This document shows, one piece after another, positions 1 to 58,859 of a DNA stretch of 58,859 nucleotides. Each line of letters starts with the position of its first letter. The first letter of the stretch is position 1. Origin of the DNA: Nitrosomonas sp. (GTDB taxonomy: Bacteria; Pseudomonadota; Gammaproteobacteria; Burkholderiales; Nitrosomonadaceae); NCBI GenBank assembly GCA_017984435.1, contig JAGNZK010000012.1, positions 1 to 58,859 of the forward strand. The letters are read 5' to 3'. Both the position numbers and the translations under genes were made by a program. A model generated the notes under the pieces. That model ran no database searches and was not told the DNA's origin. It was given only the letters and a program-made list of their open reading frames with translations.

Positions 1-2
1 AA

Positions 3-101
3 TTGCGTAACGCTGCCAACGATCACATGACGATGCTGGAGAACAATCCAGAGCGTGTTGTTTCTTACTTCCAAGATCCATATGTAAAATATGCCGCTTA
101 A
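3..101 (+). CDS. C-terminal end of an unidentified protein (5' partial)
   Basis: An open frame enters from the left edge and ends at TAA 99-101, giving 32 residues that finish in DPYVKYAA. The composition (acidic and aromatic residues, no low complexity) looks like a real coding end, and no other frame is open across the whole stretch. The piece is too short for me to name a family, and its start lies outside the window. No clear terminator hairpin follows. Confidence 0.45.
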   Translation: MRNAANDHMTMLENNPERVVSYFQDPYVKYAA

Positions 102-364
102 AACTATTTAATGGCCGGATCAATAATTCTGATTGACCGGAAATACTCGGCTTAGAGGGATTGCTTCAGGTTTGTTTTTGGAAAATCGGTATAAAAAATA
201 CCCCGTAACTTACGAATAAATATGAAATCACATAAAAATAAGAAGTTTATGTGATTTAGCAAAGACCCTTAGGTGATATAATTCTACCATTACTATATGG
301 TGTTTGATTGAAGTAGTAATTACGATGGTTCTTCATATTTTGATTACGCTCGTCATACCCGTAA

Positions 365-508
365 AGAAAGTTTTTTCTAAGACAGATTGCTGATTGGAAA
401 GAAATGATCGAGAATGAGAGTGACCTTGAACCGCTAGGTATCGAGGCGCTCAAGATAAAGAGTTATTTCTATATAATTCCTTTTATAAAAGAAGAGTATG
501 GAAAATGA
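365..508 (+). pseudogene. Possible gene remnant or short upstream ORF coupled to the TonB receptor
   Basis: Within the 102-504 stretch, which otherwise holds nothing I can identify, a frame is open from the TAA at 362-364 to a TGA at 506-508. That TGA overlaps the receptor ATG at 505 (ATGA). The only in-frame ATG is at 404, giving a 34-residue product ending in IKEEYGK. The residues look protein-like (IENESDLEPLG, YFYIIPFIK), so this may be the tail of a decayed gene or a coupled leader ORF. I do not recognise a family, and it may be chance. Confidence 0.25.
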
Positions 509-2628
509 GCAAGAAGGTTGTGCTAATTCATCTTTTTCTTTGTTTATCGCTTTGTAGCAATAATCTGCGAGCGACTTCGACTTCGGCTTCTAATCGGAAT
601 CATTCTACCTATAAAACGAATAGTGATCGTGAGCTGCAGGAATTATTGACTTTGCCTTTAACTAAACTTGCAAGCGTCAAGTTTCTTCCGTCTGTTTCTT
701 TAATGCCGACATCGTATAGAGAAATACCGGGTACAGCCACATTCATTGATGAAAGTCAGTTGAAAAACCAGGGATTTCGAGATCTTAATCAAGCGCTCGA
801 GGCTTTAGTCCCTGGTGCTTATGTCGTTCATGATAATTTTGGCATGCCAATGCTGGGTTTGCGCGGCGAGACGGGTAACAGTCGATTACTTTATGTGGTA
901 AATGGCTTGGAATCACGTCACATTACATCGCGCGGCACGAATACAGAGCGCGATATCCCATTATTGGGCGATATTCAACATATCGGTGTCTTAAATGGAC
1001 CTGGTGGTTCGATTCGTGGAAGTGGTGCGACAACCGGGTTGATCGATATGACTACACACACCGGTCTGACTTTTTCAGGAACGGACATCAAATTACGTCA
1101 AGGATTTAATGAATTCTTAAGTACGCTGGAGTTTCGGCATGGACGACGATTGGGTGATGATAAAGGGTTGTTTATTTATGCAGGCGTGGCTTGGCAACCC
1201 GGTGCTTCGCGAGACTCGGCGCGTTTATTTTCAGATTTGACTGGCATGACATTTGATGGACGCGAAGTTTCTGCCGGTTCACCCGTCCCGTATCAAAATC
1301 CACATTTGCGGGAGAATTACGAAGGTCAAAATAAATATAAGTTTCATGCGCAATATGACGATGAATCATGGAGCGCATGGATACGCTATGTACGCGGCGG
1401 TATCAAAAACCCTGTCGATACGGCTTTGCCCCTTGCCAGGCTGCCACCGGTTCCTGATCATAGTTCCGATTTTCCGAATGGAATACAATATTTTTATCAA
1501 CAGGCCACTGCTTCGTTGACAAGAAAAGTCAAACTTAGCGAAGCAATTAGGCTGGAACTCAATGCATCCTATGATGTGCTTGATTTTGCACAAAATGCGC
1601 CGGCAAATACTTTTACCAGCCGTTCCGATCGTGAGGATCATTTGATCTCACGCAATTTGATTCGCTGGGAGCCTCAGAATTCTAATATTAAAGCTGCTTT
1701 TGGTTATGAGTTCCGACATAATCGAATTGGCATGCGCAGCCTTGAAAAAGGAGATCGGGACCATCAAGCCATTCTTATTGTATCGGGTAGAGTAGCGCCT
1801 TGGACAATCTTGAATCATGCAATACTGAGTGAAGTCAATTGGAAACCACGTGAAGACTTAGCATTTTTCGCGGGAGGCCGTGTCGACTTTCATGAGCATG
1901 CAAGCACATCGCTATCTCCTCGTTTGGCTGTTACTAAGGATCTGGGAAACAATAACTCTTTACAGGCCGTGTACAGTAGGGCGATTCGGTTCTTGACTGA
2001 AGACGATGTACGTGATTTTCGTGTCTCTGACGGTCATGCGGGGGTTTTACCTGATAAGGTCGATAATCTTGAATTAACATACGAGCATAATCTAACCAAT
2101 AAAATTTATGCGAGTGTGACTCCTTGGATCAATTGGCGGACCAACAGCGGCGGTGACCACTATCTTACCGGCTATCGCAATATGGGGGTCGAGGCCAGAC
2201 TCACCTATACATCAGAAATCGGCAACGCTACACTGTTACATAATTACGGTACAACAAACCGTAGTTTTGCCAGTGCCGGTTCGGTTTTTTATCAATTTCC
2301 GGATCATCAGTCTAAGCTCATTCTAGAAAAGAAATGGGGCAACGGTTATCAAGCTTCCAGCTCATTGGTTGTAAACTGGAGCTTTGATCGCCTTAAGCAT
2401 GAATTGGCCAATCTTAATATCACCTTTCCAGGCGACGCATACAACACATCGGCGTTATGGAACGTAGGTTTCTCAAAACAACTTGGCAAAGATCTGTATG
2501 TACGCTTTGATGGATATAATCTTTTGGCGTTAGCAGACGATGAGTTGAGCCGGCGTAATTTTTTACGGCCTGGCCTATTCTGGACCGAACCAGCATCCAT
2601 GATGTTGACACTGCAAAAAAGCTATTAA
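505..2628 (+). CDS. TonB-dependent outer-membrane receptor
   Basis: A 707-aa protein with an N-terminal signal peptide (hydrophobic stretch to about residue 23, then a Ser/Thr-rich linker). A plug domain at roughly residues 60-190 includes the typical phrases DLNQALEALVPG, LGLRGE, LLYVVNGLE and GPGGSIRGSGATTGLIDM. The rest alternates in the manner of a 22-stranded barrel and ends in an aromatic residue (KSY). The family transports siderophores, vitamin B12 or other large ligands across the outer membrane using TonB energy; the ligand cannot be read from the sequence. The convergent neighbours are a sensor kinase with a YfiR domain and an HD-GYP regulator, so the receptor may take part in a signalling unit rather than simple iron uptake. 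The ATG lies in an ATGA overlap with a short upstream frame. Confidence 0.88.
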   Translation: MSKKVVLIHLFLCLSLCSNNLRATSTSASNRNHSTYKTNSDRELQELLTLPLTKLASVKFLPSVSLMPTSYREIPGTATFIDESQLKNQGFRDLNQALEALVPGAYVVHDNFGMPMLGLRGETGNSRLLYVVNGLESRHITSRGTNTERDIPLLGDIQHIGVLNGPGGSIRGSGATTGLIDMTTHTGLTFSGTDIKLRQGFNEFLSTLEFRHGRRLGDDKGLFIYAGVAWQPGASRDSARLFSDLTGMTFDGREVSAGSPVPYQNPHLRENYEGQNKYKFHAQYDDESWSAWIRYVRGGIKNPVDTALPLARLPPVPDHSSDFPNGIQYFYQQATASLTRKVKLSEAIRLELNASYDVLDFAQNAPANTFTSRSDREDHLISRNLIRWEPQNSNIKAAFGYEFRHNRIGMRSLEKGDRDHQAILIVSGRVAPWTILNHAILSEVNWKPREDLAFFAGGRVDFHEHASTSLSPRLAVTKDLGNNNSLQAVYSRAIRFLTEDDVRDFRVSDGHAGVLPDKVDNLELTYEHNLTNKIYASVTPWINWRTNSGGDHYLTGYRNMGVEARLTYTSEIGNATLLHNYGTTNRSFASAGSVFYQFPDHQSKLILEKKWGNGYQASSSLVVNWSFDRLKHELANLNITFPGDAYNTSALWNVGFSKQLGKDLYVRFDGYNLLALADDELSRRNFLRPGLFWTEPASMMLTLQKSY

Positions 2629-2748
2629 TTTCTTGGATTCAAGAATGAAATTCGAGGTTGAGTTGCTTCTGAGCTTGTTTTTTGTGAGGGAGTTATTGGA
2701 GTAAATCTAGCTTCGGCTGAGGAAAAATTTTTTCCAGTAATTTTTTAA

Positions 2749-3828
2749 TCAAAATTTATCTTGAAAAGAATTTTTTATATCTAAAAAATCTTTTTTCTGG
2801 GAAAGCAATATTCCAACAAGATCAGGATCGAAATGTTTTTCTGACTGTTCATAAAAATAAGCCATAACCTTATCAACTTCCCAAGCAGGTTTATAACAAC
2901 GTTCGCATAACAGTGCATCCAAAACATCGGCGCATGCGACAATGCGCCCCGCTATACTGATTTCATTACCAGCGATTTTGCGAGGATAACCTGTGCCGTC
3001 CCATTTCTCATGGTGCTCATGAGCTATTTGCGCTGCTATGTTTATGAGAGGACGATGCGAGCCATGTAGTATTTCATATCCTAAAGTTGGGTGAGATTGC
3101 ATGATCTTCCATTCTTGCGGATCAAGTTTGCCCGATTTGTGCAAAATGGAATCCGGTATTCCAATTTTTCCAATATCATGCATGGGTGAAGCGTGTTTAA
3201 TCAATTGAGCTTCTTCTTCGCCGCAACCATAGCATTGTGCAAATAAATATGAGAACTCCGAGACTCTCTTAACATGCAAGCCTGTTTCTTTTGATCTCGA
3301 TTCGCAAACCTCACTCAATTTGAATAATAGGTCACTTTGCGTGTCGATAAGCTCTTGATTCAGGATACTGATCTTGTTAAGCGCTTCGGTAACCAAATCC
3401 TCCATTTTATCCTGATAGTGCTTTATCTTGAGCTGCGTGGCAACTCTCGCCTTGACTTCTTCTTCACGGAACGGTTTGGTAATATAGTCACTACCGCCCA
3501 TAGAAAAAGCTTTGATTTTATCGGCTATGTCATCTAAAGCACTAATAAAGATGACGGGAATGGAATTGCAAGAAGGTATATTTTTAATGGCTTTACAAGT
3601 TTCAAAGCCATCCATATCGGGCATTTTAATATCTAGTAAGATCAGATCTGGAAGAGATTGATTGATACTTTCCAACGCTACCTTGCCGCTTGTAGCGGGA
3701 CGTATTTTGTAGTTCTCTTCTTTAAGGATAGCCGCTAGCGTTTTTAAATTGGCTAACGTATCATCCACGATGAGTACATCCGGTGGATTTTTCATGACTG
3801 TCGGCTTCACTTCTCGAGTGAAGTGCAT
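2749..3828 (-). CDS. Two-component response regulator with HD-GYP c-di-GMP phosphodiesterase domain
   Basis: A 359-aa protein of the RpfG type. The receiver domain (about residues 15-135) has the acidic pair in LIVDDT, the phospho-acceptor Asp in LILLDIKMPDMDG and the Lys in YITKPF. A short helical linker leads to an HD-GYP domain (about 165-340) with HDIGKIGIPDS and HEHHEKWDGTGYP, the metal ligands and GYP motif of active cyclic-di-GMP phosphodiesterases. The gene starts 11 bp after the stop of the hybrid kinase on the same strand, so the two are almost certainly co-transcribed and a phosphorelay pair. Starts are possible at 3828 or at an internal ATG (3795) directly before the receiver domain. 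A small inverted repeat (CTTCACT/AGTGAAG) lies between the two candidates. Confidence 0.9.
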   Translation of the reverse strand: MHFTREVKPTVMKNPPDVLIVDDTLANLKTLAAILKEENYKIRPATSGKVALESINQSLPDLILLDIKMPDMDGFETCKAIKNIPSCNSIPVIFISALDDIADKIKAFSMGGSDYITKPFREEEVKARVATQLKIKHYQDKMEDLVTEALNKISILNQELIDTQSDLLFKLSEVCESRSKETGLHVKRVSEFSYLFAQCYGCGEEEAQLIKHASPMHDIGKIGIPDSILHKSGKLDPQEWKIMQSHPTLGYEILHGSHRPLINIAAQIAHEHHEKWDGTGYPRKIAGNEISIAGRIVACADVLDALLCERCYKPAWEVDKVMAYFYEQSEKHFDPDLVGILLSQKKDFLDIKNSFQDKF

Positions 3829-3839
3829 ATTATCACATT

Positions 3840-6389
3840 TTATTCTTCGATATATGATCGTAGGCGTGCAAAGTCGTAATTATCGACAAATATTCGCAAT
3901 CTATCGGCCAATTCTGGATGCTGAACTTTAATTATATCAATGATATTCAATGTTTTTTCGACGTCGAGTGCCATCGCGGCAGATTTTAAATCAAGCCTTT
4001 CGGTCAACGTAAGTTTTTTAAGTTCTGTATGTATATCGAATTTAATTTCTCTATTGTCGCTTTCTCCAGCTCCCTCATAGATAAATTCTAACTGTAAATG
4101 CTTTGTCAGGCAGTTGTGAATTTCTTCTGGCAAATATGGCTTTCTAATGAAATCATTAAAACCCGCCAACATGATTTTTTCCTGATCCTCCTTAAAAGCA
4201 GAAGCGGTTATGGCTATAATTTTAATATCTTTACCCATTGGCAATTGGCGAATCCGTTTAGTCGCTTCAATGCCATCCATAATAGGCATTCTTATATCCA
4301 TGAAAACGATATCGAATGGATGGGATTTGAATGCTTCTATTGCTTCTTCGCCATTTCCTGTTAGCATAACTTCACAATGTGAATGATGTAGAACATTTTC
4401 TAAATAAGCCCTATTGTCTCCGATGTCTTCGACAATCAGTGCTCTTATGATTCTTTGTCCGGGCTTGATTCCGATAGAGAGCTGACTGATGTTACAGGGA
4501 GATGGATTCATTTCACATGAGGCTTGGGATACTATTACATTAAATTTGAATTTTGAACCAACATTTTGTTTGCTCTCCACACTGATGGATCCGCGCATCT
4601 GCTTAATAAGTTCTTTACTAATGCTTAAACCTAATCCTGTACCTGGTATTGAGTCTTTTCTCTGAGTGGTTTTTGTTATTTGCTCAAAAGGGTGAAATAT
4701 TTTTTCCAAATGTTCAGGTGCAATTCCTATACCAGAGTCTTCTATTTCACATACCAAATTAATTTCCTGATTTTCAATTGGTTCGCATTTGATGCGTACC
4801 GAGATGACGCCTTCCTTCGTATATTTAATGGCGTTATTGATCAAGTTAATAAAAATCCTGCGCAACTTGCTTGCGTCAGCACGTATAAAACATGAACAGG
4901 CGGGAGAAAGCTCCACAATCAGATCTAATTCTTTTTTCTCCACCAAAATTCTCGACATGTCCTCTACATCGCGGACCATGTCGCAAAAATCTATATCTTC
5001 TTGATATAGCTCACTCTTTCCGGATTCAATTTTAGACATTTCCAGAACATCGTTGATGAGTCCTAGCAGGTGATTGGCTGAGCGCGCAATAATGCTTGAA
5101 TGCTCTTTGATATTCGCAGGTGTTGCAGGGTTTTTATAAATTAAATGCGAAAATCCTATAATAGCATTAAGCGGATTTCGTAATTCATGGCTCATATTCG
5201 ATAGGAACGAACTTTTTGCCAGAGCATGGCGTTCGGCGATTATCTTGGCCTGTGCTAATTCAATTGAATTTTTTTCCAATAATTGGTTGGATATTTTTTT
5301 ATTTCTGTATCCAATAAAGGTTATGATTAACAGAAGCATGGACAATAATCCGATAATAATCAGAAGAAACATGAGCTTCTGCTGATAACTAATAGTAGCT
5401 TCTTGCTTTTCAAGTTGGTCGTTAACCAATAAGATCTGCTGTTTTTTTTCTTTCAGAATTTTTGTTTTTTCTTGTATATCCAATTTGAGGTGATGGTATT
5501 TTTCTTCACTATTACGAATGACCTCATTTTTTTGAGCGATAGCCTCCCGTATTCTTTGTGTATCCAATTTCAGTGTTTCTAGCTCTACGTGTTCTTTTTC
5601 AATTTGTTTTTGTAGTTTTGCGATTTCGCTATTTTGTTGATGAATTTTTTGCCCCGCATCTAACAATTGTTGCGAAAGCCGCAGTTCTTCGCTTTTGGTT
5701 TTTTCAAGATCACCTTTTAATCGTTTGCCTCTCGCCTCATGAGAGATGACATCTTGCTTTAAAGTATTTAGTAATTGATTTTGAGACTGGAGGTTTTGTA
5801 ATCCCTCCTTGTACAATTTCGCAACATCAATTTCAGTGCCCCCTAGCAGAATGATATCGGGGTTAAGCTTCAAATTGCGGTTTAAAATATTTGCCTTGTT
5901 GATTTTAAAAGAAATGCTTTGATCTGAGTTTTCCTGTAAATCTATTAGTGCGATCCGGTCATTTTTTAGATTATCGGAAATGAGGAGAATATTTGTATTT
6001 TCTGTTACCGAAAAAATTTGCGAGTATTTTTCTATCGCATTCTTGGCTATAAAAATCAGATCAACGTTATTGGGTATGTTATCGCTAGTACTGCGAGTGA
6101 TTTTCAGTTCCTTTTCATGCAATTTCTTGATTTGTGAAATCTTTCTGAGTTGATCTTCTATCTGATTGTCTTTATCGACGAGATGGAAATGATAAAGATT
6201 CTTTTGAGCGGAATTTTTCCACTGAATGTGTTCAGCCAGTTTGTAAATATATACGGCTGATAAGTTGGCTTTCGAAGAGCTTGTTGCGTAAGTATTATTT
6301 ATTGCAAAGAAAATCGAAAATAATAGAAATGACAATATGAAATGCCGAGAAGCTCTTGATCGTAGATGGCGCATGAAAGCTTTACACAT
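3840..6389 (-). CDS. Hybrid sensor histidine kinase with N-terminal YfiR (DUF4154) domain
   Basis: An 849-aa membrane kinase. Order: signal/anchor segment (about 15-36), periplasmic YfiR/DUF4154 domain (about 42-185, ending near DIILLGG), a long coiled coil (about 195-335, rich in E, K, Q), a transmembrane helix (about 340-360), HisKA with the phospho-acceptor His401 in SNMSHELRNPL, an HATPase domain with N, G1 (DSGIGI) and G2 (GTGLGLSI) boxes, then a C-terminal receiver (ALIVEDIGDNRAYL; phospho-acceptor Asp in FMDIRMPIMDG) and a helical tail. YfiR is known as a periplasmic regulator of c-di-GMP enzymes. Here the domain is fused directly to a kinase whose neighbour is an HD-GYP regulator, so c-di-GMP is the likely output. 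The TonB receptor next door is a candidate source of the periplasmic signal. Confidence 0.9.
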   Translation of the reverse strand: MCKAFMRHLRSRASRHFILSFLLFSIFFAINNTYATSSSKANLSAVYIYKLAEHIQWKNSAQKNLYHFHLVDKDNQIEDQLRKISQIKKLHEKELKITRSTSDNIPNNVDLIFIAKNAIEKYSQIFSVTENTNILLISDNLKNDRIALIDLQENSDQSISFKINKANILNRNLKLNPDIILLGGTEIDVAKLYKEGLQNLQSQNQLLNTLKQDVISHEARGKRLKGDLEKTKSEELRLSQQLLDAGQKIHQQNSEIAKLQKQIEKEHVELETLKLDTQRIREAIAQKNEVIRNSEEKYHHLKLDIQEKTKILKEKKQQILLVNDQLEKQEATISYQQKLMFLLIIIGLLSMLLLIITFIGYRNKKISNQLLEKNSIELAQAKIIAERHALAKSSFLSNMSHELRNPLNAIIGFSHLIYKNPATPANIKEHSSIIARSANHLLGLINDVLEMSKIESGKSELYQEDIDFCDMVRDVEDMSRILVEKKELDLIVELSPACSCFIRADASKLRRIFINLINNAIKYTKEGVISVRIKCEPIENQEINLVCEIEDSGIGIAPEHLEKIFHPFEQITKTTQRKDSIPGTGLGLSISKELIKQMRGSISVESKQNVGSKFKFNVIVSQASCEMNPSPCNISQLSIGIKPGQRIIRALIVEDIGDNRAYLENVLHHSHCEVMLTGNGEEAIEAFKSHPFDIVFMDIRMPIMDGIEATKRIRQLPMGKDIKIIAITASAFKEDQEKIMLAGFNDFIRKPYLPEEIHNCLTKHLQLEFIYEGAGESDNREIKFDIHTELKKLTLTERLDLKSAAMALDVEKTLNIIDIIKVQHPELADRLRIFVDNYDFARLRSYIEE

Positions 6390-6770
6390 AATTTCTCTCT
6401 AGTTTTCCGAATACTCTATTTTTAAAAAAATAGGGTTATGAAAAAGCACCAGAAGCTCAGGAGATGCTGACTGGTGCATGAGTTGCAATATGCGGTATGC
6501 TACTAAATTAAGAAAATTATACACTTAAACCAGCGAGTAGGTATTCATACATCCCTGTGTGAAAAATAAATACTCTCAGTGTATAGAAATTATTGTATGT
6601 ACATTTAACGTATTCTATCGTTGTCCATCAATAAGCATTGAATAGCCTATGAGGTTTATCTTTAAAGGTTTGTCGCTGTCGTGTTTACTAATACTTTTTC
6701 TTGCTTGAGTAAAGGTAAGCGGAGGCGGTTTTAGTATTGTTTTTAAATGGCTATCAATTCATTTCTAAAT
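6390..6770. other. Intergenic stretch with one hairpin
   Basis: There is no gene here that I can support. A hairpin with perfect 7-bp arms (GCACCAG at 6446-6452, CTGGTGC at 6471-6477) lies upstream of the kinase gene, and the rest is AT-rich. It probably contains the kinase promoter, but I cannot point to a convincing -35/-10 pair. Confidence 0.3.
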
Positions 6771-7661
6771 TTACGGTCGAATCATGATCTTACCATTACG
6801 TTTTTGATCTGATGCCGCAACGGCTTCGGCAATACGGTTAAGCGGAAAGATTTCGGTGACCGATAACTTGAGTTGATTTGATAGTCCAAGTTGAATCAAT
6901 TCACTGATCATTGCACGCATTTCATCAGCACTGGCTCGCTCGAATTCTTTTAGCGCCCAGAATCCTTTTACAGTTATTTCTTTATAAATCAAGTCAACTG
7001 TATTGGCTTGTTTGATATACTGCCAAACGACAGAAGCAAGCCACCTTTACTGATCAAATGCAGCATTTCTCCGGCTAGTGTACCGCCTATCATATCAATA
7101 CCACCAACTACACGATCATTGCCAATGGCATTTGTTAAGTTGTTTTGCCAAGTTACTATCTGTGATGATGAAAATATCAGAAGCGCCGCAATTTTCAAGA
7201 TCCAGTTTTGCTCCTGCGCGAGTAACTAAGCAAGCTACTCGGATATCGCGGCTCACTGCGATCTGAATGATCGTCTTGCCTACCGCACCGTTTGCAGCAT
7301 TCACAATAATCCATTCATTAGCTTTGGGTTTTAGCTTATTAAGCGCCATCATTGCGCTGATTGGCATAGCCACCAGTTGTGCTGCGATTTCATCCGGAAG
7401 GGCATCAGGGATAGGAATAATCGACTTGACATCGGCAATAAAATATTCTCCCCAAGCTGAAGAGATTCCGGCAGCGATTACACGATCTCCGATAGCCAGG
7501 TTAGTTACATTTTCACCAAGCTTTTCAACTATAGCCAACGCTTCGCTACCGCCGATGTAGGGTAAAGTTGGTTTAAAACCATATATGCCGCGGATAATCA
7601 GCAAATCATGGTTATGTATTGGACTCAACTGTCTCGCGTCAATTATCATGGCCAAATACAC
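6771..7661 (-). pseudogene. Broken MDR-family (zinc-type alcohol dehydrogenase/quinone reductase-like) gene
   Basis: Three frames together give one medium-chain dehydrogenase/reductase of the quinone-oxidoreductase or enoyl-reductase kind. The 7661-7116 piece carries NHDLLIIRG, GGSEALAIVEKLG, GDRV and NAANGAVGKTIIQIA (nucleotide-binding fold). A second frame (to 6989) has GGIDMIGG and KGGLLLSFG. A third (6992-6771) has ITVKGFWALKEF and the C-terminal RIAEAV-GKIMI pattern. Frameshifts lie near 7116-7198 and at 6989-6992, the latter consistent with one lost base. The first 25-30 residues expected for the family are also missing, and homology stops about 30 bp before the IS21 remnant, so the 5' end was probably removed by that insertion. 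The gene cannot make an intact enzyme. Confidence 0.8.
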
Positions 7662-7697
7662 GACAATTATGATGGCCAGTTGAGTATGTTTATTACG

Positions 7698-8366
7698 TTA
7701 TGATTTTTTCTGGTTTTTCCTCCTATAGCTTTCACTATCGATTTCGATGATAGTTGCGTGATGGATGATTCGATCGATCGCGGCAACAGTCATCATGGTG
7801 TCGGGAAAGATGTGATCCCATTGGCTGAATGGCTGGTTCGAAGTAATGATCAAGCTGCCGCTTTCATATCGATGCGCAATGAATTCAAACAAAGCTTGTG
7901 TTTCTGAGTCAGTTTTTTTGACGTAACCGATATCATCGATAATCAATACACGATACTTGTCCAACCGGGTCATGGCGGTCATCAGATCCAGGTCTTTTTT
8001 GGCTTGTTGCAAGTGCTGAACTAGCGCCGTTGCCGGCATCCATTTGACTCTAATACCCTGTTCAATCAGATGCAGCCCCAGTGCTGCGGCAATATGTGAT
8101 TTGCCTACGCCGGAAGGACCGATCAACAAGATATTTTCTGCCTGATGTGCCCACTGGGTATTGTCTCGAAGTGCAATGGTTTTTTTCTGAGCTGCCTGGG
8201 GTAAGTCATTGAGTGCCAGTGTGGCAAAGCTTTTACCGCGCGGTAGCTTGGCTTCGCGTGTATAACTCCAGGCGTGTTCAGACGCCTAGTCTTGGTAGTC
8301 CTGGTAATATTGTCCGAAGGTGGGTAGTCTGAGTTCTTTGAGCATCAATGGCAGCGCTTCAGACAT
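7698..8366 (-). pseudogene. istB: istB, IS21-family helper ATPase, with in-frame stop
   Basis: The frame from ATG 8366 (MSEALPLMLKELRLPTFGQYY) to 7698 encodes an IstB/DnaC-like AAA+ ATPase of about 222 codons: Walker A GPSGVGKSH, Walker B VLIIDDIGY, and sensor motif LIITSNQPF. It is interrupted by a TAG near 8288 (after YYQDYQD), where IS21 IstB proteins have continuous helices. Only the part from about 8129 down forms an uninterrupted ATPase core. IstB normally assists the IstA transposase. The ATG overlaps the istA stop (ATGTCTGA), the usual IS21 coupling. Confidence 0.85.
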
Positions 8367-8525
8367 AGGCCGCCTCCTGCATTATCCAGTTTCCGCTGAG
8401 TAATTGGTCATACGCGTCGATGGTGTGCTGCCTGGGTGGTATGTCTGGTTGTGTCGCATGATGCCGAATAAACCGTTTTTGCAGCACTTTCAGTTCAGGT
8501 AACAGATTTTGTTGCAGCAACAAAA
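8359..8525 (-). pseudogene. istA: istA, C-terminal remnant of IS21-family transposase
   Basis: A frame ending at TGA 8361-8359 reads LLPELKVLQKRFIRHH and ends in WIMQEAAYV, overlapping the istB start in the expected way. The frame closes upstream near 8530 and nothing further of the roughly 400-500 residues of a normal IstA is present, so the transposase has been deleted and the element cannot move by itself. Confidence 0.65.
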
Positions 8526-8656
8526 GCCTATCACATTAATTTTGATGCTCAAACAATAAAATAGTAGCAATCATCACCAAACCGCGCACTACGAGGAAAG
8601 AATTAAATTCTACTCAGCAATGCTCCCAAAACTTTAAAGGATGGGATGGCATACTC

Positions 8657-9518
8657 TGAGGTAAGCTGGAAAAAGAGGAGTCCGACGTTTCTATAAGATA
8701 CTGGAAATGGAGGACTGAGATGAAACGGATACCAAGAGGGATTTACACGCAGGAATTTCTGGCGCAGGCAGTGAGTCTGCATGAAGTCGATATCTGAAGC
8801 GGCAAGGCGATTGTCATTGCCGCCAGGAACGCTGAAGAACTGGATACATGTAGCACGCCTGGGCAAATTGGATGATGTTGGCAAGAATCAAAAGCCGTTG
8901 ACCGAGCTGGAAATCGAGATTCGAGCGGCACACCAGCGCACCCGAGAGACCTTTGGTCCGGAGCGGAACTTCACTGTGACGGCACCTAACCGGGTATGGG
9001 TGAGCGACATCACTTACATTTCGACTGGCGAAGGCTGGTTGTACTTGGCTGGACTTAAGGATTTGTTCAGCGGTGAACTGATCGGTTATGCCATAAGTGA
9101 GAGAATGACAAAAAACTTGGTCATGCAGGCCTTATTCCGAGGTGTTTCTGCCAGGCGTCCGGCCAAGGGACTGATTCCCGACTCGGATCGAGGCAGTCAA
9201 TACTGCGCACAAGATTACCAGAAGCGATTGAGACAGTTTGGCATGACAGCATCGATGAGCCGCAAAGGAGGTTGTTGGGATAACGCCCCGATGGAAAGCT
9301 TCCGGGGAACGCTCAAAAATGAACTGATTCACCATCGGCGCTACCGTACCCGAGCACTGGCAATACAGGAGATCACCGAGTACATCGAAATCTTCTACAA
9401 CCGGCAACGAAAGCAGGCCCGCCTCGGCTACCTGTCACCCGCTGCATTCATATGGCAATATTATGAAAAGCTATTCGCCGCTTAACCCGTTGGACTCCAC
9501 TATTGCCAATTGACCTCA
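8657..9518 (+). mobile_element. IS3-family insertion sequence with internal deletions
   Basis: Imperfect 31-bp terminal inverted repeats, both beginning TGAGGT, lie at 8657-8687 and 9488-9518 (24 of 31 positions match). They frame a transposase with an IS3-type DDE core. The length is 862 bp, where IS3-family elements of this kind are normally about 1.2 kb; the missing part is inside the coding region. The flanking triplets (ctc left, ggt right) do not match, so no target duplication is visible, pointing to an old copy or a rearranged flank. Confidence 0.8.
8720..9485 (+). pseudogene. IS3-family transposase (orfA/orfB) with frameshift and deletions
   Basis: orfA begins at ATG 8720 after a good ribosome site (GGAGG) and reads MKRIPRGIYTQEFLAQAVSL, then stops. 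The normal orfA continuation (ISEAARRLSLPPGTLKNWI, QKPLTELEIE) resumes in another frame from 8781. It jumps straight to the orfB phrase IRAAHQRTRETFGPER and then to FTVTAPNRVWVSDITY, so the orfA C-terminus with the frameshift region and about 50 residues of orfB are missing. The catalytic DDE positions can be seen: D in WVSDITY, D in DSDRGSQY, E in APMESFRG. It is almost certainly inactive. Confidence 0.82.
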
Positions 9519-9601
9519 GGTTGCAGCGGCCAGAATCGAGAGTGGACGTGGTGGAGATGTCATTGATCTGTCACGTTTTTGTCACGTTCAGAAAGAGAAA
9601 A

Positions 9602-9623
9602 GGGGTTAGCTTTAACTAACCCC
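9602..9623 (-). terminator. Rho-independent terminator, probably the original tRNA-Lys terminator
   Basis: The perfect 8-bp stem GGGGTTAG/CTAACCCC has a 6-nt loop and, read on the minus strand, is followed by TTTTCTCTTT. It lies 10 bp beyond the left copy of the tRNA-Lys 3' end, exactly where the tRNA terminator should be before the island inserted. Confidence 0.65.
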
Positions 9624-9633
9624 CTGTTTCTTC

Positions 9634-9679
9634 TGGTAGGCCGTGCCAGATTCGAACTGGCGACCAACGGATTAAAAGT
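9634..9679. repeat. Distal attachment site (46-bp repeat of tRNA-Lys 3' end)
   Basis: Identical over 46 bp to 20750-20795. It begins exactly with the encoded CCA 3' end of tRNA-Lys and runs (on the minus strand) back through the T arm and variable region to the anticodon loop, where identity stops. It is a half tRNA, not a gene, and marks the far end of the integrated element. Confidence 0.92.
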
Positions 9680-9831
9680 TCTAAAATACGCTATTTTTAA
9701 GTAATTTTAATTCCCTGGAATAACTTTTAAATTACCTTAAGTATTATCAATAACATTATACTAACAATAACTTGATGACATATATTTCTTTTAAACTCTG
9801 TTTTTAGTTTTGACGTCGTTTTAATTTTATG

Positions 9832-9887
9832 GTCTACTATAGGTCTACTAATTCAAATGGTGGACTCTGAAACCTGAATTAGTAGAC
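9832..9887. promoter_or_regulatory. Candidate integrase arm-binding sites and operator, left end
   Basis: GTCTACTA occurs at 9832 and 9843, 11 bp apart, and inverted as TAGTAGAC at 9880-9887. The last two belong to a perfect 13-bp inverted repeat (9843-9855 and 9875-9887) ending 11 bp before the integrase ATG. The right end of the element has the same motif in the same order at 20685-20706 (21 of 22 bp match). Location near both att repeats and helical spacing suit arm-type sites for the integrase N-terminal domain. The inverted pair so close to the start codon could also autoregulate the gene. Confidence 0.55.
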
Positions 9888-9898
9888 TGGAGATAAAG

Positions 9899-11146
9899 AT
9901 GACCCAGAAGCTCACAAAAACATTTGTTGATTCCATTCCATATCCTGAGCGTGGACAAGCTTTTTATCGTGACAGTGAAATAAAAGGCTTTGGTTTGCGA
10001 GTAGGTGCAACAACTAAAGTCTATATTGCTGAAAGCAAGGTCAATGGCAGCAGTGTTCGGGTAACGATTGGCAAGCACGGCATTTATACGACTGAACAAG
10101 CGCGTAGCCAAGCCAAAGAATTACTGCTCATGATGTCAAAGGGCATTAATCCCAACGACCAAGCTCGTGAACAGAAAACCCGAAGTATGACTTTGCAGCA
10201 TGTGTTTCAAGATTTTCTTACAGCCCGCAAAGCACTTAAACCACGCACCATCTATGATTACAGCCGTATCATGAGTACCTATCTGTCTGACTGGAACAGT
10301 AAGGCTATTACCGATATCACCAAAGACATGATTGCCAAACGGCATACAGAGCTTGGGAAAACCAGTCAAGCGCAAGCCAATCTAACTATGCGTTTTCTGC
10401 GTGCACTTTTTAATTTTGCTGCGGGACAGTATGAGGATAATAAAGGGCAAGCGCTCCTCCCAGATAATCCAGTCAAGCGCCTATCACAAACTCGCGCTTG
10501 GTATCGAGTGGAACGACGCCAGACAGTTATTAAACCTCATGAACTCGAATCTTGGTTTCAGGCGGTTATGAACTTAAAAAATGATGCAACAAGTCAGAAC
10601 CGCGAAACCATCCGGGATTATTTACTGTTAGTGATTTTTACTGGATTAAGAAAGGAAGAAGCTGCCAGCATGATTTGGGAAAATATAGATCTGCGTGCTA
10701 AAACCTTGAAAGTGACTGACACCAAAAATCATTTGGATCACACACTGCCATTATCAGATTTTATTTATGATCTTTTGCAACAAAGAAAAGTTATCGCAGT
10801 GAATGAGTATGTTTTTCAGCGATCAGACGGGCAAGGACACATTATTGAGCAACGCAAACAAATGGCCAAGGTCATCAAAGAATCCGGTGTTTCGTTTACG
10901 ATTCACGATTTACGCCGCACCTTCTTAACTGTAGCTGAAAGTCTGGATATCTCAGCCTATGCAGTCAAGCGTCTGGCCAATCATAAAATGAGCAATGATA
11001 TTACTGCTGGATATATTGTTGCCGATGTGGAACGATTACGACAACCCATGCAGAAAATTACCGACTATATTCTCAAAAGTGCTGGCTATAAACCGTCAGC
11101 AATAATAACTAATCTGTCAAAAAGGAAATCGCGCAGCAATGCTTGA
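9899..11146 (+). CDS. int: Tyrosine-type site-specific integrase of the tRNA-Lys element
   Basis: A 415-aa phage/island integrase. An N-terminal arm-binding DUF4102-like domain (about 1-90: IKGFGLRVGATTKVYIAE, ARSQAKELL) is followed by a core-binding SAM-like domain (about 98-185) and the catalytic domain (about 210-385). The catalytic set is R251 (FTGLRKEEA), H336-x-x-R339 (IHDLRRTF), H362 (LANHKM) and the nucleophile Y372 (ITAGYIV). It starts at ATG 9899 after GGAG and lies 220 bp from the left attachment repeat. It should catalyse integration into and excision from the tRNA-Lys 3' end. All key residues are present and nothing suggests inactivation. Confidence 0.95.
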   Translation: MTQKLTKTFVDSIPYPERGQAFYRDSEIKGFGLRVGATTKVYIAESKVNGSSVRVTIGKHGIYTTEQARSQAKELLLMMSKGINPNDQAREQKTRSMTLQHVFQDFLTARKALKPRTIYDYSRIMSTYLSDWNSKAITDITKDMIAKRHTELGKTSQAQANLTMRFLRALFNFAAGQYEDNKGQALLPDNPVKRLSQTRAWYRVERRQTVIKPHELESWFQAVMNLKNDATSQNRETIRDYLLLVIFTGLRKEEAASMIWENIDLRAKTLKVTDTKNHLDHTLPLSDFIYDLLQQRKVIAVNEYVFQRSDGQGHIIEQRKQMAKVIKESGVSFTIHDLRRTFLTVAESLDISAYAVKRLANHKMSNDITAGYIVADVERLRQPMQKITDYILKSAGYKPSAIITNLSKRKSRSNA

Positions 11147-11177
11147 TGAAAATACGTCATTGACGGACATATGAATT

Positions 11178-11498
11178 GTGTTTACTATTGTCGAAACGGA
11201 AACTTTTGAACGTTTGTGGCCATATTATTGGACAGATCAGGTGTATGATGAATTTATAACATTCATCACAGAAAATCCGGAAACCGGTGATGTCGTCAAA
11301 GGTTCAGGCGGCATGCGCAAAGTACGCTGGAGTCGAACAGGCTCTGGAAAATCCGGCGGTGTGCGCGTCATTTATTTTAACCGTCTGGCTAATGGCGAAA
11401 TCTGGTTGGTCTTTATTTATGCAAAAAGCAAACTGGACTCAATCAACGCAAAGACTTTAAAGGAAATAAAACATGAAATCGAAAAAACCATTGACTGA
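11178..11498 (+). CDS. RelE/HigB-like toxin
   Basis: A 106-aa protein of the RelE/ParE superfamily branch annotated as phage-derived or HigB-like toxins (FVYxKS-type beta-strand in WLVFIYAKSKLDSI, GGVRVIYF). Family members cut mRNA at the ribosome. It starts with GTG at 11178; the nearby ATG at 11171 is in another frame. Its last 26 bp overlap the following XRE antitoxin gene, giving a toxin-first order as in higBA. It probably stabilises the integrated element. Confidence 0.8.
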   Translation: MFTIVETETFERLWPYYWTDQVYDEFITFITENPETGDVVKGSGGMRKVRWSRTGSGKSGGVRVIYFNRLANGEIWLVFIYAKSKLDSINAKTLKEIKHEIEKTID

Positions 11499-11781
11499 CG
11501 AAGAACTGGAAGCATGGGAAAACAGTCGAGATCTAGAAGCTGAATTACTGGAATCTGTGCGCCAGATGAAAGCAGGAAAGGGGCACGTTGTCATGTCGCC
11601 TGTCATTTCAGCACGCAAAAAAACGGGACTATCTCAGACTGAATTCGCCAAACTGCTAAACGTATCTGTGCGGACATTGCAAGAATGGGAACAAGGCCGC
11701 CGTCAACCCAGCGGAGCAGCAAAAACACTGATTGCCATTGCCGAACGTCACCCTGATATTTTGAAGGAAATCGCTGCATAA
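11473..11781 (+). CDS. XRE-family antitoxin
   Basis: A 102-aa protein with an acidic N-terminal helix region (DEELEAWENSRDLEAELLES) and a C-terminal HTH_3 domain (about 45-95: ISARKKTGLSQTEFAKLLNVSVRTLQEWEQGRRQP). The RTLQEWEQGRRxPSG phrase is typical of HigA/RelB-like antitoxins paired with this toxin type. It neutralises the upstream toxin and probably represses the shared promoter by binding DNA. Confidence 0.85.
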   Translation: MKSKKPLTDEELEAWENSRDLEAELLESVRQMKAGKGHVVMSPVISARKKTGLSQTEFAKLLNVSVRTLQEWEQGRRQPSGAAKTLIAIAERHPDILKEIAA

Positions 11782-11814
11782 CCTTCATCTCCATTGCCAC
11801 CGCAAAGCGGCTTG

Positions 11815-11987
11815 CCCTTGACAGGCTGCTGCCGCCCAAGAAAATATTAACTGAGGGATTGAGGCACTAGCATTTTTATATTCCTTCTGTTTCCACACCA
11901 AAGCACGTCTGATTATTCCAGACCAATCCACAAAACCTCAATCCTTCTTACTAAACCGCACTTCGGGCGGCGGTAGCCTGTCAAGGG
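11815..11987. repeat. Large nested inverted repeat between the TA pair and the replication genes
   Basis: Outer arms of 23 bp (11815-11837 and 11965-11987, 21 of 23 paired, the two others G-U compatible on one strand) enclose a second perfect 9-bp pair (GGATTGAGG 11856-11864, CCTCAATCC 11936-11944) and a small GTCTG/CAGAC hairpin inside. It fills most of the 311-bp gene-free stretch 11782-12092. Such cruciform structure in an element with an HUH replicase suggests a replication origin or single-strand initiation site; a structured RNA is the alternative. Confidence 0.6.
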
Positions 11988-12092
11988 TGGCAAGTCAATC
12001 TGGCAAATCAAATACCAAATACATTTTTCTCAAGTGTGCAGGCCATTAGCCGTCAATTGAATGTATTCAATTATCACCGCAAATAACTTATT

Positions 12093-12767
12093 ATGTTTCT
12101 TGATGATAATCCAGATTATCAAACAGTCTGGCAATTAGCTCATAACTGGACTGATGCCGATCCAAACGAAACTGATACCAACGCGATTTCACCCAAGCTT
12201 AGAGAACACATTATTCGGCTAATGCTTGCCATACGCAACAGAAAAATTAGTGTGCGAACACGCAAACGATCAATTTTTATTGATGATTCTGTTATCTCTC
12301 TGATAGTAGATACATCTCATTATCTAAAGACCCTGAACTGTTTATTAAAAGATGCTATTAATAAAGCCTATCTGGATTCGCTGTATGTCAAGCGTGAAGA
12401 AGTAATTGATTTGTGCATCAAATCTCATTACGACCCACCGTCTTGCTGGATGCCAAAACATCTACCTGATGAACAATTAAAGACTAAGGAAGCTAAAAAC
12501 TACCGGCCAGCGGATGAAACTGAAGATCGGATTCGCTGCCAAGCAATAGCCAGCACCTTATGGGAACTTGATCCTACTATCCATGCTAATCATATAGCGC
12601 GATCTAAAATTCTTCAGAAAATTGGTAATGGTGGTCTATATAAAATAGATACTATTATTGATTGGATTGCCGAGCTTGATCCACAAAAAGATTATAGAAA
12701 ACCGGGACGTCCACCTAAAGCCAAGTATGCAATAAATTTAGAAATCATCCCTCAGTCCAAAAAATAG
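12093..12767 (+). CDS. Hypothetical protein of integrative elements
   Basis: A 224-aa protein without a domain I can name. It is basic and helical, with IRLMLAIRNRKISVRTRKRS near the N-terminus and a C-terminal helical segment typical of island-borne proteins (TLWELDPTIHANHIARS, ILQKIGNGGLY, TIIDWIAELDP), followed by a KPGRPPKAK tail that resembles an AT-hook. It lies between the inverted repeat and the alpA-like and rep genes in the same direction. A role in replication or regulation of the element is plausible but is inference from position and the DNA-binding-like tail. Confidence 0.65.
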   Translation: MFLDDNPDYQTVWQLAHNWTDADPNETDTNAISPKLREHIIRLMLAIRNRKISVRTRKRSIFIDDSVISLIVDTSHYLKTLNCLLKDAINKAYLDSLYVKREEVIDLCIKSHYDPPSCWMPKHLPDEQLKTKEAKNYRPADETEDRIRCQAIASTLWELDPTIHANHIARSKILQKIGNGGLYKIDTIIDWIAELDPQKDYRKPGRPPKAKYAINLEIIPQSKK

Positions 12768-12950
12768 TCGCTCACTTTTCACTTAATTGATGCAAACTGA
12801 TGTTTACCTAAACTGGCACAAAATAAGGCTTTTGAAAACATAATGCTTAGTGATTGGCAAGATTAAATACCCTTCAGTCACTAACCCTTTTTTATTTCTC
12901 TGCAAGTTGCAGCAGTATTGATTCCATATTAACAACTCACGGAGTCAAAC

Positions 12951-13145
12951 ATGCAAAACCTATTACTCACTACCAAACAAGCCGCACAAATCTTGGGCGT
13001 AAGCATCGCATTCCTGGAACGAGACCGCTGGGCAGGTGCGCGGGTGCCTTTCGTCAAAATAGGCGCTCGTGCAGTTCGCTATCGCCATAGCGATCTGCTC
13101 GCTTATATTGAATCGTGTCTGTGTCAATCCACCAGTCAGTACTGA
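12951..13145 (+). CDS. AlpA/MerR-like helix-turn-helix protein (excisionase type)
   Basis: A 64-aa protein with the HTH_17 pattern: [14 protein letters not shown], then [32 protein letters not shown]. Small proteins of this type act as excisionase or activator of integrase in many integrative elements. It starts at ATG 12951 after GGAG and ends 8 bp before the rep start at 13154, so the two are probably co-transcribed. An overlapping longer frame (12854-13090) has no such homology and is discarded. Confidence 0.85.
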
Positions 13146-13153
13146 GGTGTGTT

Positions 13154-14824
13154 ATGCACACGTCAGTACGAGGTAGCCAAGAGCTACTCACTCCCGGCGA
13201 ACAGATTGCCGAAAGTATTTTAAGTTTACTGGATGAACCGGATAGCAGCGACAGGCGATGGCGTGCGCCCATATTCCAGAGACTTCCCGAACGCTTTGCT
13301 GAAAACGCCGCTCATGAGTACAAAGAAATTTACATCTTTGAAGGCAGGCGCAATGCCAATCAAGGTTTGCTTAAAACCTATGGAAAACCCGACAAGCTCA
13401 GCATTCCGCTCAATGCTACCGATGATGACCTGAAAGTACTATCCAAACGCATCGTAATGGAAATCAAGGATTTTAGTAATTTCCTGCTCAATCGAACCGA
13501 TAAAATTGCCAGTCTGCTGCACTATGCGCAAAAATATGACGTCAATCTACCCTCCTTAGATAACCCAAGTATCACAGAGAAGGGCATTTATACCCGCCTG
13601 ACCGATGAAAACTGGTGGCTGCGCAGACTACGTAAAACCCATGCCAGGAATCTGGAACAGGAAGCAATTCGATCCGGTTTCGTGCATCAACGTAAAGGTA
13701 AGTACGTCAGCGATGAAACCCTGCAACGTCGTAGAGAACAGAAAAAACGTAACCAGCGCATCCTTGAAGGACTGCTGGCCATTAACGAACTGAACGAAGG
13801 TCTCACACTCAGTGAACTGGCAGAGCATAGCTTGGCCAATCCACGGGTGCGGCGCAGTGAATTGATGGTGCGCATCTTCGGCTTTGAATACATTGCCAAT
13901 GAACTGGGACATGCCGGTGAATTTTATACCATCACTTGTCCATCCCGAATGCACGCGCGTCTATCCGGTAGTTGTAAAGCTAATCCCAAATATGACGGCA
14001 CCACACCCAAACAAGCCCAAAAATATCTAAACAAAGTCTGGTCAAGAATCCGTGCCAAACTGGATCGCGATGAACTGGATGTTTATGGATTCCGCATTGC
14101 TGAACCCCAACATGACGGCACACCACACTGGCATATGCTGGTATTTATGCCACTGGAACACAGCGAGAGAGTGCGCGCTATCTTTCAACATTACACCCTG
14201 CAAACCGATGGTGATGAGCCTGGTGCACTAAAACATCGCTTCACAGCCATCGCCATTGATAAAAGCAAAGGTTCTGCGGTTGGTTACATAGCCAAATACA
14301 TCTCGAAGAATATCGATGGTTACGGACTTGAACATGACATTGACAGTAACCCAATACAGGAGGCGGCTGAACGTGTGGAAGCCTGGGCATCAACCTGGGG
14401 TATTCGACAGTTTCAACAAATTGGCGGTGCGCCTGTCAGCGTTTGGCGTGAATTGCGCAGAATCAGCAATGCACCTGAAGGCATTTTACAACAAGCCCAA
14501 CAAGCAGCCGATCAAAACAAATGGTGGCAGTTCATTCAGCTAATGGGCGGCGTAACTTCCACACGAAAAGACAATCCCATCAAGTTAATGAAAATTGAAT
14601 CCAAAGAACTTGGAAAGTATGGTGATCCGATTGGGCAAAAAATCTGTGGTGTTCAAACAGATTCCATCCAATTACCTACCCGCTTGCATCAATGGCGTAT
14701 TGAACGATGTACAGTAAACACAGAACCAACTGAATGGCGTAGCGCAAAGCACCCGAGTGGGAGCGGCAGCGACCGCGAGGCCGCATTTGCGGCGCAGCCA
14801 CCTTGGAGTTCTGAGTTCTGTTAA
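13154..14824 (+). CDS. P2 gpA-type replication endonuclease (HUH, rolling circle)
   Basis: A 556-aa protein from ATG 13154, which has a GAGG ribosome site; a GTG 39 bp upstream would overlap the HTH gene. The central part matches phage P2 gpA-like replication proteins: [13 protein letters not shown], then the HUH metal motif at H325-W-H327 ([10 protein letters not shown]) and two catalytic tyrosines spaced by three residues, Y378 and Y382 ([11 protein letters not shown]). Such enzymes nick the origin and initiate rolling-circle replication. The reading frame is full-length and the motifs intact, so the element probably replicates after excision. The C-terminus (last 25-30 residues, Ser/Gly/Ala-rich) may be a recent extension. 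Confidence 0.9.
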
Positions 14825-15050
14825 TAACTGTACGGAAAATTATTATTAAATAGGTACAAAAGATCGGCGAACAATATTTGTTTTTCCATTTTTTTATCTA
14901 CCAGGAATTTTAATAACATTAAATTTCCTCGATCTATCTCAATTGAGGGATATCGGTATCACTATTCAAAGCATGGTTTCTCCCATACAATGGGCAGCGG
15001 TAAAAAATAACCAATAATAATCGACTATTATTCAAGTAAGAGGTGAAATA

Positions 15051-16895
15051 ATGTCTCATCGCATCATCTTTCTAGATTCCAATGTTGCTGAATATCAAAA
15101 TCTAATCCCACAACTGCCCGAAAACTCAGAAGTTATTATCCTTGGCGCAAGCGAGGATGGCGTGATCAAAATCATGGATGCCCTGCAAGGCAAAACAGAA
15201 ATCGGTGTGATAGATATTATCTCTCATGGTGCGCCCGGTTCGTTAATGTTGGGTTCGATTGAACTGAACAATGCCAATCTGACTGAGTATGCTGAGCAAC
15301 TCACACAAATGGGTGCACACTTAAGAGATACAGCAGATATTTTGCTCTACGGTTGTGAAGTCGCTCAGGGAAAACAAGGTCAGGCGTTCATTGAACAATT
15401 GTCACTGTTGGTGGGAGCCAATGTGGCAGCATCAATCAACCTCACCGGCGCGGAAGCACTGGGCGGTGACTGGATACTTGGAGCATACACCGGCTTGAAC
15501 AAGGTGAGCGCATTGCATTTATCTTATTCCGGAGTGTTAAGCTCTGTTGAATTCAGAGTTAATACCTATACGGATAATGTGCAAGCTGAATCATCAATCG
15601 CCGGACTTTCCACTGGTGGTTTTGTGGTGAGCTGGACATCTGATGATCAGGATGGCAAATTCAATAGCATCTATGCACAGCGCTATGATCGTAATGGGGT
15701 AGCGCAAGGCGCAGAATTTAGGGTCAATACTACTACAGCCGATCCTCAATTTAATTCATGGGTGAGTGCGCTTCCCAATGGTGACTTTGTTGTAAATTGG
15801 ATGTCTTCGGACAGCGATCTCCATTTACAGCGCTATGATGCCAATGGAATAGTGCAAGGCGGTGAGGTGAAAGTACTTAATGTTAACCCTTTCATAGTTT
15901 CACCGATTGCTGCGCTCTCCGATGGTGGTTTTGTGACAAACTGGCATGGTCTGGCTGGCATCTATGCGCAGCGCTATGATGCTAATGGGGTAGCGCAAGG
16001 CCCAGAATTTAAAGTCAATACCACTAGAGATGACGGTCAGACAGAATCATCAATCACAGGACTTTCCGATGGCGGCTTTGTGGCGAGCTGGACATCTGAA
16101 GTCCGTGATGGTTTTGGTGTTGATTCTGATGAAATTTTTGCGCAGCGCTATGATGCTAATGGGGTAACGCAAGGCCCAGAATTTAGAGTCAATACTACTA
16201 CAGATGACGATCAGAAAGAATCATCGATTTCGGGACTTACTAATGGCGGTTTTGTAGTTAGCTGGATATCTGCTGATCAGGACGTGGATAAGCATGGTGG
16301 TGGTATCTATGCGCAACGCTATGATGCCAGTGGGGTGGCACAAGGCGCAGAATTCCAGATTAATACTACTACGGTCCAATTTCCAGATAATTCTTCGCTC
16401 ACTGCACTTTCCAACGGTGGTTTTGTGGCGATCTGGCAAACTCTGGATGTGGGTAGCCCTTCCTTTGGCATTTTTGTGCAGCGCTTTGATGCCAATGGGG
16501 TAGCGCAAGGTGACGAACTCAGAGTCAATACCACTATAGAGACCAGTTCAGATCCTTCGATCGCTGCGCTTAACGATGGTGGCTTCGTGGTGAGCTGGCA
16601 AGCTGCTGATGACATTAAAGCGAAGCGCTACGATGCAAATGGAAATGAGGTTGCAGGAGTTGATTTCTCTGCAACTGCAGATCGATTATTTAATTGGGCA
16701 GAAAGCGCATATACCACTCTCTTCCCCACTCATGCTGCATCACAAGAAATTGAAGGTTATCATGCCCGCTTATATGAAAATGGTAACGCACTGGGCGAAC
16801 AAAGTGGAAATATTTATTTTTATGATAGCCACTCCATTGTTCTTGTTGGGACAGTCGATGATTTTCTACCCAGTGCAATAGCAGCAGGGTTTTGA
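15051..16895 (+). CDS. DUF4347 protein with seven integrin-like repeats
   Basis: A 614-aa protein in three parts. Residues 1-165 are a DUF4347 domain (IIFLDSNVAEY, IDIISHGAPGSLMLG, LLYGCEVAQG, FIEQLSLLVGANVAAS), usually at the front of very large secreted adhesins. Residues about 165-540 carry seven units of 47-58 aa with the signature QRYDxNGVAQGxEFRVNTTT and SxxxLxxGGFVVSW, probably a beta-propeller. The last 70 residues are a small module beginning LFNWAESAYTTLFPTH. That same module occurs at the N-terminus of the RCC1-like protein at 17891-19381. There is no Sec signal, so secretion by type I or another route, if any, is not visible. A ribosome site (AGAGGTG) precedes the ATG. The unit DNA is very similar between repeats, so copy number may change by recombination. 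Confidence 0.85.
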   Translation: MSHRIIFLDSNVAEYQNLIPQLPENSEVIILGASEDGVIKIMDALQGKTEIGVIDIISHGAPGSLMLGSIELNNANLTEYAEQLTQMGAHLRDTADILLYGCEVAQGKQGQAFIEQLSLLVGANVAASINLTGAEALGGDWILGAYTGLNKVSALHLSYSGVLSSVEFRVNTYTDNVQAESSIAGLSTGGFVVSWTSDDQDGKFNSIYAQRYDRNGVAQGAEFRVNTTTADPQFNSWVSALPNGDFVVNWMSSDSDLHLQRYDANGIVQGGEVKVLNVNPFIVSPIAALSDGGFVTNWHGLAGIYAQRYDANGVAQGPEFKVNTTRDDGQTESSITGLSDGGFVASWTSEVRDGFGVDSDEIFAQRYDANGVTQGPEFRVNTTTDDDQKESSISGLTNGGFVVSWISADQDVDKHGGGIYAQRYDASGVAQGAEFQINTTTVQFPDNSSLTALSNGGFVAIWQTLDVGSPSFGIFVQRFDANGVAQGDELRVNTTIETSSDPSIAALNDGGFVVSWQAADDIKAKRYDANGNEVAGVDFSATADRLFNWAESAYTTLFPTHAASQEIEGYHARLYENGNALGEQSGNIYFYDSHSIVLVGTVDDFLPSAIAAGF

Positions 16896-16974
16896 TCGTA
16901 CGAAAATCTTGGTGTCTGGTAAGGCAATAGAAAGAAGAACGGAAAAAAGCACCAAGGTATGGAGCAGATTTCTA

Positions 16975-16997
16975 ACCTCCCCAAATTCTGGGGAGGT
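16975..16997 (+). terminator. Hairpin after the DUF4347 gene
   Basis: A perfect 9-bp stem (arms ACCTCCCCA and TGGGGAGGT, 5-nt loop) lies 80 bp after the stop codon and before the convergent gene at 17113. There is no strong T-run, so termination is probable but not certain. Confidence 0.5.
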
Positions 16998-17112
16998 CAT
17001 CAGTAAAGATACTTTGAAATAACCTGCAGAAAAATCAGATTCCGTAAACAAAAAGACTACCGAGAAGTATTTCTCTCCATATAATTTTTATCAGTATTGG
17101 AATCACAAGAAC

Positions 17113-17838
17113 TTAATCATCTTTTGGTATGGAATCAGTTTTAGCTCCAATAAACGAATTATTTATTGAGCATCCCGAATAATCGCCTGGCTTATTTCCT
17201 GATATCACTGAGTAAGAACCAGAAATCGTATTGTCAGGCAGAATAGTTAATTTCATTGTATCTATTTCTGCATAATATTCACCCCCTTCATTATCCTCAT
17301 AACTGCTTGTCAGTGTTGCTGTATTTCCAACTAAATTGCCGCTTAACAATTCCGAAGAATACCCGTCCGCAGTAATGGAATTGCCGGATTGTGTAAAAGT
17401 TACGTAGTAATCATATTGCACTCCAACCGGATAAGCGCAATTATTGGGTCCGAAAGTTTCAGTTAAATGCCAATATCCAGAGAGATTTTCTGATGATGTG
17501 GCAAGGGAAAAATTATCAATATTGGAATATTCGCTAAATTCATGTCCATCGCCTGCTTGAACAGCAATATAAAAAGCTGCTCCTTCCCATAGGGTTGCGG
17601 TAAAACTGGTTACCCCTCCAACATTCAAACTCGCAATAGATTCGGGCCCAGTATACGGAATGGGGGCATAACTCAATTTATATTCAGTTGCACCGGGAAC
17701 ACTTGTCCAAGAGGTTGTAAGTGTGAGTCCACTGATGGAATGCGTCAGTGTAGGGGCTGATGGTGCCGCAATTAATTGTACGGAAGAACCAAGTAAAACG
17801 GATAACGTAGCTGGAAATATGACGAGTCTAAGTTTCAT
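17113..17838 (-). CDS. Exported beta-rich protein with Fn3-like N-terminal part
   Basis: A 241-aa protein with a signal peptide (about residues 1-25, cleavage near LIAAPSAP). Residues about 27-110 resemble a fibronectin type III fold (APTLTHSISGLTLTTSWTSVPGATEYKLSYA). The second half (about 118-230) begins SGYWHLTETFGPNNCAYPVG and continues with TFTQSGNSITADGY and TISGSYSVISG, a lipocalin-like beta-sandwich often seen after Fn3 in exported bacterial proteins. Function is unknown. It lies 52 bp downstream of the RCC1-repeat gene on the same strand, so the two probably form one transcript. Confidence 0.7.
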   Translation of the reverse strand: MKLRLVIFPATLSVLLGSSVQLIAAPSAPTLTHSISGLTLTTSWTSVPGATEYKLSYAPIPYTGPESIASLNVGGVTSFTATLWEGAAFYIAVQAGDGHEFSEYSNIDNFSLATSSENLSGYWHLTETFGPNNCAYPVGVQYDYYVTFTQSGNSITADGYSSELLSGNLVGNTATLTSSYEDNEGGEYYAEIDTMKLTILPDNTISGSYSVISGNKPGDYSGCSINNSFIGAKTDSIPKDD

Positions 17839-17890
17839 GAAATTCTCACTTTTTTATGATATTGCTACTAAAATCAAATAACAGAATTTC

Positions 17891-19381
17891 TTACGGAACC
17901 TTTATTTGAACTGGGACGGCGCTATATCTATATGTATCATAGTTTTCCCCATTTCCAAGTGCATTACTTACAAAGTACCCCCAAGCCCAGAGTGTTCCAT
18001 CATCTTTGAGTGCATATGATGCGCCGCCAAGTAGGCCTAAATCAGGAGATACATCAATGGCAGTAATGCCAGTCAATCCTATTACCTGTACCGGGTCCTG
18101 CTTATACACTATCGCTCCATCCACTAGAGTATTTCCCCAAGACCAGACAGTCCCATCATTTTTAAGAGCAAGCGAATGATAAGTAGAGTGTTTTATAGAT
18201 ATAATGTCAGAAAATCCATAAATTTGTGTGTAGCTTGTTGTTGGTCGGGAATATTCATTATATTTCCACCACCAAACTTCTCCATCGTTTCGAATTGAAT
18301 AGTATTGAAATTCATTTTCTAGATTTGGTAACTTAGTTGGATAGCTTCCTACACTGACAACGTTTGTTAATTCTTTTATCGGAATAGGATTTTCATGATG
18401 TCCTCCATAAGTTAGAAGGAGATATGGATCAATTGAGTCATCTACCAAGCTCCAGAAAGTTCCATCACTCTTGGTTGCATATTTGCTTATAAAAATTTGA
18501 GTTACGTCAGTTAACCCGAGTAACTTGACTGGAGTCCATGTATTGTACCTATTATTTACGCCATCTCCGTCAGGATCACTGGCACCCCACGCTCTAGCGC
18601 CCCATGCCCAGATCGTACCGTCATCTTTAAGGGCAAAGCACGTTGAGTTACTAGGATAAATGGCCGTAATGTTGGTCAATCCAGCCACAGGAGTAGGTTT
18701 GTCGTTATTATCGAACGTGCCATTTCCAAGTTGACCCAACCGATTATTTCCCCAGATCCAAACAGTTCCATCATTCTTAAGTGCGTAATAAACGTAGTCC
18801 CCACCAAGAAAATTATTTTCAAAGAGATTAATTGCCACGATATCAGTTAATTCGCGGATCTGTTCTGGAGCCGTATCAGGATACAACTGCCAAACCGTCC
18901 CGTCTTTTTTAAGCGCAAGGGCAATTTCTGAATTGATGTCTCTAGCGATAGTAGTTATATCGGTCAATTCAGTTATCCGAGAAGGAGTGGAAGGTAAACT
19001 ATTTCCGCCCAACCATGTCCAAACCGATCCGTCACTTTTGAGTACATAGTATCTACGCGTGGTACTTCCCATCCAAATTGCAGTTATTTTCGTCGGATTT
19101 TCATTTTGTGCTACTGACAAAAGGTTAGAGAGACTATCAATATAAGTAGGTTTATCAATCCCCCATGGGCCACCCAATACATAAACGCCATTATTACTTG
19201 TATTAACGCCGGCATAAACATTTTTGTCTGGATAAAAGCGAAACAACCAAGGAGCTACACTTTGTGTAGTTTGATGGGTAGGAAAATATTCTGGATAATT
19301 ATTTTCTGCCCAGTTAAGTAATGTGTCGGTATCACTAGCTGTATCGGCAGAAGCAAAGTTAATATTCCCAAGAAAAAGCAC
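17891..19381 (-). CDS. RCC1-repeat (beta-propeller) exported protein
   Basis: A 496-aa protein. After a hydrophobic start it has a 70-residue module (LLNWAENNYPEYFPTHQTTQ... NGVYVLGG) shared with the DUF4347 protein, then at least seven RCC1-type units with the signature YALKNDGTVWxWGxN, consistent with a seven-bladed propeller used for protein binding. The start is uncertain: GTG 19381 gives a signal sequence without its basic part, whereas the open frame continues upstream into a textbook basic-hydrophobic leader (IKQRIKHLILFFC) but offers no ATG, GTG or TTG. Either a rare start codon is used or the 5' end is mutated. Function is unknown; secretion or surface display is likely. Confidence 0.75.
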   Translation of the reverse strand: MLFLGNINFASADTASDTDTLLNWAENNYPEYFPTHQTTQSVAPWLFRFYPDKNVYAGVNTSNNGVYVLGGPWGIDKPTYIDSLSNLLSVAQNENPTKITAIWMGSTTRRYYVLKSDGSVWTWLGGNSLPSTPSRITELTDITTIARDINSEIALALKKDGTVWQLYPDTAPEQIRELTDIVAINLFENNFLGGDYVYYALKNDGTVWIWGNNRLGQLGNGTFDNNDKPTPVAGLTNITAIYPSNSTCFALKDDGTIWAWGARAWGASDPDGDGVNNRYNTWTPVKLLGLTDVTQIFISKYATKSDGTFWSLVDDSIDPYLLLTYGGHHENPIPIKELTNVVSVGSYPTKLPNLENEFQYYSIRNDGEVWWWKYNEYSRPTTSYTQIYGFSDIISIKHSTYHSLALKNDGTVWSWGNTLVDGAIVYKQDPVQVIGLTGITAIDVSPDLGLLGGASYALKDDGTLWAWGYFVSNALGNGENYDTYRYSAVPVQIKVP

Positions 19382-19556
19382 TGTGCAGAAAAATAGGATC
19401 AGGTGTTTTATTCGTTGTTTAATTTTGATTCCCCGTTCAGAACGTTTGAAGTGAATTTGCTTGAAGCGCCACTACTTGCTTATGATTATCTGGCATTAAC
19501 CGATTTTCCTAGACTTAGATAATGGGGTGTTGGCAATTTTCTGAAAATTAATTTAG

Positions 19557-19699
19557 GGAAACACTGATTAATTGCCTGCACAAGTGATTTGCGGCGTTGG
19601 GTGGTGCTCAGAAACTCGCCTATCCTATTGATATGTCTAGTTTCTTGCGCTTTATCCGCCTTGCATCTCATCTTGTTCGATGAATTAATCAGCGCTTCC
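19557..19699. mobile_element. 143-bp MITE of the IS5 type
   Basis: Terminal inverted repeats of 17 bp (19557-19573 and 19683-19699, 15 of 17 matching), both starting GGAA and ending CTGATTAATT, are flanked on each side by TTAG (19553-19556 and 19700-19703). A 4-bp YTAR duplication is the signature of IS5-group transposition. No transposase is encoded. It sits inside the island between the RCC1 and Sel1 genes. Confidence 0.78.
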
Positions 19700-19752
19700 T
19701 TAGTAGATCATGGCACAGTGATACGTGCAGATCATCTAGATTTAGTCTTATT

Positions 19753-20220
19753 TTAAGGGAGTCTCTGATACCTTATCCAATTGCCTAAATCATCAAAAAA
19801 ACCACAATTACCAGAACGACTATAAAAATCATCGCATTCATGTTTAGTATTTTCTTTACCACTACTGCCACTTGTTATCGAATTAAGGAGAATCGCTCCT
19901 AACCCTATACCTAATAGCCATGCTCCCCAGTTTGTACCTTTCTCTTGCTGCTGTAGCTTTGCTAGCGCGGATTTGGCCTCGGGATGGCCGTTATCAGCGG
20001 CTTTACGAAGCCACATCAATGCTTCTTCTGGGTCTTTTTTTACGCCAGCCCCACCATTATACATTCTTGCTAAATTATATTGAGCAGCAGCATCTCCTTT
20101 TTCTGCTAGCGGTTTAAATGCTTTTAGAGCAGTACGATAATCACCTTTATTAAGAGCAGTCGTGCCATCTTTGAAAGATGGAGCCGCACAGCCAACAATA
20201 AAAACAAAAAGAATTAACAA
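19753..20220 (-). CDS. Sel1-repeat lipoprotein, 5' end probably frameshifted
   Basis: A 155-aa protein with lipobox FIVGC, then Sel1-like repeats (about 15-90: GDYRTALKAFKPLAEKGDAAAQYNLARMYNGGAGV, DPEEALMWLRKAADNGHPEAK), a glycine-rich transmembrane-like stretch (WLLGIGLGAILLNSI) and a Cys-containing tail. Sel1 repeats mediate protein contacts. The frame opens with TTG 20220. The only start with a good ribosome site (GAGGT, ATG 20228-20230) is in another frame, and one inserted or two lost bases just after it would join it to this frame and give a normal basic-hydrophobic lipoprotein leader. The gene may thus be translated poorly or be a fresh pseudogene. Confidence 0.68.
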   Translation of the reverse strand: MLILFVFIVGCAAPSFKDGTTALNKGDYRTALKAFKPLAEKGDAAAQYNLARMYNGGAGVKKDPEEALMWLRKAADNGHPEAKSALAKLQQQEKGTNWGAWLLGIGLGAILLNSITSGSSGKENTKHECDDFYSRSGNCGFFDDLGNWIRYQRLP

Positions 20221-20230
20221 TAACAGTCAT

Positions 20231-20684
20231 TTTTTTAACCTCAAAATATCCCCTTTATTAAATGATTAATTGTGACCGGTTTCCTTCACTAAAAGCGCAA
20301 CTTATTGTTTTTATGATGCTGATTCCAATAACTAAACTCGAGGCATCTCTAATTTTAGATTTGACTGGGTTAACGGACAGTCTTTTCAAGCATAGATTAT
20401 TAACTTGTTGATATATTTGATCTGCTGTCTACATAAAAATCAGAAAATCTTTTAATCTAATGCAATTCTTTGTTTTATTGGTGATGTTGCTCAGAATCTA
20501 GCTGCGGACCTACTGATTACAAATTAATTACTGGCTTGTGTCTCAATATAATATAGCAGTCTGGCTTGATGCCAGTCTGCCTTTTATATCTTGTGCAAGA
20601 ACGAAGCTGTTGTACACACTTCATAAATAATATTAAATTCAGAGAAATGCCGAAGGTTAGATACATCAGGCTTGTGTTTATTGA
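20231..20684. other. Gene-free right arm of the island
   Basis: About 450 bp of AT-rich DNA between the Sel1 gene and the right-end sites. I see no coding frame with support and no RNA gene. It probably contains the promoter of the Sel1 gene at its left side. Confidence 0.4.
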
Positions 20685-20706
20685 GTCTACTATAGGGCTA
20701 CTAATT
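20685..20706. promoter_or_regulatory. Candidate integrase arm site, right end
   Basis: A 22-bp sequence starting GTCTACTATAGG differs at one position from 9832-9853 at the left end, in the same orientation. It lies 43 bp inside the right attachment repeat. Finding the same long motif at both ends of an 11-kb element suits a recombinase arm site and not a general repeat. Confidence 0.55.
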
Positions 20707-20712
20707 TTATGT

Positions 20713-20744
20713 AACAGTGACTCACATTTATGTAAGTCACTGTT
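20713..20744 (+). terminator. Hairpin at the island edge, next to the tRNA 3' end
   Basis: The 10-bp stem AACAGTGACT/AGTCACTGTT has an inner ACAT/ATGT pair. Read on the plus strand it is followed by TTATTT, so it should stop transcription leaving the island towards the tRNA. It also sits just beyond the tRNA 3' end, where it may help 3' processing now that the original terminator is 11 kb away. Confidence 0.55.
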
Positions 20745-20749
20745 TTATT

Positions 20750-20795
20750 TGGTAGGCCGTGCCAGATTCGAACTGGCGACCAACGGATTAAAAGT
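20750..20795. repeat. tRNA-proximal attachment site (46-bp repeat)
   Basis: Second copy of the perfect 46-bp repeat, forming the 3' part of the intact tRNA-Lys. Identity with 9634-9679 ends at position 20795 within the anticodon stem and loop, a usual crossover zone for tRNA-targeting tyrosine integrases. Confidence 0.92.
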
Positions 20796-20825
20796 CCGCT
20801 GCTCTACCGGCTGAGCTAACGACCC
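20750..20825 (-). tRNA. tRNA-Lys (anticodon TTT)
   Basis: A 76-nt cloverleaf on the minus strand from 20825 (GGGTCGTTAGCTCAG, standard D-arm start) through the anticodon loop CTTTTAA (UUU, lysine) and T arm GGTTCGAATCC-type (here AGTTCGAATCT) to the encoded CCA at 20752-20750. The acceptor stem pairs fully with two G-U pairs. It is the integration target of the neighbouring element, which restores the 3' end upon insertion. Confidence 0.96.
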
Positions 20826-21117
20826 AAAGCGCAGGATTATACCTGATTTAGCCAGTGATACAAATGTCTTTATTGGATTGAAAACTCAAAATCTATAAAA
20901 AACCTGACTAACCGAATGGCATCATGTCTGTAAAGATGATTGCCGGGATAATGTGGTAGTCAATCTGAAACAACCTGAGCAATTCTTGCACTTAATCTGT
21001 GAAATTGTATGCATAGATCGATAAGTTGGATCGATCAGTTTTTTGTAAGATGACGATTATTTGCTTTCTTTTTTAGCGTTATACTTCCATGTTTCTTTCT
21101 TCGTAAGGTAATATCAA

Positions 21118-22176
21118 ATGAGACTGCTGTTAATACTATTTATTTTCATGACAACAAATGCCGGTGCGGCGGATTTTATTACCGGGGAGTATCAACTTTC
21201 CGGCAAGGAAAAAAGAGTCGGTGAAGCTTATTATCGTGCCGACATGCAGTGGATGGCTTATCAGGCGGAAGTAGCCGACGATAACCCGTTTTATCAGATC
21301 TTCCTGAAAAATATCGCCAGCGGCAAAATACAACAAGTATCGCCGGGCACTGGTAAGACGACATGCTCGTGGGTTCACCCTTCACAGGAAAAAGTGTTGT
21401 TTTCTTCCACACATGAAGATCCTGATGCAAAAACCAAAATGATTGCTGAGATTGAAAGAAGAAAATCCGGCGAGCGGCAATCGTATGCCTGGGACTATGA
21501 TGAGTTTTATGATATTTATGAAACTGATTTTGCCGGTGAGAAAATCCAAAATCTCACTAAAACACTGGGATACGACGCGGAAGCCTCCTGGTCGCCCGAC
21601 GGCAAACTGATCGCCTTCGCTTCCAATCGTAGAGCGTACACGGAAGAATTATCCGCTGAAGAAGCCGCACTTTTCAAAGCCAATCCGTCGGCATTGATTG
21701 ATATTTATATCATGGATGCGAATGGCACCAATGTGAAACGATTAACACACACCAAGACCTACGATGGCGGCCCGTTTTTTAGTCCGGACGGAAAGAGAAT
21801 CGTGTGGCGCCGTTTCTCTGAAAATAGCCGGGAAGCTGAGATATTCACGATGAACATCGACGGATCCGATCAGAAACAAATCACGCGCCTGAATGTCATG
21901 TCGTGGGCACCTTTTTACCATCCTTCCGGGAAATACGTCATTTTCACCACCAATATGCACGGGCACCGCAATTTTGAGCTGTATATCGTCGATGTCGACG
22001 GCCAGAAGGAACCTGTACGCGTAACCGATAAAGAAGGTTTTGACGGCCTACCGGTATTTACACCCGACGGCAATTACCTAACCTGGACCAGCGACCGCAC
22101 TCCCGAGAAAAAAGGTCATCTATTTCACGGCAAATGGGATCATCAGCAAGCATTGAAGAGTCTTTCGTTGCAATAA
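21118..22176 (+). CDS. Periplasmic PD40/TolB-like beta-propeller protein
   Basis: A 352-aa protein with a signal peptide (MRLLLILFIFMTTNAGAA) and WD40-like PD40 repeats: EASWSPDGKLIAFASNR, GPFFSPDGKRIVWR, PFYHPSGKYVIFTTN, LPVFTPDGNYLTWTSDR, alternating with IYIMDANGTNVKRLT-type strands. This is the propeller of TolB and related periplasmic proteins, but without the TolB N-terminal domain and outside a tol cluster, so it is a stand-alone propeller. Binding partner unknown. A ribosome site (AAGGTAA) precedes the ATG. Confidence 0.8.
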   Translation: MRLLLILFIFMTTNAGAADFITGEYQLSGKEKRVGEAYYRADMQWMAYQAEVADDNPFYQIFLKNIASGKIQQVSPGTGKTTCSWVHPSQEKVLFSSTHEDPDAKTKMIAEIERRKSGERQSYAWDYDEFYDIYETDFAGEKIQNLTKTLGYDAEASWSPDGKLIAFASNRRAYTEELSAEEAALFKANPSALIDIYIMDANGTNVKRLTHTKTYDGGPFFSPDGKRIVWRRFSENSREAEIFTMNIDGSDQKQITRLNVMSWAPFYHPSGKYVIFTTNMHGHRNFELYIVDVDGQKEPVRVTDKEGFDGLPVFTPDGNYLTWTSDRTPEKKGHLFHGKWDHQQALKSLSLQ

Positions 22177-22293
22177 GGACACCCTGAAGAAGATTTGATT
22201 AATAACAATATTCTACATTGCTCCACTAAACAAGCTGGCCAAGAGAGATGGGATAAACACCTTTTCCCCAATGTAGAAAGTAAACAATACAAA

Positions 22294-23277
22294 TTAGAGC
22301 CAACCCTGCGATCGGTACCAAGCGATGGCATCACGCGCAGCTTCGCGTACCGGACGAGGCTGTAATCCGAGCTCTTTCAAACTGACAGAGGAATCAAAAA
22401 ACATATTGCGACGGGTTAAACGTACACCGGTCACGGTAGCCATCGGCATTTTCCCACTGACATGGTCTGCCCACATTTCACTGAACCATGCCACAAGCAA
22501 AGCCAGTGAATAAGGAACTTTCCAACGTGGTAAGGGTTGTTTCGTTTCCTCACTCAGAATTTTCAACCAATCTGAAAGACGCAGGTTCTCCGCTCCTAAA
22601 AGATAGCGAATGCCTGTTTTTCCATTTTTCATCGCCAGAATCATTCCTGTCGCGACATCTCTCGCATCAATCAGATTGAAATTACATTCCAAATAGCCAG
22701 GAAGTTCACCTCTACAAAAAGCCAGTGACAAACGGGTGGGCGGTGTCTGTAGCCGGTCTCCGGGACCGACAGGTAAAGTTGGACTGACCACAATAATGGG
22801 AGCGCCTTGTTTAACCATACGAAAAACTGCTTTCTCCGCATGAAATTTGCTCAGACAATAGGGACCAACCATGTCCTCTGCTTTGAGATGCAGTTTCTCG
22901 ACGAAACGTTCTTCGGGCGTGTGGGATGACAGGATACTTTCAGTACTTGTGTACAGTATTTTTTTAGCACCACTGTCAAGTGCGGCACGCATGACATGAA
23001 TGGTACCGAGATGGTTAACTTTATCGAACTCCCGGCGATCGCGACACCACAGATTCGGATCGGCGGCAAGGTGGTAAACATATTCACAGCCTTGCACAGC
23101 TTTCCGTACGGCAGGTTCATCACGAATATCCGCACGCACTAACTCAATTTGATCCAACGGCAAATGATCAACACAGGCGCCTGGTCGTTCCAGCACACGC
23201 ACCGATTCGTTCGCATCCAATATCTGCGTCACCAGATGCGTACCCAGAAAACCAGCACCGCCGGTAACCAAAATCAA
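22294..23277 (-). CDS. NAD(P)-dependent epimerase/dehydratase (extended SDR)
   Basis: A 327-aa extended short-chain dehydrogenase with the nucleotide-binding GGAGFLG (residues 6-12), D in VRADIRD, the Thr/Ser-Thr of YTSTESI and the catalytic YCLSK. It resembles hopanoid-associated sugar epimerase (HpnA)-like or dihydroflavonol-reductase-like members (VSPTLPVGPGD, NLIDARDVA). Its ATG overlaps the stop of the upstream ketopantoate-reductase-like gene by 4 bp (ATGA), so the two are translated together and probably act in the same pathway. The substrate cannot be given from sequence. No hpn genes lie nearby. Confidence 0.8.
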   Translation of the reverse strand: MILVTGGAGFLGTHLVTQILDANESVRVLERPGACVDHLPLDQIELVRADIRDEPAVRKAVQGCEYVYHLAADPNLWCRDRREFDKVNHLGTIHVMRAALDSGAKKILYTSTESILSSHTPEERFVEKLHLKAEDMVGPYCLSKFHAEKAVFRMVKQGAPIIVVSPTLPVGPGDRLQTPPTRLSLAFCRGELPGYLECNFNLIDARDVATGMILAMKNGKTGIRYLLGAENLRLSDWLKILSEETKQPLPRWKVPYSLALLVAWFSEMWADHVSGKMPMATVTGVRLTRRNMFFDSSVSLKELGLQPRPVREAARDAIAWYRSQGWL

Positions 23278-24296
23278 GATAGAACGCCTTCCGGCAAACT
23301 ATCCGCTAAGTTCTGTAAATACTGATATTGCGGTTTCAAGCCTTCAGCGGTTATCTTTTCAATGAGCGCGAAGGTAGCGCGATTCAAAGGACAAGGAAAC
23401 TCTTGGGCAAGTCGGATAAGGTGGCCGGTATAAGCGTCGATTTCTGTACGGGCATGTTCGACGTGGATATCAGGCGCCATCGAACAATAAGTCCCCCGTA
23501 ACGAAGGACGAAAGAACATGGCCATTAATGCCGGTAACCAAGGTGTGCGTAGAATTAAAGATACCGTATCGGGATGAAATGGTCCGATACGCGCAAGCGG
23601 AATTTTTGCATATTGGAGAATCGCATAATTCTCAAGAAGCAACGCAAAAAAGAGCGTCTTAGCCAATTGACCGGTCAATAATTCCCCATTATCCACTCCA
23701 GCCATCGCCGCAAGTGGCGAGATGGCGGCATTGTACATAAGTTTGGTTGCCTTATAAGGTCGGACATCCGCAACAAGTTCAACGGGAAACAACTTGGCTT
23801 TTTTCAATGCAATAGCCAGTGACATTACTTCAGACTGCTCAGCAGCAGTGATAGATCGGCGTGCCCCGATATGCAGGCTGCCTGGTCGCGTGATCCGTGT
23901 TACGGGACGATCACGCTGGCATTCCGATACAAAAGAAGCAATACCTTCGCACGCGTGATTGCGTTGCTCCAACTCGGGATCAAAACCATTCTGAATCGGC
24001 ACTAAGAATGCATCGTCAGACAAGCGTGCAAGTACTGCCGGATTATCATAAGTTTTGGTGCAAAGCAGAATAAAACCCTCATCCGGCGGGACCCAATCAT
24101 CAAAAGTCACGATGAATATATGTTGCGTTCCCAATCCAGTCAACGTTATGCCGTTTCTCCTGCCCTCCGTTACCTTGCCGGGATGGTTGTCAATCAGCAC
24201 CACCGTATAGCCCATTTGAGCCAGAGCCCATCCAACGACTGCGCCAATACCGCCTATGCCCACAATATGAATCGGTTTGTCTAGTAATTTGGGCAT
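23274..24296 (-). CDS. Ketopantoate reductase-family (ApbA/PanE) oxidoreductase
   Basis: A 340-aa protein with N-terminal Rossmann motif IVGIGGIGAVVGWAL, the LLCTKTYDNPAV and VPIQNGFDPE segments typical of 2-dehydropantoate 2-reductase relatives, and the helical C-terminal domain (KLMYNAAISPLAAMAGVDNGEL; EIDAYTGHLIRLAQE). PanE itself reduces ketopantoate in pantothenate synthesis, but the family is broad. The coupling to an SDR epimerase (4-bp overlap), with no pan genes nearby, speaks for a different alpha-hydroxy acid or sugar substrate. Confidence 0.78.
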   Translation of the reverse strand: MPKLLDKPIHIVGIGGIGAVVGWALAQMGYTVVLIDNHPGKVTEGRRNGITLTGLGTQHIFIVTFDDWVPPDEGFILLCTKTYDNPAVLARLSDDAFLVPIQNGFDPELEQRNHACEGIASFVSECQRDRPVTRITRPGSLHIGARRSITAAEQSEVMSLAIALKKAKLFPVELVADVRPYKATKLMYNAAISPLAAMAGVDNGELLTGQLAKTLFFALLLENYAILQYAKIPLARIGPFHPDTVSLILRTPWLPALMAMFFRPSLRGTYCSMAPDIHVEHARTEIDAYTGHLIRLAQEFPCPLNRATFALIEKITAEGLKPQYQYLQNLADSLPEGVLS

Positions 24297-24711
24297 TTAT
24301 GAATCCTGGAAATTGATCGAGAAAAACACAAGCAAGTCCAATAACTAACTGAAACAGTTAATATTCATTGTGCTGCTCGGGTGAGATCACATACTTACAG
24401 CTTGAAAAGGCTTCTATGTATCAGATCGCACAGAACTGATAGTACTCTATTTGTGAGATATTTCCGATTAATTATATTGACCTCAATGAACATTGTATGT
24501 GCGATAACACCCACAACATGACGCAGTGACAACAAGAGAAAAGTGATGCATCATAATGATAATTAATATTATAAAAGTCATCGGATAGAAGCTTCTGACA
24601 CATTGGATACTTCCATGATATCTGCTGTTGCTAAGCAATCTCTAAATAATCCCATTGTCATTCCAGATGCAATATAACCACTCCAAAATTAACAACGCTG
24701 AGTACTCTTTA
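24297..24711. other. Intergenic stretch, nothing recognised
   Basis: 415 bp of AT-rich DNA between the reductase gene start and the end of the DUF3616 gene. I see no coding frame, RNA gene or clear repeat. It should contain the promoter for the reductase-epimerase pair. Confidence 0.4.
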
Positions 24712-25713
24712 TTAAGGCGCGATATCTACCCAGATGCTGCGAAAGCTTTTATCCTGAGCCTTCGCCAGATCTTTGCAATGCTGATTATTGATCGATTCAG
24801 ATCCATCGTCGCTAATGATCTGGATTTTTGCTTTTTGTTGCGGATAAACAACTAGTGCCTCCGGGTGTAATTTTTGGAAGCCCATTCTGATTAATTCAGG
24901 CGCTGCGGAAGGATCGCCTGACCACTGATAAAGCTGAAAACGGCCATTATCGTCATAAGGTCCTGCCATAATGAAATAAACACCCTGGGCATCCGAATAT
25001 TCGATGCTGCGTATGCCCAGTCCATTCAGTGCCAGCAGAATTGGATTACCCAGTTTTGGTTTTTCATGGCCAGTGATCACTGCTTGTGGATTTTCCAGCG
25101 GAACCAGTAGCGCTTTCCCATGCGGAATAGGATTGCGAAATCCGATCAACAGATGGCCTTGCGGAGTCTTAGTTAACCCTTCGATATTGAGGCCATCCTT
25201 GGATTCCGGCGCATGCTTGGCGGCTTTCCCAAGATGATAATCTTTGAGTCCTGCGGAATCTTTCAGTACTTTAACCAAATCAATAAAAGGTTTACCGATT
25301 GGTTTCAAATTGAACTGACCGTCAATCGTTTCAATTTCCGTTGCAAAAAAACGATGACGGTTAGGACGTTTCTTGCCATCTTTGTTTGAACCGTGCGAGG
25401 TGATCCAGTAGATACGATTCTTAATGAGGGTAGCACCTTCAATATCGGCTTCCGGATGCTTGGGATCAATTTGCAGAAATGCGGAAATATCCTGCGAGTA
25501 TAATAATTCACCCGACTTGTTCCTGTGAAAGATTCGTAAGGTGTTATCTTCATCGTTGGCAACGACAAATAAATCAGGTGCCACAGGAACGGCGGCAGAT
25601 GCATCACACATGCCAAAGTATCGGGTAATCGGTGAAAGCGCATCTGCAGTAACCGGTAACGTAATGGTCAAGGCGATGATAGTGATCACTACCGTGGAAA
25701 GTTTTATGTTCAT
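24712..25713 (-). CDS. DUF3616 exported protein
   Basis: A 333-aa protein with signal peptide (about 1-24) and the DUF3616 pattern: YFGMCDASAAVPVAPDLFVVANDEDNTLRI, DIEGATLIKNRIYWITSHG, LNIEGLTKTPQGHLLIGFRNP and a C-terminal IISDDGS. The repeated strand pattern suggests a beta-propeller like SMP-30 or phytase folds. The family is of unknown function and periplasmic or secreted. It is divergent from acs, with a 280-bp shared promoter region. Confidence 0.82.
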   Translation of the reverse strand: MNIKLSTVVITIIALTITLPVTADALSPITRYFGMCDASAAVPVAPDLFVVANDEDNTLRIFHRNKSGELLYSQDISAFLQIDPKHPEADIEGATLIKNRIYWITSHGSNKDGKKRPNRHRFFATEIETIDGQFNLKPIGKPFIDLVKVLKDSAGLKDYHLGKAAKHAPESKDGLNIEGLTKTPQGHLLIGFRNPIPHGKALLVPLENPQAVITGHEKPKLGNPILLALNGLGIRSIEYSDAQGVYFIMAGPYDDNGRFQLYQWSGDPSAAPELIRMGFQKLHPEALVVYPQQKAKIQIISDDGSESINNQHCKDLAKAQDKSFRSIWVDIAP

Positions 25714-25993
25714 AAGAAACCTTTAGATGGTAGAAAAATGAGTGTGTGCAGATGTTTTTGAAAGATTGATCTTTCAACATTAAATCGTTTACGTGAGAAC
25801 GTGTAAATAAATTCGTGTAAACGATCATACAGCAGGAGACATTCTGTTTCCTGGAGACAGCAGCGGAAATTCTTACCCATTAACAAACTAATCACAAAAC
25901 ATGCATTTGAAAGTAAGAAGTGTAAATGATACATAATGCCGGTGATACAATCCTGACAAGCTTACTGAACAAGAGAAATGCTGGAGAAATAGT

Positions 25994-27964
25994 ATGTCAA
26001 CCATTGAATCCGTTTTAAACGAAATGCGCGTTTTCCCACCCAAGGAGGAATTTTCCGGAAAAGCTAACATATCCGGTATTCAGTCCTATCAAGTCTTGTC
26101 AGCAGAGGCGGAATCGGATTATCAGCGTTTCTGGGCAAAACAAGCCAAGGAACAGATTCTTTGGCATAAACCTTTTACACAAATATTGGATGACCGGACG
26201 CCACCATTTTATCAATGGTTCACCGACGGTGTACTCAATGTTTCCTATAATTGCCTTGATCGGCATTTGGCAACACAGGCGGATAAAGTCGCTATTATTT
26301 TTGAATCTGATGACGGTGAAGTCATACAATCCACTTATCGCGATCTTCACCAACGCGTTTGTCAGCTGGCCAATGCGCTGAAATCAAAAAATATCAAAAA
26401 AGGCGACCGTGTCATTATTTATATGCCAATGCGCATTGAAGCGGTTGTTGCCATGCAGGCTTGTGCGCGCATTGGTGCGATTCACTCGGTGGTATTCGGC
26501 GGTTTTTCTGCCAAAAGTCTGCATGAACGCATCATCGACGCTGGCGCAATTGCGGTGATCACCGCCGATGAGCAAGTACGCGGCGGCAAGCACAATCCGC
26601 TCAAAGCAACCGTTGATGAAGCCATGCGCATGAATGACACGGCATCCGTAAAATTGGTTGTGGTTTATCAGCGCACAGGCACAGAAATACCTTTTAACCC
26701 GGCACGTGATGTGTGGTGGCATGAAATGACACAAAATGCGAGTACCCATTGTGAACCGGAATGGATAAACGCCGAACATCCTTTGTTTACACTCTATACC
26801 TCCGGATCAACCGGCAAGCCCAAAGGTGTTCAGCATTCCAGCGCCGGCTATTTGCTGGGAACCAAAGTAAGCATGCAGTGGATTTTTGACTACAAACCTG
26901 CGGATGTATTCTGGTGTACTGCCGATGTGGGCTGGATTACCGGCCACAGTTACGTCACCTACGGACCACTGGCGATGGGTGCCACACAGGTCATTTTTGA
27001 AGGAATTCCCACTTATCCGCATGCCGGGCGTTTCTGGGAAATCATTCAAAAACATAAAGTCACCACTTTTTATACCGCGCCGACGGCCATTCGTTCCCTG
27101 ATCAAACTGGGAGCGGATTTGCCGACGCAATACGATCTATCTTCGTTACGATTATTAGGATCAGTCGGTGAACCGATTAATCCTGAGGCCTGGATATGGT
27201 TCTATGAGAAAGTGGGACAATCGCGTTGTCCCATTGTCGACACTTGGTGGCAGACTGAAACCGGTTGCCATATGATTGCACCGATGCCGGGCGCTGTTGC
27301 GCTCAAACCCGGTTCATGTACTTTTCCATTGCCGGGGATTTTTGCCGCGATCGTCGATGAAGCCGGTCATGATGTGGAGAACGGCAAAGGTGGCTTCTTG
27401 GTGATCAAGAAGCCCTTCCCTTCACAAATCCGTACACTCTGGGGTGATCCGGAACGCTTCAAGAAAGTTTATTTTCCTGAAGATATTGGCCGTGGAAAGT
27501 ATTACCTGGCGGGTGATTCCGCATACCGTGATACGGATGGTTATTTCTGGATCATGGGGCGCGTTGATGATGTTCTGAATGTTTCCGGACATCGTTTAGG
27601 CACGATGGAGATTGAATCCGCTCTGGTTGCGCACCCGCTAGTCGCAGAAGCTGCTGTGGTCGGCAAGCCGCATGAAGTCAAAGGTGAGGTGGTGATTGCG
27701 TTTGTGGTGTTAAAAGGCCAATATCCGCATGGAGAGGAAGTTGTGCAAATCACTCATACATTGCGTGAGTGGGTAGCCAAAGAAATCGGCCCGATTGCCA
27801 AGCCTGATGAAATTCGCTTTGGAGAGAATCTGCCGAAAACCCGGTCGGGTAAAATTATGCGCCGATTACTGCGCACACTCGCTAAAGGTGAAGAAATAAC
27901 CCAGGATATTTCCACGCTGGAAAACCCGGCCATTCTTGAGCAATTGAAGTATCCATCTAAATAA
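25994..27964 (+). CDS. acsA: Acetyl-CoA synthetase (AMP-forming)
   Basis: 656 residues, the usual length for Acs. ANL-superfamily motifs: P-loop-like [41 protein letters not shown] (hinge) and the C-terminal [11 protein letters not shown] whose Lys is the classic acetylation and catalytic residue. Acs activates acetate via acetyl-AMP to acetyl-CoA, letting the cell assimilate acetate. Start ATG 25994 after GGAG. An MBL hydrolase gene follows after 50 bp and is probably co-transcribed. Propionate-specific homologues are possible, but the acetate form fits the motifs better. Confidence 0.93.
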
Positions 27965-28014
27965 TTCCAAGCATTATCAGTCTATCTGAAGATTGTAAAT
28001 AAAACTGGAGAAGT

Positions 28015-28983
28015 ATGTCATCACCATTTGTTACCGATTATGAACACGGCATTAGTGCCATTGACGCGCAATTTCACCGTCCTCAACGCGCAGCGATTCA
28101 TTTACTCGTTGAAAAAGGCACGGCTGCATTGATTGATACGGGTACATCCTTTTCCGTCCCCGGTATCATCGCATCACTTGAGCAAAAAAATATTGCGATT
28201 GAAAATGTTGCTTATGTCATATTAACGCATATTCATCTTGATCACGCAGGCGGTGCAAGCGAATGCATGCGTCTTTTTCCCAATGCAGAACTGGTTGTGC
28301 ATCCGCGTGGCGCCAGTCATATGGCAAATCCTGTACGGCTTATCGCTGGCGCAATGAGTGTTTACGGAGAAGCGGAATTTAAACGCGTGTACGGTGAGAT
28401 TCAGCCTATTGACGCTACCCGGATTATTGAAGCGCCCGATGACAGCCGCATTGATCTCAATGGCCGCTCATTATTATTTATTGATACGCCCGGCCATGCA
28501 CGTCACCATAATTGTATCTATGATGAACGCAGCCGGTCTTTTTTTACAGGTGACACTTTCGGTGTTTCCTACCGGGAACTTGATGTCGATGGCATGGAAT
28601 TTGTATTTCCCACTACTTCACCCGTACAATTCGATCCCGATGCAGCGCATGCCTCACTGGATCGCATTATGAGCTATGCGCCGCACTACGCCTATCTGAC
28701 ACACTATAGCCGTATCGGCCATTTAACACATCATGCCGAATCGATGCATTATCTGATTGATGCACATGTAGATATCGCCCAACGAGCAAAAGATGCTTCA
28801 GAGAATAGACAAACAATTATTTCAGAAGCGCTGAGAGCGCTATTGATGCAGCGATTATCGGAACACGGTTGTCAATTACCACAAACAGAAATCAACAGTC
28901 TGTTACGCTCGGATATTACACTGAATACGCAAGGATTGATTCACTGGCTTGATCATCCGGCTGAACGATTTAAACGTCTATGA
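28015..28983 (+). CDS. Metallo-beta-lactamase-fold hydrolase
   Basis: A 322-aa protein with the MBL motif H72-x-H74-x-D76-H77 (ILTHIHLDHAGG), later metal ligands in DTPGHARHH and FFTGDTFG, and HYSRIGH at about residue 240. It is close to glyoxalase II-like hydrolases. The extra C-terminal helical region (about 250-322) is more than in a standard GloB. Position after acsA suggests a thioesterase-like or aldehyde-adduct role in carbon metabolism, which is inference. Confidence 0.85.
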   Translation: MSSPFVTDYEHGISAIDAQFHRPQRAAIHLLVEKGTAALIDTGTSFSVPGIIASLEQKNIAIENVAYVILTHIHLDHAGGASECMRLFPNAELVVHPRGASHMANPVRLIAGAMSVYGEAEFKRVYGEIQPIDATRIIEAPDDSRIDLNGRSLLFIDTPGHARHHNCIYDERSRSFFTGDTFGVSYRELDVDGMEFVFPTTSPVQFDPDAAHASLDRIMSYAPHYAYLTHYSRIGHLTHHAESMHYLIDAHVDIAQRAKDASENRQTIISEALRALLMQRLSEHGCQLPQTEINSLLRSDITLNTQGLIHWLDHPAERFKRL

Positions 28984-29126
28984 TTTTACAGTCATGCTTG
29001 TAACTCATATCAAGATAAATCTAGTCGAGAATTTCTTCTGGAAAACTATCGGATATACAGAAATACAATAAAATGGACCCAATGCGCATAACCTGATCGC
29101 ATTGAGTCCATTCTAATTCAACCGTT

Positions 29127-29342
29127 TTAAGCAGCCACTTTCTTTGAAGAAAAATGCACTTTCTTGGATGAGCCCGATACCATCGCAATCACCAGATAGC
29201 TCAGATAAAGAACCACCCCCAGAATCGCATCTGAAATAATCCATTCCGCAGTAGACTGTGGCAATTCAAACAGAGACAGTACACCAAAGAAAGTACCACT
29301 GATGATTATTGCCGCAATAATAAATATTTGACTTGTCTTCAT
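29127..29342 (-). CDS. Small membrane protein with two transmembrane helices
   Basis: 71 aa: a first helix (about 5-24, IFIIAAIIISGTFFGVLSLF), a short loop with TAEWIISDA, a second helix (about 37-56, GVVLYLSYLVIAMVS) and a Lys/Ser-rich tail (SSKKVHFSSKKVAA). No family is recognised. A good ribosome site (AGGAG) precedes ATG 29342. The gene is divergent from a small transcription unit, with four phased TTCACA repeats between them that may control either. Confidence 0.6.
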   Translation of the reverse strand: MKTSQIFIIAAIIISGTFFGVLSLFELPQSTAEWIISDAILGVVLYLSYLVIAMVSGSSKKVHFSSKKVAA

Positions 29343-29411
29343 AAAAATCTCCTGATTAAAAGTTATTAATACAATCCTATTTAAAAGTCTTGTAACGATA
29401 GGATACCATAC

Positions 29412-29455
29412 TTCACAAAAAGTTCACATATTATTCACACTATGTTCACAAATTT
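29412..29455. promoter_or_regulatory. Four direct repeats with exact 11-bp period (OmpR/PhoB-type operator)
   Basis: TTCACA occurs at 29412, 29423, 29434 and 29445, each followed by 5 AT-rich bases. Direct half-sites of 11 bp are how OmpR/PhoB-family winged-helix regulators bind, and a -10-like TTTAAAT lies about 10 bp downstream, as in Pho-type promoters. The site serves the plus-strand unit ending at 29674 and/or the divergent 71-aa protein. Which regulator binds is unknown. Confidence 0.6.
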
Positions 29456-29512
29456 GCAGTTAGTTTAAATCAGTATATTTTTATTGAATTTTAAAATAGC
29501 AGGAGTTTTCCC

Positions 29513-29584
29513 ATGTATTTCGTTCACTCAATACTCACGCATGCGCTAATGAAGAAGGAAACAAATCAAAACACGATTTGTTGA
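29513..29584 (+). CDS. Possible 23-aa small protein in its own transcription unit
   Basis: A 23-codon ORF (MYFVHSILTHALMKKETNQN...) starts at ATG 29513, 7 bp after a strong AGGAG. The phased repeats lie upstream and a strong terminator begins 58 bp downstream, so a transcript of about 200 nt is expected. It may be a real small protein, a leader peptide or a chance ORF in a small RNA. Confidence 0.4.
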   Translation: MYFVHSILTHALMKKETNQNTIC

Positions 29585-29642
29585 TTAACTTACCAAATTG
29601 GGAAAAGTGAGTGGAGTAGCCTACTTTAATCTCTACGGATTC

Positions 29643-29674
29643 AACGCCCCGCCGCTCGCGGCGGGGCGTTTTAT
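29643..29674 (+). terminator. Strong rho-independent terminator
   Basis: An 11-bp GC-rich stem (AACGCCCCGCC/GGCGGGGCGTT) with a short loop is followed on the plus strand by TTTTATT. No annotated long plus-strand gene ends here, so it closes the small unit at 29.45-29.67 kb. It also lies just beyond the end of the lipase gene (29712), but in the wrong order to serve as its best terminator. Confidence 0.85.
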
Positions 29675-29711
29675 TCTGAGGTACTGATGCTTAGTCTTGC
29701 TAATTCGAATA

Positions 29712-30941
29712 CTACCAACCTGTCTGGTAAATATTAGTAATAAGATCCACTGCATTATCATGGAACCTGGTAATGCCATGCCGATCAAACCTAAGATCAT
29801 ATAAATCTACCGATTCACTCGGCATAATTTCTTTTAAGTCAAAATTAAATTGAATCAGTGGCGTGACATGATGAGAATCGATATAAAACTTTCCGGTTTT
29901 ATCAGTATTAGAGACCGGATCATGCACATCGGCAATGACATAAATTAATTCCTGAAGCTGCTCGTTTGGTAATTTAGTGTAGGTATCAAAAAAATGATCG
30001 GGAACCGGTGAAGAATTAAATGCGTAGGTTTCAAGTCCCAATATTGCACCAACCGCTTGCGCTAATCCACCACCGAGAGAATGTCCTGTTACAGTAATTT
30101 TTATGCCGGGATGCCGATTAATCACATCTTGAGTAAACCTGAATGCATCTTTAAATTGATCACTGACGACACCAATTCCTATGGCGGTATCAGCGATGAC
30201 ATCACTGGCAGAATCTTCCCACTCTTTAGGAGAGCAGGAAAAATCACAAGTTTCAGTGCCACGAAATGCCAGAACTAATTCACCGGTATCACGATTTCTA
30301 TAAACACCCGCATCCATTCCGGAACTTGTCCCGGTGGGTTGAATTAAATCCCAAGAACCGACAGCGACATTATCAAAATCATAGATCGCATCGGCAAGTT
30401 GCGCATAGGGAATCGATTGCCCCAGTAAATCGACTGCACGTCGCTCTTCCGGGAACAGCATGCCATAAGGTTTCCAGGTTTCATTGGGAACATAATCCGG
30501 ATTGTTATATATCTCGACTTTTACTAACTCAAACAGCATAACCGCAGGATCATCGGGATTCGGCACCAGATTCAGATTGACGGCATATCGTTCCGTGCCA
30601 AATAGTTTTGGAACATCAACCTTTGGCAAAGTAAGTAATCCACTCACCGTTGAGAAAGTGGGACTGTTAATTTCCGAAGCCTCATCAGATTCCGTGGTTA
30701 GTAGCTGAAACCGGTTAGGGTTATCTGCCCCCAGCCATTGCAAGGATGCTTTGTATAACTGAGTGCTTTCTTGTTCTGTTACGATTATTTTCTGCAAGCA
30801 AACCAAGCCATTCGTTTCAAGAAAAGTAGCCGGTGCAGTTAGTTCCAAGCAATCATCGGGCAATGCATGTGTCACGGGCGCAATGAACATCAGGGCTATG
30901 AAACTCACAAATCTTGCGTAATACTGACAGCTATTTCTCAT
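29712..30941 (-). CDS. Exported class 3 lipase
   Basis: A 409-aa protein with signal peptide (to about ALPDD, residue 28). The second half is an alpha/beta-hydrolase of the lipase class 3 type: oxyanion segment LVLAFRGTE, nucleophile S288 in TVTGHSLGGGLAQ, probable Asp in VIADVHDPVSN and His further on (DSHHVTP). It would hydrolyse acyl esters outside the cytoplasm. The first 150 residues have no recognised domain. Cysteines in DFSCS and ETCDF may form a disulfide. Confidence 0.85.
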   Translation of the reverse strand: MRNSCQYYARFVSFIALMFIAPVTHALPDDCLELTAPATFLETNGLVCLQKIIVTEQESTQLYKASLQWLGADNPNRFQLLTTESDEASEINSPTFSTVSGLLTLPKVDVPKLFGTERYAVNLNLVPNPDDPAVMLFELVKVEIYNNPDYVPNETWKPYGMLFPEERRAVDLLGQSIPYAQLADAIYDFDNVAVGSWDLIQPTGTSSGMDAGVYRNRDTGELVLAFRGTETCDFSCSPKEWEDSASDVIADTAIGIGVVSDQFKDAFRFTQDVINRHPGIKITVTGHSLGGGLAQAVGAILGLETYAFNSSPVPDHFFDTYTKLPNEQLQELIYVIADVHDPVSNTDKTGKFYIDSHHVTPLIQFNFDLKEIMPSESVDLYDLRFDRHGITRFHDNAVDLITNIYQTGW

Positions 30942-31125
30942 GGCGTTATCGATTGGTATTTAATCGGAAACGTGAATCATAACCTGTTTTTCTTTCATCC
31001 ATCTATCGATCCATACGTTTTCTCGGCTATCAATGCACAAATGTGTTGCAGAGAAACATATATGACTGTAACTAACTAACAATAAACAGATATTATTCAC
31101 CATTACTACCACCCACTCATCGACC

Positions 31126-32283
31126 ATGAATGTCCCAAAACGCCGCATCGCCCATCTGGATATGGATGCTTTTTATGCATCGGTTGAACTGCTGCGTTAC
31201 CCCGAGCTACGCGGCCTGCCTGTGGTTATCGGCGGGCGAGCCGAACACACACCGGTCATACAAGCTGATAGCAGCAAGCATTTTTACAGGTTGCGTGACT
31301 ATGTCGGTCGCGGCGTTATCACGACAGCCACTTACGAAGCACGTGCAGCGGGCATTTTCTCCGCCATGGGCATCATGAAAGCCGCACAGCTTGCACCGGA
31401 TGCGATTCTTCTGCCGGTGGATTTTGATAGCTATCGCCATTATTCGCGCCTGTTTAAAGCGGCAGTTGCCGACATCGCCACGCAGATTGAAGATTCCGGT
31501 ATTGATGAAATATATATAGATCTGAGCAATCTTCCGGATGATACCTTGACGCTCGCACAACGTATTAAACAAGTCGTGAGAGATGCCACCGGACTCTCTT
31601 GCTCCATCGGTATCACGCCCAACAAATTGTTATCAAAAATCTGTTCGGATCTGGAGAAACCCGATGGACTGACTATTCTCGAGCTATCCGATATTCCTGA
31701 ACGGATCTGGCCGCTATCGGTGCGCAAAATCAATGGCATCGGCCCAAAAGCTGCTAATAAGCTTGCATCGTTGGGCATCACAACCATTGCTGAATTAGCG
31801 CAAGCTGATCTGAATCTCCTCCAGATCCATTTCGGACGTAGTTACTCGACTTGGTTATATGAAGTTTCCCGTGGCATTGATCAACGCCCGGTCATTACCC
31901 ATGTCGAGCCAAAATCCATCAGTCGGGAAACTACTTTTGAGCGGGATCTTCACCCGCGCCAGGATCGTTCTGCCTTATCAGAAGCATTCACCACACTCTG
32001 CACACAAGTCGCAGAGGATTTGCAACACAAAGGCTATATCGGGCGTACTATCAGTATCAAATTGCGCTTCGAGGATTTTCATACCGTCACACGGGATTTT
32101 ACGTTAACTGCACACACGGCGGATCCTGCGGTGATACGCCGCGCAGCGGGAGAATGTCTGCGACGGGTACCATTGAAGAAAAAACTCCGCTTACTTGGGG
32201 TAAAAGCCAGCGCACTTTCTTCGATCCACGCCATGCATGATGCGGAAGCCTCTCCTCAGAGAGAACTGCCGCTCACCTCTTAA
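31126..32283 (+). CDS. dinB: DNA polymerase IV (Y-family)
   Basis: 385 aa. Y-family palm motifs: AHLDMDAFYASVE (first catalytic Asp), SGIDEIYIDLS (Asp-Glu pair), LSCSIGITPNKLLSKI, the HhH segment INGIGPKAANKLASLGI and the little-finger domain with SISRETTFERDL. It performs error-prone bypass synthesis at damaged DNA. The C-terminal QRELPL is a plausible sliding-clamp binding motif. A pyrimidine-dimer glycosylase gene follows after 95 bp in the same direction. Confidence 0.95.
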   Translation: MNVPKRRIAHLDMDAFYASVELLRYPELRGLPVVIGGRAEHTPVIQADSSKHFYRLRDYVGRGVITTATYEARAAGIFSAMGIMKAAQLAPDAILLPVDFDSYRHYSRLFKAAVADIATQIEDSGIDEIYIDLSNLPDDTLTLAQRIKQVVRDATGLSCSIGITPNKLLSKICSDLEKPDGLTILELSDIPERIWPLSVRKINGIGPKAANKLASLGITTIAELAQADLNLLQIHFGRSYSTWLYEVSRGIDQRPVITHVEPKSISRETTFERDLHPRQDRSALSEAFTTLCTQVAEDLQHKGYIGRTISIKLRFEDFHTVTRDFTLTAHTADPAVIRRAAGECLRRVPLKKKLRLLGVKASALSSIHAMHDAEASPQRELPLTS

Positions 32284-32378
32284 ATAACCTCTGAGTAGCC
32301 CATATTGGCTATTTCGAGGACAATGTAAAATGTGTTTTTCTTGTATTGCAACGCTAGCTTAATTGGATATGAAAAAAT

Positions 32379-32816
32379 ATGAGACTGTGGTCAATACACC
32401 CAAGTTATTTGGATGCAAAAGGACTGGTTGCACTATGGCGGGAGGGACTTTTGGCGCAGAATGTTTTGCTTGGCAAAACCAAAGGGTATAAAAATCATCC
32501 GCAATTAATACGATTTAAGGCTGATAAGAATCCTACAGGCGCCATCGCCAGTTATTTAAGAAGCGTCGCCGATGAAGCAGATCGTAGGGGATATCACTTC
32601 GATAGGAATAAAATCATTAATGAGGAATTGGGTGGATCAATCGCCGTTACCACAGGCCAGTTGGATTATGAATTTAAGCACTTACTAGAGAAATTAAGGA
32701 AAAGAGATTCTGTGAGATACGATCAGTTATTTAAGACCACAGAAATCGAGCTTCACCCTATTTTTAATAAAGTGACCGGCGACCGGGAAGATTGGGAAAT
32801 CATCAGAGTTTTATAG
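32379..32816 (+). CDS. Pyrimidine-dimer DNA glycosylase/endonuclease V-like
   Basis: A 145-aa protein of the T4 endonuclease V-like pyrimidine-dimer glycosylase family: MRLWSIHPSYLDAKGLVALWREGLLAQNVLLG and YKNHPQLIRFK are characteristic of the cellular branch. The enzyme removes UV-induced cyclobutane dimers. Placement after dinB links direct repair and lesion bypass in one probable transcript. Confidence 0.85.
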   Translation: MRLWSIHPSYLDAKGLVALWREGLLAQNVLLGKTKGYKNHPQLIRFKADKNPTGAIASYLRSVADEADRRGYHFDRNKIINEELGGSIAVTTGQLDYEFKHLLEKLRKRDSVRYDQLFKTTEIELHPIFNKVTGDREDWEIIRVL

Positions 32817-33056
32817 TCATAAACTTATCATCACAGCAAATTTCACAGCCATAGTTCATTTCTAATTGTTTAATAAAGAAGTAACTTTAACATATTATTC
32901 AACAACTAATAATCTTACGAGAATCCATTGGTCACTTAGATAGCATCGTCATTCAGTTCGATATTAAAGGATTATTCTTCACAACGTGCTATAGTCCGAT
33001 AGTGACAAAGAAGTACGAGAAATACATTTTTATAAATTTTATGGATATAGCTATAA

Positions 33057-33218
33057 ATGAAACTTTCATCAATTCTTGTAATATTATTCGCATTAACATT
33101 AGTTGCTTGTGGTAAACCTACAGCGCCAGAAAGCGCAAGTTCCGAAGGCTACGGCACGACGCATGAAGGCAAAGCAGCCGAGGGTCGTAATGAACTTCCT
33201 CCAGCAGAAGCGAAGTAA
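33057..33218 (+). CDS. Small lipoprotein (53 aa)
   Basis: ATG 33057 opens a 53-aa frame with a lipoprotein signal (MKLSSILVILFALTLVACGK; lipobox LVAC, lipidated Cys18) and a short hydrophilic tail rich in Glu, Ala and Gly. The frame ends at TAA 33216-33218 and a perfect hairpin follows at 33284-33311. The leader is textbook although the ribosome site is weak. Function unknown. Confidence 0.7.
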   Translation: MKLSSILVILFALTLVACGKPTAPESASSEGYGTTHEGKAAEGRNELPPAEAK

Positions 33219-33283
33219 TAGCGTATAGGCTATTGATATTTAATAGCTTATCGTTCTACGTCGTTTAGCTGACTGAGAAGATA

Positions 33284-33311
33284 CCTGTAGGAATGTTATT
33301 GTTCCTACAGG
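33284..33311. terminator. Hairpin between the convergent lipoprotein and MFS genes
   Basis: A perfect 10-bp stem CCTGTAGGAA/TTCCTACAGG with an 8-nt loop lies in the gap between two converging genes, so it can end transcripts from both sides. T-runs are weak on both strands. Confidence 0.6.
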
Positions 33312-33325
33312 AGCTTCAAACAATT

Positions 33326-34627
33326 TTAATAACTAACCCTGGCTATTTCGCGCCCTCTTTTCTCATCCACAGTAGTAAGAAATACCAAGCCCAATATAAA
33401 AAATACCAGCGTACTGAGTAACGCTATCCGGTGGTCTCCCTCGAATAAATAGATCATTCCACCATAGGTTAGCGGACCGATGATCGCCGACAGTTTGGTA
33501 GCCAACCCCCATAATCCGAAGAATTCCCCCTGTCGCCCGGACGGTGTGAATTGCCCTACCAATGCCCTGCCCGCTGATTGAGCACCACCCAGTGCAACGC
33601 CGATTAAATTGGCGGCAATCCAAAATAAAGTCTCATCAGTGGCAAAATACGCACAAATAATCGCCGCAGACCAGATCAATAAAGTGATTGTAATACAGCG
33701 GCTGGAACCGATTTTGTCCTGTAAATGGCCGAACAGAAAAGCGCCGATTGCTGCGGTCACATTCACTACCATAATCAAAATGATCGTATCTTGGGTTTTG
33801 AACCCCATGACTTCCTGTGCATACACCGCTGCTAACACGATGACGATGTGAATACCCGAATAATAGGTGGTTAATGCGATTAAGAAACGAAATAAATCCG
33901 TGTGCTGGCTTGCGTGTCGCAGCGTGACTCTTAATCGCTCAAATCCTATCCGTATCAAATGAACATTTTTAAGCGATTTTGCAGCGCCACTCCGTTCGCG
34001 TAGCCAAAGCAATGTGGGTAAAGCAGCCATGCCAAATAACGCAGCGACAATCAACGTGGAAACCGGCACATAGTGCGAAGCATCCAACCCCTGATTTTCT
34101 GCATACGTCACATAAACCAGGCATAAAATCAGCGCAAGCAAACCACCCAAATAACCCAATGCCCAGCCATAACCGGAAAGCCGCCCCATCGTCTCAGGCG
34201 TGCTAATTTCAGGTAAAAATGCCGCGATCAGATTCTCACCGCTGGCAAACATGAAAGTCGCCAGTATGACCAAAATAATCGCTAAACTGACATCACCGGG
34301 ACCAACCAGACTCAATAACGCGGTAAACAGCACGCAACCCAGGGTTGTCACAACCAGAAAGCGTTTTTTCGCACTGGAATAATCGGCGATAGCGCCTACC
34401 ACCGGTGCACTCAGCAGAACCAACGCGTTAGCAGCGGCAATGGTCAGTGTCCAAAGCAGCGTGGCATGACCATTGCCGCTCCCAGCAGCAACCACGCCGA
34501 CAAAGTAAGCGTTAAAAATGGCGGTCAGTATGACGGTGGTGTAACCCGAATTGGCGAAATCGTACATGCACCATGCGAAGCGCTCACGCCGCGTGGCTGA
34601 ATCGGGATTATTATCGACGGATGACAT
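33326..34627 (-). CDS. UMF1-type MFS transporter (Atg22-like)
   Basis: About 433 aa with 12 transmembrane segments and the family start RERFAWCMYDFANSGYTTVILTAIFNAYF, which marks the UMF1/Atg22 branch of the major facilitator superfamily. GDVSLAI and GRLSGYGWALGYLGG follow. Yeast Atg22 exports amino acids from the vacuole; the bacterial substrate is unknown. I take ATG 34627 as start; the five-residue longer version would need TTG. It lies 34 bp downstream of fumC on the same strand. Confidence 0.85.
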   Translation of the reverse strand: MSSVDNNPDSATRRERFAWCMYDFANSGYTTVILTAIFNAYFVGVVAAGSGNGHATLLWTLTIAAANALVLLSAPVVGAIADYSSAKKRFLVVTTLGCVLFTALLSLVGPGDVSLAIILVILATFMFASGENLIAAFLPEISTPETMGRLSGYGWALGYLGGLLALILCLVYVTYAENQGLDASHYVPVSTLIVAALFGMAALPTLLWLRERSGAAKSLKNVHLIRIGFERLRVTLRHASQHTDLFRFLIALTTYYSGIHIVIVLAAVYAQEVMGFKTQDTIILIMVVNVTAAIGAFLFGHLQDKIGSSRCITITLLIWSAAIICAYFATDETLFWIAANLIGVALGGAQSAGRALVGQFTPSGRQGEFFGLWGLATKLSAIIGPLTYGGMIYLFEGDHRIALLSTLVFFILGLVFLTTVDEKRGREIARVSY

Positions 34628-34661
34628 GATGTATTTGGACAAAGGGATAAATGAAACCGCC

Positions 34662-36047
<1,386 letters not shown>

Positions 36048-36120
36048 ACGTAGTTACCTCATCAAATTGGATAAATTGGGGTATTGGTCTACCAACGAGT
36101 CGCTGAATTACACTGAATTC

Positions 36121-36189
36121 GTCATTCCGGCGAAAGCCGGAATCCAGAAAAATCAACAAACTGGACACCGGCCTTCGCCGGTGCGACGA
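36121..36189. repeat. REP-like double hairpin
   Basis: ATTCCGGC-GAAA-GCCGGAAT (36124-36143) and CACCGGC-CTTC-GCCGGTG (36166-36183) are joined by a CCAG/CTGG stem, giving a three-stem element. This is the common 'GTCATTCCGGCGAAAGCCGG' intergenic repeat known from many proteobacteria. It lies upstream of fumC. Confidence 0.8.
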
Positions 36190-36206
36190 ATAATTTAGTG
36201 TTCTCA

Positions 36207-36249
36207 TAAGATTTCGGTTTAGCGTTTCATTCATTGCATATATGACGTT
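36207..36249. repeat. 43-bp direct repeat, copy 1
   Basis: 38 of 43 positions match 36469-36511; all five differences are transitions. Both copies end in ACGTT. Copy 2 directly abuts the boundary of the TIR-like gene unit, copy 1 does not have the adjoining AGGC. Confidence 0.7.
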
Positions 36250-36386
36250 TTCTGTCCGAGTTGACACGACTGCTAAACGTTTTATCCGATTACAAAGCTC
36301 CTCGCGATTGCAACCAACATTATGAGCGAAATTTAACCCCCCCATACTGCCGCCGAGCACCGCATCATCTTCAATGGCAACAACTC

Positions 36387-36464
36387 GTAGGTTGGGTTGA
36401 ATGAAATGAAGCCCAACGATTGGCGGCTAGTTGATGTTGGGGTTCGTGCCTCACCCCAACCTAC
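36387..36464. repeat. 78-bp inverted-repeat element, copy 1
   Basis: Ends GTAGGTTGGG and CCCAACCTAC are perfect 10-bp inverted repeats, with inner GTTGGG and CCCAAC pairs. A degenerate relative of 77 bp is at 48881-48957. It is probably a non-autonomous hairpin repeat dispersed in this genome. Confidence 0.7.
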
Positions 36465-36468
36465 AAGC

Positions 36469-36511
36469 TAAGATTCCGGTTTAACATTTTATTCATTGCA
36501 TATATAACGTT
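36469..36511. repeat. 43-bp direct repeat, copy 2
   Basis: Partner of 36207-36249. It runs into ACGTTAGGC at 36507-36515, which is repeated in inverted form at the other side of the TIR-like gene. Confidence 0.7.
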
Positions 36512-36537
36512 AGGCTTAAGCACCATCAAGTTCATTT

Positions 36538-37494
36538 TCACTCAAATTTTCGTCGCCCCATTCGGATCAACTCTTGATGCATCTCAACTATTTGGGTTGA
36601 TGTCTCATGCAATTTTTTGACAACCAAATTAAATCGCTTGGGTTGTTCTAACTCCCACTCTGGTGGCACTGTTTGTCTATCTCGATCACTTGCAGGAAAA
36701 GTGTTTTGTGCAATCTGGCTCAAGTAATCTCCAATAAGCGAATGCAACTTTTTTCTTAATGGCTCCAATTCGCTGTCAAGGAACTCATGTTCTGCGTCAT
36801 TCCACTCATAGTAAAACTTATCTAAGTCTTTAAGCTTATCTCGAGGCCATGAAAAACCAGCCATATTCTGCTCATCAATGAAGCTAATACTTCCCTTTGA
36901 GGGAAGCGTTAGCTTGATCTTCTCAAAAAGCGCTTTATCGGATTCTCTTGCGGGTCTATCTGGCTGCTGCTGCTGTTGTTGTTCGCTATTAATCGTACCG
37001 TGATTTTCAAAAACACTCTTTAGTGCTTTTGATATAGCTTTAATCAGAGTATTTCTACTTAGTGCCTTTTCGTTAGTTTCTGGCGTCATGCAGTACGTCA
37101 ATACTCGCTTAGATCGAAGATCAAAAGGCAGCTTTTCTGGCTCACCAAAATGAGTGTTCATTATCATTACAATTCTGTGCCAGCCAAGAGATTTCACTGC
37201 ATATCCTAATTCGATTAATACATTGGGGTTAGGTGTTGATTTAGTACTAGCGTCATTGATAATTGAAACATCACAAAGAAAAACAGATGCTTCGTCTATC
37301 TTTGAGAAGATCGATTGGCTAATATCCGGTGAGCCAGATACACCAAGCGTATCTCTATCGATAACTGGATCAATTGTCGTTGATTGATCCTTTTTTAACT
37401 CTTCACTAGCCTTCTCTAGTGCGGTCAATATGAAACCACGATTAGTGTTCGATGGGCAATCTGACTGCCAAGAATAAAAGATTCGATCAGGCAT
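36538..37494 (-). CDS. TIR-like protein in a cassette-like unit (possible defence effector)
   Basis: 318 aa. Residues about 3-165 match the TIR-like nucleotide-binding family: RIFYSWQSDCPSNTNRGFI, IDRDTLGVSGSPDISQSIF, KIDEASVFLCDVS, PNPNVLIELGYAVKSLGW (conserved Glu in the position of the TIR NADase glutamate) and PFDLRSKRVLTY. A QQQQQQ linker leads to a helical domain (about 185-318) without a name. TIR domains of this type are known from anti-phage proteins that consume NAD; that role here is inference. The gene is bounded by inverted ACGTTAGGC/GCCTAACGT (36507-36515 and 37511-37519) with very short flanks, like an integron cassette, and it separates fumC from the nrd operon. Confidence 0.72.
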   Translation of the reverse strand: MPDRIFYSWQSDCPSNTNRGFILTALEKASEELKKDQSTTIDPVIDRDTLGVSGSPDISQSIFSKIDEASVFLCDVSIINDASTKSTPNPNVLIELGYAVKSLGWHRIVMIMNTHFGEPEKLPFDLRSKRVLTYCMTPETNEKALSRNTLIKAISKALKSVFENHGTINSEQQQQQQPDRPARESDKALFEKIKLTLPSKGSISFIDEQNMAGFSWPRDKLKDLDKFYYEWNDAEHEFLDSELEPLRKKLHSLIGDYLSQIAQNTFPASDRDRQTVPPEWELEQPKRFNLVVKKLHETSTQIVEMHQELIRMGRRKFE

Positions 37495-37571
37495 ACGGGT
37501 GACTTGAGGAGCCTAACGTAATGTATCCACAAAAAAATATCGCATAAACTGATTACAGGTTACAGCAGCAT

Positions 37572-38759
37572 TCAATCCCAACTCAATGCACCACCGGTTT
37601 GATATTCCGTCACCCGGGTTTCAAAGAAATTCTTTTCCTTCTTGAGATCGATCATTTCCGACATCCACGGGAATGGATTATTGGCATTCGGATACAGGAT
37701 ATCCAGACCAATTTGCTGGCAACGGCGATTGGCGATGTAGCGCAGATATTCCTTGAACATCGGCGCATTCATGCCGAGCACGCCGCGTGGCATGGTGTCT
37801 TCGGCATAACGATATTCCAGTGCAACGGCTTTCTGCATCAGCTCACTGGCTTCATCGCGGAATGCTTTAGTCCACAGATGCGGATTTTCCATTTTGATCT
37901 GGTTGATCACGTCAATGCCGAAATTACAGTGCATCGATTCGTCGCGCAAAATATATTGATATTGCTCGGCGGAGCCGGTCATCTTGTTTTGTCTGCCGAG
38001 TGCGAGAATCTGCGTAAAACCCACATAGAAGAACAATCCTTCCATGATGCAGGCAAAAACGATCAGGCTTCTGAGTAACTGTTGATCCGTCTCCAGCGTA
38101 CCGGTCTTAAAGTGCGGATTGGTCAGTGTGTCGATGAACGGAATCAGAAATTCATCTTTGTCGCGGATGGAAGACACTTCATGATACGCATTGAATATTT
38201 CACCTTCATCCAGACCCAATGATTCCACAATATATTGATACGCATGGGTGTGAATGGCTTCCTCAAATGCCTGGCGCAGCAAATATTGACGGCACTCGGG
38301 ATTGGTAATGTGCCGATACGTACCCAGCACGATATTATTGGCAGCCAATGAATCCGCCGTGACAAAGAAACCGAGGTTACGCTTGACCAAGCGGCGCTCA
38401 TCTTCGGTCAGGCCATTGGGATCTCGCCACAACGCAATATCGCGGCTCATGCTGATTTCCTGCGGCATCCAGTGATTGGCACAAGCCCCCAGATATTTAT
38501 CCCAGGCCCATTTATATTTGAACGGTACCAATTGATTGACATCCGCGTTGCAATTGATGATTTGCTTGTCTTCCACCGAGATGCGGCGATTGGCGCTGCC
38601 CGCCACGTCTTCCGCGTCGGCCTGGCTACCGGGGCTGTGATCCCGGCCATCCTGCGCCGGCGTTGTCAGCGGCAATTCAAAATCGTGCAGTACAGTGCGC
38701 GGCATGGCGTTGACTGGCGGCGTTTGCGGTTGTTGCGGTTCGTCTTCGAATGTCAGCAT
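37572..38759 (-). CDS. nrdB: Ribonucleotide reductase class Ia, beta subunit
   Basis: 395 aa. Diiron ligands in [15 protein letters not shown] (the Tyr after HTHA is the expected radical tyrosine) and [11 protein letters not shown], with the C-terminal tail [21 protein letters not shown] that docks to the alpha subunit. The first 60-70 residues are a variable extension. It generates the tyrosyl radical needed to reduce ribonucleotides. It lies 83 bp downstream of nrdA in the same operon. Confidence 0.95.
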
Positions 38760-38842
38760 GATGAACTCCTTTATATTTGGATTACTTTTGTGTTTCGATT
38801 ATTTTGTAAATATCTATTGAATCATTGTCTTATCAATGTCAT

Positions 38843-41707
38843 CTACTGACAGGACTCGCAGCTCTCATCATCAATGGCGCAGTACTTGATTTCGACGGAA
38901 GACGCTTCCATCATGGTTTTAGCCATACCACCATCAGCAGGCACTGCGTTCAACGAACCAGCACGCACGGTCGATTTTTCCGCTGCCGTCGCGCCCATCG
39001 AACGCAGGTAATAGGTGGTTTTGAGACCGCGCAACCACGCCAGTTTATAGGTGTCATCCAATTTCTTGCCGGAAACGCCCGCCATATAAATATTCAATGA
39101 TTGCGATTGATCGATCCACTTTTGCCGTCTTGCACCGGCTTCGATGAGCCAGCGCGGATCCATTTCAAAGGCGGTGGCATATAGGGTGCGGATATTTTCC
39201 GGAATGCGGTCTATTTTGCTGATGGCACCGTCAAAATATTTCAGATCCGCAATCATCACTTCATCCCACAGATTGAGTTTCTTCAGATCGTTTACCAAAG
39301 ACTGATTGGCAATGGTGAATTCACCGGACAAATTGGATTTGACATACAGGTTCTGGTAAGTCGGCTCGATACTGGCTGAAACCCCGATAATATTGGATAT
39401 CGTTGCAGTAGGTGCAATCGCCAGGCAATTGGAATTGCGCATGCCATGCTGTTGAATACGTTGGCGTAATACATCCCAATCCAGTGTCGTGGATAAATCC
39501 GCTTCGACAAAGCCGCCGCGCTCTTTCCGCAGCACTTCCAACGTATCGTGCGGCAGAATGCCGCGATCCCATAAACTACCCTTATAAGTATTATAGCAAC
39601 CGCGCTCTTCCGCCAACTCAGTCGAAGCCCAGTAAGCCTGATAGGCAACGGCTTCCATCGAACGATCGGCAAACTCAACCGCTTCATTGGAACCATACGC
39701 AATGCCCAACTGATGCAAACAATCCTGAAATCCCATGATGCCCAATCCAACGGGACGATGCTTAAGATTGGCATTTCGGGCTTTGGCGACTGCGTAGAAA
39801 TTGATATCCACGACATTGTCCAGCATGCGCATGGCTGTGCTGATCGTGCGCTTCAGCTTCTCCATATCCAGCACACCATGATTCAGATGCGCCAACAGAT
39901 TGACCGAACCGAGATTACATACCGCAATTTCCTTATCATTGGTATTTAAGGTAATTTCCGTGCATAAATTGGAGCTATGCACCACACCCACATGATTTTG
40001 TGGTGAGCGGATATTGCACGGATCCTTAAAGGTGATCCAAGGATGTCCGGTTTCAAACAACATGCTCAACATTTTGCGCCACAATTGTACCGCCGGGATT
40101 CTCTTGTACAGCGCCAGTTCGCCGCGCTCAATCTTGGCTTCATAAGCTAAATAGGCCTGTTCAAACTGCTGACCGAATTTCTCATGCAGATCCGGCACAT
40201 CCGAAGGTGAAAACAACGTCCAATCACTACCATCCATAACCCGTTTCATAAACAAATCGGGAATCCAGGTGGCGGTATTCATGTCATGCGTGCGGCGGCG
40301 GTCATCACCGGTATTTTTACGCAACTCCAGGAATTCTTCGATATCCAGATGCCAGCATTCCAGATAAGCGCATACCGCGCCTTTGCGCTTGCCGCCTTGA
40401 TTCACGGCCACGGCGGTATCCGATACCACTTTAAGGAAAGGCACCACCCCTTGCGATTTGCCGTTGGTGCCTTTGATACGCGCACCCATCGCGCGCACCG
40501 CGGTCCAATCATTGCCCAGTCCACCGGCATATTTGGCCAGCAAGGCATTTTCCTTGATGGCTTCGTAAATACCATCCAGATCATCCGGTACCGTGGTGAG
40601 ATAACACGATGACAATTGCGAACGGCAAGTGCCGGAATTAAACAAAGTTGGGGTCGAGCTCATGAAATCAAAGCTGGATAACACATGATAAAACTCAATG
40701 GCACGCGCTTCCCGGTCAATTTCATTTAACGCCAGTCCCATCGCCACGCGCATGAAGAAGGCTTGCGGCAATTCAATGCGCTTTTCTTTGATATGCAGGA
40801 AATAGCGATCATACAGGGTTTGCAATCCCAGATAATCGAATTGCAGATCGCGTTCGGCATCCAACGCTTCGGCTAAGCGCGTCAGATCGAACTGCGCCAG
40901 GCGTTCATCCAGAAGGTCGGCCTCGATGCCGCGCTTGATGAAGATTGGGAAATAATCTTTATAATGTGATTGCATTGCTTGCTGGGAAATTTCTTCGCCC
41001 AGTACTTCGTAGCGCATGTTGTTCAACAGTAACCGTGCGGTGACATAACTGTACGCGGGATCTTTCTCGATCAGCGCGCGCGCTGACAGAATCACGGATT
41101 TTCTGACTTCATCGACTGACACACCATCATACAAATCTTTCAATGTAGCTTTCAGAATCAAGGAAGCGTCAACCGCATTTCCCAATCCGCGGCAGGAAGA
41201 TTCAATCAAAGCAGACAATTTCGCCACATCCAATGGCACTCTTTGCCCGTTATCCACAATATATAGTGTCTCTGCTGCCGTCTCTACCGTAGATTTCTGT
41301 TTGAGTTTGGCTCTTTCGCGCGCATGTTCCTCACGATACAACACATAAGCCCGCGCCACATCGTGTTCACCGGAACGCATCAATGCGAGCTCGACTTGAT
41401 CCTGAATATCTTCAATATGAAAAGTACCGCTATCCGGTTGGCGGCGCAGTAAAGCGTTAACCACATCATTCGTCAAACTTGCAACCACCTCGCGCACCCT
41501 GACTGATGCCGCGCCTTGACCGCCATCAACCGCGATAAAAGCTTTGGTCAGGGCGACAGATATTTTCCCCGGTTCAAACGCCACCACCGCACCGTTACGG
41601 CGGATGACTTTATGTTGGGAGAAATTGGAATTTTGCGAACCCGTGTCGAAAAAACGTTGACTTCCGGAAACAGGCTTGAGGTTAGTATGTTCTGTAGCAA
41701 GCTGCAT
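38843..41707 (-). CDS. nrdA: Ribonucleotide reductase class Ia, alpha subunit
   Basis: 954 aa. There are two N-terminal ATP-cone regions (VIRRNGAVVAFEPGKISVALTKAF, about 32-120; LYIVDNGQRVPLDVAKLSALI, about 150-240). The catalytic barrel holds SSCYL, GGLGNDWTAVRAMG, NLCTEITL (active-site Cys and Glu) and the C-terminal redox pair CESCQ. It reduces NDPs to dNDPs with NrdB. The double cone suggests dATP-controlled activity. The start has a good upstream ribosome site (AGGAGATC). Confidence 0.96.
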   Translation of the reverse strand: MQLATEHTNLKPVSGSQRFFDTGSQNSNFSQHKVIRRNGAVVAFEPGKISVALTKAFIAVDGGQGAASVRVREVVASLTNDVVNALLRRQPDSGTFHIEDIQDQVELALMRSGEHDVARAYVLYREEHARERAKLKQKSTVETAAETLYIVDNGQRVPLDVAKLSALIESSCRGLGNAVDASLILKATLKDLYDGVSVDEVRKSVILSARALIEKDPAYSYVTARLLLNNMRYEVLGEEISQQAMQSHYKDYFPIFIKRGIEADLLDERLAQFDLTRLAEALDAERDLQFDYLGLQTLYDRYFLHIKEKRIELPQAFFMRVAMGLALNEIDREARAIEFYHVLSSFDFMSSTPTLFNSGTCRSQLSSCYLTTVPDDLDGIYEAIKENALLAKYAGGLGNDWTAVRAMGARIKGTNGKSQGVVPFLKVVSDTAVAVNQGGKRKGAVCAYLECWHLDIEEFLELRKNTGDDRRRTHDMNTATWIPDLFMKRVMDGSDWTLFSPSDVPDLHEKFGQQFEQAYLAYEAKIERGELALYKRIPAVQLWRKMLSMLFETGHPWITFKDPCNIRSPQNHVGVVHSSNLCTEITLNTNDKEIAVCNLGSVNLLAHLNHGVLDMEKLKRTISTAMRMLDNVVDINFYAVAKARNANLKHRPVGLGIMGFQDCLHQLGIAYGSNEAVEFADRSMEAVAYQAYWASTELAEERGCYNTYKGSLWDRGILPHDTLEVLRKERGGFVEADLSTTLDWDVLRQRIQQHGMRNSNCLAIAPTATISNIIGVSASIEPTYQNLYVKSNLSGEFTIANQSLVNDLKKLNLWDEVMIADLKYFDGAISKIDRIPENIRTLYATAFEMDPRWLIEAGARRQKWIDQSQSLNIYMAGVSGKKLDDTYKLAWLRGLKTTYYLRSMGATAAEKSTVRAGSLNAVPADGGMAKTMMEASSVEIKYCAIDDESCESCQ

Positions 41708-42200
41708 AGATGATCTCCTAACGGATTATTCATGATAGAAAATATACATTTACATTGATTCAATGAAATACTATTTTTCTTTAAAACCACAACATATAGC
41801 GTTATTAAAAAATTAAGACCGCACTGGTAGTATACAAGTGTTGCAGAATTTTTAATACAGAAAATTCATTTTTGCTGAATAAATTCATTTGAACTTCTCC
41901 GATGTGTCATTCAATTGTCGCTGGTAATGACTGTTTTTAATCCTCATTTATTGAGGAGCTAATCGCAAATGAAAATTTTGTATGGTTCATAAAAAATTGT
42001 ACTGAGCGCGCCACCCCGGTTTTTTCCTCCTGGCCGCGAATATGTGCTCAAACCATATTTTCATCCATAGCGCACTTGCAATCTCATTTCGTATCGCTCA
42101 ATCTCTGCTATTCTTCCATCGTGAATTGCCTTTCTCCCAGTTTTGAATTCAAAATCCATCCACTGAATACGCATTTAATGTACGCATAAAAAATACAAAC
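41708..42200. other. Promoter region of nrdA and the Nramp-like gene
   Basis: 493 bp, divergent. At 41787-41802 a sequence fits the 16-bp NrdR box (ACACWATATATWGTGT) at 13 positions. A second box at the usual 31-32 bp spacing is not clear, although CACT/AGTG-type symmetry is seen at 41822-41841. I see no gene in the remaining AT-rich part. Confidence 0.4.
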
Positions 42201-43478
42201 ATGTCATTCAACACATTCCTTAGTCACTTTCTCTCACGCCTGGGTCCCGGATTATTGTATGCAGGCGCTGCCGTCGGTGTATCCCACTTAGTGCAATCCA
42301 CCCAAGCAGGGGGAATGTTCGGATTCGAGCTGATTATTGCCATCATCATTATTCATTTGATCAAATACCCGTTCTTTGAATTCGGGCCGCGTTATACCGC
42401 AGCGACGGGACAAAACATATTGCACGGCTACAAGAAGCTTGGAAAATGGGCGGTATTTGTTTATCTGCTTATGACGCTATCGACGATGTTTATCGTGCAG
42501 GCGGCTATTACCGTGGTCACTGCCGGTTTGGTCACTAACATTTTCGGATTGGAAGGTCTGGGCGGACATGATCCGCAGATGGTTGCATTCATCATCAGCA
42601 GTGCATTACTGCTGTTTTCTTTCACATTACTGGTGAGTGGTCACTACGTGCTACTGGATAAATTGATGAAAATCATTATCCTGATACTCACCATCACCTC
42701 TGTTGCTGCCGTGATCATGCTGCTATTCGATAATCCAGGTCACTATCAAGCAGCCACGGTTTCATTCTCTTTTTCCGATACTGCACACCTGGTATTTCTG
42801 GCGACATTCCTAGGCTGGATGCCCGCGCCACTGGATCTTTCCGTATGGCATTCCATCTGGTCGCAGAGCAAAAATGAGAGCGATGGCAAGATCACCAGCA
42901 TGCAAGAAACCTTGTTCGATTTCAGAGTGGGTTATATCGGCACCGCATTTCTGGCCATATGTTTTCTGTTATTGGGCGCGCTCGTGATGTACGGCAGTGG
43001 TGAAACTTTTGCTGCCGGCGGTGCAGCATTTGCAGGCCAACTGGTGAATATGTATGAACAAGCATTGGGTGGATGGGCCTATCCGATTGTCGCCATCGCC
43101 GCACTGACCACCATGTTTAGTACCACGCTGACCGTACTGGACGGCTTCCCGCGCACGATCAGCATCTCGCTGGAATTGTTGTTTCCACGACGCATCCAGC
43201 ATCACAATAATGAGAAGACTTATTTAGTCTGGCTGTTTATCATCATCACCGGCACATTATTGCTATTGTTCTTTTATCTGACATCCATGCGGGAAATGGT
43301 AAAAATTGCCACCGTGATTGCTTTTGTAGCAGCCCCCATCCTGGCAGTACTCAACATGCAGGCGATGTTCAATAAAAACATCCCGGAGCAATACCGCCCC
43401 GGAAAATTGATGTGGATCTGGTGTTGGCTGGGCGTAGTCGCTTTGTTGGGATGCTCCATCAGTTATTTACTACTTTAA
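42201..43478 (+). CDS. Divergent Nramp-family membrane transporter
   Basis: 425 aa, about 11 transmembrane helices, with Nramp-like architecture (LGPGLLYAGAAVGVSHLVQSTQAG; KYPFFEFGPRYTAATG). The metal-binding motifs of classical manganese/iron transporters are absent: the TM1 DPGN is replaced by GAAVGVSH and the TM6 MPH by MPAPLDLS. So the family fits, but Mn2+ or Fe2+ should not be assumed as substrate. The stop codon lies within the first bases of a 240-bp inverted-repeat element. Confidence 0.8.
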   Translation: MSFNTFLSHFLSRLGPGLLYAGAAVGVSHLVQSTQAGGMFGFELIIAIIIIHLIKYPFFEFGPRYTAATGQNILHGYKKLGKWAVFVYLLMTLSTMFIVQAAITVVTAGLVTNIFGLEGLGGHDPQMVAFIISSALLLFSFTLLVSGHYVLLDKLMKIIILILTITSVAAVIMLLFDNPGHYQAATVSFSFSDTAHLVFLATFLGWMPAPLDLSVWHSIWSQSKNESDGKITSMQETLFDFRVGYIGTAFLAICFLLLGALVMYGSGETFAAGGAAFAGQLVNMYEQALGGWAYPIVAIAALTTMFSTTLTVLDGFPRTISISLELLFPRRIQHHNNEKTYLVWLFIIITGTLLLLFFYLTSMREMVKIATVIAFVAAPILAVLNMQAMFNKNIPEQYRPGKLMWIWCWLGVVALLGCSISYLLL

Positions 43479-43716
43479 CCTAGAAACCTCAGTTGACCGC
43501 TCGAATGGATATTGAACATGATGAATTTATTAAGCTTATCGATAATCTACCAGCGTATCTGTTGGGTGAGTTCGCTACGAAGCGAATTGCATGGTTTTGA
43601 GGATACACTGCTGCGTTGCAACTTCTTGAAATGGAATGACCATTTCGCGTCGTTGCGCCTTGCCATGCACCCTCAAAACCATACACTTCACCTCATCCAA
43701 CTGAGGTTTCTAGGTT
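43477..43716. mobile_element. 240-bp MITE-like element with perfect 19-bp inverted ends
   Basis: Ends AACCTAGAAACCTCAGTTG (43477-43495) and its exact reverse complement (43698-43716). Inside there are nested pairs GCATGGTTTTGAG/CTCAAAACCAT and GAAATGG/CCATTTC, so the whole element can fold into one long hairpin. It fills the gap between the transporter and ABC genes and provides the last bases of the transporter stop codon. No coding capacity. Confidence 0.75.
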
Positions 43717-43741
43717 TAATTCACATTTTTAATCGATCCTG

Positions 43742-45547
43742 ATGCGCCCCACCCGTCTTGAAAAACCTGCGGCTACACGCAGTAACCTGAAAACAATCGC
43801 CGCCCTGTTGCCCTATTTATGGGAATTCAAAGTCAGAGTTATCCTGGCACTGAGCCTGCTGGTATTGGCCAAACTAGCCAATGTCTCCGTGCCATTGGTG
43901 CTAAAAGAGATTGTCGATGCCTTGGATCAATCCCGTGCCGTGCTGGTATTGCCGGTTTTTTTACTAATCGGCTATGGCGTCTTACGCCTGTGCAGCACTT
44001 TATTCGGAGAGTTGCGTGACGCAATCTTCGCCAAAGTGACGCAACGGGCGATTCGCCGCGTGGCGAATAAAGTATTTACACATCTGCATTCATTGTCTTT
44101 GCGTTTTCATTTGGAGCGTCAGACCGGTGGCGTTTCGCGCGATATCGAGCGCGGCACGCGCGGCATTTCATTCCTGTTGAATTTTATGCTGTTCAATATT
44201 CTGCCCACGTTGCTGGAAATCGCTTTGGTGCTGGTGATACTAATCAGCAAGTACGACATCCGGTTTTCCATCATCATTGCACTGACCTTGCTGGCTTACA
44301 TTGCACTCACGCTGATTGTTACCGAATGGCGCATGATTTTCCGTCGCACCATGAACAACATGGACTCAAAAGCCAATACCCAGGCGATCGACAGCCTGTT
44401 GAATTACGAAACCGTGAAATATTTTAGCAACGAAACCTGGGAAGCACGGCGCTACGATGAACATTTGCAATCGTGGGAAAAAGCTGCCGTCCGCAACCAA
44501 ACTTCGTTGGCAACGCTGAATGCCGGACAAAGCGCCATCATCGCCGTAGGTGTGACGTTGTTGATGCTATTGGCCGCCGACAAAGTCGTCGAGGGCAGCA
44601 TGACACTGGGCGATCTGGTGCTGATCAACGCTTTTATGTTGCAACTTTACATGCCACTGCATTTCCTCGGTTTTGTGTATCGTGAAATCAAACATTCGCT
44701 GGCTGATATGGAACGCATGTTCACGTTACTGGACGAAAACAAGGAAATTCAGGACAAGCCGGATGCCCAAAGCCTGGATGCCCAAAATGCCACGATCCGT
44801 TTTAATCATGTCAATTTTAGTTATGAATCCAATCGTCAGATATTGTTCGATGTCAGTTTCGATATTCCCGCCGGCCAAAATCTGGCGGTCGTCGGTCACA
44901 GTGGCTCGGGGAAATCCACGTTGGCGCGCCTGCTGTTTCGTTTTTATGATGTGCAATCGGGTGGCATTCTGATCAATGATCAGGATATTCGTGATGTCAC
45001 TCAGCAAAGTCTGCGCGCAACCATAGGTATCGTGCCACAAGATACGGTGTTATTTAACGACAGTATTTATTACAACATCGCCTATGGACGACCGGATGCG
45101 ACACAGGAAGAAGTTTTTGCCGCAGCACAATCCGCACATATCCATGACTTCATTGAAAGCCTGCCGGAAAAATATGCCACCATCGTCGGTGAACGCGGCT
45201 TGAAATTGTCCGGCGGTGAAAAACAACGCGTAGCCATTGCCCGCACCATTCTGAAAAACCCGGCAATTCTGATCTTTGATGAGGCGACATCGGCACTGGA
45301 TTCTGATTCCGAAAAACGCATTCAAGCGGAATTAAAGCGCATCGCAAAAAACCGCACGACACTGACTATTGCTCATCGGCTGTCCACCGTTGCCGATGCC
45401 GATCAGATTCTGGTAATGGATCACGGCCGCATCATAGAGCGTGGCAATCACCAGCAATTACTCGCAGCGAACGGTACTTATCTGCACATGTGGGAATTGC
45501 AACAACAAGAAGAAACCGATAAACACCTTCAGATTTCTCAACTGTAG
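43742..45547 (+). CDS. Atm1-type ABC exporter
   Basis: 601 aa half-transporter: six transmembrane helices (about 20-320) with the Atm1-type phrases VSRDIERGTRGISFLLNFMLFNILPTLLEI and LLNYETVKYFSNE, then an ATPase with Walker A VVGHSGSGKST, signature LSGGEKQRVAIARTIL, Walker B AILIFDEATSALD and H-loop AHRLST. Atm1-like exporters move glutathione-bound metals or Fe-S-related sulfur species out of the compartment. It starts 26 bp after the MITE-like element. Confidence 0.9.
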   Translation: MRPTRLEKPAATRSNLKTIAALLPYLWEFKVRVILALSLLVLAKLANVSVPLVLKEIVDALDQSRAVLVLPVFLLIGYGVLRLCSTLFGELRDAIFAKVTQRAIRRVANKVFTHLHSLSLRFHLERQTGGVSRDIERGTRGISFLLNFMLFNILPTLLEIALVLVILISKYDIRFSIIIALTLLAYIALTLIVTEWRMIFRRTMNNMDSKANTQAIDSLLNYETVKYFSNETWEARRYDEHLQSWEKAAVRNQTSLATLNAGQSAIIAVGVTLLMLLAADKVVEGSMTLGDLVLINAFMLQLYMPLHFLGFVYREIKHSLADMERMFTLLDENKEIQDKPDAQSLDAQNATIRFNHVNFSYESNRQILFDVSFDIPAGQNLAVVGHSGSGKSTLARLLFRFYDVQSGGILINDQDIRDVTQQSLRATIGIVPQDTVLFNDSIYYNIAYGRPDATQEEVFAAAQSAHIHDFIESLPEKYATIVGERGLKLSGGEKQRVAIARTILKNPAILIFDEATSALDSDSEKRIQAELKRIAKNRTTLTIAHRLSTVADADQILVMDHGRIIERGNHQQLLAANGTYLHMWELQQQEETDKHLQISQL

Positions 45548-45712
45548 TTGCTGGATTTATGCACGCCAGCACAGTTAAAATTAGACAGATTGGATATGCG
45601 AGGAATAAAACTGATGATCTGCTCGATTGATTAAAAAACCATCGACAAAACAAAATCAACGTGAAACCCTTTTCACGACAGGCAGCATCATTTTGCGCTG
45701 TATCATGCACAC

Positions 45713-46972
45713 ATGAAAGATTGGCTTCAACGCCTGCACCCGTTTAAGACCGCCAGCACCCAGCGGCTTGCGATCCTGTTCGCTATCGTCTACTTCGCCC
45801 AGGGCATGTCCGCACTACCCGTCCAGGTAATCGCTATCAGCTTTAAGGATCAAGGTTTGGAAGCCGACGACGTGGCGGCTTTTTTTCTTTTTGCATCGAT
45901 TCCTTGGTTCATCAAACCGTTGTACGGGCTGATCTCGGACTTTCTGCCGCTGTTCGGCCAACGGCGCAAAAGCTATCTATTGCTGACTTCGGCCCTGGCT
46001 TGCGTGGCGGGATTAATTGCCGGGTTTTCAGCGCATTATACCTATTGGGAGCTCGCCATCCTCTATACGCTAATGGGCTTCGGTCTAGCCTACAATGATG
46101 TGTTGACCGATGCGCTGATGGTGGAAAAGGGTAAATTAAATGGACTCACCGGCGCTTTCCAATCGGTGCAATGGATTGCGGTTACCTGTGCTTCGATCAT
46201 CGTAGGCTTGCTGGGTGGATATTTTGCCGAATATCGGGACTTGCAAGCCGCTTTTGCGGTTGCGGCCATATTTCCTTTTATCGTGCTGCTCATGGCTGCA
46301 TTCTTCGTACGCGAGAAACCTATTGATCTCGGAAAAGCCGAGTTCACGGAGATTTGGGCAGCACTGCGCGCGGGATTCGGAGAACGCTCGGTATGGCTGG
46401 TCGCCGCTTTCATATTTCTGTTCAATTTCAGTCCATCTTTTGGTCCGGCATTCCTCTACTACCAGATTGACGTGCTCGGCTTCGGCCAACAGTACATCGG
46501 CGTCTTGAGTTCAGTCGGTTCGGCAGCTAGCATCGTTGGTGCGTTCATCTACGCACCCTTGTCACGATCAATGCCACTGCGCCGCCTGATTAACCTCGCC
46601 ATCGGCCTATCGGTGGTGACTTTATTGACTTATTTGGCCTATCGTAGCGAAACCTCTGCGCTGTTCATTCATGTCATCTGGGGCGTCACCGGCATGGTCA
46701 CGACACTCGCATTTCTGGATCTTGCTGCAAGGGCGTGCCCCAAGCGCGCGGAAGCAACCTTCTTCGCACTGCTCATGTCTATCTTCAATCTCGGCACACT
46801 GGCTTCGCAAAATGTCGGTGCGCATTTGTATACCGAACTTGGCGAAGGATCGTTCGCATACACTTGGCTGGTAATCATCTCTACTTTCGCAACGGCTGCA
46901 ATCTGGTTACTCGTGCCACTGGTGCATATCGAGCGCATCGAGTCGCGTGCACAGCATCATAAAAATCTGTAG
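45713..46972 (+). CDS. MFS transporter related to the BT1 folate-biopterin group
   Basis: 419 aa with 12 helices: FAIVYFAQGMSALPVQVI, ASIPWFIKPLYGLISDFLPLFGQRRKSYL and LMGFGLAYNDVLTDALMVE are characteristic of the BT1/AmpG-like branch. Substrate not certain: folate-type compounds are known only for some members. It lies 165 bp after the ABC exporter in the same direction. Confidence 0.8.
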   Translation: MKDWLQRLHPFKTASTQRLAILFAIVYFAQGMSALPVQVIAISFKDQGLEADDVAAFFLFASIPWFIKPLYGLISDFLPLFGQRRKSYLLLTSALACVAGLIAGFSAHYTYWELAILYTLMGFGLAYNDVLTDALMVEKGKLNGLTGAFQSVQWIAVTCASIIVGLLGGYFAEYRDLQAAFAVAAIFPFIVLLMAAFFVREKPIDLGKAEFTEIWAALRAGFGERSVWLVAAFIFLFNFSPSFGPAFLYYQIDVLGFGQQYIGVLSSVGSAASIVGAFIYAPLSRSMPLRRLINLAIGLSVVTLLTYLAYRSETSALFIHVIWGVTGMVTTLAFLDLAARACPKRAEATFFALLMSIFNLGTLASQNVGAHLYTELGEGSFAYTWLVIISTFATAAIWLLVPLVHIERIESRAQHHKNL

Positions 46973-47124
46973 CCGACAGGGAATACATTGTTATGGCTAA
47001 AAAATGGACAGACTGACTACACAAATCCTGAATTCAGTTTCCCTGGTACAGGAAATCTATAAAAAATCATTCAACCAAGCGTAGAATATAAAATCATTGC
47101 CGATCCTAAAACCGAGGACAAACT

Positions 47125-47658
47125 ATGAAACTCTATCTGTTATTAGCTTGTTTGTTATTGAGTGCTTGTACAGGATTGCCGTCGGCAGTCGAGAATGCGC
47201 CAGCAATGCAACTTTCCTATCAGCAAGTCAGCCAGGACATCAATAATCATAAGGATACGCCGGTACGTTGGGGTGGCGTGATCATTAGCGTGGAAAATCA
47301 AGAACAGGCCAGCCTGATGCAAGTCGTATTCCACTCCCTTGATTATAGCGGCCGACCACAGCTACATAAGCCAGGCGAAGGACGTTTCGTGGTTAAAAGC
47401 GCCGAATTCCTTGATCCGGCTATTTATGCCAAGGATAAAGAAATCACCGTCGCCGGGGTGATCACCGGCGATATCGAGCGTACCGTGGGCAAACGGATTA
47501 TTCAGGTGCCGCTGTTATCAGCCACAGCTATCCACCTTTGGCCGGCTTATCCGAATCGCTACGATCACCTTAACTATGGCCCTCCCCCTTATTTTGGCTT
47601 TCCCGGTTACTCGCCTTATTACCGTGGCGGATTTTACGGACCATACTATCGCTGGTGA
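47125..47658 (+). CDS. Slp-family outer-membrane lipoprotein
   Basis: 177 aa with lipobox LSACTG (Cys15) and the Slp pattern: YQQVSQDINNHKDTPVRWGGVIISVEN, PxxxxGRFVV and FLDPAIYAKDKEITVAGVI, ending with a Tyr/Pro/Gly-rich tail (GYSPYYRGGFYGPYY) that may contact the cell wall or surface. In enterobacteria Slp is induced in starvation or acid; its precise role is unclear. It starts with RBS GAGGAC before the ATG and overlaps a possible upstream start of the next gene. Confidence 0.88.
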   Translation: MKLYLLLACLLLSACTGLPSAVENAPAMQLSYQQVSQDINNHKDTPVRWGGVIISVENQEQASLMQVVFHSLDYSGRPQLHKPGEGRFVVKSAEFLDPAIYAKDKEITVAGVITGDIERTVGKRIIQVPLLSATAIHLWPAYPNRYDHLNYGPPPYFGFPGYSPYYRGGFYGPYYRW

Positions 47659-47699
47659 TAGTTATCGATATGATGATCCGGTTAAAACATTTCCATCTT

Positions 47700-48236
47700 A
47701 TGCGCTATTCTCTAAAAAAACCGATCCTATTTCTGTTATGTATTCTCATGTTATCCGCTTGCATGACAACGCCTACACGAGAAGAACTACTCAGCCAGAA
47801 AGTGATTTATAGCCGCAGCAGTGACAAACATTATCTGGAAGTTGCGGAATGCCTGAAAAGTGACGAAGGCTTTTATTTGCCGAAGTGGCACCGCCATACC
47901 TGGCGTGATATCAATACTTATTTTATCTATCACGAATCTTTGCAAGTGGACGGATACCCGCAGATGCATGACGAAGCGACAAAGACTTACTACATTACCG
48001 AGATTCATAATCCCAAGTCTTCGGGGAGCATCAACCAACCGATTACCCATGGCAATGGAAATTGGATTATGACGATTAGAGACGTCGGCAATCAACAAAA
48101 TACCCGATCCGCAATCGAAATTCGCAGCAATCAAAATCTTCTCAGTGATTATCCACCGGCTTCTTATACGCCGGATCCTAACGCTTCATTATCCCAGCGC
48201 TTGTACAAAGTGGAAAAGATTGATCAGTGTTTTTGA
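47700..48236 (+). CDS. Lipoprotein of unknown function
   Basis: 178 aa from ATG 47700 (MRYSLKKPILFLLCILMLSACMT; lipobox LSAC). A frame-extending start at 47655, overlapping the slp-like stop, would destroy the signal peptide and is less likely. The mature part has no recognised domain (VAECLKSDEGFYLPKWHRH, NGNWIMTIRDVGN). It is probably co-transcribed with the Slp gene. Confidence 0.7.
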   Translation: MRYSLKKPILFLLCILMLSACMTTPTREELLSQKVIYSRSSDKHYLEVAECLKSDEGFYLPKWHRHTWRDINTYFIYHESLQVDGYPQMHDEATKTYYITEIHNPKSSGSINQPITHGNGNWIMTIRDVGNQQNTRSAIEIRSNQNLLSDYPPASYTPDPNASLSQRLYKVEKIDQCF

Positions 48237-48278
48237 TTGATACGCGATTTTTAAAAAATTGATTCTTCCGGAGAATTG

Positions 48279-48298
48279 ACATACCATTTATGGTATGT
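48279..48298. promoter_or_regulatory. Palindromic operator at the toxin start
   Basis: ACATACCA-TTTA-TGGTATGT, perfect 8-bp arms, covers the toxin ATG (48295) and follows a TTGACA. This is where HigA-like antitoxins bind to shut off their own operon. The overlap with the start codon leaves no good ribosome site for the toxin, which is unusual. Confidence 0.6.
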
Positions 48299-48579
48299 GG
48301 AAAGTTTATGAACATAAACGAATTGAAAAGCAATTAAAATCATGCCCCATTACAATATTGAAGAAGTATGAGAAATGGAAAGATATTGTCATAATTTCCG
48401 GTCAGCAAGGGCTATCACTGATTAAGGGTTTTTCTGATGAAGCATTAAAAGGCGAATGGGATGGTTACCGATCTTCACGGTTAAACCAGCAATATCGAGT
48501 CATTTATAAAATTATCGCCAATGAAGTTTATGTGCAAGTTGAGCAAATATCACCCCACGATTATCGGAGAAAAAAATGA
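48295..48579 (+). CDS. higB: HigB/RelE-family toxin
   Basis: 94 aa: MWKVYEHKRIEKQLKSCP, GLSLIKGFSDEALKGEWDGYRSSRL and QQYRVIYKI are typical of HigB-like mRNA interferases of the RelE fold. It overlaps the antitoxin gene by 4 bp (ATGA). It acts by cutting mRNA on ribosomes when not bound by the antitoxin. Confidence 0.85.
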   Translation: MWKVYEHKRIEKQLKSCPITILKKYEKWKDIVIISGQQGLSLIKGFSDEALKGEWDGYRSSRLNQQYRVIYKIIANEVYVQVEQISPHDYRRKK

Positions 48580-48830
48580 ATGAATATCAACTGGCAAAAA
48601 AAACATGTGATGTTACCGTTGGTGAATCCGTAAAAATTATTCGCGAGCTTCAGGGATTAAGCCAAAACGAATTAGCAGAACTGACCGGTATTCCGCAATC
48701 GACAATCTCTGCCATCGAGCACAACAAAATCAATTTAGGGATAGAACGCGCAAAAATAATAGCAAAAGCACTGAAATGTCACCCTGCGGTATTGGTTTTT
48801 CCTGGGTGGAGTGTTGAGGTTGCTGCATAG
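48576..48830 (+). CDS. higA: HigA/XRE-family antitoxin
   Basis: 84 aa, HTH_3 domain over residues about 18-72 (IIRELQGLSQNELAELTGIPQSTISAIEHNKINLGIERAKIIAKAL). It neutralises the toxin and presumably binds the palindrome at 48279-48298. Confidence 0.87.
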   Translation: MNEYQLAKKTCDVTVGESVKIIRELQGLSQNELAELTGIPQSTISAIEHNKINLGIERAKIIAKALKCHPAVLVFPGWSVEVAA

Positions 48831-48880
48831 AAAAGTATCTGTCTACAAGAAAAATTGATACACAATTTTTAAGAAGCCTA

Positions 48881-48957
48881 GTAGGTTTTGAGATGAGTCG
48901 ACGAGCTCCAACAATTCATGCAGTGGTGTTGGGGTTCCTATTGTCACCCCAAACTAC
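48881..48957. repeat. 77-bp inverted-repeat element, copy 2 (degenerate)
   Basis: Read on the minus strand it begins GTAGTTTGGGGTGA and ends AAAACCTAC, with the central AACCCCAACA and TTGTTGG segments shared with 36387-36464. It supports a dispersed hairpin family. Confidence 0.55.
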
Positions 48958-49026
48958 CGTGCTGTAAAAGTTAACGGGGCAGTGTATACCCATTTTCTTT
49001 TTTCGCGACCTGACCCAGAATGTGTA

Positions 49027-49713
49027 CTAGCCATTTGCCAGAGCTTTAATATGCTTTGAGATGGCGCGTCTTTGCTTTTGCACAACTGGAAGAAGGGCTG
49101 TGTATGTCTGTAACTGCCCTTCCTTGAACTTCTTATAGATTTCCTTTTGCTTTCCGAGCAACTCGCTATATCGCCCCGCCTGTTGGTCTAGAGGTGTATT
49201 CAACAGCATATGATTCACTTCTAAGACAATCTCCTCGATTTCGAAAGTCATCTGTTGCGCATGAGCTTGAAATTTGAGCGTCTCGATAACCAGTGGGCCG
49301 TGCTGCGATTGAATATCTTCATTTTCCACGAACAGCTCCATCTTCCCGGCGGCAAGGTCAAAATCTTGATGAAGCATATCCAGTTGAGATCGGATTTCTG
49401 CCGATCGAGACGGGTTGTCTTTGGTGATGCCTACGGCACTGCAGTTAGTAATGGCTGATAACCAGGCCGAATACTTCGAGAAATAGTCGATTAGCGTTTG
49501 ATGCTCTTCTGCCCTTAGGCTGAGTTTGGCCTGTAGGGAGAACTGTAGCTGCGATTTGACTGCTTCGACCAACGACGTAATTTCTTCAATGTCCTCCTTC
49601 GTAGCGACATTCTTACCTTTTTCCTGAAAGTAAGACTTTAGAAATACCATATAGAACAGAAGCAGTAGGATGAGCGCTTCCAGCACTAGCTGAATGGATT
49701 CGGTGACAGACAT
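49027..49713 (-). CDS. Membrane-anchored coiled-coil protein of unknown function
   Basis: 228 aa: one N-terminal transmembrane helix (about 8-27, LVLEALILLLLFYMVFLKSYF), then KGKNVATKEDIEEITSLVEAVKSQL, a phrase found in many single-TM hypothetical proteins, and a long helical cytoplasmic part with conserved HQTLIDYFSKYSAW. No catalytic motif is seen. The location between a toxin-antitoxin pair and the guanidine operon and its lone status suggest accessory DNA. Confidence 0.65.
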   Translation of the reverse strand: MSVTESIQLVLEALILLLLFYMVFLKSYFQEKGKNVATKEDIEEITSLVEAVKSQLQFSLQAKLSLRAEEHQTLIDYFSKYSAWLSAITNCSAVGITKDNPSRSAEIRSQLDMLHQDFDLAAGKMELFVENEDIQSQHGPLVIETLKFQAHAQQMTFEIEEIVLEVNHMLLNTPLDQQAGRYSELLGKQKEIYKKFKEGQLQTYTALLPVVQKQRRAISKHIKALANG

Positions 49714-50068
49714 CAGGTGATCGTAGTTGTTAAGGTTGCATAACTAGAATTAGACGTCCGAAATGACGCAATATATTACGTCACAAATGAAACCTAATAC
49801 GGCATTGATCATGATATCCCCTTATTTTTAAGCTAATTGACCGATTTAGCTGTCATCATACTACCAGACTTGTTTAGACCAAAAATATTGAGTGAATAAC
49901 AGCAATACGTTGTAATCAAGTTCTGCAGTTCACATATCAAAACAAGCAATAGCACAATCTCCAAAACCATTGCTTTTTCCAAATCACACAGTTAGAATCC
50001 CACCCGTTACTCGCTTTTTGAAATGCTAATTGAACGATTGATGGCATAGCAACTCAAAAAACAGTATT

Positions 50069-50172
50069 CAATGGGAAACTAGGGTTCCGTCCGGTGCAGT
50101 CACCGGTGTCTGGTCCAAGAGTTTCCGGTCTCGTGATAATGAGGCTCCACGGAGGGATAAAAGCCCGGGAGG
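50069..50172 (+). ncRNA. Guanidine-I (ykkC) riboswitch
   Basis: The conserved parts of the class occur in order: CTAGGGTTCCG (50079-50089), CTGGTCCAAGAG (50110-50121), and ACGGAGGGATAAAAGCCCGGGAGG (50149-50172, the most conserved stretch). Together with the paired GTCCGG/CCGGTG region they define a ykkC-type guanidine-I aptamer. It lies 64 bp before the permease gene and should switch the operon on when guanidine is bound. Confidence 0.93.
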
Positions 50173-50176
50173 TTAC

Positions 50177-50201
50177 GTAATGTAGTATTTTGATACATTA
50201 C
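50177..50201 (+). promoter_or_regulatory. Hairpin in the riboswitch expression platform
   Basis: Perfect 8-bp stem GTAATGTA/TACATTAC with a 9-nt loop directly after the aptamer. It is not followed by a T-run, so it does not look like a standard terminator. Control through access to the downstream ribosome site (AGGAG, 50222-50226) is the simpler idea. Confidence 0.4.
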
Positions 50202-50235
50202 ATTCTCGGTAATAACCCGTACAGGAGACTTCGTT

Positions 50236-51675
50236 ATGTCAAAAATAACAAAACCGATCCCCCTTTCACCGGATGCCAGTGCAGTAACAGGCGATACGCT
50301 CAATCGCAGCATGAGTGTGTGGCATAGCTTTACGCTGGGTTTTGCGGTGGTATCGCCGGTGGTCGGACTTTACGCCATCATTGGTGTGCAAACCGTCGTG
50401 ACCGGTGGCGGCTGGTTTGCAGCGCTGGCGATTTGCTTGCTCATGCAGCTATTGGTAGCTACTGTTTATGCAGAGCTATCCTCACAATTTCCGATTGCCG
50501 GCGGTGCCTATAAATGGGCACGGCAACTCGGTGGCACCGTAGCCGGGCAGTACGCGGGCGTCATTTATATTTGCTCCACCATCGCCATGCTGACAACAAC
50601 GGCTTATACCGGCGGTTTCTGGCTTGCCACTTTTTGCGGATTACCAAGTAACGACGGTGGCATGATGGTATTGTGGGGTGCGATATTTTTGTTTATCTGC
50701 ACACTGCTTAATTTGGCGCATGTCAGTGTTTTCCAGTTTGTGATCAAATCAGGCGTGTATGCAGAAGTCGTCGGTTCCTTGGGCATCGCATTCTTGTTAA
50801 TCGTGTTTTTCCGCCAACATTCCGTGCTGGAATTGTTTCAGCATATGGGCACGGGAACAGCACCGACTGAAACAGCCGCTTTTTTCGCAGCGCTCGCCAT
50901 TGCTGGCTGGGCTTTCATCGGTTTTGACGCTTGCTCCACCACGGCGGAAGAAACACACAACCCCAAACGCATGGTGCCACGTGCAGTTTTCCTTTCCCTA
51001 CTCGTTGTCGGCACAGTGGTCTTGTTTAATTCCGCTTCACTGATTCTGGCCTTTGATCATGACACACTGAGAAACGCCAGCAGTACTTCCGATCCTGTTA
51101 CACCCTTGATTGCCAGCAGCATCGGGGATTGGTTTGAGAAACCCTTTTTAGCCATTGTAATGACTGCGTTTCTCGCCTGCGGTGCGTCGGTAGTCAAATA
51201 TACCTCGCGCATTGTTTACTCCATGGCACGGGAAGGCAATATGCCCGCTCTACTAAGCCAGGTCACAACCAGTAAAACCCCGCGCAATGCCATTTTGTTC
51301 ACGGTATCACTAGCCGGTTGCGGCTTGATATTCGGATTAAACGGTGACGCGGTGGCAACCATCATCGCCTTCGGCACCGGCGGTTTATACGCCATGTTCA
51401 CTTTCACCACCGGAATCGGACTATTTGCCCGCCTCACCGGTCGTTGGAATCCTGCACTGGGTGAATTAAAACTGGGCGTATGGGGATTGATCATCAATAG
51501 TTTGGCGTTTATCTGGTCATTATTTGAGCTCATTAACATTGCCTGGCCGCGCCCTTATGCGATTTCAGCCGATGCACCCTGGTGGCAATTATGGGCAACG
51601 CCACTGGTACTCGGCAGTCTGTTGACGATCACCACACTGTATATCCTTTACAAAAAATGGGTAAGCGCCAAGTAA
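50236..51675 (+). CDS. APC-family permease, likely guanidine importer
   Basis: 479 aa with about 12 transmembrane helices, of the amino acid-polyamine-organocation family: SVWHSFTLGFAVVSPVVGLYA, GGWFAALAICLLMQLLVATVYAELSSQFPIAGGAYKWAR and IAGWAFIGFDACSTTAEETHNPKRMVPRA. Being the first gene after a guanidine-I riboswitch and before catabolic genes, it is best read as a guanidine (or guanidinium-compound) uptake protein and not an exporter. The substrate is inference from context. Confidence 0.85.
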   Translation: MSKITKPIPLSPDASAVTGDTLNRSMSVWHSFTLGFAVVSPVVGLYAIIGVQTVVTGGGWFAALAICLLMQLLVATVYAELSSQFPIAGGAYKWARQLGGTVAGQYAGVIYICSTIAMLTTTAYTGGFWLATFCGLPSNDGGMMVLWGAIFLFICTLLNLAHVSVFQFVIKSGVYAEVVGSLGIAFLLIVFFRQHSVLELFQHMGTGTAPTETAAFFAALAIAGWAFIGFDACSTTAEETHNPKRMVPRAVFLSLLVVGTVVLFNSASLILAFDHDTLRNASSTSDPVTPLIASSIGDWFEKPFLAIVMTAFLACGASVVKYTSRIVYSMAREGNMPALLSQVTTSKTPRNAILFTVSLAGCGLIFGLNGDAVATIIAFGTGGLYAMFTFTTGIGLFARLTGRWNPALGELKLGVWGLIINSLAFIWSLFELINIAWPRPYAISADAPWWQLWATPLVLGSLLTITTLYILYKKWVSAK

Positions 51676-51699
51676 CATTGTCTTAACAAGGAGTTCATC

Positions 51700-52431
51700 A
51701 TGAATCAACCCAACACATTAATTTGGAATCAATCCATTCCCGGCGGATGCCATTGGTCCGGCATCCTGCGTCGTGGTACCACATTACGTCTGACCGATGT
51801 GCACGGCGGTGCGAATGCCGCGGTACTGTTCTTTAATCAGGAAGAAAAGCTCGAACGCTACAATATGGCGGATACATTGAAATCGCAGCATACTTTCCGC
51901 CTGACCCAAGGCCATGCGTGCCATTCGGACATGGGACGGATTTTCTGTTGCATCACGGCGGATACCGCCGGTTGGAACGATACTGTGTGCGGATTGAGCG
52001 ATGCCAAATTGATACAACAGAAATACGGCGTTGCACGCTATCAGGAGCATCGTAATCAAATGTTCCGCAGCGGCCTGGACGGCATGCTGATCGAACTGGG
52101 CAAATGGGGATTGGGGATGCGTGACATTGTGTCCAATATTAATTTCTTCAGTAAAGTCACTGCTGACGCGAATGGTAAATTGACATTTCATGCCGGCAAC
52201 AGCAAAGCGGACGATCATGTTGATCTGAGTTTTGAGATGGATACCTTAGTCATCCTCTCGGCTGCCCCGCATCCACTGGATACAAAGCCAACCTACCAGC
52301 CCGGCGCTGTCGACTTGGCGGCATTTGTAACATCCGTCGCAGCAGTATTGACATGCCAGCAGATTGCCGAGAATGTCAGAGGATTACACAACACTCACCG
52401 GTTCAATCATCCCTGTGGAGGTGCGCTATGA
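51700..52431 (+). CDS. Carboxyguanidine deiminase subunit (urea carboxylase-associated protein)
   Basis: 243 aa, of the 'urea carboxylase-associated' family (DUF1989-like): [50 protein letters not shown] and [13 protein letters not shown]. In guanidine-using bacteria two such paralogues form the deiminase that converts carboxyguanidine to allophanate and ammonia. Its stop overlaps the next ATG by 4 bp (ATGA, 52428-52431), a sign of balanced expression of the two subunits. Confidence 0.88.
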
Positions 52432-53093
52432 ATACGCAACAATTTGTAGCTAGCAAACTTAATCCTGATCTCGCCGTAGTCGATGAAATTTGTGCAGCCG
52501 GCGAGCCCTGGGTCGGCATCGTCAAACAAGGACAAACTTTCCGTATCGTTGATGTAGAAGGCAATCAAGCCGTCGATACGCTGTTTTTCAATGCCAGCCA
52601 CGCCTTGGAACGTTATAGTGCCACCGACACCATTCGCGCGCAGAATAAGTTATATCTGACTACCGGCAGCAAACTTTGCTCCAATTTTGGCAATACCATG
52701 CTCACGATTGTGGCGGATACCTGTGGGCGCCATGATACATTGGGCGGTGCCTGTGCGGCGGAAAGCAATACGGTACGCTATGCGCTGGAAAAATATCCGA
52801 TGCATAGCTGCCGGGATAATTTTCTGCATGCACTGACCCATGAAGCAGTTTGTGAGCAACTGGGCATGAGCAAGCGCGATATACCCAGCAACATCAATTT
52901 TTTCATGAATGTGCCTGTCACTGAAGCAGGTGGCTTGGAATTTGTCGATGGTGTTTCGGCACCAGGGAAATACGTCGAAATGCAGGCTGACATGGATGTA
53001 TTGGTATTGATCTCGAATTGTCCGCAACTCAACAATCCATGCAATGCCTATAATCCGACACCGATCCGGTTATTAATCTGGGATTCCCAATAA
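52428..53093 (+). CDS. Carboxyguanidine deiminase subunit (second paralogue)
   Basis: 221 aa from ATG 52428, which overlaps the previous stop. An alternative start 75 bp upstream adds residues without homology. Same fold as its neighbour: [65 protein letters not shown] and [13 protein letters not shown]. Conserved Cys and His residues (CGRHD, HSCRDNF) suggest the catalytic or metal-binding side of the heteromer. Confidence 0.88.
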
Positions 53094-53138
53094 ACGGATA
53101 AGTCCAATTGATGATTCATCAAGAAAAAGGATAACGCT

Positions 53139-56100
53139 ATGTTCGATAAAGTATTGATTGCCAATCGCGGTGCCATTGCTTGCCGGATTATCCGCACGCT
53201 GCGCCGCATGCAGGTCAAAAGTATCGCCGTTTATACCGAAGCCGATGCGTTATCCCGGCATGTCACCGAAGCCGATGAAGCCTATCGCATCGGCAGCGGG
53301 CTCGCGGCTGAAAGCTATTTGCGCACCGACAAAATCCTGAAAATCGCTCAGCAAACTGGTGCGCAAGCGATTCATCCGGGTTATGGTTTCCTGAGTGAGA
53401 AAGCCGATTTTGCCGCGCAATGCGCTACGCATGGCATCTGTTTTATCGGCCCGACGCCGCAGCAAATGCGCGACTTTGGTTTAAAACACACGGCGCGCGC
53501 CTTGGCATTGGAAAATCAAGTACCGCTGCTGCCGGGAACCGGTTTGTTGGAAGATCTGAATGATGCTTGCCATCAAGCCAAGCATATCGGCTATCCCGTC
53601 ATGTTGAAAAGCACCGCTGGCGGTGGCGGCATCGGCATGCGTTTGTGCTGGAACCAGGATGAATTGGTCAGTGCCTACGAATCGGTCAAAACACTGGCAC
53701 AAAACAATTTCAAGGATGCCGGTTTATTCCTGGAAAAATTTGTCGACCGGGCGCGTCATATCGAAGTGCAAATTTTCGGTGACGGCAAAGGCCAAGTCGT
53801 TGCGTTGGGTGAACGTGATTGCTCCATGCAACGGCGCAACCAAAAAGTCATCGAAGAAACACCTGCTCCCAATCTAGCACCGCATCTACGCCAGGCATTA
53901 CTGGATACGGCGATACGCCTTGGTAAAGCCGTCAACTATCAATCTGCCGGCACGGTTGAATACATTTTCGATGATGCCAATGGTCAATTTTATTTTCTCG
54001 AAGTCAATACCCGCCTGCAAGTCGAGCATGGCGTAACGGAAGAAGTCACCGGCATTGACCTGGTGGAATGGATGGTGCGGCAAGCCGCAGGCGATCTGCC
54101 TTCGCTGGATTCTTTCACCATCAAACCTAGTGGCGCATCCATTCAGGTGCGGGTGTATGCCGAAAATCCCGCCAAAGATTTTCAACCTTCCAGCGGCACA
54201 CTCACTGCAGCGGAATTTTCCACCGCAGCGCGCGTTGAAACCTGGATCGAGCGCGGCATTGAAGTATCCGCGTTTTATGACCCGATGCTGGCCAAGATCA
54301 TCGTACACGCACCAGAGCGCGAAACCGCTATTGCCAAGCTATTGACCGCATTAGACAACACATCGCTACAAGGCATTGAAACCAATCTAACCTATCTCAA
54401 ACAGATTCTGCACAGCGCGGTGTTCCGCAACGGACAATCGAACACGCAATTTCTTAATGGCTTCCACTATCAACCGCACAGTATCGATGTTCTGAATGCC
54501 GGCGTGCAAACCATGGTACAGGATTACCCCGGACGGATCGGCTACTGGCATGTGGGTGTTCCACCTTCCGGACCGATGGATAGCCTTGCTTTTCGTCTGG
54601 CTAATCAATTGGTCAACAACCCGGAAGATAGTGCCGGATTGGAAATCACGCTGGCTGGCCCAACACTACGCTTTAATTGCGACAGCATCATCGCGATCTG
54701 CGGCGCACCTATTGATGTGTTTCTAGACAGCGAACCATTGCCGCAATGGCAATCCCATACCGTCAAAGCCGGTGCGCTCGTGCAGTTTGGAAAAATCAAG
54801 CAGTCTGGCAGTCGGGCTTATTTGGCCGTGTACGGTGGTTTTCAGGTACCCGATTATCTGGGTAGCAAATCCACCTTTACGCTCGGTCAGTTTGGCGGAC
54901 ATGCGGGACGCGTGTTGCGTGCCGGTGATGTCTTGCATGTTCAACCGCTGCCAGTTTCCCAACCGGCACCGCGGCATTTGCCGCAACAATGGGCGCCGCT
55001 GTATACGAATCAATGGGAAATCGCCGTACTGTACGGTCCTCACGGTGCGCCGGATTTCTTTACCGAAGCGGACATTGAACAGTTTTTTGCCGCCGAGTGG
55101 AAGGTGCATCATAACTCCAGCCGTACCGGCGTGCGCCTGATCGGCCCCAAGCCGCAATGGGCGCGTAGCGATGGCGGCGAAGCCGGCTTGCATCCATCCA
55201 ATATTCACGATAACGCCTATGCCATCGGCGCCGTCGATTTTACCGGGGATATGCCGATTATCCTGGGCCCTGACGGCCCCAGCCTGGGTGGTTTCGTTTG
55301 CCCGGTCACGATCGTGCAGGCGGAATTGTGGAAAATCGGACAACTCAAACCCGGTGACAGTATCCACTTTTATCCGATATCCATGGAACAAGCGCTCGCA
55401 TTGGAACAACAACAGAACCAGCTGATTCAGCATCTTCAGGCAGATGCAAGCCCATCAATAGTTTCTCGATCCGGAAAACCAGGTAGTCCCATTCTACACT
55501 CCATTCCGGAAAACACGGCACAAGTACAAGTCACATATCGCCAATCCGGCGATAAGTACCTGTTGATCGAATATGGGCCGCCGGTACTCGATCTGAATTT
55601 GCGCTTCCGTGCGCATGCACTGATGACGTGGCTGCAGCAACGCATTAACGACGGTGAGCTTTCTGGCATTCTGGATCTGACACCCGGCATCCGCTCGCTG
55701 CAGATTCACTTTGATTCACGCCAACTGGCACGCGAAAAATTGCTGGCGCTGCTGATCGCAGGAGAGAATCAATTGCCCGCGATTGATGATATGGAAACAC
55801 CATCCCGCATCATCCACTTGCCTTTATCCTGGGATGACGCCGCCACGCGGTTGGCTATCGAGAAATATATGCAATCGGTGCGCAGCGATGCACCCTGGTG
55901 CCCGAGCAATATTGAATTTATCCGCCGCATCAACGGCCTGAAAAGCATCGAAGAAGTTCAGCATATCGTATTTGCAGCCAGCTACCTGGTCATGGGACTG
56001 GGCGATGTCTATCTGGGTGCACCCGTAGCGACTCCGCTGGATCCGCGGCATCGTCTGGTCACCACCAAATACAATCCGGCGCGCACCTGGACTCCCGAAA

Positions 56101-56765
56101 ATGCCGTCGGTATCGGTGGCGCCTATTTATGCGTATACGGTATGGAAGGTCCGGGCGGCTATCAGTTCGTCGGACGTACCGTGCCGATGTGGAATCGCTA
56201 CCGCCAGACCGCCGACTTCAAGGATGGTCAACCGTGGTTATTACGCTTCTTTGATCAAATCCGTTTCTATCCGGTCAGTGAGAGCGAATTGCTCAAGCTG
56301 CGCAAGGATTTCATCAGCGGGCACTTCAGATTGCGCACGGAGGAAACGACTCTCAACCTGAAACAGTACCATGCCTTCCTGCAACAACATGCCGCCAGCA
56401 TCAGCACATTCAAAACCCGGCAACAGACTGCGTTTGAAGCCGAACGGCAACGTTGGGAAGCCAATGGTCAATCGCAATATGTCAGTGAAGATACGCTCGA
56501 TGAAGCGGATACCCAAAGTGAACTGGATTTGCCGGAAGGTGCACAAGCCATCAGCTCACAGGTAACCGGCACCGTGTGGAAGCTGCTGGTCAAAGAAGGT
56601 GAATTTGTGGAAGCAGGCAAACCGCTAGTCATGATTGAGTCGATGAAAATGGAATTCCCAGTGGATTCGCCCATTGCCGGCACGGTACGGCAATTATTCT
56701 GTAAACAAGGCGGATATGTCTCTGCCGGGCAGGCGCTCTTGATCATCCAGAAAAACCCGTCATGA
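53139..56765 (+). CDS. Guanidine carboxylase (urea carboxylase family, biotin-dependent)
   Basis: 1208 aa. Biotin carboxylase domain (1-445; [21 protein letters not shown]-grasp GGGGIGMR, active-site [17 protein letters not shown]), carboxyltransferase halves like KipA/AHS2 (about 450-770; [21 protein letters not shown]) and KipI/AHS1 (about 790-1020; [20 protein letters not shown]), and a C-terminal biotinyl domain with biotin-Lys K1170 in ESMKMEFP. Databases call it urea carboxylase, but riboswitch and deiminase genes show that guanidine is the probable substrate: guanidine + HCO3- + ATP to carboxyguanidine. Its stop overlaps the atzF start (ATGA). Confidence 0.9.
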
Positions 56766-58582
56766 TGCACAAGCTTCTCCCGCTGGGTGATATGCCATCT
56801 TTGCTGCAATGCTACGCAGACAATGCGTTATCACCTACCGAAATGGTCGAAATAATTCATGCCGAAATTCAAAAGGACCCGGATCATGCGTGGATTACCA
56901 CACTGCCATTGGCATCCTTGCAAGTCTACGCTCGTAAGGTGGAAGCACAAGGTATGGCAGCGCTGCCGCTATATGGCGTACCCTTCGCCATCAAAGATAA
57001 TATTGATTTGGCGAGCATCCCCACTACAGCCGCTTGTCCGGCTTTTGCCTACACCCCAGCGCGTAGCGCAACGGTCGTACAAAAATTGATCGATGCCGGC
57101 GCCATTCCGATCGGCAAAACCAACCTCGATCAGTTCGCCACCGGATTGAATGGTACACGATCGCCGTATGGTGCGTGCCGCAATGCCTTCAATCCCGAGT
57201 ATATTTCCGGCGGCTCCAGTTCAGGCTCGGCGGTCACCGTGGCTAAGGGGCAGGTATGTTTCAGCCTCGGCACCGATACTGCGGGTTCCGGCAGAGTTCC
57301 CGCCGCATTTAACAACCTGATCGGCTATAAGCCCACTAAAGGCTGGCTTTCGGCAAATGGCATGGTACCCGCCTGCCGTTCCCTCGATACGGTATCTATC
57401 TTCGCGCATACTGCAGCCGATGCAGCACGCATCCTGACTATTTCCGCCGCTTACGACGCAGAAGATAGGTATTCCAGAGAAAGAGAGGGGCATGGCTTTG
57501 ATTTTGGCGCTGCACCCCGTTTTCGTTTTGGCATCCCGCGTCAACAGCAACTGAAATTTTTTGATAATCATGACAGCGAACGACTGTTCAATGACGCAGT
57601 AGCCCACATGCGGGTACTGGGCGGAGAAGCTATCGAAATAGATTTCGAACCGTTTCTCGAAGCCGCCCGCCTCCTGTACGAAGGCCCCTGGGTGGCGGAA
57701 CGTTATGCAGCCATGCAATCATTCTTCGAGCTGCATAGCGATCAAATCATCACACCAGTGCGTGAAATCATCGCAACCGCCAAACAGCGCTCAGCTGCGG
57801 ATGCTTTCAATGGCATCTATCAATTACGCCGAATCAAACAACAGGCAGATCAGATTTGGACACAAGTCGATTGTTTGCTGACACCGACCGCCGGCACGAT
57901 CTATTCCATTCAAACCATGCAACAAGATCCCGTCCGTCTCAATACCAATCTGGGCTATTACACCAATTTCATGAATTTGCTCGACTATGCCGCAGTCGCC
58001 GTTCCTGCCGGTTTTCAAAGTGATGGTCTGCCTTTTGGTATCACGCTGGCGGCACCGGCCCACCAGGATGAACCACTGCTGCATCTTGCGCATCGACTGC
58101 AACAAGTCTATTCACTGCCACTGGGTGCAACCGGCATCGCGTTGCCCCGGGATATCTCCTTCCCTGCTGCATCCCGATCCGGTCAGGTACGGATAACTGT
58201 GTGTGGCGCACATTTATCCGGTCTGCCATTGAATGAACAATTAACCAGCCGACAGGGCCAATTAGTCACCAGTACCACGACCTCATCGAATTACAAGCTT
58301 TATGCACTACCCGGCCCCTCACCACTGCGTCCCGGATTAATCCGGGTTAACGAAAATGAGCAAGGCACTACCATCGAAGTGGAAGTCTGGGAGTTACCGG
58401 CACGCGAATTCGGCGGTTTTGTGGCCAATATCCCGGCACCGCTAGGCATTGGCACCATTACCCTGGCAAACGGTGAAACCGTGCAAGGTTTTCTCTGCGA
58501 GCGTTATGCCGTCGGCAATGCAACGGACATCAGTCATTTGGGTGGTTGGCGCAACTACCTGCGACAACGCGACAATCCGTAA
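56762..58582 (+). CDS. atzF: Allophanate hydrolase
   Basis: 606 aa. An amidase-signature domain (about 1-440) with catalytic triad K78 (PFAIKDN), S152 (GGSSSGSA) and S176 ([10 protein letters not shown]), at the same spacing as in AtzF, and a C-terminal domain (about 445-606; [30 protein letters not shown]) that decarboxylates the intermediate. It converts allophanate to two NH3 and two CO2. This is the last step of the operon and overlaps the carboxylase gene by 4 bp. Confidence 0.93.
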
Positions 58583-58679
58583 TCAGTTACGATCGAAGTC
58601 ATCCGCCTCCAGAATTTGCATAGAGGCCAAAAAACCAGTTTTATAAACGATATTTAGTCCACCCTGAACAATTCTATTT

Positions 58680-58859
58680 TCAGGCATAAGCGCCAGCAAG
58701 ACGATGATTGGTTCTGTCATCATTGATTGATGGCCAATCCAAGCGCAGGAAAATCAAGACAAGAAGAAGTCGCAGCTTCCTCAGAATCATCCGCAGGTTG
58801 TGTCCGCAACCGCAGAGGATGGCATGAAAGGCATCGCCTTCTGTGCCTTGCAGCCAGTT
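58680..58859 (-). CDS. IS5-like transposase, C-terminal end (partial)
   Basis: An open frame enters from the right edge and ends at TGA 58682-58680. Its 59 residues, including GDAFHAILCGCGHNLRMILRK and a hydrophobic LLVLIFL, match the C-terminal end of IS5/IS1182-type transposases (GDxxHAxLxxxGxNLR). The rest lies outside the window. The IS end is probably near 58650-58665 but cannot be fixed. 58583-58679 holds no gene. Confidence 0.75.
   Translation of the reverse strand, partial: NWLQGTEGDAFHAILCGCGHNLRMILRKLRLLLVLIFLRLDWPSINDDRTNHRLAGAYA

Follow-up and report, generated by a model that had tools for sequence, protein, structure and literature searches.

A guanidine carboxylase operon headed by a guanidine-I riboswitch in a Nitrosomonas draft genome, and a possible translational mode of its control

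Gene content of the operon and placement of its host

We analysed a 58,859-nucleotide stretch of a Nitrosomonas draft genome (the window), which is the whole of contig C76 (G000:C76:1-58859), and found near the contig end a guanidine-I riboswitch aptamer (RF00442) at positions 50068-50173 of the + strand, followed downstream by five open reading frames, all on the + strand. The aptamer scored 90.1 bits, with the gathering score set at 63 (E 6.4e-15), was matched over model positions 1-107 of 107 and was the sole match at E 0.001 across the genome assembly, which bears out the aptamer that an earlier note on this DNA had placed ahead of the operon. The reading frames were taken from an ORF list and assigned by NCBIfam and Pfam profile searches. 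The first (50236-51675) encodes an APC-superfamily permease (PF13520, 118.4 bits), which we propose to be the guanidine importer; its score of 147.4 bits against TIGR03428 (urea carboxylase system permease) lies below the cut-off of 740.45 bits, and the permease that the note had named as the first gene is therefore assigned to the superfamily only. Relatives carry a permease at the same place in the locus. The second and third genes encode a CgdA-type (51700-52431; TIGR03425, 327.6 bits, cut-off 205.95) and a CgdB-type (52428-53093; TIGR03424, 342 bits, cut-off 284.7) carboxyguanidine deiminase subunit, and these two adjacent PF09347 proteins, one of each type by their profile matches, identify the pair as CgdAB and agree with the two deiminase-like paralogues described before. 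The fourth gene (53139-56765) encodes a biotin-dependent guanidine carboxylase, named urea carboxylase in NCBIfam (TIGR02712, 1964.5 bits, cut-off 1303.85), and the fifth (56762-58582), which ends in a TAA stop codon, an allophanate hydrolase (TIGR02713, 813.8 bits, cut-off 511.05, profile positions 2-562 of 563); both had been anticipated. Four of the five proteins clearly exceed their family cut-offs, the permease being the exception, and the scores of the aptamer and gene matches lie so far over their thresholds that chance is ruled out. The NCBIfam names ("urea carboxylase" and "urea amidolyase associated protein") also confirm that standard annotation gives this operon urea-type labels. 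The earlier note counted three ATGA overlaps where the sequence has two: CgdA and CgdB overlap at 52428, carboxylase and hydrolase at 56762. Permease and CgdA are separated by 24 nt (51676-51699), and CgdB and the carboxylase by 45 nt (53094-53138). Upstream of the operon, at 48295-48830, a weak YafQ-like toxin match (below its cut-off) is followed by an HTH_3 protein, a possible toxin-antitoxin pair.

The closest carboxylases, among the best 80 of 491 relatives kept from a collection scan, are those of Nitrosomonas sp. Nm84 (L025) and the metagenome-assembled genome (MAG) GRE_AOB_3, both 93% identical; the loci compared throughout are the nearest ones and not a sample. A quick maximum-likelihood tree, computed from 80 of the 81 carboxylases after a length filter, groups the window with 51 other rows (Nitrosomonas, Nitrosospira, Nitrosovibrio and two relatives), and a branch with support 93 separates these 52 from Gallionellaceae, Thiobacillaceae and others. 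Model searches of the draft, which is 92% complete, gave no match for AmoA (a search run without any positive control), none for AmoB and none for HAO. Such searches detected AmoB in 42 of 61 genomes of the genus, including all 11 with four or fewer contigs (mostly as 2-3 copies, and in one, G028, as fragments only), and HAO in 5 of 13 genus genomes. The loss of multi-copy genes during draft assembly would explain the missing amo and HAO genes. As the draft yielded no amoA, amoB or HAO, a point against the assignment, nitrifier status rests on kinship: judged from its nearest carboxylases, the organism is probably the ammonia oxidiser that the earlier note suspected.

Structure of the leader and its proposed action on the permease ribosome site

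The permease gene has, by sequence, a Shine-Dalgarno (SD) motif GGAG at 50224-50227 and its ATG at 50236-50238 (together 50224-50238, + strand), which we propose as the target of the switch. In the minimum free energy (MFE) structure of the whole leader, the 3' arm and loop of aptamer helix P2 (50136-50148, + strand) form 13 pairs with 50224-50237, and this element is the proposed partner of the SD and start codon in the guanidine-free state. An expression-platform hairpin (50165-50209, + strand) pairs CCGGGAG with TTCTCGG and has the upper stem GTAATGTA/TACATTAC; its CCGGGAG is the 3' end of the aptamer and includes bases of helix P3, which the hairpin thereby takes. The whole-leader structure has an energy of -56.1 kcal/mol (z -2.34; 4 of 200 shuffles were equally stable); taken by itself, the 3' portion does not exceed its shuffles in stability (z -0.02). 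The hairpin is widespread: of the 49 rows classed as ammonia oxidisers 46 have both stems, as do 13 of the 14 remaining rows, among which the rule used places L064, a Nitrosomonas locus.

Aptamer cores numbered 63 in 59 of the 82 sources scanned, and the pairing of P2 arm and SD was analysed for 56 of them; L030, L040-, L041-, L044-, L064 and L072 (twice) were omitted for want of a clear SD or arm. The set comprised 45 loci of ammonia oxidisers with 40 distinct arm/SD pairs, and 11 leaders from other bacteria. For the 40 pairs, the mean energy of the own duplex was -14.15 kcal/mol compared with -12.79 kcal/mol (sd 0.25) for swapped partners, and none of 20000 swaps was as good. When the tails between GGAG and ATG were shuffled, the mean was -9.82 kcal/mol (sd 0.41), and none of 300 shuffles matched the own value. 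Counts of paired positions, which were made in scripts because the MAFFT alignment A1 misaligns the SD side (45 ammonia-oxidiser rows, 36 of them distinct), gave 7.28 of 8 pairs besides the trivial CUCC:GGAG, compared with 5.39 in shuffles (sd 0.13; 0/500). The fit is poorer in L023 and L031 (6 of 8 pairs) and in L044, L049 and L052 (5 of 8). Two-sided changes that keep the pairing were seen in L042 (UAGUGA/UCACUA, compared with AUAAC/GUUAU in L039, its sister in the tree), which is a long branch of unsure position, and in the Nitrosospira/Nitrosovibrio loci L029, L045 and L047 (AUGAC/GUCAU, compared with AUAAC/GUUAU in Nitrosomonas); L052 keeps a GCGAG/CUCGC pairing and loses the outer pairs. 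We note that these permutation controls leave the relatedness of the leaders in place. In the 11 leaders from other bacteria, own partners were no better than swapped ones (4428 of 20000 swaps as good) and the tail shuffle gave a weaker result (1 of 300 reaches the own value); since the swap control is not significant there, we confine the P2-arm claim to ammonia oxidisers.

Accessibility was calculated for 55 rows (44 ammonia oxidisers and 11 others). Holding the aptamer apart raised the median unpaired probability of the SD in the 44 rows from 0.04 to 0.42 (higher by more than 0.2 in 33 rows, lower in 4), and with 20 nt of coding sequence added from 0.07 to 0.34 (25 higher, none lower). The cruder constraint of forcing only P2 and P3 raised it from 0.04 to 0.22, the rise exceeding 0.2 in 16 of the 44 rows. 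For the window, the SD value went from 0.00 to 0.31, or from 0.03 to 0.31 with the 20-nt extension; that of the AUG went from 0.40 to 0.93, or from 0.43 to 0.37 with the extension. Folding thus appears to lend moderate support to an opening of the SD.

In the mechanism that we propose, when guanidine is absent CCGGGAG would pair with the downstream TTCTCGG and so dissolve P3, and the P2 3' arm would mask the permease SD and start codon; when guanidine binds, the aptamer would retain P2 and P3 and the ribosome site would be exposed. Sequence features, conservation and complementarity are shown directly, whereas guanidine binding and the switch are inferred. The complementarity of P2 arm and SD in 40 distinct leaders, together with a hairpin that competes with P3, suggests translational control, and we lean towards the view that the leader acts as a translational switch of the permease gene. 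By a slightly narrower judgement, we favour its extension to the family, namely that guanidine-I of Nitrosomonadaceae may be an ON switch for translation, the P2 3' arm and loop masking SD and start codon in concert with a hairpin that takes P3 apart, and that such a platform appears to be conserved across the ammonia-oxidising lineage, unlike the transcriptional mechanism reported for the class.

A rival reading, to which we give a smaller though substantial chance, is that the riboswitch works by transcription termination and that conservation of the leader yields the P2-arm complementarity as a side effect. This would fit a review that, in its available sections, describes guanidine-I as usually acting as a transcriptional ON switch (PMC12186494); so would the conserved hairpin that follows the aptamer and, in 16 of the 40 leaders aligned, a run of four or more T lying between this hairpin and the SD. 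The window leader itself, however, lacks such a T run, and a consensus scan found no terminator-like site in 49700-50300, where shuffles average 0.5. An intrinsic terminator, which is usual for the class but does not define it, was accordingly set aside as the platform of the window leader; in the 16 leaders with a T run, termination may operate. Further, termination leaves unexplained why the SD-ATG tail complements the P2 arm far better than do its own shuffles. Among the papers listed in a literature search, and in the accessible parts of PMC12186494 and PMC7266159, no translational guanidine-I example was seen; the first description of guanidine-I (Nelson et al., 2017) lay outside this scope, and we make no claim that none is in print.

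In 11 of the loci compared (L003, L007, L010, L011, L013, L014 and L038, and the Nitrosospira/Nitrosovibrio loci L028, L031, L034 and L045), the start codon adjacent to the aptamer belongs to a short open reading frame of 55-90 codons; the start of the permease gene, by extrapolation, lies 149-303 nt farther downstream.

Carboxylase substrate, pathway and distribution in the genus

To the guanidine carboxylase of the published pathway, the available text of Palatinszky et al. (2024; PMC11410670) assigns Asp at two positions. In an ungapped alignment of a 100-residue query spanning the specificity site to K. lactis urea amidolyase (5i8i, 3va7), Asp700 of the window carboxylase (codon 55236-55238) corresponds to Asn1330 of the Kluyveromyces lactis urea carboxylase, and in a second query Asp956 (codon 56004-56006) corresponds to Asp1584. 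Both Asp residues are present in all 81 aligned carboxylases (the window and the 80 loci kept), including L029, L047 and L051, whose stretches have a permease and no CgdAB. The genome carries a urease alpha gene on another contig, C68, and urea use therefore need not rely on the operon. Together, the Asp700/Asp956 signature and the separate urease gene support guanidine, and not urea, as the probable substrate of the carboxylase, in line with the earlier note. That note had also asked for the enzyme to be placed among urea and guanidine carboxylases; the comparison of signature positions with the yeast enzyme goes part of the way, and the tree holds no bacterial urea carboxylase.

From these assignments a pathway can be proposed. 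The APC permease would import guanidinium (both substrate and transport being deduced), the biotin carboxylase would convert guanidine and ATP to carboxyguanidine, CgdAB would deiminate this, yielding NH3 and allophanate, and from the latter allophanate hydrolase would release two NH3 and CO2, giving three NH3 in total. The complete gene set upholds the prediction of three NH3 per guanidine, and the pathway is a published one (PMC11410670, available text). The ammonia would enter assimilation and, in an ammonia oxidiser, provide an extra energy supply, though guanidine-derived ammonia would probably be no replacement for ammonium. We conclude, with a probability of about 0.85 that covers operon identity and pathway, that the genes make up a Nitrosomonas operon for guanidine carboxylation and breakdown, induced by guanidine.

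Among 61 Nitrosomonas genomes, a carboxylase of this kind was seen in 58 (by a reading of the match list), the guanidine-I aptamer in 54 and urease in 37. The three genomes in which the carboxylase was not seen are G005, which has a hydrolase at a contig end, G014 and G045. Of the 10 genomes with four or fewer contigs that show the carboxylase, 7 have no allophanate hydrolase that passes its cut-off; examples of hydrolase-poor genomes in the genus are G006, G028, G029, G035, G044, G046 and G059. In Nitrosomonas genomes that lack the hydrolase, the known pathway would end at allophanate. Urease and allophanate hydrolase do not exclude each other, as a cross-count found urease in 14 of 20 genomes with the hydrolase and in 23 of 41 without it. 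The scarcity of recognisable allophanate hydrolase raises the question of the product of guanidine in the genus and may bear on its poor use by cultured ammonia-oxidising bacteria.

Several variant loci were also noted. First, 17 hydrolase-less genomes have, on a separate stretch, a match to the C-terminal part only of allophanate hydrolase; ten such stretches (L083-L092, e.g. L085:6234-6623) encode proteins of 124-162 amino acids that are 29-36% identical to the C-terminal domain of the window hydrolase, the ORF patterns around them differ, and the single protein scanned is PF21986. Second, in the N. eutropha/europaea loci (L040, L041 and L044), permease, CgdA and CgdB are divergent from the carboxylase, with an aptamer for each direction. 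Third, seven genomes (G001, G012, G017, G021, G036, G038 and G057) have a second carboxylase match, over residues 447-1205 or so, that has no biotin carboxylase domain.

As to the role of the operon, the earlier note had guanidine supplying both nitrogen and an energy substrate. A competing view, which we hold to be possible but the less probable one, is that the main function of the operon is detoxification, or nitrogen salvage on a small scale, and not energy supply. In the available text of PMC11410670, none of five ammonia-oxidising strains with the gene set used guanidine alone, and 1 mM guanidine is cited as inhibiting N. europaea; further, no more than 20 of the 61 Nitrosomonas genomes have an allophanate hydrolase that passes the cut-off, and by the known route a strain without one would free just a single NH3. 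Against this view, three of the five strains made nitrite from a fraction of the guanidine when ammonium was present (PMC11410670, same text), among them Nitrosomonas communis Nm2, which has no urease, and in the window the set is complete, hydrolase included, with a permease at the head of the operon. Tests on relatives thus support the earlier claim in part, for partial conversion alongside ammonium and not for stand-alone use, and we retain a supply of nitrogen and supplementary energy as the preferred role. That the carboxylase and hydrolase form a urea amidolyase system with an incidental riboswitch is very improbable and was rejected, as it is favoured by the urea-related protein names but conflicts with Asp in place of Asn at the specificity position, the guanidine-I aptamer immediately upstream, the two carboxyguanidine deiminase-type genes inside the operon and the separate urease gene.

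Comparison with known guanidine systems

According to the available text of Palatinszky et al. (PMC11410670), guanidine-degradation genes occur in 135 of 145 betaproteobacterial ammonia oxidisers, which use the carboxylase pathway exclusively and mostly with an APC permease, and the operon of Nitrosospira multiformis is under a guanidine-I riboswitch. The novelty that the earlier note implied for a guanidine set in a nitrifier does not hold, as the general finding was already in print. A full guanidine-to-ammonia set in a Nitrosomonas bears on organic nitrogen use by nitrifiers, a point likewise published for the guild. In the accessible part of a floodplain study, the nitrifier MAGs had no guanidine genes (PMC12625717), which counts against universality among nitrifiers. 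The genes in a study of phage-infected Nitrosomonas, whose authors, in the part available, name guanidine merely as an alternative (PMC13356812), probably belong to this operon type.

The window shares with the operons of Palatinszky et al. the guanidine-I riboswitch, the APC permease, the Asp/Asp carboxylase, CgdAB and allophanate hydrolase; by the available text of that study gene content does not differ, and the same text contains no analysis of leader switching in ammonia-oxidising bacteria (PMC11410670). With the pathway of Pseudomonas syringae and enterobacteria it has carboxylase, carboxyguanidine deiminase and allophanate hydrolase in common, but those bacteria, as far as the sources available describe them, import guanidine by ABC transporters where the window has an APC permease, and enterobacteria divide the genes between guanidine-I and guanidine-II control. 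ABC transporter components lie upstream of CgdAB in both of the non-nitrifier loci checked (Sideroxydans L053 and Thiobacillus L075). In another Thiobacillus locus, a guanidine-II riboswitch (L062:6941-6988) lies directly ahead of the carboxylase gene in a guanidine operon. Comammox Nitrospira inopinata also has a guanidine-I riboswitch before an APC permease, but it uses an ATP-free Ni guanidinase and urease, whereas the window has the ATP-dependent carboxylase route (PMC11410670, available text).

The gene set and its predicted chemistry are correct and already known for the guild, and it is the covering of the ribosome site by the leader that may be the new aspect. Compared with the guanidine-I (ykkC subtype 1) class, the RF00442 aptamer is matched over its full length, whereas the platform proposed here is translational and would use the aptamer's own P2 arm, in a class that the accessible sections of the review describe as usually transcriptional (PMC12186494). 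If the translational switch is true, it represents a second mode of control for guanidine-I.
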